Source of the DNA: Tetradesmus obliquus
Lineage: Eukaryota; Chlorophyta; Chlorophyceae; Sphaeropleales; Scenedesmaceae
Length of the DNA: 64,000 nucleotides
Assembly (NCBI GenBank): GCA_030272155.1
Contig: CP126193.1
Coordinates: 3,348,001 to 3,412,000, forward strand
Direction of reading: 5' to 3'
Under the pieces are notes generated by a model. The model worked only from the letters and a program-made list of their open reading frames with translations, was not told the origin of the DNA and did not search any database. The position numbers and the translations under genes are program-made. Positions 1 through 64,000 of the stretch are shown here, piece by piece (the first letter of the stretch is position 1; each line of letters begins with the position of its first letter).

Positions 1-351
1 CCTGTGAGGCAGCTTCCCTTCAGGGCTTATGCAGTTGCGCTAGATAACAGGTGGGTGCTGCAGTCGTTGAGAATGTGCGCCGCTTTGAGGCAGGCACACC
101 ATGTGCTTTGTGCAGCGTTTGCTGGAGGAACAACAGGCAGGCACCATTCAGCATGCCAAAGGGCACGGCAGTGCATGCCCACCTGGATGCAGGCATCTAC
201 CTACCAAAGCATGTACCTGCCAAAGCACCTATTTGCCAAAGCATCTACTTGCCAAAGCACATTGCGCTTGTGGGTGGCCGATGATTATAGGTGGCCATTT
301 AAATCAGGCCCCCTCTGCTGCGCTTGCTGATGACCTGCACATGCCTGCCTG

Positions 352-387
<36 letters not shown>

Positions 388-1104
388 CAGCACGACTGCT
401 GAGCAGTTGGAGGCAGCTGCCAGCCAGCTGCTGGCACACTGCCAGGCAGGGCTGCCTGCGCCTGTGTCATATAACGTCATTCTAACAAGGGAGCTGATGC
501 TCATGGTGCCGCGCAAGCAGGAGTCCTGCGGACGCATTGCCATCAAGTGAGTGCATGCAGGTTGCAGTGCGGAGTCGGCATGGCAGCAACCTTGGTGAAG
601 GAAAGGGACATTGTACTGGCGCGCTCCATGCTGTGTTGTTGATGCCACTGCAGCAAGTAGTGTCAAGTTGACTGTTGGGGCATGCCAAGGCCTGCACGTT
701 CCGTCATCAGTCGACGGATGGATCAGAGTTTGATGCAACCGTTGCAGACGCCTTCTGCTTCCAGTGGAAGCACCTGCAGAGCATGTGAAGCTAACTGCTT
801 TGCAAGCTGTTTTGATGGCATGCTGCAGCTTGAGCTCATGTGCAGACCGCATCACTAGACTGCTTACACACATCGAGATGCAAAACCTCTGTCAACATGT
901 AACACCCTTGTTCACTCATTCTAGAACTACTGCTGCTGTGCCGTGGCATGCGCCGTCTACTTCTGCAGCTCGCTTGGCTTTGCTGGCACCATCCTGCTGC
1001 GCTCCCAGGATGACCTGCAGTTCACGCAGCAGCAGGGGCCCATGAGCATGCTGGCTGAAGTGGGGCATCCGTGGAGCAGTGAGCCCGCAGAGGCAACGAT
1101 TTGA
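1..1104 (+). CDS. Ap4A phosphorylase / ATP adenylyltransferase, C-terminal part (partial)
   Basis: This is the 3' end of a gene entering from the left edge, with exons 1-50, 391-546 and 969-1104 (TGA at 1102-1104); both joins keep phase. The product reads QLPFRAYAVALD, then SYNVILTRELMLMVPR, then NSLGFAGTILLRSQDDLQF and GPMSMLAEVG. This series is typical of the C-terminal domain of yeast-type Ap4A phosphorylase II, which splits diadenosine tetraphosphate phosphorolytically into ATP and ADP. The HIT-like catalytic His motif would lie upstream, outside the window. The first intron holds two tandem repeats, one running up to the acceptor. Family assignment is by motif memory. Confidence 0.8.
195..258. 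repeat. 16-bp tandem repeat, four copies
   Basis: Four imperfect 16-bp units ending in CCAAAGC follow one another inside the first intron of the Ap4A phosphorylase gene. Confidence 0.8.
342..385. repeat. CCTG microsatellite at a splice acceptor
   Basis: A tetranucleotide run of CCTG units, broken once, ends about 5 bases before the acceptor of exon 391-546. It takes the place of the usual polypyrimidine tract. Confidence 0.85.
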
Positions 1105-1676
1105 GAGAAGCATCTTCTGTGGTGTTGGCTAGGCTAGTCAGCAAATGAACCCGGGACACCACAGATGTGCCGACAACCCAAGATCCTGACTGCGTGTACT
1201 TGCTCCATCTCCTGCAAGCAACCCTCTTTCGCTTTCTAGTTTTTATTGAGGGACGTATTCATTCGTGCTGTGCGCATCCAGGTGAATCAGTTGAACAGTT
1301 GTGTCCCACCGGCCACACGGCGTGCGTGCACGTGCGCTTCAGCTGTTTCTCTGGGCTCGACGTAGTTCACTATGGCTGAAAGATGTGCAACACAGTTTTC
1401 AAGGGGGAATCACTCTGCATATGCGGGCGTCACTGAGTGTTCGCAGGGACAAGACCCTGCACATCATGCCGCGTCGTCAACGGTTTGCTTCTGACCTAAT
1501 CCTTCAAAGGCTAAGTCGATAGCCATTCAGCGAGTGACGAGCAACTTTGAATTGGCGAATGGTGCATGTCTTCAACAATGAACGACGCTCAGTCATGCAA
1601 CAGCTAGACTAGCCTGAAATATCGCAGTGCTGCGTGAGGCACCGTACGGAAAGCGATAGCAGCGGCACCAGCCATC
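1105..1676. other. Intergenic, no gene seen
   Basis: This is the 3' flank of the Ap4A phosphorylase gene and the 5' flank of membrane gene A. Short open frames here show no recognisable domain. Confidence 0.6.
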
Positions 1677-3283
1677 ATGCTGTTGTGCTTCTCTGATACA
1701 AGAGCCGAGCAGGCGTTTCAGCTTCATTATGGCTGGCCGGCGTGCGCAGTGGGCCTCGCCACAGCCTCCATGGGCTTGCTTGCTCATGCCATGTACCTGC
1801 TGCGCGCGCTGCTGCTGCCTGATGAGGTGTGTGCATTCGCTCCCCAATTCTGGCACTTTGCACCTTCAATGGCAGCTGGAGCATTCTAATTGACGCTGTA
1901 TGCTCTGCTGGGATGGAGCCGCTTTGTTGTGGGCAGGGGATTGCACAGCGTGTGGCACCGCCTCCTGTTTGCAACAGATGTGCTGTTTTACAGCAGGCCC
2001 GGCAGCTGTGCTGCAGCAGGCTACTGCCAGATGCTGTGGCAGCACCGGCTGTTCCTAGTGCACTTGGTGGGAGCAGTAGCACGCGTGCCGTGTGGATGGT
2101 ATTGGTTTGGTGGTGCAGTCAGCTGGCTGGTGGCTGTTGCTGTTGATGTGGCGGACCCTGGTGTGGCATGCGAGTCGATTGTGTGTGTGCTGGCAGCATT
2201 TCAATATCAGGCAGCAGCAGATCCGTGGCAGTTGTTATATGACGTGCTGTACACCTCTGTCCGTAACAGCCGCGTGTTTGCTGTGGACGTGGTGCTGCCT
2301 GGCCTGCTGGTGACGTGGCTTGAGCTGAGGGCGCGCCGCGCCTGGTGGCAGCAGCAGCAGGCACGGCAGCAGCAGCTGCAGCAGCAGCTGCGGAGCGAGG
2401 CAGCGGCACACAAGAAGGAGCAGCAAGCAACAGTTGCGGCAGCAGCAGCTGCGTCACCACCACCAGCAGCAGTGCCGTCCAGCAGCCGTAGCAGCTGCAG
2501 CGCCATAGCAGCGCATGAAATGCAGCAGCAGCGGAAGCAGCAGCAGCAGCAGCCTGCGCCATCAACTGCAGCTAGCTCAGCTTCCAGGAAACATCATGTG
2601 CTCAGTGCTCAGCAACAGGCCGATGCAGGCAGTGCTGACTCTGTAGCACCGTTGCTTGATGCGGATGCAGCACCAGCACCAGCACAAGCTGCAGCGCCTG
2701 GCGGTGGCGCAGCTGCGAGCATGCGGCCAGCAGGCATGCCTCTGCACCGTGCTGCACTGGAGCTGCCTCTACAGAACCTGGCAAGTGTAGTGCCGGGTCA
2801 GCAGTTGCGCAGCGTGGTGTACCGCAGCCCGGTGAGGCGGTGCATCGCCAGCCTGAAGTTCAGCAAGAAGCCAGGCTCAGGTGAGCTAAGGAACAGTGGC
2901 TGGCAACGGCTTTTACAGGTACTGCATGCGCCTGCTGTTGGTGCGATGATGGCAGGCGAGGTGTTTTGGGACGGCGCTGCGCTGTGTTGACAGCTCACAA
3001 ACCAACAGAGCAGGTTGATGCAGGATGCAGGATCGTGTCAGCAGTGCCTCTTGATATGATGGTCGTCTACTGCAGCAGCATGCTCGTTCAGTGCTGCTAG
3101 AGAGGTGTCAGGTTGCAGTCTTTAACTGCTGACAAGCTGCTGTGTCATTTTGTGAATGATGGTCGCTGCTGGCGCAGGCACACAAGACGGTACAGTGTTC
3201 CAGCGGCAGCTGGCAGCTGCAATTGCAGCTGCTGTGCAAGAGGCATCAGCTACAGCACGTGATGCTGCTCATATTGCGCCTTC

Positions 3284-3317
<34 letters not shown>

Positions 3318-4298
3318 ACAGCAGTGATGGTCACAGACATGGCTGCCTTCCCTGGCTGCTGGCAGGTGGTCATGCACCTGGTGCTGCCGCAGAGCCAGTT
3401 TGTGGATGTCACGTGTGACATCCAGCTGCAGCAGCTGCAGCAGCAGATGCAGCATGCAGCACTGGCAGTGCTGGCAGCCTACCCAGCAGACTGCAGCTTG
3501 CTGAGTGCACTGCTGCAGCCCGTCGCGTGTGGAGCTGCAGCAGCAGCAGCAGCAGCAGCAACAGCAACAGCGCTGCCAGTGATGGGATCAACAGGGGTGG
3601 CTTCGGCTGCTACCAGCAGTGCTGCTGCTGGTGCATTGGTGGTCGCTGCCATGCCTTGCGTGTACATGCAGCCTGTGGTGTTGGCTCTGCCAGACATCAG
3701 TGACAGCAGCAGCAGCAGCAGCAGCATTGACAGCAGACTTGCAGCTGGTGCCAATGCGGAGGCAGAGGTCAACGTGTGCATTGCGCAGTCAACTTTAACG
3801 CAGCTGCTGGCGGCTGGTCAGCGCAGTGTGCGTGTGGTGGTGACATCACCGCAGCCAGGGGAGCCACCGCTGCTTGATGAGACATGGCAGCTGCCACCAA
3901 CTCCAGAAGCAGTGGCGGATGGTCTGCGCCTGCCTCTGCAGTTGCAATTCAGCAATGTGCAGCAGCACCTGCAGCAGGCAGTTGCATTGTCAGTGGTTGT
4001 ATTAGCTGGTGGCAGGCCGGAGGGCGCTGCACACTGCAGCACCAGCTGGTCTACATGCAGCGGGGACAGCAGACCACAACAGCACTCCACATGCACCTGC
4101 TGCAATCGTGGCGAAGCTGCCACTGCTATTGCTGCCCAGCGGTGCAGCAGCAGAGCTGCAGCAGCTGTCGACAGCACTGGCAGATGCAGGGATGCACCCA
4201 GCTGCAGCATACCAAGATCTGCTGCCGCTGCTGCAGGACCTGTCTGTTGTGCTTATGAACAGCAGCACCAGGACCCATGTTCACGGCAGTGCAGCAGC

Positions 4299-4335
<37 letters not shown>

Positions 4336-5436
4336 CCTGGGCATGGGGAGCACGTGGAGACCATGCTGCATGCTGTTACTGCTGCTCTGCGTGAGTGCTT
4401 TGAGGCTCAGGGCCTTGTGCATTGCAGGCAGCTGCTGCAGCTTGCAGGCACAGCTGTGCAAGATGCAGCATCAAGCCCAGCGGCGGCAGCGGCAGCGGCA
4501 GCAGCAGTTTTTGGCAGCGGCGGTGGTTGCACTGCAGCACCACCACCAGCAGCAGCAGCAGAAGACGGTTGCGGCATGGCATGTGATGTTGTGCCAGGTG
4601 ACACCGCAGGCTCTGCAGCTGGCAGCAGCACCAGCAGCAACAGCGGCAAAAGTGTCGGGGTTTGCAAGCCCACTTGCAGCACCAGCAACCGCACCACCAG
4701 TGGCAGCCAAGAGGCAACAAGAGCAGCAGCAGGGCAGCAGCAGCAGCAGCAGCAGCAGTCTGGGCGGCAAACAGTAGAGGCAGCAGCGCTGCCAGTGGTG
4801 TTCCAGACGCTGCTGTGGGGCTTCCCTGCTGCTGCTGAGCCTGCATATCTGTCATACAAGGCTGCTGCGCTGCGCACCACAGACTTTCTGAGTGTGCTGT
4901 CATATGCTGTAGGGCTGACTGCCACAGTCGTCAAGCTCACGTGCTCAGAAAACAGCAGGCATGTGATGTGCATTCTCGTGCTGCAGGCAGGTTTCCTGCT
5001 CATTCACGCCATCACGCATACTGTGGTCTGGGCAGCAGGCACAGGTGTGGCGCAGCTTGTGGTGCTGCAGCAGTGGCGCAACACGCTGCTTGCAGGAAGC
5101 ACTACACTGGCGATCTGCATGTTTGCTGCCACTTCAGTGTGGGGTGGGGTGTGGGCAGCTTCAAGTATGGCAGATCAGATGGGGCAGAAGCCAGGCGTGT
5201 TATATTGGGTGTTTGTGGTTTATCGGCACGTTATGCAGCCGCGGCGGCTGCGCATAGGGCTGCTGCCTTCACTGCTGCTTGCTGCAGAGTATACAGCACT
5301 GGACCACGTGTACATGCGGCCGATTCTGCCGTGGTGGGGGGCTGTTGGAACACTGATGATGGTGGCTGTGCACCTGGCACTAGCAGCAAGGCTTGAGCTT
5401 GGCATGCGCAGGAGCTTCGTGAGGAGCCGGCGATGA
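1677..5436 (+). pseudogene. Multi-pass membrane protein, copy A (broken by a stop and a frameshift)
   Basis: This is a tandem paralogue of the gene at 5866-9610 and has the same two-exon plan: 1677-2880 and 3178-5436. The start aligns with copy B (MLLCFSDTR against MKLVFPDRG). Two lesions are visible. An in-frame TAA at 1887-1889 stands where copy B has a Tyr codon, with homology on both sides in one frame. A frame change then occurs between about 3990 and 4090: the frame before it aligns to copy B up to the SVVVLA segment, and the +1 frame aligns from the AKLPLLLLP segment to the end. Total coding length is 3k+1, so one extra base fits. The rest is well conserved, so decay is recent, or one or both lesions are assembly errors. 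No domain of known function is recognised. Confidence 0.75.
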
Positions 5437-5865
5437 CGTGAAAAGCCTTTGTACAAATAGTTTGAGATCCTGTGCATCGATATTGTGTTGCTTCAATGGC
5501 TTTTGGGTCGAGCAGCCCCTGTGTTGTAACCCTGGACGTGTCCTTACGATTATGCAAATCCTGGAAGGGCTGAGTAGCCGGAGTCACAGTGGTCGCTTAT
5601 ATACGTACTGGTAGCATGGAATCAGTTTTTACAGAATCAATTGAATGCAAGTGTAGTGCTTGGATGACAAAGTTGGCGTCGACATTGGACCGCGAACACT
5701 GAGCAGCCATCGCTCATCAAGGTGATTGCTGCACGCGTTGCCTATCAGCACGGTCGAACGTACATAATGACTTAGTCTTATGCATACCTAATCATATCGC
5801 GGGCCTGCACCCACTGTTTTATTTTTGGCGTGCACACTGCACTGCTCAAGGTGAACCTGGCGACG
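5437..5865. promoter_or_regulatory. Spacer between membrane genes A and B
   Basis: This 429-bp spacer holds the 3' end of copy A and the promoter of copy B. A TGTAA motif near 5526, about 90 bases after the copy A stop, fits the green-algal polyadenylation signal. No clear TATA box position can be defended. Confidence 0.4.
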
Positions 5866-7714
5866 ATGAAGCTGGTTTTCCCTGATCGCGGAGAAGAGCG
5901 TGCATTTCAACTTAGCTATGGCTGGCCAGCGTGTGCTGTTGGCCTCGGAGCAGCGGTCATGGGCTTGCTGGTGCATGCCATGCTTGTGCTGCATGCTCTG
6001 CTGCTGCGCGATACCAAGCCTTTCACAAACGCCCAGATCTGGCACACTGCTGCGTCCGTGGCAACAGGAGCCGAGTATATGCTGATGTACGCGGTGCTGG
6101 GAAAGGAGCGGTTTGTGTTAACCAGAGGCATCCACAGCGTATGGTTACGTATGCTCTTTGCAACTGGCGTGCTATTCTACAGCAGGCCTGGCACATGTGC
6201 CGCAGCAGGCTACTGCCGCTTGCTGTGGCAGCATAGGCTGCTGCCTGTTCATATTGTTGGCGCGCTGGGCCGCAACACCTTTGGCATGTATTGGGTTGGT
6301 GGCGTTGTGAGCTGGCTCGCAGCTGTTGCTGTTGACGTGGTAGATCGCGATGTGACTTGTAAGTCTATTATGTGTGTGCTAGCAGCACTGCAAAGTCAGG
6401 CTGCAGCTGATCCCAAGCTGCTGCTGCGCAGCATCCTCGCAACAGCTCTCCACAACAGCCGTGTGTTTGCTGTGGACGTGGTGCTGCCTGGCCTGCTGCT
6501 GACGTGGCTTGAGCTGAGGGCGCGCCGCGCCTGGTGGCAGCAGCAGCAGGCACGGCAGCAGCAGCTGCTGCTGCAGCTGCGGAGCGAGGCAGCGGCACAC
6601 AAGAACGAGAACGATGAAGCAGCTGCAGCTGCTGCTCCTGCAGCAGGACCTTCCTGCAGCGCAGCACCACAACCACAGTCGTCGCTGCCGCCAGCACACC
6701 AGGATTCAATCAGCGCAGCAAGCAGCAATCCTTCCACTGAAGCAATAAATGCACACCTCCAGACACCTGCAACACCCGCTGCAGCAGCAGCAGCAGCAGC
6801 ACCACCACCAGTACCAGCAGCTACAGTGCCATCATCAGCGGCAGCAGCACCAGCACCAGCACCGCCACCTGCATTGCAGCCAGCAGCAGCGCCTGCTGGT
6901 GCTATGTCAATGCATGCAGGCGCTGCTGTTCCACTGCCAGCAGCTGTTTCAACGCATGCGCATGGTGCAGCAGCAGCACTGCAGCTGCCAGGCCAGCAGC
7001 AGCGCAGTGCGCTGTACCGCAGCCCTGTGCAGCGGTGCGTGGTGAGCTTCAAGTTCAGCGAAGCACCTGGCCCAGGTAAGAGGATATCCACAGGTGTGCT
7101 TTTCATACAGTGCTTGGTGATCAGCTTTGCAACAGGTGCAGAGATTCATTTCTCTGAAGGCTGCACAAGCATCAGGGGTCAGCCTGTTTATGTTTGCATT
7201 TGGACAGGAGCTGTGGGTGGAATCATTGTAGTTTGACGTGTGTTTGAAGCTGCTGGTGGGCGCAGCCGGCACTTGGGCATTAGCAGCAAGGCATCATGAA
7301 CCCACAAGTGATGCTCTTTTCTGCTGTACTGCTTTATCTGCAGGGTCACAGGGCAATGCAATGTTCCAGCTGCAGCTGGCAGCTGCTGTCGAGGCTTCTG
7401 TGCTGGCAGCATCAGCTGCAACAGGTGATGCTGCCGGCAGTGCAGCTGCACAACAGCAGCAGCAGCAGCAGACTGCGGTGATGGTGACAGGCGTGGCTGC
7501 TTTCCCCGGCTGCTGGCAGGTGGTCATGCACCTGGTGCTGCCACAGGGAGCTGATCTGGGCCGCCAGCTGCAGCAGCTGCAGCAGCAGGTGCAGGAGGCA
7601 GCACAGGGAGTGCTGGCTGCTCATGCAGCATTTGCTGCAGACTGCAGGCTGATGAGTGCACTGCTGCAGCCACTTGTAGCTGAAGGCTACCAGGCAAGCG
7701 CTGGGCAAGCCACA

Positions 7715-7764
<50 letters not shown>

Positions 7765-9610
7765 TACTCTTGCAGCAGCTCCCGCTGTTGCTGGCATGCC
7801 GGCTGCTGTTGCTGCAGCAGGCGGAGTGTACATGCATCCTGCGGCTCTCCCTCTGCCACCAAGCAGCAGCAGCAGCAGTGGTGAACTGCCAGAAACTGTG
7901 GTCAACGTGTGCATTGCGCAGTCAACTCTGGCGCAGCTGCTGGCGGCTGGTCAGCGCAGTGTGCGTGTGGCGGTGACGGCACAGCAGCCAGGGCAGGCAC
8001 TGCTGCTGGATGAGACATGGCAGCTGCTGCCAATAGCAGAAGCAGGAACAAACGATTTGCAGCTGCCTCTGCTGCTGCAGCTCAGCAACAACGAGGGCAT
8101 GCAGGATGGCATCCACCAGCAGCAGCCAGTAGCTTCAGTGATGGTTTTAGCCAGCAACAGGTTGGAAAACAGCACAGCGCAAGCGACAAGTAGCCCAGCA
8201 GCAGCAACAGAAGCAGAGAGTCTGGAGGCTGCACTGCAGGGCAGCAGCCGCAGCCATCCGCATGCTGCAGTGCTGGCCAAGCTGCCGCTGCTGCTGCTGC
8301 CGCATGCCGCAGCAGCAGAGCTGCAGCAGCTGCACGCAGGCTTGTCATCAGACGGGCTGGCGCCTGCTGCTGCGTACCAGGAGCTGCTGCCACTGCTGCA
8401 GGACCTGGCGGTAGTGCTGGGCAGTGCTGCAGCAGCACAAGCAGGCAGTGCTGCTGCCAGCCGCCACCACCTTCTGGATGTGTTGAAGGGTGCTATTGCA
8501 GCTTGCTTTGAGCAGCAGGGGCTGGTGAGCTGCTTGCAGCTGCTGCACAACGCTGGCGTATCTACTGCAGAAGCAGAAGCAGTAGCTGCAGATGCAGCGG
8601 CTGCAGCCCCAGTGCTGCTTGTTGGCAGTCATGCCAGCGAGGTGCAGCATGGCAACACAGCTGCTGCTGCTGCTGCTCTGTCCCCGGCGGGGGCACCAGC
8701 AGACAGTGGCGGTGCAAGCAATGGCAAACAGGGGAGCTTGGGTCTGGCCAACAGGGTTGAGCTGGAACAGGGGCAGCTTGAACGCTTGATGCCTTCGTGC
8801 ACCAGCAGCAGCGGCACAAGCAGCAGTAGCATCACAGCCAGCAGCAAGCCAACAGGCAGCAGTAGCAGTGCAGAGGCAGGAGAAGCACCTTCAACAGGGC
8901 AGCAGCAGCAGGTGCAGCAGCAGGCTGCCGTCACTGGCACTGCACCAACAGTTGGTTTCAGCGCTCTTGTGTTTGGCTTTCCTGCAGGCATTGAGGCAGC
9001 ATACCTGGCATACAAGAGCAGGACTCTGCGCTGCTCAGATTTTCTGAGCATGATCACGTATGCAATGGGTCTGGCTGTCTCAGTCACCAGGCTGACGTGG
9101 TGTGTGGCAACTGGCAGCGCAGTGCAAGCGCGGATAGCGGCCCTGCGCGGAGCATTCTTGATTGTTCACGTTATAACGCATGGGGTGCTGTGGGCTGCAA
9201 GCACGGCAGCGCAGCATCGGCAGCGGCTTGCAGCGCTGCAGCAGCAGCGCAGCGCTGTGCTGGCTGCGGGTGTGAGTCTGGCTCTGTCTGTGTTTGCAGC
9301 TGCAGCGCTGTGCCGCGGTGCATGGGGAGCAGCAGGTGTTGAAGCGCTGCGAGGCGACAAGCCCGCAGTATACTGTGCGTTGATGGTGTACAGACACTTG
9401 GTGCAGCCTGCACGGCTGCGCATCGGGCTGCTGCCTACGCTGCTGCTAGCTGCTGAGTACATGGCATTTGACGTGCTGTTTCTAAGGCCGCAGCTGCCGG
9501 GTTTAAGCCCGAATGCCACTGCGCTGCTGCTGGTGTCTGCACAGCTGAGCCTGGCAGCTTGGCTTGAGCTTAGTCTACGCAGGAGCTTCACACGTAGCTT
9601 GCGCATGTGA
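5866..9610 (+). CDS. Multi-pass membrane protein, copy B (intact)
   Basis: Two exons, 5866-7075 and 7344-9610, give 1158 residues with phase kept at the join. The first ATG in the frame is at 5866. The N-terminal third has about five or six hydrophobic segments, starting at the YGWPA motif and ending at LLLTWLELRARRAWW. A low-complexity Ala/Gln/Pro linker and a middle region follow (AAFPGCWQVVMHLVLPQ; VNVCIAQSTLAQLLAAGQRS; LDETWQLLP), with a 13-residue Ala run. The C-terminal quarter has a second set of helices from FGFPAG to AWLELSLRRSFTRS. No family is recognised. It could be a lineage-specific transporter-like or scaffold protein, but the sequence does not say which. Confidence 0.75.
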
Positions 9611-11000
9611 TGGCTGGTTGCAGCCTTGGCTGCAGCTTTAGCTCCAGGGCACTGTTGGTTGTGAACCAGTGTCTGTAGTTTTTTAGCACTGTTGGAGCGA
9701 CATGTGTTATGTAGGCGCAGGGGTTGACAGCAGATGTGCTGCTGCCTGCTGCTGAACAACGAGGACACTGCATTTTTGGTCAGTGGGTGTGGGTTGCTGC
9801 CTGCATGCGCTAGACTGGCTTGCATGCAACAGCTACTGTGCACAAAACTTTTTTGCCTTTTGTATACATTGCTGGGGAAGTTGGCGTCGCTATTATCTGT
9901 TGCCAAGAGCTACTTGCATGAGTTTGCACAACCAACCTGTATTGTTATCGCAATGATGCGTTGAAACCCTGCATTTCTGTGTACGTCGTGTGCCACGCCA
10001 TGGGCCCTAGCACCCTATGCTTGTGTGACAGTGCATTAGCATGTACAGCAGATTGTAAAGCACCGGCACCATCTACCCAAGAGGTCATCAGGTGGCTTTG
10101 TGGAGCATTTCATTTACTCACCAATATGCTTCAGCAGCTGCAGATCAGCGCAGTTGTCTCTTGGTTCCTGTTTGGCACTTGAACCGTGGACAACTTGTCC
10201 ATTGAATGACGCAACTAGAGGCAGGCAAGTTGAGTTAAGCCGTGCTGTGTTGTCAAGTGTGGGCGTAGCACAGGTGTGCAGCAGGAGCAGCATGTGCTGC
10301 ACATGTGGGCTGTGGTTCTCGCTGGCTATTGTGAAGGAAATATGTGACTGCACCACTGACATCACATCACGTTGTGCAGGTTGTGCTGGCTGCTGCTGCG
10401 CAGTATTTGTAGAGCACACAGTACATGCTGCAAGCGCATGATTGCATGGGATAGCCATGTCATATGGCTGTGTTGCTGTGTTGTTGCTGCTGCTGCTGCC
10501 TTCGCGCCTCAGGCAGGCAGCAGTGCCGCGCTGTACATCACGCTAGATGCAGCCTAACAGCAAATGCACATGCAAATTCTGCGATTGAGCAGGTGCTGGC
10601 ATATCCATGCTGTATCTACTGCTGCTGCTGGTGGTGCTGCTACTGCTTTCACACCTGCTGCCGATGCACCCTTTGATTTGAAGCCTGATACGCATAATCG
10701 AGAACAGATTAAACATTCAACATTATAGAAGCCTCGTACTGAAACATCCCAGCTGTGCATTGTGCAGTACGAGCTTCTGACAGTCACTGCCTGTCTGAAC
10801 ATCGCCCCGCCGTAGATAGACTTGAAATTGATCGATTAGTGTATTTTATATTATGTCAGACAATTTGGGCAACTACAAGGCCGTTGACAGCAGGCCGCCT
10901 TTAGCATGACGGTTTTACATTGGATTCGGTGCCTTGCATGCATGCACGCCCTGATGCACAATCACAGGTGCTTCATGCATGCTTTATGTATTGAAATCAC
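9611..11000. other. Intergenic, no gene seen
   Basis: This 1.4 kb follows copy B. Open frames are short and lack conserved motifs, and no tRNA-like or repeat structure is evident. Confidence 0.55.
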
Positions 11001-11340
11001 TTATACATGCTCTCGATTGCCGTGCATGGGTCGAAATTCATCGCACAGGGATGCCGGCCCGTGTTGTACAATCTGCAGATTGTACAACACACGGAACATC
11101 TTGCCTCGTACACCCTTCTCCCACAGCTTATGGAACAACCCATCAAGCCACACAGTCGGGAATGCCTTGTACGTATCAACAAACAACAAGAACGATTCTT
11201 TGCCCTCTGCCTGTCGCCCGCTCAACACTTCGCTGAGCACCAGCTGATGATCCGCACAGCTACGCTTGCAAGCCCAATTGGGCCTGATTACAGGGCGTGT
11301 GAGCTCCATTTTTTCGCAAGCTTGCACTTATAGACTCCTT
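11001..11340 (-). mobile_element. LINE reverse transcriptase fragment, N-terminal RT motifs
   Basis: The minus-strand frame carries the early reverse-transcriptase blocks of a non-LTR retrotransposon: RPNWACKRSCADHQLVLSE, then SFLLFVDTYKAFPTVWLDGL (the usual 'D.xKAFD' block with P for D), then FHKLWEKGVRGKMFRVLYN. Homology stops at about 11076, inside a perfect palindrome at 11061-11090. The matching downstream RT blocks resume on the plus strand at about 15278. No endonuclease domain is recognised to the right. Confidence 0.75.
11061..11090. repeat. Perfect 30-bp palindrome at the LINE breakpoint
   Basis: The 30 bases are their own reverse complement, centred on CTGCAG. The right arm is LINE coding sequence (LYNL on the minus strand); the left arm repeats it inverted. 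Confidence 0.95.
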
Positions 11341-11975
11341 TATTGGGGCGGCTAACACTGAGTGTTGGTCGGGTGTGTGCGGCATGCAATTGAGCTGTAG
11401 CACACCAAGGGGGTGTGGGGTTTCAACTCCCCCGCTTATTTTTTGGTCCGGGCGCTAGGCACCTCCAGTATAGGGTGTTGTGACGTGTTCTGCTGGTGAG
11501 GCATTGCCTCCCGCTCCCGACAATTGGGCTTGCTCAATTGTGCTGTAGTAGCGAGCCAGTAGGATTCCGTCCCCCCTGGTAACAAAAAAAAACGTTAGCG
11601 TCAATGCTCGAGGATCTGATACAGCAAGGTGCCGTTGGCCACGTGTTGTTGGTGATGGGGGCGTGGGCAGATCACACGCGTCTGGTGGGGTATACCGAAA
11701 CAGCACATTTCCGGGTTGCCTGATCCAGCTGTACAGACAAACAAATTTAGCCCAGCCGCTGCTGGTAGCAAGCAGCAGGAATGCCCTCAGCCCCGCCCAT
11801 TGTACACAAAGGAGAACCCATTTGGAAGAGTGACCCTCCAGCAACTGAAATCTCTTTGTCAACAGCTGCTTGGAAACGTGTATCTGCCGGGGCACCGAGC
11901 TAGCTGACAGTTGTTGTATCTTGCAAGCAAAGCATCAAAACTATGGTCACCAGACAATCAAGATGCAAGTCAAGG

Positions 11976-12149
11976 CACGTCCAGTTGCATATCATGCAAC
12001 TGGACGTGACATGTGGCTCGTCAAGGTGGGACTGGACGTGAGCACGTCCAGTTGTGCACTGGACGTCGAGGAGGCAGACTGGACGTCAAACTGGACGAGC
12101 ACTGGACGTGCAACTGGACATGTGTTACAGCACCAGAAAAGCTGTAACA
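11976..12149. repeat. CTGGACRTG repeat cluster 1 with hairpins
   Basis: About nine copies of the core CTGGAC(G/A)T occur in both orientations. At 11976-12008 a perfect 15-bp inverted repeat encloses a 3-base loop. A second 9-bp inverted repeat at 12123-12131/12141-12149 follows. A related cluster lies at 15154-15262. Confidence 0.85.
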
Positions 12150-12485
12150 AAAGCACTATATGCGTATCTCGACGCCACAGTAAAGCTGCAGTCAAGAACA
12201 CCTCGATGGTGGTCGCCCTCGGCACTTGTGACTGGCCACTGCCTGCTGTCACTGCACAATGTGCATGCATGTGAAGGCTTGCAGGACACGACTGTAAACA
12301 CCAAACAGCAAACGCATCATGCACAAAGACAAATGCTGATGCAGTGCTTTGATGCTCAGCAGCATCTTCTGCTATCAGAAATACACAACCGCTGAACACC
12401 ACTGCTCACACCATTGTATGCAATACACACTCACGTCAACACCAACAGGTTAACGTGGTGGGCCTTCCCTCAGCATGCCCTGTCC
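12150..12485. other. No gene seen
   Basis: Between the repeat cluster and the acidic exon trace there is only short, unconserved open sequence. Confidence 0.5.
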
Positions 12486-12732
12486 CTACCTCTCATACTC
12501 TTCCAATCTCTGGTTCCTACCTGCCCCTGCCCTCCTGCTCCTGCCATTCGTTGCTGCTGCTGCTGCTGCATCATCATCCATGTCATCGCTGTTGCCTGCA
12601 GCCTCGTCCTCGTCCCTGCTGCTGTTGCTGCTGCTGTCACTGTCTGCCTCCTCTTCTGACTCCTCAGACTCCTGCTTCTTGCGCTTTGGCGGCTGCCGCT
12701 TCTGACGCTGCTGCCTGCTGCCGCCTGCCGGA
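12486..12732 (-). CDS. Possible last exon of an acidic, NLS-bearing protein
   Basis: On the minus strand a frame ending at TAG (12486-12488) reads a basic stretch (RQPPKRKKQ) followed by a Glu/Asp/Ser-rich stretch and a tail ending NQRLEEYER. A basic cluster followed by an acidic tract is usual for nuclear proteins, and an AG acceptor is possible near 12732. No upstream exon is firmly linked. The zinc-finger-like trace at 13297-13381 on the same strand could belong to the same gene. The function is unknown and this may be a gene remnant. Confidence 0.3.
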
Positions 12733-13296
12733 CTTTCAAACAGTGCATTATAATTTCCTTAAATACATGTATTTGATGCAATAAACATGTTTTCGAGGCA
12801 GGGCAGCGAGATCGGGGTGCTCAGGTTGGCGCCCTCGACCCCCTGGTGCCAAGTCACTGCAGCTGCTAAGTGGGCAAGTGGCACATGGGCTGTAGCACAA
12901 TGAGAACGCTGCTGCAGCTGTTGCAAATTCAACAGAAACTGGCAGCTGCTGTACAACAATGTTGAGGTTGAACGCAACTTGCTGCATTCACAGCAAAAGC
13001 ACCCAGCTGCTACCATCAAAACACGTTGCTTCTGCGCAGAATACGCATGCGTAGAAGCAGTGGCCACTCCCCATGGGGACAACACACAGATAAGTTGACA
13101 ATAACACATTGACAACATTGCAGTCCTACCACTGGTACCGGGCATGCCTATGTCAGTAGCACACGCAATTGCAATATCTGTGCATCCTGCTGCAGGCAGT
13201 GCCAGCAAAGCAATGCAGCAGTGGGCTGCCATCACAGCTGCGTTCAACCATCTGCCGTAGACACCATGTCTATTTCAACAGCTGTTGATCGCACAC

Positions 13297-13381
13297 TGTT
13301 TCCTGCCCAGCCTGCAGCAACAGCGAGTTGGCACGCCGCCACCGCCCGCATTGATCACAAGTGTAGCAGTTGTCTTCACCC
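13297..13381 (-). CDS. CW-type zinc-finger-like exon trace
   Basis: A minus-strand frame after a good CTGCAG acceptor reads NCYTCDQCGRWRRAN. This resembles the first half of CW zinc fingers (W-x-x-C-D-x-C-x-K-W-R-x-L-P), which read histone H3K4 methylation. The second half (W-x-C ... C) is not visible here and would need another exon. The limits are approximate. Confidence 0.25.
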
Positions 13382-15153
13382 CTGCAGCAGTGCAGCAGAA
13401 ACAGAGCAGTTGCACTTGATACGTGCATGCTGCAGCGTAGGACGTGGCACTTGCTGAGGTTGGCCCTATGCCAAACAGGGTTTGGGCCAGCAGGTGCGTG
13501 CGTGCCGATTGGCGCCCGCCACCTACTTGCCACGCTCAAGAGCAAGAGCCTGCGTCCTGGGCGCCAACCCAATCGCTGCCGCTGCACTACACATAGGAGG
13601 CAGACTGCTTGCACTGGCATGTACCGTCTTGAAGCTCACCAGAAAGTGCACCAGCCATGCCAAGCTGCCAGCTGGTTGCTTGCTGTGTCCCTTGCTGCCT
13701 GCCCGTGCAAGCTTCCTGCCAATTCATCACAAAAGCAATGTCCCAGCAGCAGGTTTGCCGCTGCACCAAATCCAGCGGCCCCACGCTTACTGCAATCAAG
13801 TGTGAGAGAAGCAGACAGCAGCAGCTGGATGGGTGGTGCGCACTCCACACTGCGGGCATGGCAAGGCGTGAAGTCACAGGCATGTTCTACATCATGCACC
13901 TGCTGGCCTGCTGGGCATGTTGTCTGCTGCCTGCGTTGTGGTTCATGTACGCATTGCAAAAAATGCCAAGTGTGCGGCAGCAGCATGCTCCAAGTAGGAA
14001 GAGCTGTCACTTTATGACAGCAGCAGCAGCAGCAGTAACGTGTTATGTTTTACGAGCATAACTCCGACCCACCTGTGATGCTGGGAATCAAACAGCTGGC
14101 AGGAGCCTGCAAACAGCAACATCAGCACATGTGATGCACAACTGCACCTGTGGACAGCCTGCACGCACACAGCCCTGCGAAGCTAGCATAGCATGGCTAA
14201 TATAGCTGTACATGGAACTGATGCTGATCTGGTGAATGTTTGTTCTTTTCTGCGACGGTACTGCTGCAATGCTGCGACTGTTGCTGCTGCTGCTGCTGTG
14301 CCACAGTGAGCTGGGCGCCGGCTGTCGTTCCAACCGCTGCTGATCTGCCTGTAAGTGGCTTACCATGGCTTTGATGTAGAACGATGATCACCTTGCCGCG
14401 CCAGGCGCTTCAAACAGTGTATGATGTCCTGCAGGATATCTGCAAAGCTGCCTACTGCTGCACAGACTGCTGCAGCTCAATGAGCAGGCATCCGCAGCCA
14501 CCTGAATACTCAATGCTCGCATTGATATGTTGTGATTCATGTTCACTGTTCGCGAAGGGCTCTGCCAGCGGACACAAGCTCGTAGCCTGTTTCAGGCCTA
14601 CGCACTACCTGCACAGCAGCTGCGGTGCGCGACAGGGGTGCGATCACTCGTTTGCTTCTGTAGTAATCAATGCAACTGTTGTCTGCAGCTGTTTACTTGC
14701 CAGTCGACGATCACTCCACGGGCGTTTGCCACCTGCCGTTTTGTATTGTAACAAATGACACGCCTGGCAGCACCGCACAATGGGACTGTCTCAACAAGTG
14801 AACGAAAAAGTTATGGATTGAAACGATCTAGTGGTGAGGCTGGTGTTTCAGCAGTGCGGGGAAACTGTGCAACACTGTGGTGACATGCTGATCTTCGCTG
14901 TGAGGCACTATCGTGCCCATTATACACATTTACCAAGTATTCTAGTGAATGTTTCATTTGTCTGCAGTCTTTTATTGCTGTGCATTGTCGAGGTGGTGCT
15001 GACCTGACCACGGCAAACCCTACAGAAAGTTCAGCTGCCGTGCTGGCTGCCAAATCCCACAATATGTGCGGTGTACATGCATGACCATCTACTTGGGGCA
15101 TATCATGCTGGTAGCGTGTCGTATATGAGCATGTATCGTCTCAGCAGCAGCAT
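13382..15153. other. Unassigned stretch inside the proposed inversion
   Basis: Open frames of up to 215 codons occur on the plus strand near 13370-14017, but they are Cys/His/Gln mixtures without domain signal. No RNA gene or repeat is evident. Confidence 0.45.
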
Positions 15154-15285
15154 ATGTCCAGTTGTTATCAGGCTGGACATGCGACTGGACGTGCACACAC
15201 ACCACCTGGACACGATTTGGTGCAACTGGACATGCCTGGACATGCAACTGGACATCTCGGTGACCATAGTGATACAGCTGTATCA
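15154..15285. repeat. CTGGACRTG repeat cluster 2 and 16-bp palindrome
   Basis: About six copies of CTGGACATG/CTGGACGTG lie at 15154-15262. A perfect 16-bp palindrome at 15270-15285, centred on CAGCTG, follows. The right arm of the palindrome is the start of the LINE homology on the plus strand. Confidence 0.85.
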
Positions 15286-16904
15286 AGGATCCCGGCATTT
15301 GGTTTCGCATGAGGGTGAGGTCACAGACAGCTTCAGTTGTGAATTTGGCCTACATGAAGGTGATGTTATCTCTCCTACACTGTACCTGTTCTTCATTGAT
15401 GACCTGCTGCAGGAAGTGCATGCCAGGCACCCTGGTGTCACACTTCTCGGCCCCTGTGGTGCGCCAGCTACTTCAGTTGTGGCTGCCATGCAAGCTGATG
15501 ACTTTGTTGCCGTATGTGACTCCCTGCAGGAAGCACAAGCAGTAGCTGCAAGTGTTTACGCTTACAGTTGCAAGTGGCGCTTTCAGTTGAACAGTCTAAA
15601 GTCTGCTGTTATGCATGTAGTCCCAAACAACATCCGCAGCCGCTTAACAGATTCTGGCATTGTGTGGAATGGCGTACCCGTGCCCGTGGTCTCTGAGTAT
15701 TGTTATCTGGGCTTATGGTTCAATTCTGCATGCACATGGGACACACGCATCACCAAAATGTTGCAAAAGGCGGCACGTGTGTCTGCTAGCCTTATGCCGA
15801 TTTGGAAAAGTCGGCGCATTAGTGTGGAGGTGAAGCGCATTGTGTTGCTTTCGTGTGTTCGACCAATTGTGGAGTATGGTGCTGAAGTTTGGTACCCTCC
15901 GCTGTCTGGTGGTAAGGTGCTGTTGGGCAAGATTGACAAGTTGCAGGTTGACATCATCAGGAGTGCTATGCGTTGTGGCAAAGAGAACCCAGTCGTACAG
16001 GGTTTGCTAGCTGAATGGGGTGTGAAGCCGCTGCACATGTGGCTACACCAGCGCACAATGGAGTATTACTTCAGGGTACAGCGTATGCATGTATCCAGAT
16101 TGCCTAAGCAGGTTGTTTCTGCAGAATGGAGAGCCCGGGGCGGTGCTACGCTGCTAACCGGTTGGCAGAAGTATGTACACAGCCTTTTGTGCAAATATGG
16201 TGTGAGTGTTGCAGTTGCGTCCGGGTCAGCTAAGGAGTGCAAGAATCACATCAGGCGGCAGGTGGCATCCATCTAAGCTGATGTGGCGGCTGATGTTGCC
16301 AGCAAGAAATCGACTTTTGGCACTTACGTCACTCACGTGCATAAAACTCATGTTGATTCTATGCGTTTCAAGGCACCTAGGCCATTTTTGTGTTCAGGTT
16401 GTCCTTCACGTGGTATCAAGCTCCTGATGCGAGTTCGTCTGCGCTGCTTGTGTGTGCATGCACGTACAAGCACATATGGTGGCCGTCGGGCCAATCCTAC
16501 CACTGTCTGTCCTGCATGTGGCTCTGCTACTGAGACTTTGTCCCACTTTGTTTTGGAGTGTCCTGACACCTCTGATTTGAGGGAATCTTTGTACGCAGAG
16601 CTGCGAAGGCTGCCAGGTTGCGCTGGAAAAACTGCGCACTTTATTGGCCATGACTGACCCCTCTGCCATGGTGTTGCGTTTTGTTTCTGACGGTGTCTGG
16701 GGTGGATCTGGTGTTTGCAGGTTGGCTGCTCGGCTGATTGCTGACTACCTTGTTCTTGCCGGGAATCACAGGAATGTCTGCAAGCGGGATAATGAAATAG
16801 TGCTCCCTCCCCTTCCCCCTTCGCCTGTTCTTTCAGCCGCTCCTGTGGGGCGCGGGGCCGATGGCGACGTTGCTATGGCTTAAATGGTAACATGATGATG
16901 ATGA
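15278..16904 (+). mobile_element. LINE retrotransposon 3' part (dead copy)
   Basis: The plus strand encodes the later reverse-transcriptase blocks: GLHEGDVISPTLYLFFIDD, then MQADDFVAVCDS (the catalytic ADD block with Gln in the usual aromatic position), a YLGLWF block and the thumb. It ends in a zinc knuckle, CPACGSATETLSHFVLECP. The frame is interrupted by TAA at 16274-16276 and resumes directly after it. A frame change near 16615-16660 leads into a last frame ending at 16881. The element ends in an (ATG)4 run at 16892-16903, a usual LINE 3' tail. It lacks its 5' half, which appears inverted at 11001-11340. It is not capable of coding a full enzyme. Confidence 0.8.
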
Positions 16905-17833
16905 CATCTGCATCTCGCACTCAGCCGCTGCAGCCACCACTGCTGCAAGTGGACCTGCACACGTGATCAAGCAGCGATGCTCGCTGCAGGCAGGTTGCAC
17001 ATACCAAGCTGGCACACATACGCTGCATCAGCACGGAGTGGCCAGCTGGCATTCAATGCACTTTGTTGAATGGTGCAGACACAACTTGCTGTCTATGCTG
17101 TGACAGATGCAGCACAGCTGTGCACAGAAAGATGTGCCGGCTCTGCAAGTGGCAAGAACAGATCTGCCATGTTCCTCAGCCACAATGTGGCAAAAAGTGT
17201 TGGCATGGCATCCCCTTTCTTGGTACACAGGTATAGTTGACGTGACCACTAACACACAATATGCAGAATCACGCGTCTGACAGCCAACCACCACCGACAA
17301 AGCAATTAAACACGCCAACAAAGCAGCACCAAGCCCAGAACAACCCCACAGTTCCTTGTCAATCGGAGGAGCCCAGCAGAACTTTGCAACAAAAATACTT
17401 TTGGCGCCTACACAGAACTCTCAAAGCACAACAGTGAGTGAGTGGCATGTGCCACCTTTGCACCAACATTTACTGATAAACAAAGTACTGTACAGCTGGC
17501 CTCTGCAGTGTCTGCAAGGACAACCAGCAGTGCTGCAACAGCCATTGTGGCGCCCCTGTTGCCAGGCAGCACAGCCACTTCGGATTGTGGAAGCAGACGA
17601 GACCGCACCAAAACAAGTCCTGATCGCTACCCTGAACTAGCCTACCTTAACAACCAACTTAATAGGTAAGCTGCTCAGTGTGTGTAGGTCTGTGCGCACC
17701 ATCGGCAGCTGTTCAACGCTCTACAACTGATGCAGCAGCTCTGGACAAATTCACATCGCTCTTCAGATCAAGCGAAGCCCACACTAACACAGCAAACCTT
17801 GTAGCATGTCGGGAGCATCACGTTTGACATACA
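16905..17833. other. Intergenic, no gene seen
   Basis: This stretch lies between the LINE tail and the locus disrupted by the hAT element. No conserved coding frame is seen. Confidence 0.5.
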
Positions 17834-18167
17834 TCAGGCAACACCAATGGCCCGGGACAGCTGCGCATCGACTGCAGGACTGCCAGCCCCTGCAAGCCCA
17901 CCCACAGCAGCCACACCACCAGCAGCAGCAGCAGCAGCAGCACTCTTTCCTGCAGCCTTCCTGCCAGGGGACGCAACGCCGCCATTGGCTGCTGCTGTTG
18001 CCGGTGGCCACGCTGCAGGGGCATCAGGCAACGCAGTGCCGCTGCTGCGGCTGGGGCTTGCAGTGTGTGTTGCTGCAGCAGCACTGGCCAGCTTTGGTGT
18101 CACTTCTGACAGCTGCGGAGGTGAGGCTGAAGGTAGCTGCGTGGAAGCAGGCACATCACTGCTGCTG

Positions 18168-18175
18168 TTGCTGCT
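18168..18175. repeat. 8-bp target site duplication, left copy
   Basis: TTGCTGCT directly abuts the left terminal inverted repeat and matches 22228-22235 exactly. Eight bases is the hallmark length for hAT insertion. Confidence 0.95.
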
Positions 18176-18193
18176 CATAGTTGCACGAAACGT
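18176..18193 (+). repeat. Left terminal inverted repeat of the hAT element
   Basis: CATAGTTGCACGAAACGT is the exact reverse complement of 22210-22227. Confidence 0.95.
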
Positions 18194-18425
18194 GGGGTCC
18201 GGCTGTTTATGAAACGAAACGAAACGTTTAAAACGTGCGTTTTAAACGCCTTCAGTGTGAAACGCTGTATCTAAACGGCAGCTCTAGTGGGGCTCAGGCG
18301 TTTGAATGCAGAACCCCTCGTTACTCGGCCTAGCGGCCCGTTCAGGTACTCAGGGCTCTTCAAAACATTTACTGTATATCTTTGTTGGTATTTGAATACT
18401 TGTTGTTCTCCTATCAGTCACCGAT

Positions 18426-21228
18426 ATGGGCAAGAAGACCACTGATCAGGCTACCATAGCCTGGCAGAATGTTGACAAGCTAGAGGAAAGAAACAACTAC
18501 AGCAAAGTTGTATGCAAACACTGTGATCACTCCTTCAGCGGTGGGGCCAGCAGGATCGTTTCGCATTTGCTCGGCACCGGCTCGGGTGTGAAGGCCTGCA
18601 GCAAGTGCCCAGAGGATGTCAGGACTCGCCTGTCAGCTGCCAAGGCTTCCACTGATGCCTCTAAGAACGCAAAACGGAAGCGGGAGGAGGAGGTTGAGGC
18701 CATCAAGAACCGCCAAGTTGACAAGGTGAGTTGTTGTTGAGCAGCAGTGAGCAGGGCACAGAGCAGTGAGTGCCAGCCTCTGCCTTCAGATTATACAGCA
18801 GCAAAAGCAGCAGCGATATCAGCAGTTACCAATATCCTTGTTGGTCTTCCCTTGCAGGAAACTGCAGCAGCCAGTGCTTCTGGCAGCAGTGTTGCTGCTG
18901 CTGCCAGCAACCAGGGCAGCAACGACAAGACGGAGCAGCGCGCCATTGTTCGTGCATTCAAGCGTGCTAGGAGCAGCGCTGCTGACAAGGCCATCATGAA
19001 GTTCTTTGCCTGTGAGGGCATCCCCTTCAACAAGGCCAGGAGTTCTTGGTGGAGGGAGCTGATCAGCGCAGTTTCAGCAGCTGGACCTGGCTATGTCCCA
19101 CCAACTTACAACGCCATGCGCAGCACTCTGCTGGACAACCTCAAGTCCAGCACGGAGTCTGAGCTGCTGCTGTTTGACATGCGCAGCAAGGACACCATGG
19201 TGTCCCTGTGCAGCGATGGCTGGACTGATGTCGCCAAGCACCCCCTGCTGAACGTGCTGGCTGTCAACCCCGTTGGCGCCAAGTTCATCACCGCCGTCAA
19301 CACAGAGGGCGAGGTCAAGTCAGGGCTGTACATTGGTGGTGCCCTGATTGAGTGCATTGAGGGCATTGGCCCTGAGCACGTGGTGCAGGTGGTGACTGAT
19401 GGAGCAGCAAACTGCGCTGCTGCTGGCCGCATCATCATGGAGAAGTGAGTGCTATGCATGTGTCTGTGTAGGGGGATGTTGTAGTGAGAGGCGCATGCGT
19501 TTGTGCATGTGTTCAGCAATTCCTGCAGCTCTGCAGCTGTTGTGCAGGCCAATGTCAGCTATGTTGTTGTGTTACATTTGTGTTGCTTTCTGTTAGTACT
19601 TGTTGTTTTTATCTTTACATGCTACTGCAAGCATGCTGCATGCAGCTGGTTGCCTGCCACTTGTTGTCTTCTGCTTGTTGCCTGCTGCTTGCTGCCTGCA
19701 TGCTGCCTGCTGCTATCTGCCTGCTTGCATCTATATCAACCCACACACCAGCAGGGTTGTTGTCATATCCTGTGCTCGCACACCGCACTGCTGCCAACTC
19801 ATCCATGTATGCTACGTTGCGCTGATCTGCCATGCCACTGGTTTCCAGGTACCCGCACATCACCTGGACCATCTGCACTCCACACGCCATTGACCTGACC
19901 CTGGAGGAGATCTTTGCAATTGGGCCCTTCGATGAGCTGATCAGCAAGGCCAAGCGCGTGGTGATGTTCATCAACAATCACCAGCAGACCCTAGCAGCAT
20001 ACCGCGCACTGGAGGAGTCAGTGTTGGCACTGCTGAAGCCTGGAGAGACCCGCTTTGCCACTTCCTTCATCATGCTGCAGCGCGTGCACAAGCAGTCCTC
20101 CCACCTGCAGCGCCTGGTGGTCAGCCAGGGCTGGCAATCTGCTGTGGCGCGCCTGACTGCTGAGGACAGGGGCAAGGCAGCTGAGATCAAGCTGGTCATT
20201 TTGGATGACAACTTCTGGGAGGAGGCCAAGGAGGTGTGTTGCTTGTTACCATGCTCTTGGGGCTGTGCACAGCAGGCAGCCTATCTTGCGGTTGGTGTAA
20301 TGCACATACCTGCACGCAGTAATAACTTTTCTGTAGCAGCATTTATGTGTGCTTGTTGCATGGCTGCCAGCAGCAGTGATACATTCAGTTCGTCTGCAAT
20401 AGCTTCCTACTTCAATGGTCTCACATTGCTCTTACTCCCGCTTGCTGCCACTGCTGTTGCTACTGCCTCCGCCCTCTGCCGCAGGCCATGGACGTAGTGG
20501 AGCCGCTGGTGAGCCTGCTGCGCCTGGCAGATGGCACTGCACCTTGCATGGGCAAGATCTACTACAGGATGAGCAAATGCCTTGAGCATGTGCGCTCTGG
20601 GCAGCACAAGCTGGATGCAGGTGTGCTGGAGGAGGTCGCAGATATCATCAGCAACCGCTGGGAGTACCTGCACAGCCCTATGCACGGCGCTGGCTACTGC
20701 CTGGACCCAGAGTTCTGGAGTGATGCTGGCAAGAACGCAGAGTGCATGGGCAACCTGATCACCATGGTTGAGCGGCTGCTACCGACACCAGCTGAGCGCA
20801 AGGCTGCACGTGAGCAGTTCGTCATGTACAAGAACAGGGAGGAACTGTTTGCTGTGCATGGTGCTGCTGTACAGGACGCCCCCTCCATGCCAGCAAACCA
20901 GTGGTGGGGCATGTATGGCAGTGGCTGCAAGGAGCTGCAGCGGGTGGCGGTTGCGGTGCTGAGCCAGGTCAGCGCTGCCGTGTCATGCGAGCGCAACTGG
21001 TCAACATACGACTACATCCACAGCAAGAAACGAAACAAGCTGGCACCTGCACGCGCGCGGGACCTGGTGTACATATTTAGCAACCAGCGCCTGCTGCGCA
21101 AGCTCAACTCTGGCACCCACCAAGAGGAGTTTGTGCCTTGGGACAGTGAGGATGAGCAGGAGGCAGATGCTGCTGGTGGTGGTGATGGTGATGATGAGGA
21201 GGAAGAGGGGGTGGAGATTGTGGAATGA
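18426..21228 (+). CDS. hAT transposase (BED finger, DUF659-like, hAT dimerisation domain)
   Basis: Four exons (18426-18725, 18858-19444, 19849-20233, 20485-21228) give 671 residues with every join in phase. Residues 1-75 form a BED-type zinc finger (CKHCDHSFSGG ... HLLGTGSGVKAC) that should bind the element ends. The RNase H-like core shows Asp220 in CSDGWTD, Asp281 in VTDGAAN and a candidate catalytic Glu593 in SCERNWSTYDYIHS. The last block begins the hAT C-terminal dimerisation region, which continues NKLAPARARDLVYIFSN. An acidic tail rich in Asp/Glu closes the protein. The enzyme would cut and paste the element in the nucleus. No stop or frameshift is seen, and length fits autonomous hAT transposases (600-800 residues). 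Confidence 0.93.
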
Positions 21229-22209
21229 AGCAGCTGTAATGCATCTTTGGCTGTGGTGCGAGTGCATGTGTTGGTGTCTGCAGCAATGCAACAGCAACAT
21301 TGGTCATGCAACCAGCTGGGTTGCTGGTGTTGCTTTTGCTGCTTGCTGCTTGCATGGGTGTGATGCATAGGAGTGGAGTCAGCTGCCATGAGCAGCTGCA
21401 TGTCTTGTGAGTGCCGCTGCATGCTGTGTTATTTGGCATGCTCATGAGCAGCAGCATCAGCAGCAGATGCGCTGCAACATGCCAATGCTTGCTGCTCAGT
21501 GTCTGTTGTGTTTCAGCCAGCATGGTGCTGAGGTTTGGATGATTGTGCATTGAGTCCAGCAGATTAACACAATGACATTTAATGTGTCGCGACTCTGCAA
21601 CTATGTTTACAGTTGCTTGTGTGTGCAGCAGGAGGTGTGCAGGTTGCTCAGCTCTGTTCCTGTAACCAGTGGTCGCTGCTTTCTTGGTAAGAGACTCAAC
21701 TGCTGCATTAGTAATGTTGCCAGTTTGCTTCTTTGCGTAAACCTTGGGATGAAAGCTCATCCCTGATACGCCGAGCAGCCCTCCAGCTGCTGTGGTGCCT
21801 CGCTGCACATGGTCCGTGGACATCAACGCATTCACACGATATCACGATAATAAGTAGATTACGCACTGGCACCTCAATTCATTTTGACTTTGCGAAGAGC
21901 TGTCGTGCGACGATCGCCAAGTATGTTCAAGTGTTGGAGCTGTACTGCTGTCAACTAGTCAAGCCTGCTGCCGTGCCTTGGCAGCCCTCCAAGCCCGGCA
22001 GGCACAGTTCTGGGGTCAATTAATGACTATAAAGACTAGTATTGATCATTTACAAACAATTAAAATGCAAAGAATTGATGTAACTGGCCTCTACATGCCT
22101 CTAGAGTGCATACTGTGACATGGCGTTTCAGCAGCGTTTCAGCAGCGTTTCAGTCCAGGCACTGGCGTTTTAAACGCGTTTAGAAACGAAACGTTTCGTT
22201 TCAAACGAA
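21229..22209. other. hAT 3' non-coding region
   Basis: About 1 kb lies between the transposase stop and the right terminal repeat. A TGTAA motif a few bases after the stop may serve polyadenylation. The last 100 bases carry tandem CAGCGTTT and AAACG units. Antisense open frames here show no known domain. Confidence 0.6.
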
Positions 22210-22227
22210 ACGTTTCGTGCAACTATG
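22210..22227 (-). repeat. Right terminal inverted repeat of the hAT element
   Basis: ACGTTTCGTGCAACTATG is the perfect inverted partner of 18176-18193. Confidence 0.95.
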
Positions 22228-22235
22228 TTGCTGCT
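22228..22235. repeat. 8-bp target site duplication, right copy
   Basis: TTGCTGCT is identical to 18168-18175. Confidence 0.95.
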
Positions 22236-22501
22236 TTCAGCAGGCTGCGCAAGAGCCGGCATAGATGCTCCCTTTGCTGGCAGCTGCTGCAGGTTGGCTT
22301 GGCCGTATGCTGGTACGGCTGGCATGATGTTTGTGCGCCTGCAACCAGTCGTGGCAGCGCAGCGAGCGGCAGCAACTGAGCCGAAGAGTGTACTATCAAG
22401 GCTGGCAGGGGATGCCTAGATGAGTTGCACTTGGATCCAGTACAAGCGTGATGTACAGTGTGTGGGCTGTATTGCTGCTGCTGTGGCCGTCGGCGCACCA
22501 C

Positions 22502-23659
22502 TCACGTGGTAGTCATGTAGGGGCTGGCTGCAGCCTTCACTCTATTGAACAGCGCCTGGCAGAAGTAGGCGGTGCATGCACCTGCAGCGCAACACAGGAA
22601 CAGCAAGGCAGCTATTGTGGCTGGGAAAGCCTCCTGCAGAGCCTTGCAGGACACGATGCGGCAAGAAGCACACTGTGTTGCAACATCCGTCCAAGCCAAC
22701 AGTTTGGAGCTAGCATGCATTTGGGCACTTGGAAGGTTAGCTGCACATGCTTGCTGTGCTGCTGTGGGTGAAGAAAGACAAGCGCAGAGCTGTGGTTCAG
22801 CTAGACACTGTAGCTGCTCCGCTTACAGCTGAGGATGGTGGTGCCCATGACTGCACATGTGCCGGAGAAGAAGAGAGCAGCACCACCAGCAACAAAGGCG
22901 CCAGCAGTAGACACCGCAACTGCAGCAAAGTCAAGCAGCAGCAGCAGCAGCAGCAGCAACGCTAGCATTGGTACAAGGATACGAAAGGCTGATAGATGAG
23001 CTCATGTTGCAGCCCTGATATGCTCTGCTTTTTCTGCGGGAAAGCTTTTTTGACGCAGCTGATGGAAATACATGAACTGGTTCCTGCCAAAAACAACAGT
23101 TTGTTGTGTGTTGTATCCTTGCTGTGTGTATCCAGTTGCACGTGCTGCAGCATGCCAGCTCACCCAGCACTGTGTACACCACCACACCAATCCAGGCCAG
23201 AGACAGCAGGAAGCCAGACAGCACCGTCAGCGCCGTGGAAAGGGCTGACAGGCACAGCAGGCAGGCTCCCAAGAATGCCTGCTTGGATGAAGCAGCAACA
23301 AGGACAGCAGTAGAAGCAGGGCAGAGGTGCATATTCACCAGCATCACCAGGCTGGTGCTGATGCGATTTACCACTACAATGCAATGCAAGGATGACGTTG
23401 ATGTCGATCGTCATGTTTCGGCAGACAACAGCAATGACCACATGCACAACACCGGTCACGAAACAAGGGCAAGTGAGCGTTGAGCGTTCACAACGTGCAT
23501 GATGGCAGTTCGCACCGTCCATCCAATCAGCGTTGTTGGCTTGTTCTTTGCCCATGAATCAGCAATCTTGGTGTTGGCCGCCTTGAGCCGTGTGTTTGCA
23601 GCACCAACCACCTCCGCGTATGCTGCATACGCCTGCTGTGCTGCTGTTTGCCTGTCCAT
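22502..23659 (-). CDS. Small four-helix membrane protein, unknown family
   Basis: Four minus-strand exons are proposed: 23460-23659, 23164-23357, 22827-22919 and 22502-22761. They total 248 codons plus a TGA stop, with all joins in phase; the first donor (GTGACC) is the weakest. The product starts MDRQTAAQQAYAAYAEVV with an amphipathic helix. Hydrophobic segments follow: STSLVMLVNMHLC into AVLVAASS, FLGACLLCLSALSTALTVLS through VVVYTVLG, STAGAFVAGGAALFFSG, and AFPATIAALLFLCCAAGAC. No signal peptide or known domain is recognised. The shape would suit an ER, peroxisome or lipid-droplet membrane protein, but that is a guess. Confidence 0.65.
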
Positions 23660-23937
23660 GGTGTAGTTATTCTCAAGATAAACAGCAAAAGCAAGACTTT
23701 AAGCAGTCTCAAGCTTCAGCCATTGATTTGTGAGCTGGTGTGTAGGTGAGGCCTGTATCAGGGACCCCTGTCCCCTTGGGGTGCAGCAACTGCCTCTAAC
23801 AACATGACCTGTGTCTTATTTACAAAGTGACATCTTGTCACCGCTGAGATGCTGTCTATCCATTCAATCAAAAAAATATTAATCAGCAACATTTAGAAAA
23901 ATCCTTTTTCCTCACAATGCAGCGCTGGCCGCATCAT

Positions 23938-25704
23938 TCAGCAAGCATCGCCAATCTCAGCTGCCAATGCCGCACTAATCTTCATGGTGCTGCTGCTGCT
24001 GCTGCTGCTGGGACAAGCCTTGCATACATTCAAAACTCTGCTGCAGTACACCCCTGGCTGCCCATCATTGCAAGTCTTCCAAGACCAGCCAGCTGCATCA
24101 GTGTGCCTGCAGCACGCCTGCCCCTCACGCCCGCACTGCTTTGGCTCACCCCTGCATGTCCCTAACACAGGTGCTGCCCCAGAAAAGTCAATACTCGCAT
24201 CACATGCCAGCCCAGCATCACACACGTGGCTCCTAAAGTACATCTTGGTGTTGCTAACTGCAAACTGCGCGTGCGGGCAGCACGGCTGCCCCTGCTGCCC
24301 GCAGCGCTTCAAGCCAGGCACACACACAGCTCCTGGAAAGGTAACAGACATGCTGTAGCTAGCCTGTGCTGGCCGTAGCCGCAAGTCATTCTGTGCTGGC
24401 GGCTGTGACAGATCTGTCTGTTCAGGCTGCCATAGACAGGTTGACTCTGGATCTGTGCAGAAAGGCATTGGTGTGGTGCCATCTAAGATGCTGGCATGGG
24501 CTGGCTGGAAGCTGCCGTGTGCATTGGGTGGGCAGCAGGGCTGGTTGGCGCCCCCGCAGGGCGGCAGCGGCAAGCAGCGCGTGCCTTGCAGATAGTGGTC
24601 CTCGTTGCCTGCAGTGCATTGCAGTGTAGTCCAGCGCAGTGCAGTGTCGAGCTCAGTTGACCCAGCAGTCCAGTCACCAGCACAGCATGATTAGGAGCAG
24701 CTGCCAGTGCAGCAGCGCGTACTGCTGGCGCAGAACGCTTGCGTCACACAGAGTGTACCCGGCCATGTAAGCTGCTCAGGCATCAGCATGTTCAGATAGC
24801 AGGTGAGCCTCTCTCATGCACTCAGTGGGGTGTGTGTGCCATCCTACCAACCAACATGCTGAGATCATGATGCTCAACTCTCAATTCTCAACAGGGTTAC
24901 ACTACCCACCTGCACACCAGCTGCCAGCTCCACAAGGGCTGGTATAGCCACACGGCATGAACAGTGTGTCTACATCAGCAAGCAGCTCTCCCTGATGCCC
25001 AGCCTGTTGCTGCTGCTGCAGCACTGCTGTTGTCTCCACTGACAGCGCTGTCGGCAGCTGCTCGCAAGCGCCCATGTGATGTGGCGACTGCAGCACAGCT
25101 GCAAGCGAGCTGTTTGCGGCTGCATCTAGCATGCTCTGTGCATGTCTGCTGCTGCCGTAGGGCAGGGAGTCTATGTTCTTGAGGATGCATGTGAGGCCCC
25201 TGCTGCAGCTGGCTCGGATGTTGTTCCAGGGGTCAGCGCCAGCAGCAGGGACGAGGCAGCAGGCTTGGCCTGCCAGCCCGCAGCTGCTTCCAACCTGCAG
25301 CAAGACTCAGTGAGTGAGTGAGTGAGTGAGTGAGTGAGTGAGTGAGTGAGTGAGTGATGCGTGGTGTGTTCACATCTAACACCCGCGTGAGTTAAGGAAG
25401 GGGACGTGTGTGGCGTTGAGGATACCTCATGCGCCTCCACGCCTCGTACCATCACAAGACACAAATCGCAGCAGCCGTGCATGTAATTAATGAGGAGGGT
25501 GCAGCTTCGGATGGGTACTGCATGTGCCCCCAAGGACTTGCCGCGATCGTGTTGCATGAGGCCGCTGCTGTTGTTGCCGCTAGTTGTGTCTTGTGCTGAC
25601 TACAATCCTGCCTACCTTTGGCAGTGGCAAGCACAAGTCAGGCATTTGGCCGAAGTCGGGTGTAAACGCCACTCGCGTCAGCCCCTTCCGGCATCCTGAC
25701 AGCT

Positions 25705-25743
<39 letters not shown>

Positions 25744-26186
25744 TGTTTTTGTTGCTGCTGCTTGGGTGGCAAAGTAATCCTTGGCTTGTGTTGTGCGCCT
25801 TGAGCTCTGCATTGTGTGTGATCAGAAAGTTCAATTATCAACTCCACAAGGCATCCTAATTCTGTCATATTTTTCTGCAAACCCCTAGAACTGGGAGGTG
25901 ATGGGTTCCTGTCACAAATGACATGAGCTCACCTGCTGCAGAGCATTTGTTCTGACTGCAGGCTGGCTTGCCTGGCCGGCCGCAGGAGCTCCTATCTGCA
26001 AATCCCTGAAATGCCACCGCTGCTGCTGCTGGGAGTTCTGTTGGTGCAGCTGCCGCTGCAGCTGAAGCCTTTACCAAAACAACCAGGCACTGCAGGTGGG
26101 CACAGGAAGGCGATTCAAGGTGTCAAGACCTGAGGTGTCAACAGCATGAGCACTGCCAGAAATACACTCCAGACGCGCACGCCCAT
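23938..26186 (-). CDS. Secreted Cys-rich protein with CGxxGxxCC modules
   Basis: Six minus-strand exons are proposed: 26130-26186, 25933-26005, 25616-25779, 25426-25536, 24910-25294 and 23938-24584. They give 478 residues in phase; the acceptors of exons 3 and 4 are less certain. The start MGVRVWSVFLAVLMLLTPQ is a clear signal peptide. The mature protein repeats a Cys module: SSCGRPGKPAC, SSCGLAGQACC, RCGQQGQPCC and QCGREGQACC, each followed by C-x-x-GL-x-C-type sequence (CSRGLTC, CDAGLAC). Such modules are compact disulfide-knotted units of extracellular proteins. It probably acts in the cell wall or outside the cell; the function is unknown. A Ser run codes in exon 3, and a GTGA microsatellite sits in the intron before exon 5. 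Confidence 0.7.
25308..25357. repeat. GTGA microsatellite (about 12 units)
   Basis: An uninterrupted tetranucleotide run lies about 15 bases from the acceptor of exon 24910-25294, inside an intron of the Cys-rich protein gene. On the coding strand it reads (TCAC)n. Confidence 0.95.
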
Positions 26187-26812
26187 CACTGACACCTGAT
26201 GTCCACTGCCTGTAGCAACGCTTACGATTATGGCTGTCTCCCAAAAGCACCGACGAGGCATCATTATAGCCAACTCGCACACATCAGGGCACCACCGTGC
26301 TGGCACTGCCTATGTTGCGAGGAGAGTCGCTTCTGCCAGCATGAGCTGTGCTGCGCTGTGCTGTGCTGAAAGTACGTAAAGTCTCACACAGCAAAAGCAC
26401 CCGAGGACAAAGTAACTACTCTGTTTTGGAATGTACTGCTTTTGGTGAGCGGGAAATGACATCAGCACGATTATCGCATACCTGCCCATGGCGAGCGGTA
26501 ATTTGGCGCGCGAGCACGATCCTCTGGCGTTGTCAGTTTCCACACACATCAATTAAATTACAAGCTGCTGATAGGTTACGACGAGTCGGTTGAACACTTG
26601 CCGGCAGCTCAGAACAGTGCGCCTGTGCTGTCGTGAGTGCTGTCAATGCCTCGACTCGCCCTTCACCAAATGAACTGCACGTGCCAGTTTCATTCAATAT
26701 ACGAATAAAAGATAAATCAGCCTCTAGAATGCCATGGTGCTAGCAAGAGGCTGCCCCATAATCGACCTTCTGACAGCACATCAGCTGGTGCTGCCGCTGG
26801 TCCAAGGCACCC
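26187..26812. promoter_or_regulatory. Divergent promoter region between two secreted-protein genes
   Basis: These 626 bp separate the start codons of the Cys-rich protein (-) and the secreted glycoprotein (+). Both encode signal peptides, so shared control is possible. No specific regulatory motif is claimed. Confidence 0.4.
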
Positions 26813-28933
26813 ATGGCGCACTGCAGCACCCCTGCGCCTAAGCACACTGAAATCATCTGGGCACTGCTATTATGGTGCCTCCTAGCAAACATGGCTCATA
26901 CAGCACCAGAGTACAACCCGCGCATCTGGAACAGCAGCTGCAACTACACCGTGCAAGGCATCCCAGCCTCTCTGTTCTTTGCCAGGACCAACAGGACAGT
27001 GGATGATCCATCACTTTTTGAGGTAGACAATGCTACGATGTTTCCACTGAGCCCTGCATATCGAGCCGCTCCCGACATGGCAGTGAAGGCGTGCTTTGGG
27101 CCTGGCGAGCAGCTGAACCACACGCTGGTTGCTGCTGGCATCAAGATGTCCTGTGGCTACAGTGTCAGGGGCGGCCAAGTGAGGTACTGGTGAGTCTGCA
27201 GGCTGATCACATCATATATGAACTCCTGCACATGCTGAAACAGCTGCACTGCTAAGCTACAGATTCACTAAGTAGCTGCTGGGTTTCACCACAGGGCTTG
27301 CACGCTTGGCGCTTGTCACGCATGTCAGGCGCAAGCAAAGCAGCACCCATTCACCCTGCGCGCTGCTGTCCTGCAGGGAGGAGAATGCCTGCCGCGAGAC
27401 CATCACCTCCAACTGCTACTGCTACGCCATCAACAAGGTCGGCTGGAGCGGCGGCTACTGCATGCCAGGCTACAGAAAGGAGGGCGATGACGTGGACTTT
27501 GCCAGCTGTGCTGATGCTGTCAGCAAGATTGAGCTGGATGGGGCAGTGCCAGTCAGCAAGAAGCGGGTGTACTCTGCTGAGCCGCCACCCGGCCAGCACT
27601 ACATAGCGATGGTCCTGTGGCCAGGTGAGGAGATGCAGCACCTAGAGTCTTACAACGCGTGTGCCTGCTGTACAAACAGTCGCAACTGCCTTCTGCGGTA
27701 GGCGGTTGCTGCTGCACCAGGTCGAAAAAAGCGGCAACTGGGCTACCTCTTTAGGCGCAAGGCTGCAATCTGCGTTATGCTGGGCTGGAGGTACCACAAC
27801 AGGACTGCTACTAAAATTCATGTACCTAATTATGCTGTGCCTTGCAGAGGGCAGGGACTACCACTTCTTTAGACGGGATGCTGATGGCAGCTGGTCCCAC
27901 AAGCGTGGTGACACCTTTGTCACAAACACCTACCTCAACGGCAGCAGCCTCACTGATGTGGAGGACACAGCCATTTTGGGAGCCTACAAGCAGTTTTGCG
28001 GCTACTTTCTGGTCAACCCTGAGCAACATGCATTGACCGCTAGCTATTACGCCTACCAGCAGAGCTTTGTCAAGCGCCTGGCTGAGCTGGAGGTGCAGCC
28101 GGGCGTTCAGCTGGACATTGTGCGGCTGCCGCACCCCTCGCGTGGCTGGGCAAAGTTTGCATACAAGTGAGCTTGCATTGCTGATGGCATTGCTGTGTTG
28201 TTGGGTGGTGACTTACTCTTATCATGCTGTCGGGAGCACCGTCATTCGAGTGCTGAAAGTGCCAGCTTGCAGCACGGATTCTAGTGCACAAGTGAGTAGC
28301 TGTTAGTGGTTTGAGTGAAGGTGGCAGGCAATGGCTGTTTGGTGTGTACGGGTACAGCTGTTTGTAACCGTGTCCAAGCTTTGTATAAATTGCTGCATAT
28401 GGCCTGGTCTGATGCTCACATCAGTGTGCGGTAGCTTGCATGCAGGACCGAACTGACGTGCACTTGTTGATGTCATGCTTTGCTCACGCAGGTACTACCT
28501 GATGGGGCTTGACACAGCCGTCTTTGAGACTGGAAACAGGAGCCTGCCGTGGCGGGGCAACAGCACTGCCACTGACCACCCATTCGGCGAGCCACAGCAG
28601 CAGCACCAGCAGATAGCAGCAGCGATGCCGACAACAGCACCTAAAAGAATCAAGCATACAAGAGCTTCAAGGGTTGAAAAGAAACGTCCACTGATTTCAT
28701 CACATCAGCACACTCAGCTGTCGTCAGTGCCTAGCTCCTGGGCGTTTGACAGACGCCCTGTTACCAGCACATTCAGCAGGTCTGTGGCCAGCAAGCGCTT
28801 CGAAGCAGCAGGCGCCGTGCAGCCCCACTGGATGTCTCACATGCAGCGAGGCGTGCCGGCAAGCATGCGGGATGAGGCTGTGCGCATGCACTGGCAGGGC
28901 GCACCTGTGCATCCACATCCAGGTAGAGGCTGA
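26813..28933 (+). CDS. Secreted glycoprotein, unknown family
   Basis: Four exons (26813-27189, 27377-27624, 27848-28166, 28492-28933) give 461 residues in phase. A signal peptide is visible after a short polar start (IIWALLLWCLLANMAHTA). The mature part has many N-glycosylation sequons (NSS, NYT, NRT, NAT, NHT, NGS) and paired cysteines (SCGYS, CYCY). The central region GQHYIAMVLWPG ... RDYHFFRRDADGSWSHKRGD followed by FVTN recalls a 'HWYR-D-G-WSHK-G-VTN' signature I associate with uncharacterised extracellular proteins of protists; this is memory, not a search. The last 110 residues are Gln/Ser/Arg-rich. The role is unknown, likely outside the cell or in the wall. Confidence 0.7.
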
Positions 28934-28934
28934 G

Positions 28935-29040
28935 CATCCTCGGTGCTCAGCACGTTGTGTAGCCCATACATCCTCGGTGCTCTGCACATTGTGTAGCCCA
29001 TACATCCTCGGTGCTCAGCACATTGTGTAGCCCATACATC
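28935..29040. repeat. 34-bp tandem repeat, three copies, just after a stop codon
   Basis: Units at 28935-28968, 28969-29002 and 29003-29036 differ at very few positions (CATCCTCGGTGCTC is constant). They start directly after the stop of the secreted glycoprotein, so they should lie in its 3' UTR. Confidence 0.95.
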
Positions 29041-29046
29041 CTGCGG

Positions 29047-29064
29047 CAGGGCGCATGCGCCCTG
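29047..29064. repeat. 18-bp GC palindrome
   Basis: CAGGGCGCATGCGCCCTG is a perfect palindrome placed right after the 34-bp repeats. Confidence 0.9.
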
Positions 29065-30514
29065 TGGGGCAGTGTAGGCTGAGTGTGTCTATGCCAAGTC
29101 TATGAGATCTCCGCGGCTATTAGATATCCACGGCTGACGTTGGCGCCTGCTATGCCAGCTTTGCATTTTTACTTTGCATAATGCACGTTGACTGCGCGCT
29201 GTCGCATGCCTATGGTATGGGTTAGAGTAGCCACCATGTGTTCAATCATCAGGTATGGTTGTCATCATGGCAACATGCTGTTGACGTTGTGGTCTGTGGC
29301 GTGACAGCTGCTGTAGCACACGCCGCTATGGCATAGCTGCATGAGTCGACGTTACACGGATTGATTAGTGTTTTTGTTCAGGCACATGTCAGCTGACGTC
29401 ACAGCGTTGCATGGTCGCATGATAATGAGTTGCATAAAACGGCACAGAAACATGCGCTGTGGAATCACATGCAGGATTGGGCTGGCCATGGCCTGCATCA
29501 TGTACCCGTGGCTGGTCTGACCAGTGCTTCAAGTTGAAGAAACCATAAGTCAGGAGGTCTGCAGAGGTGTCAAATTACAAGGTAGTGCGCAAGAGCAGGT
29601 AGCTTGCACCAGCTTGAGTTTGCTACAAGGAAAGCCTGCACATTAAGCACAATCTTTCAGGCGGGTGCACCACTGCTGTGGTCACAAGCACCCAGCCATC
29701 ATGATGCAGGCAGCAAATACAAACAGCGAAGAATAGCCACTAGTGGCATTAATGTATAGCAGTTGCACCTGCATATGCCAGCATGGTGATCATCAGCTGA
29801 TCAACAGAGCAAAATGAGACTTTGTCAACCACAACATCGTGCTGCATACGCTAGGACCTAGCCTGAGGCTGCTAGGCTTACAGTGCCAATGCAAAACAGC
29901 TTCTTCACAAGCGGTGCACCTGACGTGCGAGTCGACGACACTGCTGCAATGCAGCATGTCACCTCATTGCTGTGTACATGCACAGAGATCACAGCCCACA
30001 CACAGCATAGTAGCTGAGCCTGCTGCTCACCAGCGCACTTATGCTGCAAACCCGCACGCAGACAGCAACAATCTGCGCGTACTGGTAAAAGCACACGGCC
30101 ATTGTCGTGCATGGGGCGATCACACAGCATACACAAGCAATGGCTTGACTGGCAACACATGACGCGCTTGCTGAGGCATGTGTAGGGGAGGTTGCTTATG
30201 TCTGGCGGCTGGACACAAGCAGACCAGCACAGCCACTTCCACAACCACGGCATGCAGGACATGTCTTCACAAAGCATGCTTCTGCTGCATGTGGACAAAA
30301 CCGAGCCATGCACCAAAATGCCAAGAGGTCACACGCAATGGTCGCAACCAGATTGCGCACCAATGTGCTGCTTGCCTAAGTAGCGACAGCAGACAATCAG
30401 CACTGCAGCCACCACACACACGCGTCATATCTGTATCAGCTGTGTGCAAGGCGCGTCATCCCCGAAACAAGCACTGCCCCACCGCACCCGCGCGGCATGG
30501 CAGCAGCCGGCCTG
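29065..30514. other. Intergenic, no gene seen
   Basis: This 1.4 kb lies between the 3' ends of the secreted glycoprotein (+) and the PQ-loop gene (-). It must hold both 3' UTRs. No further coding signal is recognised. Confidence 0.55.
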
Positions 30515-33286
30515 CTAGCTGACCCGTAGCAGCGGAGCCGTCTCGTCAGCCCCATCTACATGGTCAGCTGCTGCTGCTACTGCTTGCCTCCTGCCTGCCT
30601 CTGGCCGGTGGCTCAGCGCACCGCCCCAGCCAGGCATCACAGGCGCAGAGCTACTGAGATGATGGGGCATATTCATGCCATCCCCGCTGATGATGTGGCG
30701 GTCCGCTGCTGCTGCTGGGATCGCCATAGCTCTGCTGTGGCTGCTGCCATTGCCCCTGCCGACCACTGCCGCATGCCCTGCTGCCGGCAGCGCATGCGGC
30801 TGGTGATGCAGGTGCACCGTCACCTGATGATGGTGATGGTGCGCGTGCAGCAGCTGCCGCTGCTCCTCGCTGCTGCCGCCGTCCGCGCCGCCGCCTGCTG
30901 TTGCATGCCGTGCCAGGTGTGCCTTGCTGGCATACCTCAGGCTCTGCCACAGAATGACCATATCTAATGAAATGGTCCCCAGCGTGCCAATGATCCACGG
31001 CAGCTGCTCCATTAGCTCCCTCACAGTGAAGGTGCGCATGATGATGCCAGTGCCGGTGCACAGGTTGGCACACACAGCCATCATGAACATGGCCAGTGCC
31101 AGGCCTTCGCTGGACTGCCGGCAGTAGTTCTTGTAGATCTGGCTCACGCGGCTGCACAAATACAGCACGCTGGAGCAGTAGCCCAGTGCAGTACCCACCA
31201 TGAAAGCTAGGTCCCGCACTGGCGGCTCCACGGGACTGTCACCGCCTGTGATACCCCATGCAGTGCCGATACTGCTGCTGCTGCTGTTGCTGCTGCTGCC
31301 TGCAGCATGCATGAGGCTGGGTGCTGGTAGGCCAGCCTCAAGGTTGCGAGGGTGCGCCGCTGCTGCTGCTGCTGTGCTGCCAGTAATGCCTGCTGGTGCA
31401 CCCGCAGGGAACAGCCCGCGGGTATTGCTGGCTGGCACCAGCAGCGACACCATGCCTAGCCCTACCAGCAACGCCACGCCAGCAACAGAGCGCTGCGACC
31501 CCAGCACAGCTGGACCGCAGCGCAGCCGCGGTCTGCTGCTGCTGCTGGCTGCTGCAGCAGCGGCACTGCAGCTTGCAGGAAGCGGTGCTGCATCTTGTGA
31601 GCGCCACACAGCCCTGCCGCCACCGCCGCTGCCATCACTGCTGCTGCCGTCGCTGCTGCACTCGGTACCACCCTCGCAGGGTGCAGCAGCATGCGTGTGC
31701 AAGCAGTTGCCGCTGATGTACGGCTCCTGCTGCTGCTGATCTGCTGGCTGCTGGTCCTGCTGCTGCAGGTGCTGCTGCTTGCTGCTGCCACCTATTCCGT
31801 ATTCCTACATTCCAACATACAGCAGCAGCAGTAGTGATGGCGGGTGAATACTGTAACAAAGCATGTACTTAGTGTGCTCAAGCAACTCTGCAACGTTGGC
31901 TGACTTGTTAGATCACACAACAAGTGCACATGACAACAGGGGCTGATGGGCTGAGCACGTTGCTTCCCCTTAACACCAAAAGATACTGCTCGCCTTCACA
32001 GCACTCACCATGTCACGATCAATGCTGTACGTTACATGCCGCTGTCCCTGCTGCTGCTGCTGCTGCCGCTGTTCATCCTGCTGTGGCTGCCGCCTGCTGG
32101 GGCTGCTGCTGCTGCCGCCTGCTGCATGCCGCTGCTGGCTCCCAGATGGAGTGTGGCTGCGGCTGCTGCTGTGATGCTGATGCCGCCGGTGGTGGTGGCG
32201 GCGGCGCGCCTGCAGCTGCAGCAGCTTCTCCCGCCTGCGGCTCAGCGCGCCGTAGTAGATGTACTGCATCATCATGAACACGTCTGCCATCACAAAGTAC
32301 CTGCAGGAACACATGTCGATAACAGCAGCAGCGGGAGATTACAACAAGCCAAGGCAGGCATGTAGCTACTGCCAACACAGAGCAACGACAAAAGGGGAAC
32401 CGCTGCTACAGTATTCCTTGGGCCACACTGGTGTCTCGCAAGTGCGTTTGCTGATCAACCATTGCCTTTGCTGTGCATGCTCCATGACTAATCGGTTATG
32501 CATTGCCAGCTCGCAAGGCATGTGACGCAAGAGCCTTACATTGCAGTGTAGGTAGTGGTCGGCAACTGCTGCCCTTGCAGGAGGCACCCCAGCAGGTTGG
32601 TAGTGTCGCCCTGCAGTGGTAGCAGCAGCAGCACCGCACAGTTGCACACCACCGTCACTCAAATCGTGCACTCAGCTGTTTATGCTGCAATACTTGCCAG
32701 CAATGCAACATGAGGCCTTTCACCAAGCTAGCTGCTGGCCTGTTGGCGGTGCAGCAGAGTCAGCAGTGCACTTGCAGTTGCGCCGCTGCGGCTGTCATGT
32801 GCTCACCAGCAGCCATGACGCAAGGAACCAGGGGCTTAGAGCGTCAGCACTCTTTGTCTTGTAGTTTCTGACGTACTGGGGGACCTGCAGGCCCAGCAGC
32901 AGCATCTCCATTCTTACACCGGTAGAGAGGCACTGAGCACTGGGCACGCTGTGCATAGCACGTCCGGCACATGCCAACCAGTACACAGGCCTGCATGCCA
33001 TTGGTACAGGACAAAAGCTGCAAGCAAAGGTCACGTGAGATGTCATGACTGCTGCGATGCTGGAAACGATGCTCTCCCAGCCCACCTGAGCTACCAGCCA
33101 GAACAGTATGGCAGTAATGCCCAAGCAGAACCCAATGTAGTCGCGCAAGCTGCGGCCAACAGGGCATGTCAGTAGCAGAAGTTGCAATTGCTGCTTGAGA
33201 TAACACCAAAGAAACCAAGCTCACTTGTAGACGCAGTCGGCAAAGTACTTCTCAATGAAGGCGTTTGCCCCTGGGTCGCACGCCAT
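30515..33286 (-). CDS. PQ-loop membrane transporter (vacuolar/lysosomal amino-acid type)
   Basis: Six minus-strand exons (33225-33286, 33086-33149, 32807-32884, 32540-32610, 32009-32300, 30515 to about 31777) give about 609 residues in phase. The protein starts MACDPGANAFIEKYFADCVY. PQ-loop 1 is QVPQYVRNYKTKSADALSPW, followed by TTNLLGCLLQGQQLPTT and a DVFMMMQYIYYG helix. A His/Arg/Ser/Gln-rich insert of over 200 residues follows. PQ-loop 2 is RVSQIYKNYCRQSSEGLAL, where Ser replaces Pro. This is the layout of the seven-helix Ypq1/PQLC2 family, which exports cationic amino acids from vacuoles or lysosomes. The C-terminus ETAPLLRVS holds an acidic dileucine signal, which suits vacuolar sorting. 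The acceptor of the last exon is approximate. Confidence 0.85.
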
Positions 33287-34042
33287 GCGTAAGACACCGG
33301 ATCCTGTTGCCTAAAGCACGTGTAATACTTTGTGCTGCAACATGGCGCCCTCAGCTGAACAGACGAACAGCAATTCACAAGCTGCTCTGTTGCGATTCCA
33401 CGTGGAGCGGTGTTCCGATCACAAGTCAGGTGCAAAGCAGCAAGAGAGAAACCTGTCTGAAGTTCAATTTGTGCGCGGCAAACAAGACGCAGCCGGTTGC
33501 TGGCTGAGGCCAGTGCACCCAGTTCCTTGCTTTCAACACCGAGTAGAGGCGAAGCGAAGCCAACAAGCTGCTGAATGCAAATAAGCTCGTTATACAACCA
33601 TCATTCTCCACTCTTGCCAGCCTTAATGATAGACCCTCGAGGACTGCTGTAGCTGTGTCAGCAGCAGAGTAAGGGACCTGAAAAACCACAGTTACAAAAC
33701 AGCATGTACCTTCCCTGGCTTGTATAATTGAGTTCTTTACTCTCGAAAGAGTGATATCGCAGTCGCAGCAGGTTACTGCCCTGTCAAAGACAGCCGCATC
33801 TGAGTTTCCCCCTCTGGCTGTGCAGTGTAAATTTCATAGCTGCTGTCACGCCTGTGCTGCTGCCTGTCAACAAATACGAAATAATCCAGTTTCTGAAGAC
33901 AAATTGCACGCCTTTCCTGAGTTGGGTCCCTCAGAAGGCCTACAGTTTTGTGTTCTTGTATCACATGTACTGTGCATACAGCTTCAAAGCATAGAGGCTC
34001 AGGCTTGGCATACGACGCACCTGCAACTGCAAAGAAGCCAGT
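33287..34042. promoter_or_regulatory. Divergent promoter region, PQ-loop gene and MNS1
   Basis: These 756 bp separate the two start codons. No coding exon or specific binding site is identified. Confidence 0.4.
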
Positions 34043-37000
34043 ATGGGGTCCAACAGGGGCCAGCTGGCCAGAGGTGCGTGAGACTGCCTGCGGAGATAGC
34101 AATGTGCGCTGTCATGTCAAGCTGACACACTGATGTATGGAGGGGCTCTTGGCAGCAGCAGTGCATGCTGCATGAAATACACATGCGAATCTACATGTGC
34201 CCATCAATTTACACAACATCATTTCACATGTCCTGCAGCCCACGAGAGGAAAGAAGCAGTTCGGCAGCAGCAGGAGTTTGAACGTGCCCAGATTCAAAAG
34301 TGAGCACGGGCAGCTTGGCCTATGCGAGCCATGCGCCTCCAGGCAGCAGGCAACAACTTGGCGCACGTCAGCAACCTTGTGCCACACAAGTGGTTGCCGT
34401 GGCGTGCTTCCTGCCTGACTACATATAGCGGTAGCATGCTTCCTGCAAGCTGGCAAGCCTTTGAAGCAGCGTCAAACTGTGTGCAGCCAGAGCAAACGCA
34501 CATGCTATGCACCAAGGCTTGGTCCAAGTGTATGTGCTGATGGTGTCCTGCAGGTACTATGCTCAGCAACGCACCACTGACGCCATATCTGGCAACATGG
34601 CCAAGGATGAATTCAAGCGGCATGGGCGGGAGGCACGCGAGCGCCAGGCAGAGCAGCAGCTGCTCGAGGAGATGTATGTGGTGAGAACATGATGCACATA
34701 ACACAATAACGGCTGGATGGTGAAGCCAAGCAGCAAAGCGCCGCCTCAGCATGAGAACATGCAGGAAACAGCTGTGCACAAAACCTGGAGTGCAGAAGCA
34801 GCAGGTGCCGTGATGCATTCACAGCCATGGGTGGCAAAAGCACAGCAACTTCAAGGCTTGCAAATCAACTGGTCTGCAGGCACACAACAGCTTGCTGCCG
34901 CTCAACCCATTTACTCTGCTCTGTTGCTTACCTTATCACAGGCTGAGCAGCAGCGGGAGCTCTCTGCAGTAGCTGCTGCCGAGGCTGACGCGCTGGCAGC
35001 TGCACTGAGCAGGAAGATGCAGATGCAGGAGGCCAGCAGCAAAGAGGTGCAGCGGCTCAGGGAGGAGAGCGCAGAGCTCAGAGAGTGAGTGGATGACTGG
35101 CAATGCCAATTGGAACAGCGCTAAGTAGTATGTGCACTCGTAGCTGCCGTAACATGCTGTTCATGGGAGGCGCAACGTGCTTTGCAGGTGGCATGCCTCA
35201 GTCGTCACTGGCGCACGTGTCCCCGTCGCTGTATGTGTGCAAAATTTGGTGCACGTGATAGCTGACTGCATGTGAACAGCTTGCAGCCTGCTTGCTTCAT
35301 CTCAGGCATGCACCAGCACAATAACGTTGATGATATGGCTGGTGCATGCAGGCTGGCGGAGAAGATCCGTGCTGCACGCGTGAACAAGGAGCGCTCTCTG
35401 CAGCTACAGGAAAAGGCAGCACTGGTAGCACAGGAAGCAGAGTATGATAGGGTGTACGACAAGGTGAGCAGCAACAGGTTTCACCAGAGATCTCTAAGTT
35501 GTTTAGACAACTTATATTAAACAAGCACCAGCCGCCTGTGAGCATGGCAACAGCATCATAGGCTATGATTCATAGCAACCTCACCTGCAGGCAGTGCAGC
35601 CACAATTTGCAGTGCACATGGCCATTACCTGATGAGCAGCACGCACTGCCATGCCAATGTTGCTGACAGCAACATGTCAACCAATATATTAGAAACATAC
35701 CTCGAACTGCTAGGTGTTGTGTAGCAGAGCTGCCTGCTGACGGTTGCTGCCTTTGCCCGGTCCTGCAGGTCATGATGCAGCAGGACTCTGAGGGCCTGGC
35801 TGCACAGCAAGCAGCCGAGGCAGCACGGCGGGAAGCCGGCAAGCTGGGCATGCAGGTGCTGAAGCAGCAGATGCAGGTGCGCGGGGCAACAGGGTATATG
35901 ATATCCTTCTGCCTGCTATGAGTGGTCCAGTCCTCTTGAATCTGTCGAAGATGCGCAGCAAGCCTTGCTAGCAGCAAGCACTATTGTGCTCCTGAGCACC
36001 TTGCAGCAGCATGCAGGCTCTCCACTACCGATATCTTCTTGAAAATGAAGCTCCTGCCATTCATGCTGTGCTGCAGGAGCGGCTGGAGCTGCAGCGGTGC
36101 GCTGAGGCTGAGTTTGCGCGTGAGCGGGCCATGGTGGACGAAGTGGTGGCGCGCATACAGGCGGAGGACAGGATGGAGCTGCAGTCGCGGCGCTGCAAGC
36201 AGGCAGAAACAAAGGTGCGCTGGCAGTGGAGCATAACAAAGCTGATGTTGCTGTGTTGTGCACAGCAATGGACAAGCGCATGATGGTTGGCGTTTAATGG
36301 GGCAGTGCGTGATCCTCCTGCTGCTGCCACCACCTTCACATGAGTGCTGCTGCTGTTGCTGCTCGCAGGCCTACATAGAGAACTTCTTGAGAGAGCAGGA
36401 GGACGCAAAGGCAGCAGCGCGGGCAGCAGCACGGGCAGAGGAGCAGCGCATCCAAGACTACTGGGCGATGGTGGCGCAGCGTGATGCAGAGGAGGCAGCA
36501 CGCAAAGCGGCACGCAAGGACGCTGCTGACCGCATCTACGACCAGCTGCGGCTGGAGCAGGAGGCAGCGCTGCGGGCAAAGGTGGGTGCAGCGGTGTGGG
36601 CTGGTGGCATGCACTGCTGAGGCGGATGTGTGGCAGCAGCTTGTTTGGGGCTAGGTTAATCACAATTGGGCTCATTTGCCAGAAGCAGAGCCGGGAGAAC
36701 GGCAGCAACTGCAGCACTGTTGTATTGTATATGTCAGTGCTTGCTGCTGTGCACCCACATTGCATGCGGATTTGCGTGCACAGTTGCAATCATCCTGAGG
36801 GATTGTGTGCTGCTGCACACTCCTGTACATGCAGGAAGAGGAGGAGTATCTGATCGACTTGATGCATGAGGAGGAGATGGCTGAGAAGCGCAGGCATGAC
36901 GCAGAGGCGGCGGCAGCAAAGAGGGAAGCGTCAAAGCGCGAGATGATGGCAGCAAACGAAGGTGTGGAGCGTGTGCACGCCGGTGGCACAAGCAATGACC

Positions 37001-38111
37001 AGGGTTGCAGCAGCAGCAGCAGCTGGCCAGGGTGCAGCGCACCGCGTGCAAGTTGACCTTGCTTGTTTTATACATGTGAGTTCAAATAGTTGTGTACTAA
37101 TTCACTTGGCTGACTTACATTACTGGTCCTTGCTGCTGCTGCTGCTGCTGCCGCTGTTGCGTTGTCTGTGCTGCGCAGCCATGCTGCGCCTCAAGGCTGA
37201 GCGCGAGGCAGCGCAGCGTGCCGAGGAGGAGGCGTTCAGGCAGTCAATGATGGCCAAGTTTGCAGAGGACGACAGGCTGGAGCAGCTCAAATCACAGAAG
37301 CGGCGCCTCAAGGTGAAGAGAACCCCACTGACGCACACGCACAATCATAGTGCACTGGTGTAGTGATGCCGCAGCTGTTCCCTGCTAGAGGGTGCACATC
37401 ATGCCTGGTCTGCAGGAAAGCCAGCATCAGTCCATTCACGCGATAAATCTGGGGTACAACCCGCTGTGTGTGCTGTGTGGCGTCCGGCTGCAGGTTGCTG
37501 AGCACAAGCGTGCAGTGGACAGGATGCTGGAGGAGAAGCGTGAGCGCTACGAGGAGGCTCGCAGGGCTGAGGAGGCAGAGGCGGCAGCCAGGTGCGCAGC
37601 AGTGCTGGGCAGCTGTGCTAGCGACTGGGCACTGGCAGAGTTTGGCTCTAGTCACTGCGTGCAGTCACATGCAGTGGATGTTCATCAAACAGTATCTACA
37701 AAGTTCCTGACACAGCATGAAGGGTCAGCAGCACATCAGTTGTTAAAAGGGAACCGCGCTCCCCGCATCAAAGCAAGAGTACCGCACCATACCGCGAACA
37801 TAACCGTCATCATCTTTGTGTGCATTTCAACAATCTGTAACAGTAACTGCACCTCTCCAGCAGGCTGGTGCATGCCACCAACGCCGGTTGCTCACAACCT
37901 TGCGCTGGCTGTTGTGCTGCTGCCCTGCAGGCAAGCTGCTGAGGCGGCCCGTGCAGCCATCATCGCTGATGAGCGCCGCAAGCTGCTGCTGCAGGCGGCT
38001 GATCTGGCGGAGTTCCTGCCGCCAGGCGCAGTCAAAGACAGGCAGGAGCTGGAGCTCATGCGCCAGCACGCAGCAGCAGCAGCCAAGCAGCAGCAGTCAG
38101 GGCGATTCTGA
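34043..38111 (+). CDS. MNS1: MNS1 / CFAP127-like axonemal coiled-coil protein (trichohyalin-plectin homology)
   Basis: Twelve exons are proposed: 34043-34073, 34239-34299, 34554-34680, 34942-35084, 35352-35463, 35769-35876, 36077-36214, 36369-36581, 36835-36961, 37179-37312, 37494-37591 and 37931-38111. They give 490 residues in phase, close to the 495 of human MNS1. The first exon (MGSNRGQLAR) is chosen because its phase and donor fit. The protein is one long charged coiled coil, with blocks such as EEEYLIDLMHEEEMAEKRR and FRQSMMAKFAEDDRLEQL. The end, RRKLLLQAADLAEFLPPGAV, corresponds to the 'L..YLPKG' end of MNS1. In Chlamydomonas and animals this protein lies inside doublet microtubules of the axoneme. 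CFAP45 and CFAP53 are related alternatives. Confidence 0.8.
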
Positions 38112-40844
38112 GGCTAGTGACGTGACCATGCAAGATTGCTGCGCCGCAGCTGCTCTGGAGGCTGTGACAACAGTGCTGCTTGCTGGGCACAGGTTAATAG
38201 CAGCTGCTGGGAAGGGGACACGTCTCTGTCCTTCAGGAAGCACGCTGGCAGCGTGCTGCACCACTGTGCCGTTGACGATCAAGTACTGCAAGATTAAGAT
38301 GTCCGTGGTTGCGAGGAGCCTGGCTAGGTTTGCAACACGCTCTGCAAGCAGAGGAATGGATGGTGTTCCATTTGGAGGGTCTTTTGGGGAGGCCCCGTGT
38401 TGCTCCAATGCTGTTCTCTGGCAACATCTTGCAGCTGGGTATGTCGTGACCCTGTTGATCAACAATGCTGTGATTGATGCAAATATCCGTTCGTTTGCAT
38501 TTTGTTTTGCACGAATGACACTGTCAGGGCATGCTGCTGGTGTCAGTGCCGCGCTAGAGACAACTTAAAGGGGTGTATAAAGGGTTACAACGTATTGTAT
38601 TCTGAGAGCCAGGTAACTGAGTGAGCGGAGGGTATCTCGCAAAGACAGTGCTTGAATCACCATAGATCTCTACGGTCAAGGTGTACCAAGGTTGAAGTGC
38701 ATGCAGCACTCCATCCCTCCCATGCAAAACAGTCACACCAGCCTGTGCCAATGTTACAGCGTCCTTTGACCAACCGTACGTTGTGGCCAACCACCGCAGA
38801 CAACTTCTTCATATCATATCTGAAGTTAATTTTCTCGCACACGGCCGATCATCAAAGCCGACTGCAGCCATCTTCGTGGCACAAGCAGTGACACAAACAG
38901 CCATACCAGCAGCAGAGCCCTGCTCGTCACGAAACAAGGCCAGGCTGTTCCCATGCCACACAGCCAGACAGACAACAGCCCCCGAGCCACGAGCATCAGT
39001 TGGCTCAAACACCCATTGGTGCATTAGCAAGCAGCCAGTCAGAGAAGCAGGTATCCTGGACAAGGCGCCTTGCATCACAGCTGAGCACCTGCTACACACA
39101 TGCCAAAAATGGTTCTTCACTTTGATCCGATATGCAGCACACACATACCAGGTCAACTGTGCGCTGACCGTGCACCACGACATGCGCGGGTGCTGTCCTT
39201 AAACTTGGCAGCAGCATCTGCTGGTCCACAGCACGCAGTAGCTGTGCGCCACAGAGGGTGTGCCACACACACCATGCACAACTCACTGCCAGACCTGATC
39301 AGCCACACAACCGCACATCACCCACCACGAAAGTCTCGGCCAAGTCATGCACAGAACACAACACCACACATGCCGCGCAAATCTCCAACAGCACATGGGG
39401 CCGACGTAGCATGCTCAGCAAGGTTCCTAACACTGTCTGCAGCATCATGACAACCCTTCCCCGCAGCGTCATCATTATATATGACGGGATGCTTGCCGTA
39501 AGAAGGCAAGAGGTCAAGCATTCCGAGCCAGCCGACTGTACAATAGCTTTACAAACAAGCTGCACAACTGCTGACCATTCAGCTGCAAGGAAGGGACTCA
39601 GTGCATCATATCAGTGCATGGGACCAACGCCAGCACACCACATGCCAAGCACATCATTCTCAGGGCGCAGAAGTGCAAGCTTTGTGTCACGAGTTCGACA
39701 AACTGCAGAGCCTGTCCAGAGTGCAATATCACGCGCTAAGTATCCTGATGCTGATGAAATCAATGACCTGCAGGGTGTACAGTACTGCAGGCCTGTGTGA
39801 CATCATGGATGGGATGTCACCAGCCGTTGGGGCTGACTCCAAACAATTCCTCCGGTCCCAGCTCACTACACGCCATAGTGGCCAACAAGCACATCACAGT
39901 GCTGTGTTGGCCACCAGCAATGATCAAAGTAGGTCAGAGCAACCAGGCAATGTGCAGAACCATGAGGTGCACATCATCCACAGCATGACACATGCAACCC
40001 TGCAGACACATCACACACACATGCATGATGCAAACACCGCAGGCGTATCACTAATGCTGCAACAGCAGCAAGGCCACATGTTAAGGCCTCCAATGTGTGT
40101 AAATAGCAAAGCTGACTGACACAACTCAGGGCAGCTGAAATGATATGCTCATATTGTCCGCTGTAGGGAAGTAATCAAGCACATGCACGGCTGGAACCCA
40201 CTCCAAGTATCCTAAAGGTGAAGGCAGTAGCCAGGTTGAACAAGAACAAATCAATCCAGACACGGCGCTTGCAGATGGCTAGCGGCCGCCTGTCACTGTG
40301 CTAGCTGCAGCAGTGCACATGAGCAGATGCTTCATGCTCACTGCTGCTGAACAGAACCCAAATTGGTGAGCAGCAACTGCAGCACCAACACCCCGAGCCG
40401 CTCCTGCATGGTGTGCCTGCACACAGCAGCTGCTGCTAGCTCTGCTGCAGAGCAGTGCAGCCACTGCGCTGCCGGCTTTGTAGACACCATGGACAGCAGA
40501 ACACTCTCCCTCGTGAGGCTTGGCATCACTGTATGCCAAGCCTGTTGAAGCATCCATTGAGTTTTTATGCTGGCTGCCGATAGCAACCAGCACGTAAAAT
40601 GTCACTGGCACACACATACAAACTGCGCCAACAGGTGCAGTAATAGTTTTAAGCAAGCAAGCTCATCTTCATCCCCACCCCTCACCGGGCGGCCAGAAAC
40701 ATCTGTCAACAGCTGCTGCGACATATCAGGTGAAATGCTGACAGCCGCTGCAGAAGGCAGCATATGTTGCGACACAGCCAACAAGGTCTCCAACTGCCTT
40801 GCGCACATACCACCTGCTGAGCCATCCGTGCGGTTGCTAGGCGC
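38112..40844. other. Long intergenic stretch, no gene seen
   Basis: These 2.7 kb lie between the 3' ends of MNS1 (+) and the 156-residue protein (-). Open frames of up to 180 codons near 39258-39800 and 39601-40119 have no domain signal and atypical composition (rich in His, Thr, Gln and Ser). No transposon ends were recognised. Confidence 0.5.
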
Positions 40845-41572
40845 TCAAACGGCAACGCCGGTGACTGAGCGCTCGCCACAGTTGATCTGCTTCACCCGCA
40901 GCTCGCGCTCAATCGCCTCGGCCCTGTAGCTGCTGAGCGACTCGCTGTGGTTGTGGTTGCAGCAGCCGCGGCGCCGCAGCGGGTTGTCAAACACAGGAGG
41001 GTTGGCCATCATTGCACAGCTGTCCCTGCACTTGCAAGAGAGGCGCAAGTAGCAGCAGTAGCAGCGGAGATGCTAAGCAAAATGTTGGCAAAAAGGCACG
41101 CAACAGTGCATCCATGCAAACACTCTATACATATCTCCTGCAAGCGTTAACAGTTGAGAACACCATTGCACGCATGTATAACCTGCCTTGATACAGACCA
41201 GTCTGTACTACAAAGGTGCAGGAGTTGCATTCCAACATCGCAACTAGTGCTGCCTCCTAATGATTGAGTAGTGATGACCCACCTGAGACTGCTGCGCTCC
41301 TCCAACAGGTGCATGGCTGGCAGGCTACGGCGCCGCAGGCGATCGCGCGCCTGCTGCAGCTGCTGCTGCTCCGCAAAAGGGCTGATAACATCGCAGCTGT
41401 CGTTGCTGCTGCAGCTCGTGGTTGCCAAGCTGGCTGCCTGGCTGACGGCCGCCAGAGGAGCTGTGATGGGGGCTGGGACAGCAACAGACTCTTCAGTCAG
41501 AGCCAGGCGCCGCATGCTACTGCTGCTGGCACACTTGCCGCTAGCCTTGAGGCTCTTGAAAAACCACACCAT
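40845..41572 (-). CDS. Small two-exon protein, unknown
   Basis: Exons 41283-41572 and 40845-41025 on the minus strand join in phase to code for 156 residues, with a GTGGGT donor and a GTGCAG acceptor. The start MVWFFKSLKASGKC is the first ATG of the frame. The middle is Ser/Ala-rich with a Gln-rich helix followed by basic residues (RDRLRRRSLPAMHLLEERS). The second exon reads NPPVFDNPLRRRGCCNHN and ends in a charged helix (YRAEAIERELRVKQ). No signal peptide or membrane segment is seen, and no family is recognised. It is divergent from the senescence-domain gene. Confidence 0.6.
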
Positions 41573-42257
41573 TGTGATTACTGGATGCTTGTAGCCTGCA
41601 TGACAGCCGGGCAAGCAGCGAAACGCGTCAGTTTATGAGCGATGACCCGGGTCTGCTGCTCCCGGTGAATGCTGCGACAGTTCAACAACGCACGCACTCC
41701 CACTAGGCATGCCATGCAACAGTGAACAGCAGCATAACTAAGCACTGAATAGATCCCGGTGTGCCCTTGTGCATCGCTGGGCAGCCAGCTGGCCAAGCAG
41801 GTGCAGCTCGCGCATGACAGCTCCTCGACATCTCACCTTTGCAGCACCAAGGCAGCAGGCTGGCAGGAGTTAATCTTGCAGGTGCGTAGATACAAACTGT
41901 GCTGCAAAGCAGTCAAAGTCGCACGCGGCCCTTCTAGTTTATGAAAGACTTGTGCAGCGCTACTGGTGTGAATGGGTTTACTTGTGCACGCAATTGACAA
42001 TGGAAAAGTTTTGTATGTGCGAAGCGTCTGCAGCGGCCAGCCTATACATGCCGGGACTGTGACTGTCATACGCTGATCATGGTAAGACCTTACCAGAAGG
42101 TGCAGATGGGGGAAGGTCAGAGCTGCGCTGTTTCCCTGATCGTCACGTTTGACGTTTAGGCTGCTGCGTGTCTGCTGCCAAGGAAGGTGAAGCTCGACCG
42201 TATCAGAAGGAAGCTGCCCTGCACTGTTGCACCCTACGCTAGCGCATAAAACTAAGA
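41573..42257. promoter_or_regulatory. Divergent promoter region
   Basis: These 685 bp separate the starts of the 156-residue protein (-) and the senescence-domain protein (+). No specific motif is claimed. Confidence 0.4.
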
Positions 42258-45138
42258 ATGGGAGCACATGCGGAAATTTTGGTGTCAGTTCCGGGTGCTG
42301 AGCTGCATAAGGTGGGTCCTGCGTGAATGACGCAACTGAAGCCAGCACAGCAGTGCTGAAGTACCAACTGCTGCAACCTGCGTTGGCTTCCACTTCAGCC
42401 TTTGGTGATTGTGCTGCCGTTCAACCCCGTAGGTCGAGAACAATGTGCAGACTGTGCTGGCAGCTGGCGAGTTCACTGTGCAGCTTGTAGGCCCAGATGC
42501 AGCTGCTGCCGCTGCTAGCGGAGCGTCAGTTGACCCACAACAGCTGCGCGTGGAGGCAGCAGTATCTTCGAAGCAGGCCAGAGTGGCGTTCCCGCTGGGG
42601 AAGCACTTACCAGCTCTTAAGGCAGCAGGCACTATCTACAGCTTTGCGCTGGAGCATGTCCGCACAGAGTACTACATCCTCATCCTACCAGCAGGTGCGC
42701 GCTGCATGTTGGTTCTTGTTGAAGCTATCGCTGCAGGTGCATTGATGCATGGATGTGCTGATGCAGGCTGTTTTTGCATGGGGCTGCATGCCTGCAGCTT
42801 GCGGCGGCTGGCGTGCAGCTGGCATGTGCTGCCGGCATGAGCAACTGCTCAGTTATGCAGGCGGAAGCTGCATGGAACACGTGTGCATGCATGCATGATG
42901 TGTCAGCTGGCGCCACAGTATGTGTTGATGATATACGATACCATTCTATCGCACCTCAAGGTGTGTATGGTATGGCTGGCTATGTTGCAGCATGAGCCTG
43001 GCTGATGGCTCAGCTGCATGAGGTCTAGGCACCCTCGTGCTTTGCCTGCCACCTTGACGACCCTTGCTGCTGCCTGCCCTTCCCTTTTCTGCTACCCAAT
43101 GACATTGTGTGTTTCATTTCACCATCAGACACACCTGCTGAGGTGCTGGAAGCTGTCAATGATGTGCTGCATGACAGCTGTGCATTCAGCACAGCCAAGC
43201 AGGTGAGTGCAGGGCCAGCGAGGCATCAGGCATGCTATCGTGTACATGTGCCTTTTACTTAGCTGCTGCTCACATTGCAACCAGTACTCGTGCGCTTGAC
43301 TGGCAGGTTCCATCGTTCAACATGTTCCTGTGATCATCAAGCTGTTCCAGCTTCAATTGTTGGTTTGAACAGTGCTGCTGTTTGTGTGGTTTTTCAGGTG
43401 GATGCTGCTTATGAGGAAGCTGACAACCTGAATGGCCGCAAGGAGGCAGCAGCACTGCAGGCAGCAGAGGCAGCAGGCAGCACGCCAGCAGCAGCAGCAG
43501 GCCAGGCAGCAGCAGCAGGCACTGCACCTGGCCACCCCCAGCTGCCATCCAGTGGCAAGCAGACCACAGCTGACAAGGTGGCAGCCGGGCTGGTGCTTGG
43601 TGGTGCTGTGGTGGCAACAGCAGTGGGCAAGGCTGCAGCAGCGACTGCTAACGCCATCAGCAGCTACGCCAGCAAGCAGGCGGCCAACGGGAAGCCAAAT
43701 GAGAAGCCAGCCACCATCTCGCCCACCTTCAAGACAGGGTGCGTGCTGTTTGGCAGTGTGAAAGATGAAACGTCTGGGTGCCTAGCTGTATACTGTTGAG
43801 CTCCAGCACGTTTGGATGTAGCAAAAGCTTAAACCTTAATTTATGTGCCTAGCAGCTGTTGTGCGCTTTGATTGTTGTCCAGGCAATCCTGCAGCTGGCA
43901 TGCCGCTTGCTGTATAGCCGTGTTGCAAAGCTCCCCGCCAGCGATCCCTCTGAGCATCAAGGTCACAGCAAGATGTTGCTCGTGGCTTCAAGCGATATGC
44001 TCTTCCAGCTGGCTCCTGACAGCAGCGGCAATGCCTTTTGCGCACTGCTTACCCATGCAGGTTGGCAGTCGCAGGAACAGTCGCCAGCAGTGCAGCATAC
44101 GTCACCGGCAAACTTGCTGCCCTCGTGGGTCAAGCCTCATACGCCACAGCTCTAGCCATCGCCAAGTCTCTGCCAGGACACAAGAAGCAAGCCAAGCGCA
44201 GCAGCGGCAGCAGCAGCGAGATCGTGACGCCGGAGGAGCGCTCCGCGCTGCACACTGTGGGTGCTGCTGGGCTGGTGGCGTTTGTGGACGTGTATGACAG
44301 CCTGGAGCAGGCGGCAAAGGTGGTGCTGGCGCAGAGCGGAGATGCGACCACGCAGTACATCAGATACAAGTGAGTGGGGCTGCCTGCAGTTGTCGGGGGC
44401 ACAGGGGGTGCGGTACTGCATGCTGCGCATACAAAAGTTGGAGAGGACTTGGGTGGCTGTGCATGTGGCATGTGGGGTTGGTTCTGCTGCTGCTAACAGA
44501 GAGTTTGCTTGTGCAGTTTGTGTATTAGCACAACAGCAACCCAGTTAACCTGGTTGACCTGACAAAGCACACCTGCTACCAGGACTCTTTTCAACTACTG
44601 CCGATTTTGCTGCTGATGCTATTGGTGCAGGTATGGTGAGGAAGCAGGCCAGGTGGCTCAGAGCAGCGTGCCCATTGCGCAGGACATGCTGTCAGCCACC
44701 ATGAACTTCTCACGCCTGGGTGCCCGCGCCATCATCTCCAAGACAGCCAAGCATAGCGCCAGCGCATACCTCAAGAGCACCATGGCAGGCATCCACCCAG
44801 ACGAGCAGGCAGCAGCCAAGCTGGCAAAGTACCAGCAGCCGCAGCAGCAGCAGGCGCAGCTTGCTTACGCTGGCATGCAGCCAGCTGTCGGCGCTCCAGC
44901 TGTTGCCGGTACGTCACACGGCGCGTATCCACCGGGCACTTTTGGGGGCGAGCAGCTTGGCAGGGCAGGCTCCAGCAGCATGCTGGCGAGTCCCTACCCA
45001 CTCGGCTCATCTGCTGCTGTTGCTGCTGGTGGCAGTGCTGCGCATGCGGGCGCTGTCGCGCCAGCTGGCTTCAACACGGCAGCAGCGCAGCATGCGGCAC
45101 GCATGGGAGGCGCGGCAGGCTCGCCGAGCCGCAGGTAG
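42258..45138 (+). CDS. Senescence/ERD7-spartin family protein
   Basis: Six exons (42258-42311, 42433-42694, 43129-43202, 43398-43738, 44061-44369, 44631-45138) give 515 residues, all in phase. The start MGAHAEILVSVPGAELHK matches the 'LLTIPG..LHLID' opening of plant ERD7 proteins. AAGEFTVQLVGP and ARVAFPLGKHLPALKAAG follow like the family's 'GD..I.RL' and 'VQWPL.KDE.AVKLD' blocks. The Senescence domain begins at TADKVAAGLVLGGAVVATAVG and ends with the RYKYGEEAGQVAQSS block. Family members are stress-induced and bind membranes or lipid droplets; spartin shares the domain. An Ala/Gln/Pro-rich tail is added. Confidence 0.85.
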
Positions 45139-46660
45139 ACAGGCGGTGGGACTTGCTGGTGTTTGGGGATCTGTTCCTGCAGTTGCTGAAATGCAGCTTG
45201 TTTTCACTTGTATTGGGCAGCTTTTGATGGCAGGCGTCGCTGCTGTTGGGCTTGCTGTGCCTGCAGCAATGCATGCATGACTGCGAGGTGTGCCTGTGGC
45301 ATTGGTTTTGAAACCAATTCAATTCAGTGCAGTGAAGCACTTTGGGTGAACCTTGCCTCGAAACAAACTCAACCTCTGTCATGTGTCTCGTTGCCAACAG
45401 GGAGTTTGCAGAGTTGTTTGACTTGATGCCTTTTGGTGCGGCTGTGTTGTATCATATGTGCTGCTGTCATCAACGGCACACAGCAGATCCTGGAGGTGAT
45501 TCAGTTGATGTCTTCTTCGCTCGTAGCACTGTGCGTGTGAGTGCTTAGGGGGTTGGGCAACCGGAGCTCACTTGCCCAGGATCCTCAACCGCCACGCCTT
45601 GGCGACTTGTATCAAGTGATGATTCAATTGATGTGTGCGCTGCCGCAGTATGTGCAAAAGGACAGTTTGAGGCATGGTAGATGCACAACTGTGCACCTGC
45701 ACCCCGTGTATTGCATTCATGAGTGCAATCCAGGGCATTGCCTGCAGTGCCCATCTGCTGCTGCCGGTGACATTTTGGCTGTGCTGAAGTTACTGGGGCT
45801 TGTCAAGCTTCTGATGCTTGTTGCATGTGACAGCGTGGTCAATTGTGTTGCTCGCTGTGTGCGCTGTGGCTCTTGCCATCACAGCAGTGACTGCCGCTGC
45901 TGGCCACCAGCAGTGTAAAATCGAACAAAGCGACTATGGTACACCTGTGTATGCAGGGCTGGCACGTAAACTTGCAGAACAAATGCGGTCGTTTGTTTAG
46001 GCTGAAGCTTGCAGACAGAGCTAAACCACTGGCAGTGCCGCAGGGTGCCTCTGTCTGCATTGTCTCAGTCACACTTGTGAGCTGGCAAGCAACCTCTGCA
46101 GCTAGTCAGGGGGTAAATGGATGTTGTTCCTGTCAGTGCTGCTTTGCTAGGTTGGTCTACACAAGCTGGACATTCTTTACGAAGCAAGCACCTGTTTGGT
46201 GGCGTCAACCCGCTCACTAGCTGCACGACGGTTTCGTAACTGGTAGGGCGCTCACTATCACAATTTGTGAGCGGATCAAATTTCATGTTTTAGTTGCATT
46301 CGTTTGCACGTATGCGAGTTCTGCAACACAGCTGCTGCTTAGGAGTTCGCCATCGTCAGGACCTGCCATAGATGGCTGCCACAGAAGAAGCCCTGAAACG
46401 CCTTGACCGGATACGGAAAATTATTTAAGCGTACTGCATGTGTTTGAGAGCGCTTGTACGCGACTGGCTTTGCTCGAGAAAGAAAGCGCAGCAGGCAGTG
46501 TGTCAACTGACACACTCGTGAGTGTGTGATGACTGACAACGATCTCGATGCGGCGCATTCTTGGTTTCAAACTCATCACTCATCGACAAAGTCTGCACCA
46601 GAGCACTGCTGTGTATCTTGGGTGTCACTGGCTCCTCCAGACGTTCCAGACCCGTACAAA
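45139..46660. other. Intergenic, no gene seen
   Basis: This 1.5 kb follows the senescence-domain gene and leads into the small secreted gene. No conserved frame is seen. Confidence 0.5.
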
Positions 46661-47764
46661 ATGGCTAGGTTCACCACGGTGCTGCTGCTCGCAGTCATTG
46701 CCAGCGTAGCCATCCACGGTGAGCAATATTGCGTTGCTATCTACTTACAACGGTCTGGCAACGCGTACACTTGAGCAGTGTGCGAGCAAAGTCCGTCCAC
46801 CTGCACTGGCTGGACACCTCCCTGACAGCACCGTTGATGCTGGATGTTTATCGTCAGCACGCTTGATATGATGTAAAAATACTTTGATACGTGTTTGTTT
46901 CTGCATGAATTGCTGTGCAACCTCTCTGCTGAGCTTGGGCAAATGCCGAATGAGTCAGAACAAATGTACAGCAGTGGATCACGCAGGCCAACCACAGCCT
47001 GACATACCCTGCACCTTCTGCATTCTTCTGAAGCCTTTTTAACCTACAGGATGGACTGACGTTTTTGGGTTTTTGCTGACCTGGCAACCTGCTATTGCGG
47101 CTGCTGCAGCTGCTGATGGCCAGGGGGTGCTGGACTCGGTGAAGAATGCAGCCACCAGTGCTGTTGGCACCGTGACAGGCGGCGCCAAGAACACCACCAA
47201 GGCGGCTGCCAACACCACCACCAGCATCACCAGCAAAGTCACCACTGCAGCGACAGATGCAGTCAAGGGCGTCGCAGGCACAGGTAGGTACTGCTGATGC
47301 CTTCAAGTTGGGGGTTGCGTGCAGATGCTGAGTGACCGTCGCTCGCGCAGTGACTGCGCTGCGTGCCACGGCTGCCGCTGCCAACTGTAGTTGCTGAGCC
47401 ACTACCACAGCAGGCTCTAACACAGTAACTAAACAACTTTCATCCTTGCGTACTATAACTCATTCAGATGTGCTCATTTGGGGGCATGGATTGACATGGT
47501 CAGGATATGTGCGCACAGCCAGATCGCCCTCCACTAACTTGTGTTGCTGCTGCTGCCACTGCACTGGCTGGTACCGTACCAGTGACAAACACCGTCACCG
47601 GCGGCGGTGTGACCGGTGCTATGGCAACAGCTGCAGTCAACAAGAAGATTGATGCCGCAGCCGCATCAGTGACCGGCACGAAGAGCAGTGCTGCTGCATC
47701 AGCCAGCTCCCTTGCCGTGACAACCGCTGCCGCAGCAGGCTGCATGCTGCTGCTGCTGTTGTAG
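46661..47764 (+). CDS. Small secreted, probably GPI-anchored protein
   Basis: Three exons (46661-46718, 47110-47283, 47523-47764) code for 157 residues in phase. The start MARFTTVLLLAVIASVAIHA is a signal peptide. The mature part is Ala/Thr/Val-rich with sequons (NTT) and repeats of VTGG/TSAVGTVTGG type. The C-terminus, small residues (SASSLAV) followed by a terminal hydrophobic stretch ending GCMLLLLL, is typical of a GPI-anchor signal. It should sit on the outer face of the plasma membrane or in the wall. No family is recognised. Confidence 0.65.
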
Positions 47765-48532
47765 ACCTCACAGCAGACAGCTCTAAGTTGCAGTGCTGAC
47801 GTCGTGTGTGATCAGAATTCAGGCAGACTATTGGTATGCTTGCGCGCTGAGGTGTTGCAGCCTGAAGCTTGCTCACTGACAGGATCCTGTGAGCTCCGGA
47901 GCTCCTGTCTAAACACGCACTGAATGCTGGCAGCGCCAAGCTTGCGGCATAACTGGCCATTTTGAGCCGGCCTTGGAACTTGGGTGGCTTTTGGGGGCTT
48001 GACTCCGGTGATTTAAACTTTGACATGGACGTGGGAGACCTCGGGCTAAGTCGACATGTTTTACACTTATGCTGTTGCCATGTCTGAGTGTGTGACAGAC
48101 ACTGCTATTTGGGCGGAGCCTCTCAACAGCTCACCAAAATTGTAACACGAATGCATTTCCATATGGTACATCTTGCTTCATCAACATCATATCATCGGCC
48201 AAGCCACAAGATATGCCACCAGTCCTGACACATGGCATGCTGTGCGCATGCGTGGTGCGCATGTGAAGCTGCGTGGCATGGTACCGCGCTGCACACACCA
48301 GCAACCTGCCACACAGGGCATCAGCTTCACACACACATGCTCAGCGACGCCAAGCTGCTGACATATGCCCGGCTGGCCAGAGCAGTGCTCTGTCGCGCAC
48401 AATTCCGTGGCACAAGAAACCTATTAAGGTGCCAGGACCCACATGTAACTTCCCTTTCTTAAATTGCAACTCCTCTGTCAGCATCGCCATCATCATCACG
48501 CCAACAATCATTGATAGCCACAAGGCAGCCAG
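47765..48532. other. Convergent intergenic region
   Basis: These 768 bp hold the 3' ends of the GPI-type gene (+) and the BTB gene (-). A TGTAA motif lies near 48139. No further gene is seen. Confidence 0.5.
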
Positions 48533-51500
48533 CTAGCGCACGTTCCAGATGCAGCCCCTCAGGCTCAGCACGCCGCCCGGCTGCACATACTTGGCCCACG
48601 GCTCAGCCTCCCAGCGCCCTTGCTGCACGCTGACGCCAAAAAAGTCCCTGAAGCCATTGTCACAGCGCCTGCTGCGCACCCAGCTGCCCTGTGGCAGCTG
48701 GAACTCCCACCACTCGCCACCATCGCTGGCCGCCAGAGCCCGTGCACCAGTGCCGTGAGGTGCACCTGCAGCTCTGCGCACTGCTGCTGCTGGTGGGAAA
48801 GGAACCTTAGCGGCAGCTGCACCTGCCTCTGCATCTCCAAAGTCCTCCTCATCGCTGCTGCCGGCTGCCGCGCTGTCCCTGCCGTTGCTGCCGCTGCTGC
48901 CATCGGCAGCCCTGCCGCGTGCTGGCCTGCCCCGTGCCTTCACCCTTGCTGCTGCTGCTGCTGCTTCCCTGCCATCCTCTACAAGCAGCACATCATCGTC
49001 AGCATCATCATCTGTGTCAGTCTCTGGCACAGTCACGTTCCCTGCCGCAATCCTCTCTGCAGCAGCAACAGCTGCAGCCCGCCTGCTGCCGCCAGGTGTG
49101 CGGCCCGGCACGCCATCATCTCCCAGGGCAGTGCTGCTGCTGCGGGCTGCGCGGACTGCTGCTGCAGCCATGCTGGTGCCTGCAGCGCCAGCCAACAACT
49201 GCCCGCCTGGCACGCCACCCTGCTGCCGCCTGTTACTTGCAGCCCTGCCGGCTGTAGCAGCTGCCGAGCTGGGCCTGCTGCCTGCTGCTGCTGCTGTTGC
49301 CGCTGGGGTGGCCTCAGCACCACAAATCCCGGTCTCACCTAGCGTGCCAAGCACTGCAAGGCTGCCGCTGAAAGCCACAGTGCTGACGCCAGGCTGCAGC
49401 GCAATGCACGGCCACGCCTCGATTGCCAGACGAGCCTGCCACACCAGGCCACTGTCGCCGTCTGCATCGCCAGCTGCTGCTGCGCCAGCCGCAGCAGCTT
49501 TCGCATGTGCAGCAGCAGCAGCAGCAGGAGACGCCTCATCTGGCAGCCTCATCGCTGCAGCAGCAGCAACGTCAGCCTGGCGTGGCGTGGGCGGCGCAGC
49601 ACGCGTTGCAGCAAGAGGCACCGCTAGCTCGAGCTGATCCTGCTGCTGCTGGTGTGCTGCTGCGCGCCTAGCCCTGTGGCTGCCACCAGGTGTCTGCAAG
49701 CAGCCCAGCCCATCTGCTGCCTCTGCTACGTATGTCGGCCCGTGCGCCCTGCGGCCTGGTTGATGCTGCTGCTGGCTGCCGTAGCCAGGTGCAACAGCAA
49801 TCGCAGCAGCACGTGCTGCATGTGCGCCCACACCGCCTGCAGCTGCTGAACCATCTGCCTGCCCTGCCTGGCTGCTGGCTTGCTGCTGGAAGTAGAGCAC
49901 CAGGCGCCACGTGTGACCAGCAAACTGCTGCTCCTGGGAGTAAAGTTTCAGTGGCTGCTGCGTATCTTGCTGCTGCGTTATATGCTCTCCCAGAGCCAGC
50001 TGCTCCTGCTGCTGCTGCTGCTCGACCTCCTGCCGCAGCTCTGCACCAACTGCAATGTCTGCTGTTTCAGCAGCAGCACTGCGCGCGCCGCTGCGCCTCC
50101 GCTGCTTCCGGGTGTGCTGGTCTGCGTCGCTGTCATCCCTGTCTGCAGCAGACTGCTTTGCCGCGCTGACAGTGCCGCTTGGTGCGGCATCCAACCCCTC
50201 ATCTGCCTGCTCCCCTGTTCGTTTGCGCTTCCTGAACATGTTTGCGCCAAAGCTCACAGCAGCTGCAGCAGCCGCAGACACGGCAACTGCTGCGCTGCTG
50301 GCGCCCCAGCCGTTTTGGCCTGCTGCTGCCAAGGCTGCTGCGGCTGCTGCCTCACTGCGCTGGCTGCGTGCTGCAGCAGCGGCTGCAGCGGCTTCTGCTT
50401 CTGCCTTGCGATGCGCTGCAGCTGCTGCAGACGCAGCCTCAAACGCTTGGCGGACCTGAAAAGCCAGCAGCGAATGAAACGTTTGCAGAACAGCTTAGGA
50501 GAACCCACAATGTCTGCACATCAGCACAGCTTGGCTGCAGCTAAGCATCACTTGAGTCAAGCAGTTGATTCTAACACCCAGGTGAACATGCTGCCACACA
50601 TGCTTTTGAATGTTACTATGACCCCAGGGGTGTAGCGACCCACCTGTGCCAGCGGCAACGCCCACTCGATGCTGATGCCTGGCCCTCGCTCCTCACCACC
50701 GCAGCAGCTGGCAGGCAGCGGCCGCGGCCCCCGCAGCCAGCCCTCTGGCACACCACACGCTCTGGGGTTGGACAGACACGGCTCCGCATGCAGGTCAAAC
50801 ATGCCGCGCGCAGCACCTGCTGCAGCAGCAAGCCCTGCAGGGCCCAGGATCTCAAGCAGCCATTGCATGCGCGGCAGCACAGTGGCTAGGTAGGTGGGCT
50901 CCAGCAGCGGCAGCCGCACTGCTGCTGCCAGCTGCTGCCGTTGGGGCGCACCAACTGAGCCGGGCGGCTGTGCGGCCAGCCAGCTCTGCACTGCTGCCAG
51001 CACGGAGTTTTCCGAGGCAGCTGAGGTGCGCTCGTCGCGCAGCAGCGCCAGCAGCGCTACGATTCAAGGAAGGGCAGGGCAGCAGCAGGCCACAGTAAGT
51101 CCACAGCCAATAGTGACAGTGTGCGAATCTGCTATGCCTCAGCTGACAGGGTGCACAGAGAATCTGCAGCGTATGGAGTGGGGGGTGTTGGCGCCGTACC
51201 TGGGTGCGGCAGCTGCTGCAGACGGCTCAGCAGCGCTTGGTCGGACAGCGTGGCCTCCAAGTTTCCTAGCAGCTGCTGCAGGTGGTCCAGGCAGTGCTGC
51301 AGCAGCTGCGGGAAGCCTGGGCTGTCCTGCTGCTCTGACAGCAGGGAGAACACCACGTGGATGGCGTCCAGTTGCAGCTGCTCCTGGGGCACTGCCATGA
51401 GGGCAGATAGGCATGCTGCCCTGCAGGACTGCACGGCAAAGCGGTGTGCCAGGTGCAGCATGTGCACGAGGAGCGCTTGCTGCTGGCTGCTGTCTGGCAG

Positions 51501-52139
51501 CACACCCTGGTAGACGTACTGCACCAGGGCACGTGCTGCTGCTGCTTGGAGAGGTTCCTGCAGGAAATACGTTCGCGCCAACCAATTATGCAGGTGCATA
51601 TTGTAGTGACATAAAACAGAAACAAAGCTGCTGCTGTGCAAGGATATCTTGTTGCTGCTGCTGAGTTGCATGATAGATGTGTGGCAGCTGCAACAGTGCA
51701 GAAACAGTGTGCATGCAGCATGTACATGCAAGTGATGCTTAGCTATAAATTGAACAACAAGGACTTGATATATAAATCAACCATCATAGCCAAAGGCAAA
51801 CGCTGCGGTATCTGACTTTGATGCGCGCTGCTGACTCATTGCAGTCGTTGCTGCAACCGCGCTGGTGTTAGCTGTGCTAGTTCTTGATGCGGTGTTGACG
51901 TGGCCCCTGAAGCCAGGCAGGGGACCTGTACAGGCCTTTTTCCGTACCTTGCTGATCTCCAGCGTGATGGTGCCTTTGTCCTCTATCTCCTCCTTGAACT
52001 GGGGGCTGACATTGCTGAGCAGTATGCCATGGCCCGGCAAGTCTGCCTGCACAGGGCTACCGTCTGCCAGCTGTATCTTGATGGCAACATCACTCAATGC
52101 AGTGTTCATATAGTATGAAGCGAAATTGAACGTCGCCAT
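48533..52139 (-). CDS. BTB/POZ-BACK domain protein (POB1/LRB-like)
   Basis: Four minus-strand exons (51948-52139, 51200-51557, 50644-51056, 48533-50455) give 961 residues in phase. The BTB fold starts at MATFNFASYYMNTALSDVAI with LPGHGILLSNVSPQFKEEI and YVYQGVLP, about residues 1-120. The BACK region follows (SENSVLAAVQSWLA; LEPTYLATVLPRMQWLLEI). BTB-BACK proteins are usually substrate adaptors of cullin-3 ubiquitin ligases. An NLS-like run (FRKRKRTGEQ) lies near residue 365. The rest matches, in broken form, the C-terminal domain of plant POB1/LRB proteins (AGHTWRLVLYF; NGFRDFFGVSVQQGRW; GGVLSLRGCIWNVR), with several hundred Ala/Gln/Ser-rich residues inserted. Confidence 0.85.
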
Positions 52140-53164
52140 GGCTGCTGATGTCTTGTAATGCACACAAATGCAGCTGCTGGGCAGGCCCTACTCCACTGCT
52201 GTGGAGGTGCCACACTACGTGCTTGTGCCTGCTGCGCCGTGCACGCAATTCTACATCAAGCTATGGGTGTATGTGTGGTTTCCAGCGTTGTGAAGCAGTG
52301 AGCCTGCCGTCAACACATCAACTGGTTGGGCGTGCTGAGCTCGAATGTCTGCATTCAGGCCATACCAACCCAAAATCAAACACTCAAAGTCATCTGAGAC
52401 ATTCTCGTAACGTTTTACGCGTGGTTGCGCCTCAACCCGCTGGGCTGACAAACATGACCGTTTCAAACTTGACACCTGTGCCCTCCTCCTCCATCGGCCG
52501 ATGTGGTGCTGGTCGATCTTGAGTTCATTGCACAGAGGAAAACAGCCCACAAGACTGGTTACAGCGATAACTTTCGAGCATCGTACCGAAAGATGTCTGC
52601 GCAACAACTAGGGCATACCTATGCCACATGCATGCAGCGACAGGTGATCAGCAGCTCTGTGCCTACCCTGGTGCGAACCAGTACAACAATCCCCGTACAC
52701 ATAAGCATATTGAAAAATCAAAAGAACAGCAGAACCCAGCTCATATGCGTGTTGCGTGCACGCAGTGCACTGTCCCTGCAAGACAGCCTGCTGAGCATGC
52801 ATGCTCCTAGCACTACATGATGTGCTAGAACGATACTGTTCAGACACATCAGTCAGCGACGGCATGCATGCCATGCACAGCCATCATGCGCACAGGCCTT
52901 GACATATTCCACCCTACTGGCACCTGCTGGGACACACCAACAGCAGAGCGCCTGTGTACTCTGAACAGCCAAGGACCATATAAGGCCGAACCACGGTATA
53001 CACGGCTACTTGCTAGTTGACCCCGGCAACAGTGCAGCACCAAGTTGGTGCTGGCATGATGACTCACGCGCTCATGCAGAGGTGCCAGTCGTACGGAGCC
53101 CTCCAACAACTAGAAACTGCTTCACTCGCCGCCCCAAGCCAAACTGCAACTAGCATGCTGCGCC
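52140..53164. other. Intergenic, no gene seen
   Basis: This 1 kb lies between the start of the BTB gene and the 3' end of the J-domain/reductase gene. No conserved frame is seen. Confidence 0.5.
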
Positions 53165-54634
53165 TCACATCCTGAGCAGCACCCTGGACCCGCCTGGCGC
53201 ATCAATCGCATGCTCCAGTGCCTCCTGCCACTCCTCAGCAAAGCCATACTCAGTGAACTCCAAGCTCAGTAGCCCAGCACTGACCAGCTGGCCTAATGAC
53301 GCCAGATTCTTACGCAGCTTGGCGGCGCCAGCTGGCGTGTCAGCCGCCAGGGCTTTGCGCAGGTTGAACCCTGAGACCTGCAGGCCCCTGAAGACCCAGG
53401 CCTGCCAGGGCCAGCTGGGCGCCTTGCCTGACAGGCAGCCGTACACCACCAGCTTGCTGCCCTGCAAGTATAGTACAAGCAGCAGGGGCAGCAGGGGTGA
53501 GGGGAAGGGGCAGCGCTTGGGCCAACTCAGCCTGTGAGTAGTACACATGTGCAGCCATATCAGGACAAGATGCCAGGATTAACAACAGTCTGGCATGGCT
53601 GGTGCGGTAGGTATGGCGGCTCTGTCAGAGCCGCTGCAGGTCAAATAACGGATTGACACCCCAATAGTTGCTGCGTCTGCTGCTGCAAGCAATCACAGTG
53701 CCAGCACCCTGTTTATGTAAGAGTTTATTAGCAGCAGGTTTGTTGTCGCTGCTGCTGCTCCTTAACGCATAACCACCGTCCGATACTACCCTTCAGGTGC
53801 GTCGTGTCGGGACTTCAGGAGCTTTGCCGTATCAAGTCGCTAGGCATCCTCTACTTCTGGTGGTGGCCTTGCATTGCACTTTGCAAATGTCTTTGCTTGA
53901 CACCAAATGTAACAAGCATTCTTATGCTTACACGTTAACCATATCATAAGTAGCTCCTCACCGGCTCCATTGCCTCTGCGATGCGGCCAGCTGAGTCGCC
54001 CCCAATGGCATCAAACGCCAGCTTGGGGCGGCCAAAGAAGCGGTGGGCCTGCAGCTGAGTCTGCAGCGCAGCAACACGGCACGCAAGGCGTCCCTCCTTG
54101 TCGTTTTGTCACTCATCTTTTTAAAATACTGTGCTACGTCAATGCTTGCTGGACATGCTTGCAATAAGGCGCTTTCAAACTGGCATTGTATGACCAACGC
54201 ATCCTCTTGCAAGTAGACACTTGCCAGCTGCTGCTGTCGCCGGCTTTCATTCCACTACCCGTTGCACAAGCAGCAGCAACTCCTGCACTGCCTCACCTTC
54301 ACAGATCCCTCATCCCTCAGCACCAAAGTAGCCCCCAGCCCACGCAGCTGCTCTGCCACGGCCTCAAATCTCTCGTCTGCTCCCTCAGAGCTGGGCTTGC
54401 AGCGCAGCACAGCCACAGCACGCAGCTTCAGCAGCTTACAGAGCTGCAGCACAGTTCTGCCCACAGTGCTGTTGGGCGCGTTCAGGATGACGCAGTCGCC
54501 AAGCTGCAAAGACGCACAACAGGAGACAAATGACTCAGCTGTTGAAGCATTCGCCGTGTGGTGAATCGCACTAGCCACATATTGCTTTGAATACGCAAGC
54601 ACGGCTTGCAGCAGCAAAATTCTCGAAGGCGGCA

Positions 54635-54694
<60 letters not shown>

Positions 54695-54880
54695 TGCATA
54701 TAGGCATTCACCATGCCAAAAACTGTCATATTGCATATGTCAGCTGCAACCCAGCACCTTGAGGCTGGCATCCGCCTCCAGCAGCTTGAAGGCCAGCAGC
54801 AGCTCCCTGTGCGCAGCCAGGTACTCCAGTGGCAGCGGCAGCTCATCAGCCTGCGTGGCTGACTCAGCACCTGCAGCAGC

Positions 54881-54912
<32 letters not shown>

Positions 54913-56273
54913 GCAGCAGGCATGCGTCACACACTGCTGGTGTTGATTTCCGCACAAATGGTGTGTTTGCAGTAGTGCGAAATCCAGCGCCTGCACAGCA
55001 GCGACATGGTTGGAGGCAAGGACCCCACAGCGACCATAGTATGAAAGCTTGCGCAACACATGATTTTTGTGTCGGGTGAGTGCGCTACGGAACAGCAAAC
55101 ACTTTGAGGATCACCCACACACCGCTGTACACGACACTGGAGATGCGCACATGTGCCAGCGCTGCACCCACCAGCCTTGGCGCCTGCAGCATCTGCTGCT
55201 GCTCCGTCTGCAGCTGGCGCCGCCGGAGTGGCAGCGGCAGCGGCAGCAGCACCCGCAGCCAGCCTGCCCACCCGCACCACGGCCTTGGCCTTGACCACTG
55301 CCGCCTCAGCCCAGCAGCCCAGCAGCGGCACCACAGGCAGCACCACGTCACCCTCCGCCAGCTCCTTCACGCCAGGGCCAACCTGCACAGCAGCCAACCA
55401 TGCACAAGTTACAAGATATAAGTCATACCGCATCCCCAGCTTAGTGTTCTGGCGTTCATAAATGTTGGAAAAGGGTCTGTGAGCTGGTCAACCAGGCACA
55501 CCCATGCCTTGCTGACATGCGGTCAAGGTGTGTCTGTGACATGTCTGCGCCTGCCACAAGAAATCCTCAGCCCAGACATGGCTTGACGCAATATTCGATT
55601 GATGTCCGAGATCGTGGGCCACGCACATCAAAGTCAAGGATGGGTCTCACCTTTGACACCACTGCCACTGCATCATGGCCTGCCACAAAGGGCGGCTCCT
55701 TGCTGTCCTCGTCATACACACCGCCCAGGCGCACCGTGTAGATGTCAGCAGGGGTGACTGGCGCGTACCTGACCTCAATCAGCACCTCGCCCCACTCCTG
55801 CAGAGCAAGCGAGCGCATCACACATCGTTCAAGTGCGCCAGGCCGCAGTGTGCATGCAGATGTGATGGTCATGGCCCTTGATACGGTGCATGTGTATGCA
55901 GTGCGCGTGCTCAGCAGCGAGCCAACTCACCAGCTCAGTCGGCAGCTGCCGTGCAGCCATCTCATGCGCATGTCTGCAGACTACTCAGATGCCATGTATA
56001 TAGTGTATACCCGATCCCACATGCAGGACACTCAGAAGCAAGGCAACTCACCAGCTCAGTTGGCAGCTGCTGTGCTGCCATCTCCAGCCTCTCCTGAAGC
56101 TTGCCTGGGCCCCTGCACACAGCAGCCAGCACGGAGCGCTGCTGCAGCGGCACTGCCTCATAGCTGGCCTTCACCACACCAAACTGCTCTGCAATCGTCT
56201 CGCTGGTGTAGACTGAGCTGCTGCTGCTGCTGCCACGGGAGCGCAGCCAGGCCTGTGGCAGCACGCACATCAA

Positions 56274-56327
<54 letters not shown>

Positions 56328-57735
56328 CAGCAGGCAGCAGCAGCAGCATTACAGTAGATTGCACAGTGGCAGATGCACAGTGTCAGGCACCACCAAGTCC
56401 AACATTTGGCTGTTGTGGCCGAAGCAGGACACACACACAGCATTATGATGCATCCTATGTCATCACCTGCCTCCTGCTGTTGAGTACCATCAAGCTTGTC
56501 AGATGCACACACACGTGTGTGTGTACACAAGCGTTCAAACACCACTTGTGAGTTAAGAAAAGACCTGTGCCAAGCCCAGCCCCACCTCAAAGCCTGCGGT
56601 GTGGCTCTGCTGCTGGCTCTCAGACTGGCGGATGGTGATCTGGTCAGCAACGCCCATGCTGGATGCAATGCTGGTGGCAGCAGCTGTGGCGCGGCCCACT
56701 CGGTCGCTGAATGCACCTGCGGCAGCACCAGAACCAGCCGGCCAGCAGCAAAAGCGGAGAGTAGCAGATGGCAGCCAAGCCTGTTGAAGAAACTGCGGCA
56801 AGTATGCAGGCAGCCAGACACCCCCTGCGCAAGCAGCTGCACCGAAGCTCTGTCACATCCACTGAAATTTCAATTGTCTGCGTGTTACAACCGGCAGTGG
56901 CCTACACAAGCAGCAGCAGCAGCAGTTGGGAGGGAAATCGGCAGGCTGTGCTAGTACTCCAGGCGCTGCTGCATATGTTTGCTCACCTCCAGCAAAGCCT
57001 TCCACAAAGACCCCCCCTGCACTCTTGTGCACCTGCCCTGTCTCGTCATACAGGCGGCGCTGCAGCAGCAGGAAGCAAGACACGCCAGTGGCATGACATC
57101 ATGAGTATGCAGCAGCCGCTAGCCGGGTTCATGATGTCTACCTGCATATGCCCTTGCTGTGCTTTGGGCCAGTGGGCCAGCACCCAGCAACATACCACCT
57201 GATGACTGCAGCCAGCAGATTGCTGCGCTGGCAGGCTGATGTTGCATCCTTGACAGCACGATAAGACGCACGTCTTTGCACTGTCACTGATCCTGGCCTA
57301 CACAGCTGGAACCAGGTGCTTAGACCTGGTGCATGCTTGCACACCTACCTTTTCTGGGTCTGACAGTACGCTGTGTGCCTTGACCAGTGCATTGAACTGC
57401 TCAGCATTTCCTCCCTTGTCTGGGTGGGCCTTGGTGCGCAGCGTCCTGAAGGCACGCTTGACCTGCAGGCAGCAGCAGCACGCGTGACGCTGCAAAACAC
57501 ACACAATGGGGATGCAAATGACGCATGCTGCAGTCCGCTGCACGCTTGCAGACCAGCCTGCACAGCTGTGTGCCAGCAGCATGTCAGCTGAGGTGTAAGC
57601 ATCTTTGCATATGCAGATGCATGTGGACAAGCACATAGCTCAGGGGGCATTGCTGCAGGAGTTGCGTGTCACCTCGCCAGCAGACGCTTGTGGCGACAGC
57701 CCTAAGGCTGCGTACAAGCCCAGTGGGTCATGCAT
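53165..57735 (-). CDS. J-domain fused to medium-chain enoyl reductase / quinone oxidoreductase
   Basis: Eleven minus-strand exons are proposed: 57673-57735, 57349-57462, 56987-57059, 56586-56716, 56052-56252, 55651-55797, 55172-55382, 54758-54870, 54297-54503, 53962-54048 and 53165-53461. They give 547 residues with all joins in phase. Residues 1-70 are a J-domain (LYAALGLSPQASAGEVKRAF; HPDKGG at 34-39; DPEKRRLYDETG), which stimulates Hsp70. A linker (EGFAGGAFSDR; HTAGFEAWLRSRG; TSETIAEQFGVVK) leads to an MDR fold. Its catalytic half reads APVTPADIYTVRLGGVY and FVAGHDAVAVV; its cofactor half reads ILNAPNSTVGRTVLQLCKLL, near residue 360. The end resembles MECR/ETR enoyl reductases (GSKLVVYGCLSGKAP; WVFRGLQVSGFNLRKAL). 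It is probably NADPH-dependent. A longer N-terminus is possible. Confidence 0.8.
54636..54692. repeat. CTG/CAG trinucleotide run, about 19 units
   Basis: An uninterrupted run lies in the intron between exons 54758-54870 and 54297-54503 of the J-domain/reductase gene. Confidence 0.95.
55910..56084. repeat. Duplicated exon end with its splice donor
   Basis: Positions 55923-55963 and 56044-56084 match at 38 of 41 bases, 121 bp apart, and similarity extends to about 55910. The right copy contains the end of exon 56052-56252 and its donor; the left copy repeats both inside the following intron. Confidence 0.85.
56275..56345. repeat. CAG trinucleotide run
   Basis: About 17 GCA/CAG units, then an imperfect continuation, lie in the intron just upstream of exon 56052-56252 on the coding strand. 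Confidence 0.9.
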
Positions 57736-60456
57736 GAGGACGATCCAGGAAAGCCAGCTGCTGCTGGTGCTGCTGCTGCTTCTGCTGCTGCTTCTGCTGC
57801 TGCTTCTGCTTCTGCTGCTTGAAGAATGCTTGGTAATGTTGCAGATCCCTACGTCAAGTTCTGCTTTGTCTCCAATGAGCGTGGAGGGGTGCAGGGCGTG
57901 GCGACCAAGCGTTTGATACCGCCGAGGGTGTCGAGTCTGGCACCGGTCGAAACGAAAGCCAGATGTGCACGGCATGCAATCGTATGGTAATATGTTTTCC
58001 ACCCGTTGACGAGTGAATAAAAGACATTACTGCTAACAGGGAAGAACCCTAGTTTGCTACAACAGCTGTGCATACCTGCACCTTCACGGCTGTCCTGCGG
58101 CAGCATATGTGGTGGCGGAGAGACCACGACAGTGGGGCTGACTTTCGACCATTTGGCGAGTAAGACGTGCGTATCACACACCGGCTGCGTTGCGCACCAG
58201 GTGCTCACAGCCCTCTTGTCTGATGTCCAATGTTGCGGCTGTGATCAGACATGCAACACAGCTGCAGCGCAGCAGCAAGGGCTGGAGCACTGCTTGGCAA
58301 GAGTTGCAAGGCAGCGCGTTGGACAACAGGCTGCAACAGGTTCACATGCAACAAACGTACACGCTTGCAGCTGAGCAACCGGAAACCTGGTCGTTCACGT
58401 AAGAATGTTGTTAGCATCACAGTTGCACGCATGCTTGCCTTCTATTCTGATGACGCATGCTGACGCGGGCAAATCGTCACAAGGAGAAAGGGTTTGGTTA
58501 CCATTAGGACTGTGCAGCATGCTCATGACTCAGCTGCGCACACAGCCAACTGGTCACAGCTGCACTGCCAGAAAGCTGAACATACCATGTGGTTGACCAG
58601 GTCAGCCACAGGCTATGGAGTGCCACCGAAACTGCACACCTGTCCTGCAGGTGCAAGTATCAATAATTGCAGGGAAGACAAAACATTCTGCAAGTCCAAG
58701 ACAGCCAATTCACGCTCTGCTGCCCAGCTGTGAACCACACACCAGGTGAATATCAAACGGCCATGCACACACGCTCACAGGCCAGTCCTGCCCAACCATG
58801 CAAGATAGTACGGGGGCCTTTGAACCTGCCAGCTGGCGGCAAGGCGAAGGCTGCTGCTCAGTCAGACATATGTATGCTTACAGCATGCTAGTAACACTGC
58901 ATGATGTGGAGGGGGACTTGGCAGGTGCATGAAGAACGGGCGCAACGAGACAACCTGGGATGAAGTGCAGCCACACCAGCAGCTCATGGTCTAGATACTA
59001 CAGGGCGGCACACCAAAGCCATTCTGCTGCTGATGCAACAAAAGCTGGTTTGTTGCAAATGAGGTGCTATTAGCAGCAAGAGCTGCAGCTGTACTGCAGC
59101 CGCTGCTGCCGCAGCAGACGTTGTTGCAACATGGTAACACAGCCCAGGATTATATGCTACAAGCCTGGGGCAGATGCACACTTGCTAGCATGAAGCCAGC
59201 AGCCCCACAGAGGCACAGTTCAGTGCTGCGCAAGACCAAACATAGTACAAGACAAGCCAGACACACACAAGCAGAGGTCCAAGCTATGACGCTTGTCAGA
59301 TTTTGACCCCGTGTACGTGCTTCTTGGCAAGCTGCAGCCCTCATCAGCTGACGTTGAGCAGACAACAGTACAACAGACACACAACAAGCATACAACGCAA
59401 CACATGTGTTACAACAGCGCCTGTGCGCAGCGCCTACACACGCTCATCCGCATGCACACAAAAACACAGCCGGCAACGACGCTTCGATACTACTAACAGT
59501 AACAGTACACTCGCTGCTAGCTGCAACACTTTAGCGCTCGTTGCTAGGGCTCTCAAGATCTGTTGCAGACATGGCACCAACAGAACAGCTTGCCTTGCTC
59601 GGCTGGCCACAGAAAAACGGCACACAGACCGAATGGTCAGGACAACTGGAGGAAAAAACGGCCCAAAACCGGTACTCGCTGGCAATGAAAGAACAGCCTC
59701 AACGCTGCACTGGAGGCTCACTGTACACTGCCTGATGCCGCCGACCAACTGCACTGAAACCCAGCAGCCTTGTTGCAACAAGCACAAAGCAATGTATGTC
59801 AGAAGCTGCCATATCTCAGATCTTCTCGCTGTGTAGAGGCTGCAGCCGACCTTGACACGACTGTAGCACGTACGCGGCTGCTGCATGCTATAAACTGATC
59901 CAGGCACTCACACACAGTAGTGCCAGATCCTTGGCAACTACTCAAGACTGCTGCATTCCACCTCTCGCAAAGGAAACAGTGTGTGCTGTGCACTGGGTGC
60001 GGGATGCGATCACCCCGCCTTTTGAGGCCAGCACACTCATGACAGCAGACAAGCTGGAGAGGATAATATCTGCAGCGCTTGCAGCGAGCACCTTGAACCT
60101 TGCTTGCCGAACGCAGCCACACTGCACAGTCGAGAGAGAAATGTACACAATGTCGACGTCTTGCAGGGCAGCAAACGACAATTGAAACTCTGTGTCCCGT
60201 CGCCGTGCACATGCTGCGCAACCATATCAACACAAACCACACGCTACAAGACACACAGATGTGCACACAACAACGGCCACGCTCAAACACACCACACCAC
60301 TGCAGCGAGCCCGCAGCTGAGCGCAATTAATGCAGCTGCTGCTTTGATTGTAGAGGGGTGCACATTTGTGACACCCTGCTTGCCTGTACACCACACCGCA
60401 TGCATCCGCTGCTAGCTTCAAGAACAGAACTGCTGCTGCTGCTTGAAGTTGCATCC
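57736..60456. other. Long intergenic stretch, no gene seen
   Basis: These 2.7 kb lie between the J-domain/reductase start and the 3' end of the Ser-rich protein gene. Part is the promoter of the former. A CTG-rich patch lies at about 57760-57825. Open frames of up to 177 codons near 59303-60330 look random. Confidence 0.5.
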
Positions 60457-61743
60457 TCACGCGCGGCGCCTGCTGCAGAGGACAGCAGTAGCACCCGCCA
60501 ATGTCACTGCCAGGCCAGCTGCTGCTGTCGCAAGCACCAGCTGACGCTCACTCCTGGTCCTGGCCATACTGTCAGGCACCAGAGACAGCAGCACACCCCA
60601 CACACCCCTCTCTGCAGGCGGCAGGTAGTACTCTGTCACACCGCCCCAGCTCACACGCCGCTGCCTGCTTTTGCTGCTGCTGCGGCTGCTGCTGCATGAC
60701 TCGGCATACGTGCTGCACGCGCCACTGCAGCAGCAGCTTGCCTGTGCCACCGCTGCTGCTGCTGCTGCCAGGCTGCTGGAACTACAGCTGGAGTCCATGC
60801 TGCTGCGAGGGCTGGCAGAGCAAAGGGCTTTGCGGCCTGCTGCTGCATGGATGTCCAGTACACTGCTGCAGCAGCTGCTGGTAGCACTGGTGGTGCCTGC
60901 ATTTAAGCCCTGCTCACAAGCTGCTGCTCCTGCTACCGAGGTGCCTAGCAGCAGTACACTGTCTGGGCTGAGCTGCTGCTGCTGCTGCATTGGCAGCTGA
61001 TCCTCATCATGCTGCACAGGCAGCTGCAGCTCCGTCCAGATCTTGCACAGCAGCTGCTGCTGCTGCTGCAGCTGCTGCTTGCTGATGCTGCCCCAGGCTT
61101 GGCCGCAGCTGCCGGTGCTGCTCACATCCAGATACGCCACAACTTCTTGCTCACTGGCGGCGTTGCTGCTGCTGCTGCTGCTGCTTGTAATGCTGCTGCT
61201 GCTGCTGAGTGCTGTGATGAGGCCCTCCTGCGAGACATCGTCCATCTCATCAAAGTAAACAGGAGAAGACGGCTCCGCCACGGCTGAGCTCCAGCGCTGC
61301 TGCTGCTGCTGCGCCAGCAGCTGCGCGCATACAGTGCTGCTGCTGCTGCTGCCGCTGCCTATCCTGCAAAGCTCAGGTTCTGCATCGCAGCAAGGTGAGG
61401 CAGCCCTAACCTCGGCCATAGTAGGCCGCCTGATGGGTAGGGGTGCCTGCAGCTGCAGGGAGTCCAGCCTGCTGCTTTGACCGCTGCTTGAACTGCCGTG
61501 TACAGTAGGGCTGCTGGACGGTGCCGGTGCAGTTGCTGCTGCTGGGCTGGCACAGCACGCCTGCTGCTGCTGTTGCTGTTGTTCAGCCATCTTCAGCAGC
61601 GCAGGAGGCGGCAGCTGGCGCACAGGCTGAGCACCAACAGCCACCTTAATTGCATGTGCCAAGTCATCCATAGGCACACTGGCTGCCCATGTTGTGCTCT
61701 GATGCTCGCCCACTGCTGCTGAGTGGGTAGCAGAGGAGCACAT
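60457..61743 (-). CDS. Ser/Gln-rich, probably tail-anchored protein with PP1-docking-like motif
   Basis: One long minus-strand exon gives 428 residues from the ATG at 61743. An acceptor-like CGCAG just upstream suggests an earlier exon, so the true start may lie further right. Most of the chain is low-complexity Ser, Gln and Ala, with short conserved-looking pieces (PVYFDEMDDVSQEGLI; VVAYLDVSSTGS). Near the end comes SRQRRVSWGGVTEYYLPP, which contains RVSW, a match to the RVxF/W docking motif of protein phosphatase 1. A single hydrophobic segment (LVLATAAAGLAVTLAGATAV) and a basic end (CSRRRA) finish the protein, as in tail-anchored membrane proteins. The function is unknown. Confidence 0.6.
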   Translation of the reverse strand: MCSSATHSAAVGEHQSTTWAASVPMDDLAHAIKVAVGAQPVRQLPPPALLKMAEQQQQQQQACCASPAAATAPAPSSSPTVHGSSSSGQSSRLDSLQLQAPLPIRRPTMAEVRAASPCCDAEPELCRIGSGSSSSSTVCAQLLAQQQQQRWSSAVAEPSSPVYFDEMDDVSQEGLITALSSSSSITSSSSSSSNAASEQEVVAYLDVSSTGSCGQAWGSISKQQLQQQQQLLCKIWTELQLPVQHDEDQLPMQQQQQLSPDSVLLLGTSVAGAAACEQGLNAGTTSATSSCCSSVLDIHAAAGRKALCSASPRSSMDSSCSSSSLAAAAAAVAQASCCCSGACSTYAESCSSSRSSSKSRQRRVSWGGVTEYYLPPAERGVWGVLLSLVPDSMARTRSERQLVLATAAAGLAVTLAGATAVLCSRRRA

Positions 61744-63840
61744 GTGGGAGTTGTAGCACCTGCGGGGGACGACAGGGGATATGCAGCGTCAGCAAAAGCC
61801 AGCGTCCAGTAGACGTTCGAAATACGTTTGGAGCTGCTTCGTCAAGCCACGCTGCTTCCTTGTACAGGCTACTACGGCCCTCCTCAATTCGCTGTTTCGA
61901 CAGCACCGGCAGGATCAGTGCCTGTGCATGTTCGACGCAACGATCACGAACCCGAAACAACAGGAAAGACATTCACCTGCTCCGCAGGCTCCGGTGTTGT
62001 CGGATTGTTTGGAAGCTCTGCTGTGGATGGTGAGCTGAAGAAAACGTGTAGTTGCTGCTGGAGAAGTTGCTGCTCTGCCAGGGCTAAGACTTGCACGACG
62101 ACTCGATGATGTTGAGAAATGCGCTCCCAGCTGGTGTGTAAGAGGGGTAGTGCACCGGCACCCCTAGTCTCCTATGAGAAGCAGCTCCTGCTGATCATGC
62201 CGTGCGCAGGTTGGTGGTATGTGATAGTTTGAATTCAAGTATACCGGAAGCCGCATATCAAGTAGGCACGCCAAGGCGCCAAAACTTACGAGAGAAGTGA
62301 CGGGTGACAGAAGTTGTTCTGTCGGCTCGGGCAAGTTCTTAACCAGCGCGATATTCGCACAGGTTCAAAGGTTTTTCAATAGGACATTTACTGTGACTCA
62401 CAGGTCGGACCTGGCTGTGCTTTGACTGTGATTACAGCCCTTGCAGGGGTCTGGCTGCTGAACATTCAAATCAAGGCAGCAGCGGCAAACCCTTCGGCAG
62501 AACGGATTTACACGAGCAGCTGCTGACCTGCAAGCCAGCAGCACTTGGGGTGTACAATGGGCAATGCTGTTGAAAGTCACTTGGGTGACGACAACCCCAC
62601 CACAGTGTTACCAGCTCGTGCCTGAACTCCAACAGTCACCAGGAGCCCACATTGCCTGATCCACTTGGCAGCAACAAACCACCCGATTCACACAACAATC
62701 TTGCACCACACCAGCGAGCTTTGAAAGTGCACAAGCATACCGCAACACGACTTTGCACTGAGCCGCCCAGCGGCTGGCAGTGAGCGGTACAGGTGCTGAA
62801 CAACAACACCTGATGCGCATTTTCGCCATACCCCAAAGCAGCTGGCTGCATGCAGCAGCACACGCCTGGTGCACCGGCACGAACCTTGCCAGCGAACTGG
62901 CGCCAGATACAGCTCCGTGCAGTCCGTACTGCCACATTCATGCAAACCATGTGCGCAGCAGCAAGAACATGTCCGCAGTCACTGAAACACCAGCTACTAC
63001 AGCGCATGCATGTATAGGCTCATGCATGTATACTCTCTGTTTGACACACGTCAGGTCGAACGCACACAGGTAGCACAAGCAAATCAAGCTGCCATTACTA
63101 CTGCTGATCCTCCACAACCTGTGAAGCTGTGCCACGATGAGCAGATCATCATGATTCTGTTGTCAGCTGCCAAACCGGCTCCAGCAGCGACAGTGCTGCT
63201 GGCCAGGCTGGCACACATTTAATGATAAAACATGCGCGGTAGCTGCAGCTGACAACTTAGCCGAACACCATTCCAGACCACTCATGAACACACCACTGCA
63301 CAACAATCGCAAGGAAATCAGCACAGCAGCATGCCCAAACGCTGCCTGCAACCAACATGCCACCACAACGCAAGCACCAAGCCAGACAGACCCCCTCCCT
63401 TCCCGGCCCCAGTCCCATTCACACAAATCCACAAAGTGGGTGGCACCAGGACCAGCCACAACGCAAGCCAAACTAGCTGCCAGCCACAGCCGCAACTGCG
63501 GGCTGCTTTGGCTGTGGTGCTGGCAGTGAAACAAGGGCTAAAAACCTGAGCAAGCGTCCCCAAAGATGAGGAGTATGCCCTGCAATGCAGCAAAAACGCC
63601 CAACTCTTGCAAGTGGACCTCTGGCAAAACTTTCCCTGCCACAACATGAGTGAGCACGGCAATGTGACTACTAGTGGCAGCTGCAGGTGGTTACCACCTA
63701 GGTGGTGCTGGCACCACACACATGATGACAGCCTGCAGCATGCCTAAAACAAGTGGCTGCGAGGCAGCCCAACAGAGTAACGGCACAAGCATGCATGTGC
63801 ATGAAAGCATTAGAAATCCTGCATGCCAATAAGTCCTTCA
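61744..63840. other. Intergenic, with possible upstream exon material
   Basis: The minus strand at about 61965-62100 has open Ser/Thr/Pro-rich frames ending at a GTGAAT donor-like site, which could be a 5' exon of the Ser-rich gene; the phase could not be settled. The rest of the stretch shows no gene. Confidence 0.4.
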
Positions 63841-63849
63841 TGCCAATAA

Positions 63850-63920
63850 GGGGCCGAGCCCCTGCTAGCGGCCTTGGGCCAAAACAAGCCTTGTTCTAAT
63901 AAGCGGGGCAGGCCCCGCTG
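63850..63920. repeat. Two related GC hairpins sharing a flank
   Basis: Hairpin 1 is GGGGC-CGA-GCCCC at 63850-63862; hairpin 2 is GCGGGGC-AG-GCCCCGC at 63903-63918. Both are preceded by AATAAG and followed by TGCTAGCGGC, so they are two copies of one short palindromic repeat. Confidence 0.85.
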
Positions 63921-64000
63921 CTAGCGGCAGATGCACGCAAGCACAAGCCAGTGTATCAGTTTGAGCACCCCAACCCATGCGCAACCCACCCGTACAAACA

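Follow-up and report, generated by a model that had tools for sequence, protein, structure and literature searches.

Is the transposon-like sequence in this stretch of Tetradesmus obliquus DNA a complete hAT element, and has it moved recently? The window, by which we mean the whole 64,000-nucleotide stretch that was analyzed, lies on contig C3 of a 104.66-Mb assembly of 17 contigs (G000). An initial annotation had placed a complete, apparently autonomous hAT transposon at 18168-22235. The locus was right, but this span includes the flanking duplications, and the element proper occupies 18176-22227. Its non-coding features are as follows.

18176-22227, plus strand: hAT element, 4052 bp (inverted ends and base-identical copies elsewhere)
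18168-18175, no strand: left target site duplication (TSD) TTGCTGCT (perfect 8-bp repeat)
22228-22235, no strand: right target site duplication TTGCTGCT (perfect 8-bp repeat)
18176-18193, plus strand: left 18-bp terminal inverted repeat CATAGTTGCACGAAACGT (perfect match to right end)
22210-22227, minus strand: right 18-bp terminal inverted repeat (perfect inverted match to left end)
18176-18305, no strand: terminal 130 bp on the left, containing 11 AAACG/CGTTT sites (motif count)
22098-22227, no strand: terminal 130 bp on the right, containing 13 AAACG/CGTTT sites (motif count)

The perfect 18-bp inverted repeats and the perfect 8-bp target duplication were thus found as claimed. Among all window pairs of perfect 18-bp inverted repeats lying 0.5-10 kb apart and flanked by a perfect 8-bp repeat, the element was the only one. 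GAAACG was dense near both ends, as had also been reported: counting both strands, there were five copies in the left subterminal region and nine in the right, compared to two inside the element. The 11 and 13 AAACG/CGTTT sites per terminal 130 bp compare to 0.12 expected from the rate in the rest of the window, and four sites lie between the two terminal stretches.

None of the six flanking ORFs matched Pfam, so the insertion could not be tied to a named host gene; Rfam at gathering thresholds gave no match anywhere in the window. Intact element ends read outward ...CAACTATG, so that insertion places an ATG at the host junction. On the minus strand at window 17834-18178, the ATG of the left end opens a 114-codon frame that runs into the flank, and the whole frame had no Pfam match.

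The coding capacity of the element is distributed over four predicted exons.

18426-18725, plus strand: transposase exon 1 (C30, C33 and H47; zf-BED match at 13-55 below cut-off; from Pfam and the open frame)
18858-19444, plus strand: transposase exon 2 (most of DUF659; catalytic candidates D220 and D281; from Pfam and known motifs)
19849-20233, plus strand: transposase exon 3 (final part of DUF659; motif CTPH at 305; from Pfam and the open frame)
20485-21228, plus strand: transposase exon 4 (hAT dimerization domain at 559-624; candidate E593; from Pfam and a weak Hermes alignment)
21226-21228, plus strand: transposase stop codon TGA (from the open frame)

In agreement with the earlier call of a four-exon, 671-codon frame, the predicted coding sequence specifies 671 amino acids and its sole stop is terminal. 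All three predicted introns (132, 404 and 251 bp; phases 0, 2 and 0) are GT-AG. The coding sequence has a G+C content of 58% (71% at third codon positions), the introns one of 50-51%. DUF659 (PF04937) matched amino acids 182-333 over the whole profile (1-152 of 152; 124.4 bits against a cut-off of 34.7; E 4e-36). This match extends across codon 296, where exons 2 and 3 meet, and so supports the intron between them. We infer that the four-exon frame is spliced as predicted, the evidence at introns 1 and 3 being splice signals and the open frame. The hAT dimerization domain was also borne out, as Dimer_Tnp_hAT (PF05699) matched amino acids 559-624 (33.4 bits against a cut-off of 21.4; E 3.9e-8). 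The proposed BED finger fared less well: the region of C30, C33 and H47 does match zf-BED (PF02892), but its score of 13.0 bits falls under the cut-off of 20.6, and the finger is not confirmed. From known motifs, we take D220, D281 and E593 as candidates for the catalytic triad; of the three, E593 alone is covered by an alignment to Hermes, and that alignment is weak.

By its domain matches, which like the ends, the duplications, the copies and the open frame are read directly, the element is a member of the hAT superfamily with DUF659, a kind already known. With ends, target duplication and frame all intact, the window copy merits the description of complete and apparently autonomous, and it carries no sign of decay, with the sub-cut-off BED finger as the one reservation.

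We determined whether the genome contains evidence of recent movement, which the initial annotation had proposed unless other copies proved to be missing. The window copy is one of 37 that we examined directly, the others being 36 fetched copies (L009-L044); counts from the genome search are lower bounds. With up to 3 mismatches allowed in 17 positions, both ends were located in 34 of the 36 fetched copies, and two 58-bp matches of 81-83% identity (C5 1443152 and C14 3229015) are outside the set. Nineteen of the 37 belong to subfamily A, with GAAACG at the ends, and 18 to subfamily B, with TAAACG. L010 and L011 equal the window copy at every base over 4052 bp, while L012 is equal over 4051 bp and differs at the last base only. 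L009 has zero substitutions but is missing 49 bp, a deletion that removes the acceptor of intron 3 together with the first part of exon 4 and shows a 2-bp microhomology. A protein search with exon 4 recovered the whole query at four loci (the window, L010, L011 and L012), residues 13-231 in L009, and a broken stretch in L014. Five 978-bp derivatives (L015, L016, L017, L020 and L022) are mutually identical and sit at five sites with five distinct TSDs; L018 and L024 have a common deletion junction at separate sites.

The 8-bp TSD was perfect in 27 of 35 end-complete copies, a set that leaves aside L014 and L021, in which the right end was unrecognizable. The eight imperfect cases are L011, L012, L025, L027, L029, L035, L037 and L039. 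Known target preferences of hAT clades (Ac-like, Buster-like) are nTnnnnAn or nnnTAnnn; of the 27 perfect duplications, 7 have T at position 2, 13 have A at position 7, 8 have T at position 4, and 7 have A at position 5. L025 (C16 870110-871059) has both ends intact and no target duplication. In L013 (subfamily A; C17 2722890-2727551), all three coding substitutions in exon 1 change the amino acid. This copy is a deletion derivative with a nested insertion of ~2.7 kb at locus positions 726-3452; the insertion has CTATGGTCACCGAGATGTCCAGCTGCATGTCC in inverted orientation at its ends, and its longest listed stop-to-stop frame is 143 amino acids.

Because of the near-identical copies, the identical 978-bp derivatives and the 27 of 35 perfect TSDs, we read the copies as a recently active family with deleted passengers, and the element is very probably an autonomous, recently active hAT transposon, much as the initial annotation had supposed. 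Under an assumption of star-like descent, arithmetic on the four substitution-free sites (~16 kb) would bound divergence since separation at ~2 in 10,000 substitutions per site (95%). The family may also be active at present. A burst that has recently been silenced, with copies that are young and hence intact but no longer expressed or mobile, is possible but unlikely; the evidence comes from sequence alone, in one assembly, and the copies that agree base for base over 4 kb, together with the identical derivatives, place the last activity very recently and go no further. That the identical copies arose by segmental duplication instead of transposition is scarcely credible. Although L010 and L011 have 965 bp of flank in common, most copies match the query from the first element bases and not within the 75 bp of left flank that it included, and L009, L012 and the window copy have differing TSDs, so that their own duplications contradict this origin for all but L010/L011.

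Since they have this flank in common, L010 and L011 cannot count as wholly independent insertions. The segment C3 1384273-1389290 matches C3 1494179-1499196 in reverse complement, with 100% identity over 5018 bp that comprise the element and the 965-bp flank. At the second place (L046, 1494179-1499269), the 965-bp flank leads into a surplus 75-bp element end, and next to that end comes AAAAAAAC, the 8 bp also present to the left of L011. Ectopic repair and a 105-kb inversion are the probable origin of this arrangement (loci L045 and L046). An element at AAAAAAAC would have broken and been repaired from the copy at GATTCCCC, past the element end and into the flank; the repaired element would have joined its own 75-bp remnant with a 2-bp overlap; and crossing-over between the inverted copies would have turned ~105 kb. 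We regard an assembly error as the less plausible account: 5-kb inverted repeats at 100% identity can cause the interval between them to be mis-oriented, but a wrong orientation would create neither the duplicated 965-bp flank nor the 75-bp extra 3′ end with its half of AAAAAAAC.

Six of the 19 subfamily A copies are on C3, which makes up 7.8% of the assembly (binomial 0.0025, a single-contig test among 17); with L010/L011 counted once, the figure is 5 of 18 (binomial 0.010, likewise for one contig among 17). hAT elements are known for short-range movement, with which the excess would be weakly consistent.

Subfamily B differs from A most in the 3′ part, where identity between the two is 80.8-84.6%, compared to 90.5-93.9% in the 5′ part. 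All 18 fetched B copies are internally deleted, with lengths of 675 to 1007 bp, and neither these copies nor the exon 4 protein search of the genome revealed an autonomous member. As no transposase of subfamily B came up in that search, either the B master has gone from the assembly or A moves the B copies. Comparison of exon 1 between six B copies and A gave pS of 0.115-0.136 and pN of 0.022-0.038 with no stops, values that amount to roughly a single comparison because several of the copies are near-identical (L027 and L030 are identical and others nearly so). This suggests that subfamily B descended from a coding element kept by selection.

The initial annotation had proposed a search for empty sites carrying a single target copy. 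When 27 joined flanks were compared with the fetched locus sequences, one paralogous empty site was recovered, for the B copy L030. This copy lies inside a minisatellite, and a neighboring unit (L030:59-259), 87% identical to the joined flanks, continues across the insertion point with a single site copy, GCCCCAGT in place of GCCCCAGC. The same comparison contained no empty site of the window copy. The many matches given by L040 were dropped, as its flank is a CAG-type simple repeat.

Some element-host junctions carry odd palindromes. In hAT cutting, as known from work on Hermes, the nick is expected one base into the flank, which is then hairpinned; off-center opening of such a hairpin leaves an odd palindrome whose center is the first base of the TSD or the complement of that base. 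Palindromes of this type, with at least two predicted bases, were present at the junctions of 6 of the 37 copies (L012, L021, L029, L035, L037 and L039). At eight junctions (one each in L012, L027, L029 and L035, two each in L037 and L039), the hairpin model accounted for 31 of 38 filler nucleotides (null mean 2.45, maximum 11 in 20,000 draws), and at the right end of L012, the left end of L029 and the right end of L035, 14 of 16 were predicted (null maximum 7 in 20,000); these null counts overstate significance, since the test was devised after the junctions had been seen, the amount lost from element end and TSD was set separately for each junction, and L037, L039 and L027 were given TSDs that suit the model. 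The TSD was read from the opposite end only for L012, L029, L035 and L021. L037 is scarred on both sides, and its two scars give the same TSD, CCGCTAGT. In L039, the right end is predicted at 4 of 4 positions and the left end has one unpredicted base. At the right side of L021, where the 3′ end is eroded, 6 of 6 filler nucleotides fit and the reconstructed right TSD differs from the left at one of 8 positions.

The remaining irregular copies fall outside these six. L027 was rejected as a hairpin scar, its 1 nt being uninformative; L025 fits neither a hairpin scar nor an L011-like rearrangement; L014 is a truncation, and L011 is part of the C3 rearrangement.

Since the element is still resident at each scarred junction, we read the scars as cutting followed by religation, like the open-and-shut joints that are a product type of V(D)J recombination. 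We lean, with some reserve, toward a history in which the transposase cut one or both ends of these six copies, the flank hairpin opened off-center, and the same element was religated in place, making the junctions counterparts of V(D)J open-and-shut joints. The palindromic filler, interpreted post hoc, is indirect evidence for host-flank hairpins during excision. It is improbable that the palindromes stem instead from small mutations of unrelated origin, from targets that were already palindromic or from microhomology repair, as the TSD predicts the filler base by base and insertion into a palindromic target would still yield matching 8-bp duplications. Points in favor of such an origin are the shortness of some filler, 2 nt in L012 and 1 nt at the left end of L027, the misfit of L025 and the left end of L039, and the palindromes with arms of 7-8 that flank the perfect-TSD copies L036 and L040, although these are centered elsewhere. 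A targeted literature search of limited coverage gave no match for hairpin or palindromic scars at hAT ends, and their absence in print is unproven. If cut-and-religate scars are what the junctions record, abortive excisions would leave a countable fossil record that can be read from assemblies alone, and the scars would link hairpin formation by hAT elements with V(D)J-like joining in the host.

A mechanism that would accommodate these observations begins with a transposase whose DUF659 region forms the catalytic core, joined to a hAT dimerization domain and using DDE chemistry. The protein may bind the subterminal AAACG repeats and would cut at the 18-bp ends, leaving the host flanks hairpinned; the element would insert through an 8-bp staggered cut, and internally deleted copies may be mobilized in trans. 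A hAT family that is intact and recently mobile, and that has a defined autonomous form besides its deleted passengers, is a candidate for use as a tagging tool in its host; it also offers a case for asking whether one transposase moves two subfamilies, A and B.

How does the family compare with known systems? In the same genome, the exon 4 protein search gave four distant matches of 25-30% identity, L053-L056 (on C4, C12, C16 and C5), which probably represent at least one further hAT family. All four carry, in addition, a short match that resembles a finger (CxHCxxSV...RxKxHLL or a similar pattern). Related loci were sought in viral contigs with six peptide patterns, and none matched. Among solved structures, the PDB matches at E ≤1 were four transposase sequences (E 0.37-0.56), two of which carry the name Hermes; the other two, labelled just TRANSPOSASE, are presumably Hermes as well. 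The dimerization region can be aligned with that of Hermes, with CERNWS opposite SERTFS, but the match is weak (best E 0.37) and confined to residues 561-624.

Gulliver of Chlamydomonas reinhardtii and Vc hAT-1 of Volvox carteri are predicted autonomous hATs of green algae, and the common ground, by description alone, is membership of the hAT superfamily in green algae (PMC6027215). As the initial annotation suggested, the family may be an undescribed one among algae. A closer likeness is to Ace, a hAT of the haptophyte Tisochrysis lutea, for which strain-specific or new insertions in a cultured strain are reported (PMC10138859). Like Ace, the element described here combines PF04937 and PF05699 with an 8-bp TSD and occurs as few autonomous and many deleted copies; unlike Ace, which measures ~2590 bp, ends in 12-bp repeats and has a single 713-amino-acid ORF (PMC10138859), it has 4052 bp, 18-bp ends and four exons encoding 671 amino acids. 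For the junction scars, the comparison is with Ac/Ds of maize and Ds in Arabidopsis, where hairpin-type scars occur at excision sites, and with one Ds where a 598-bp inverted repeat adjoins one end of the element, within its target duplication (PMC1978519). The Ac/Ds scars in that account are empty-site footprints or the 598-bp inverted repeat, whereas the short palindromes described here adjoin elements that are still resident (PMC1978519).
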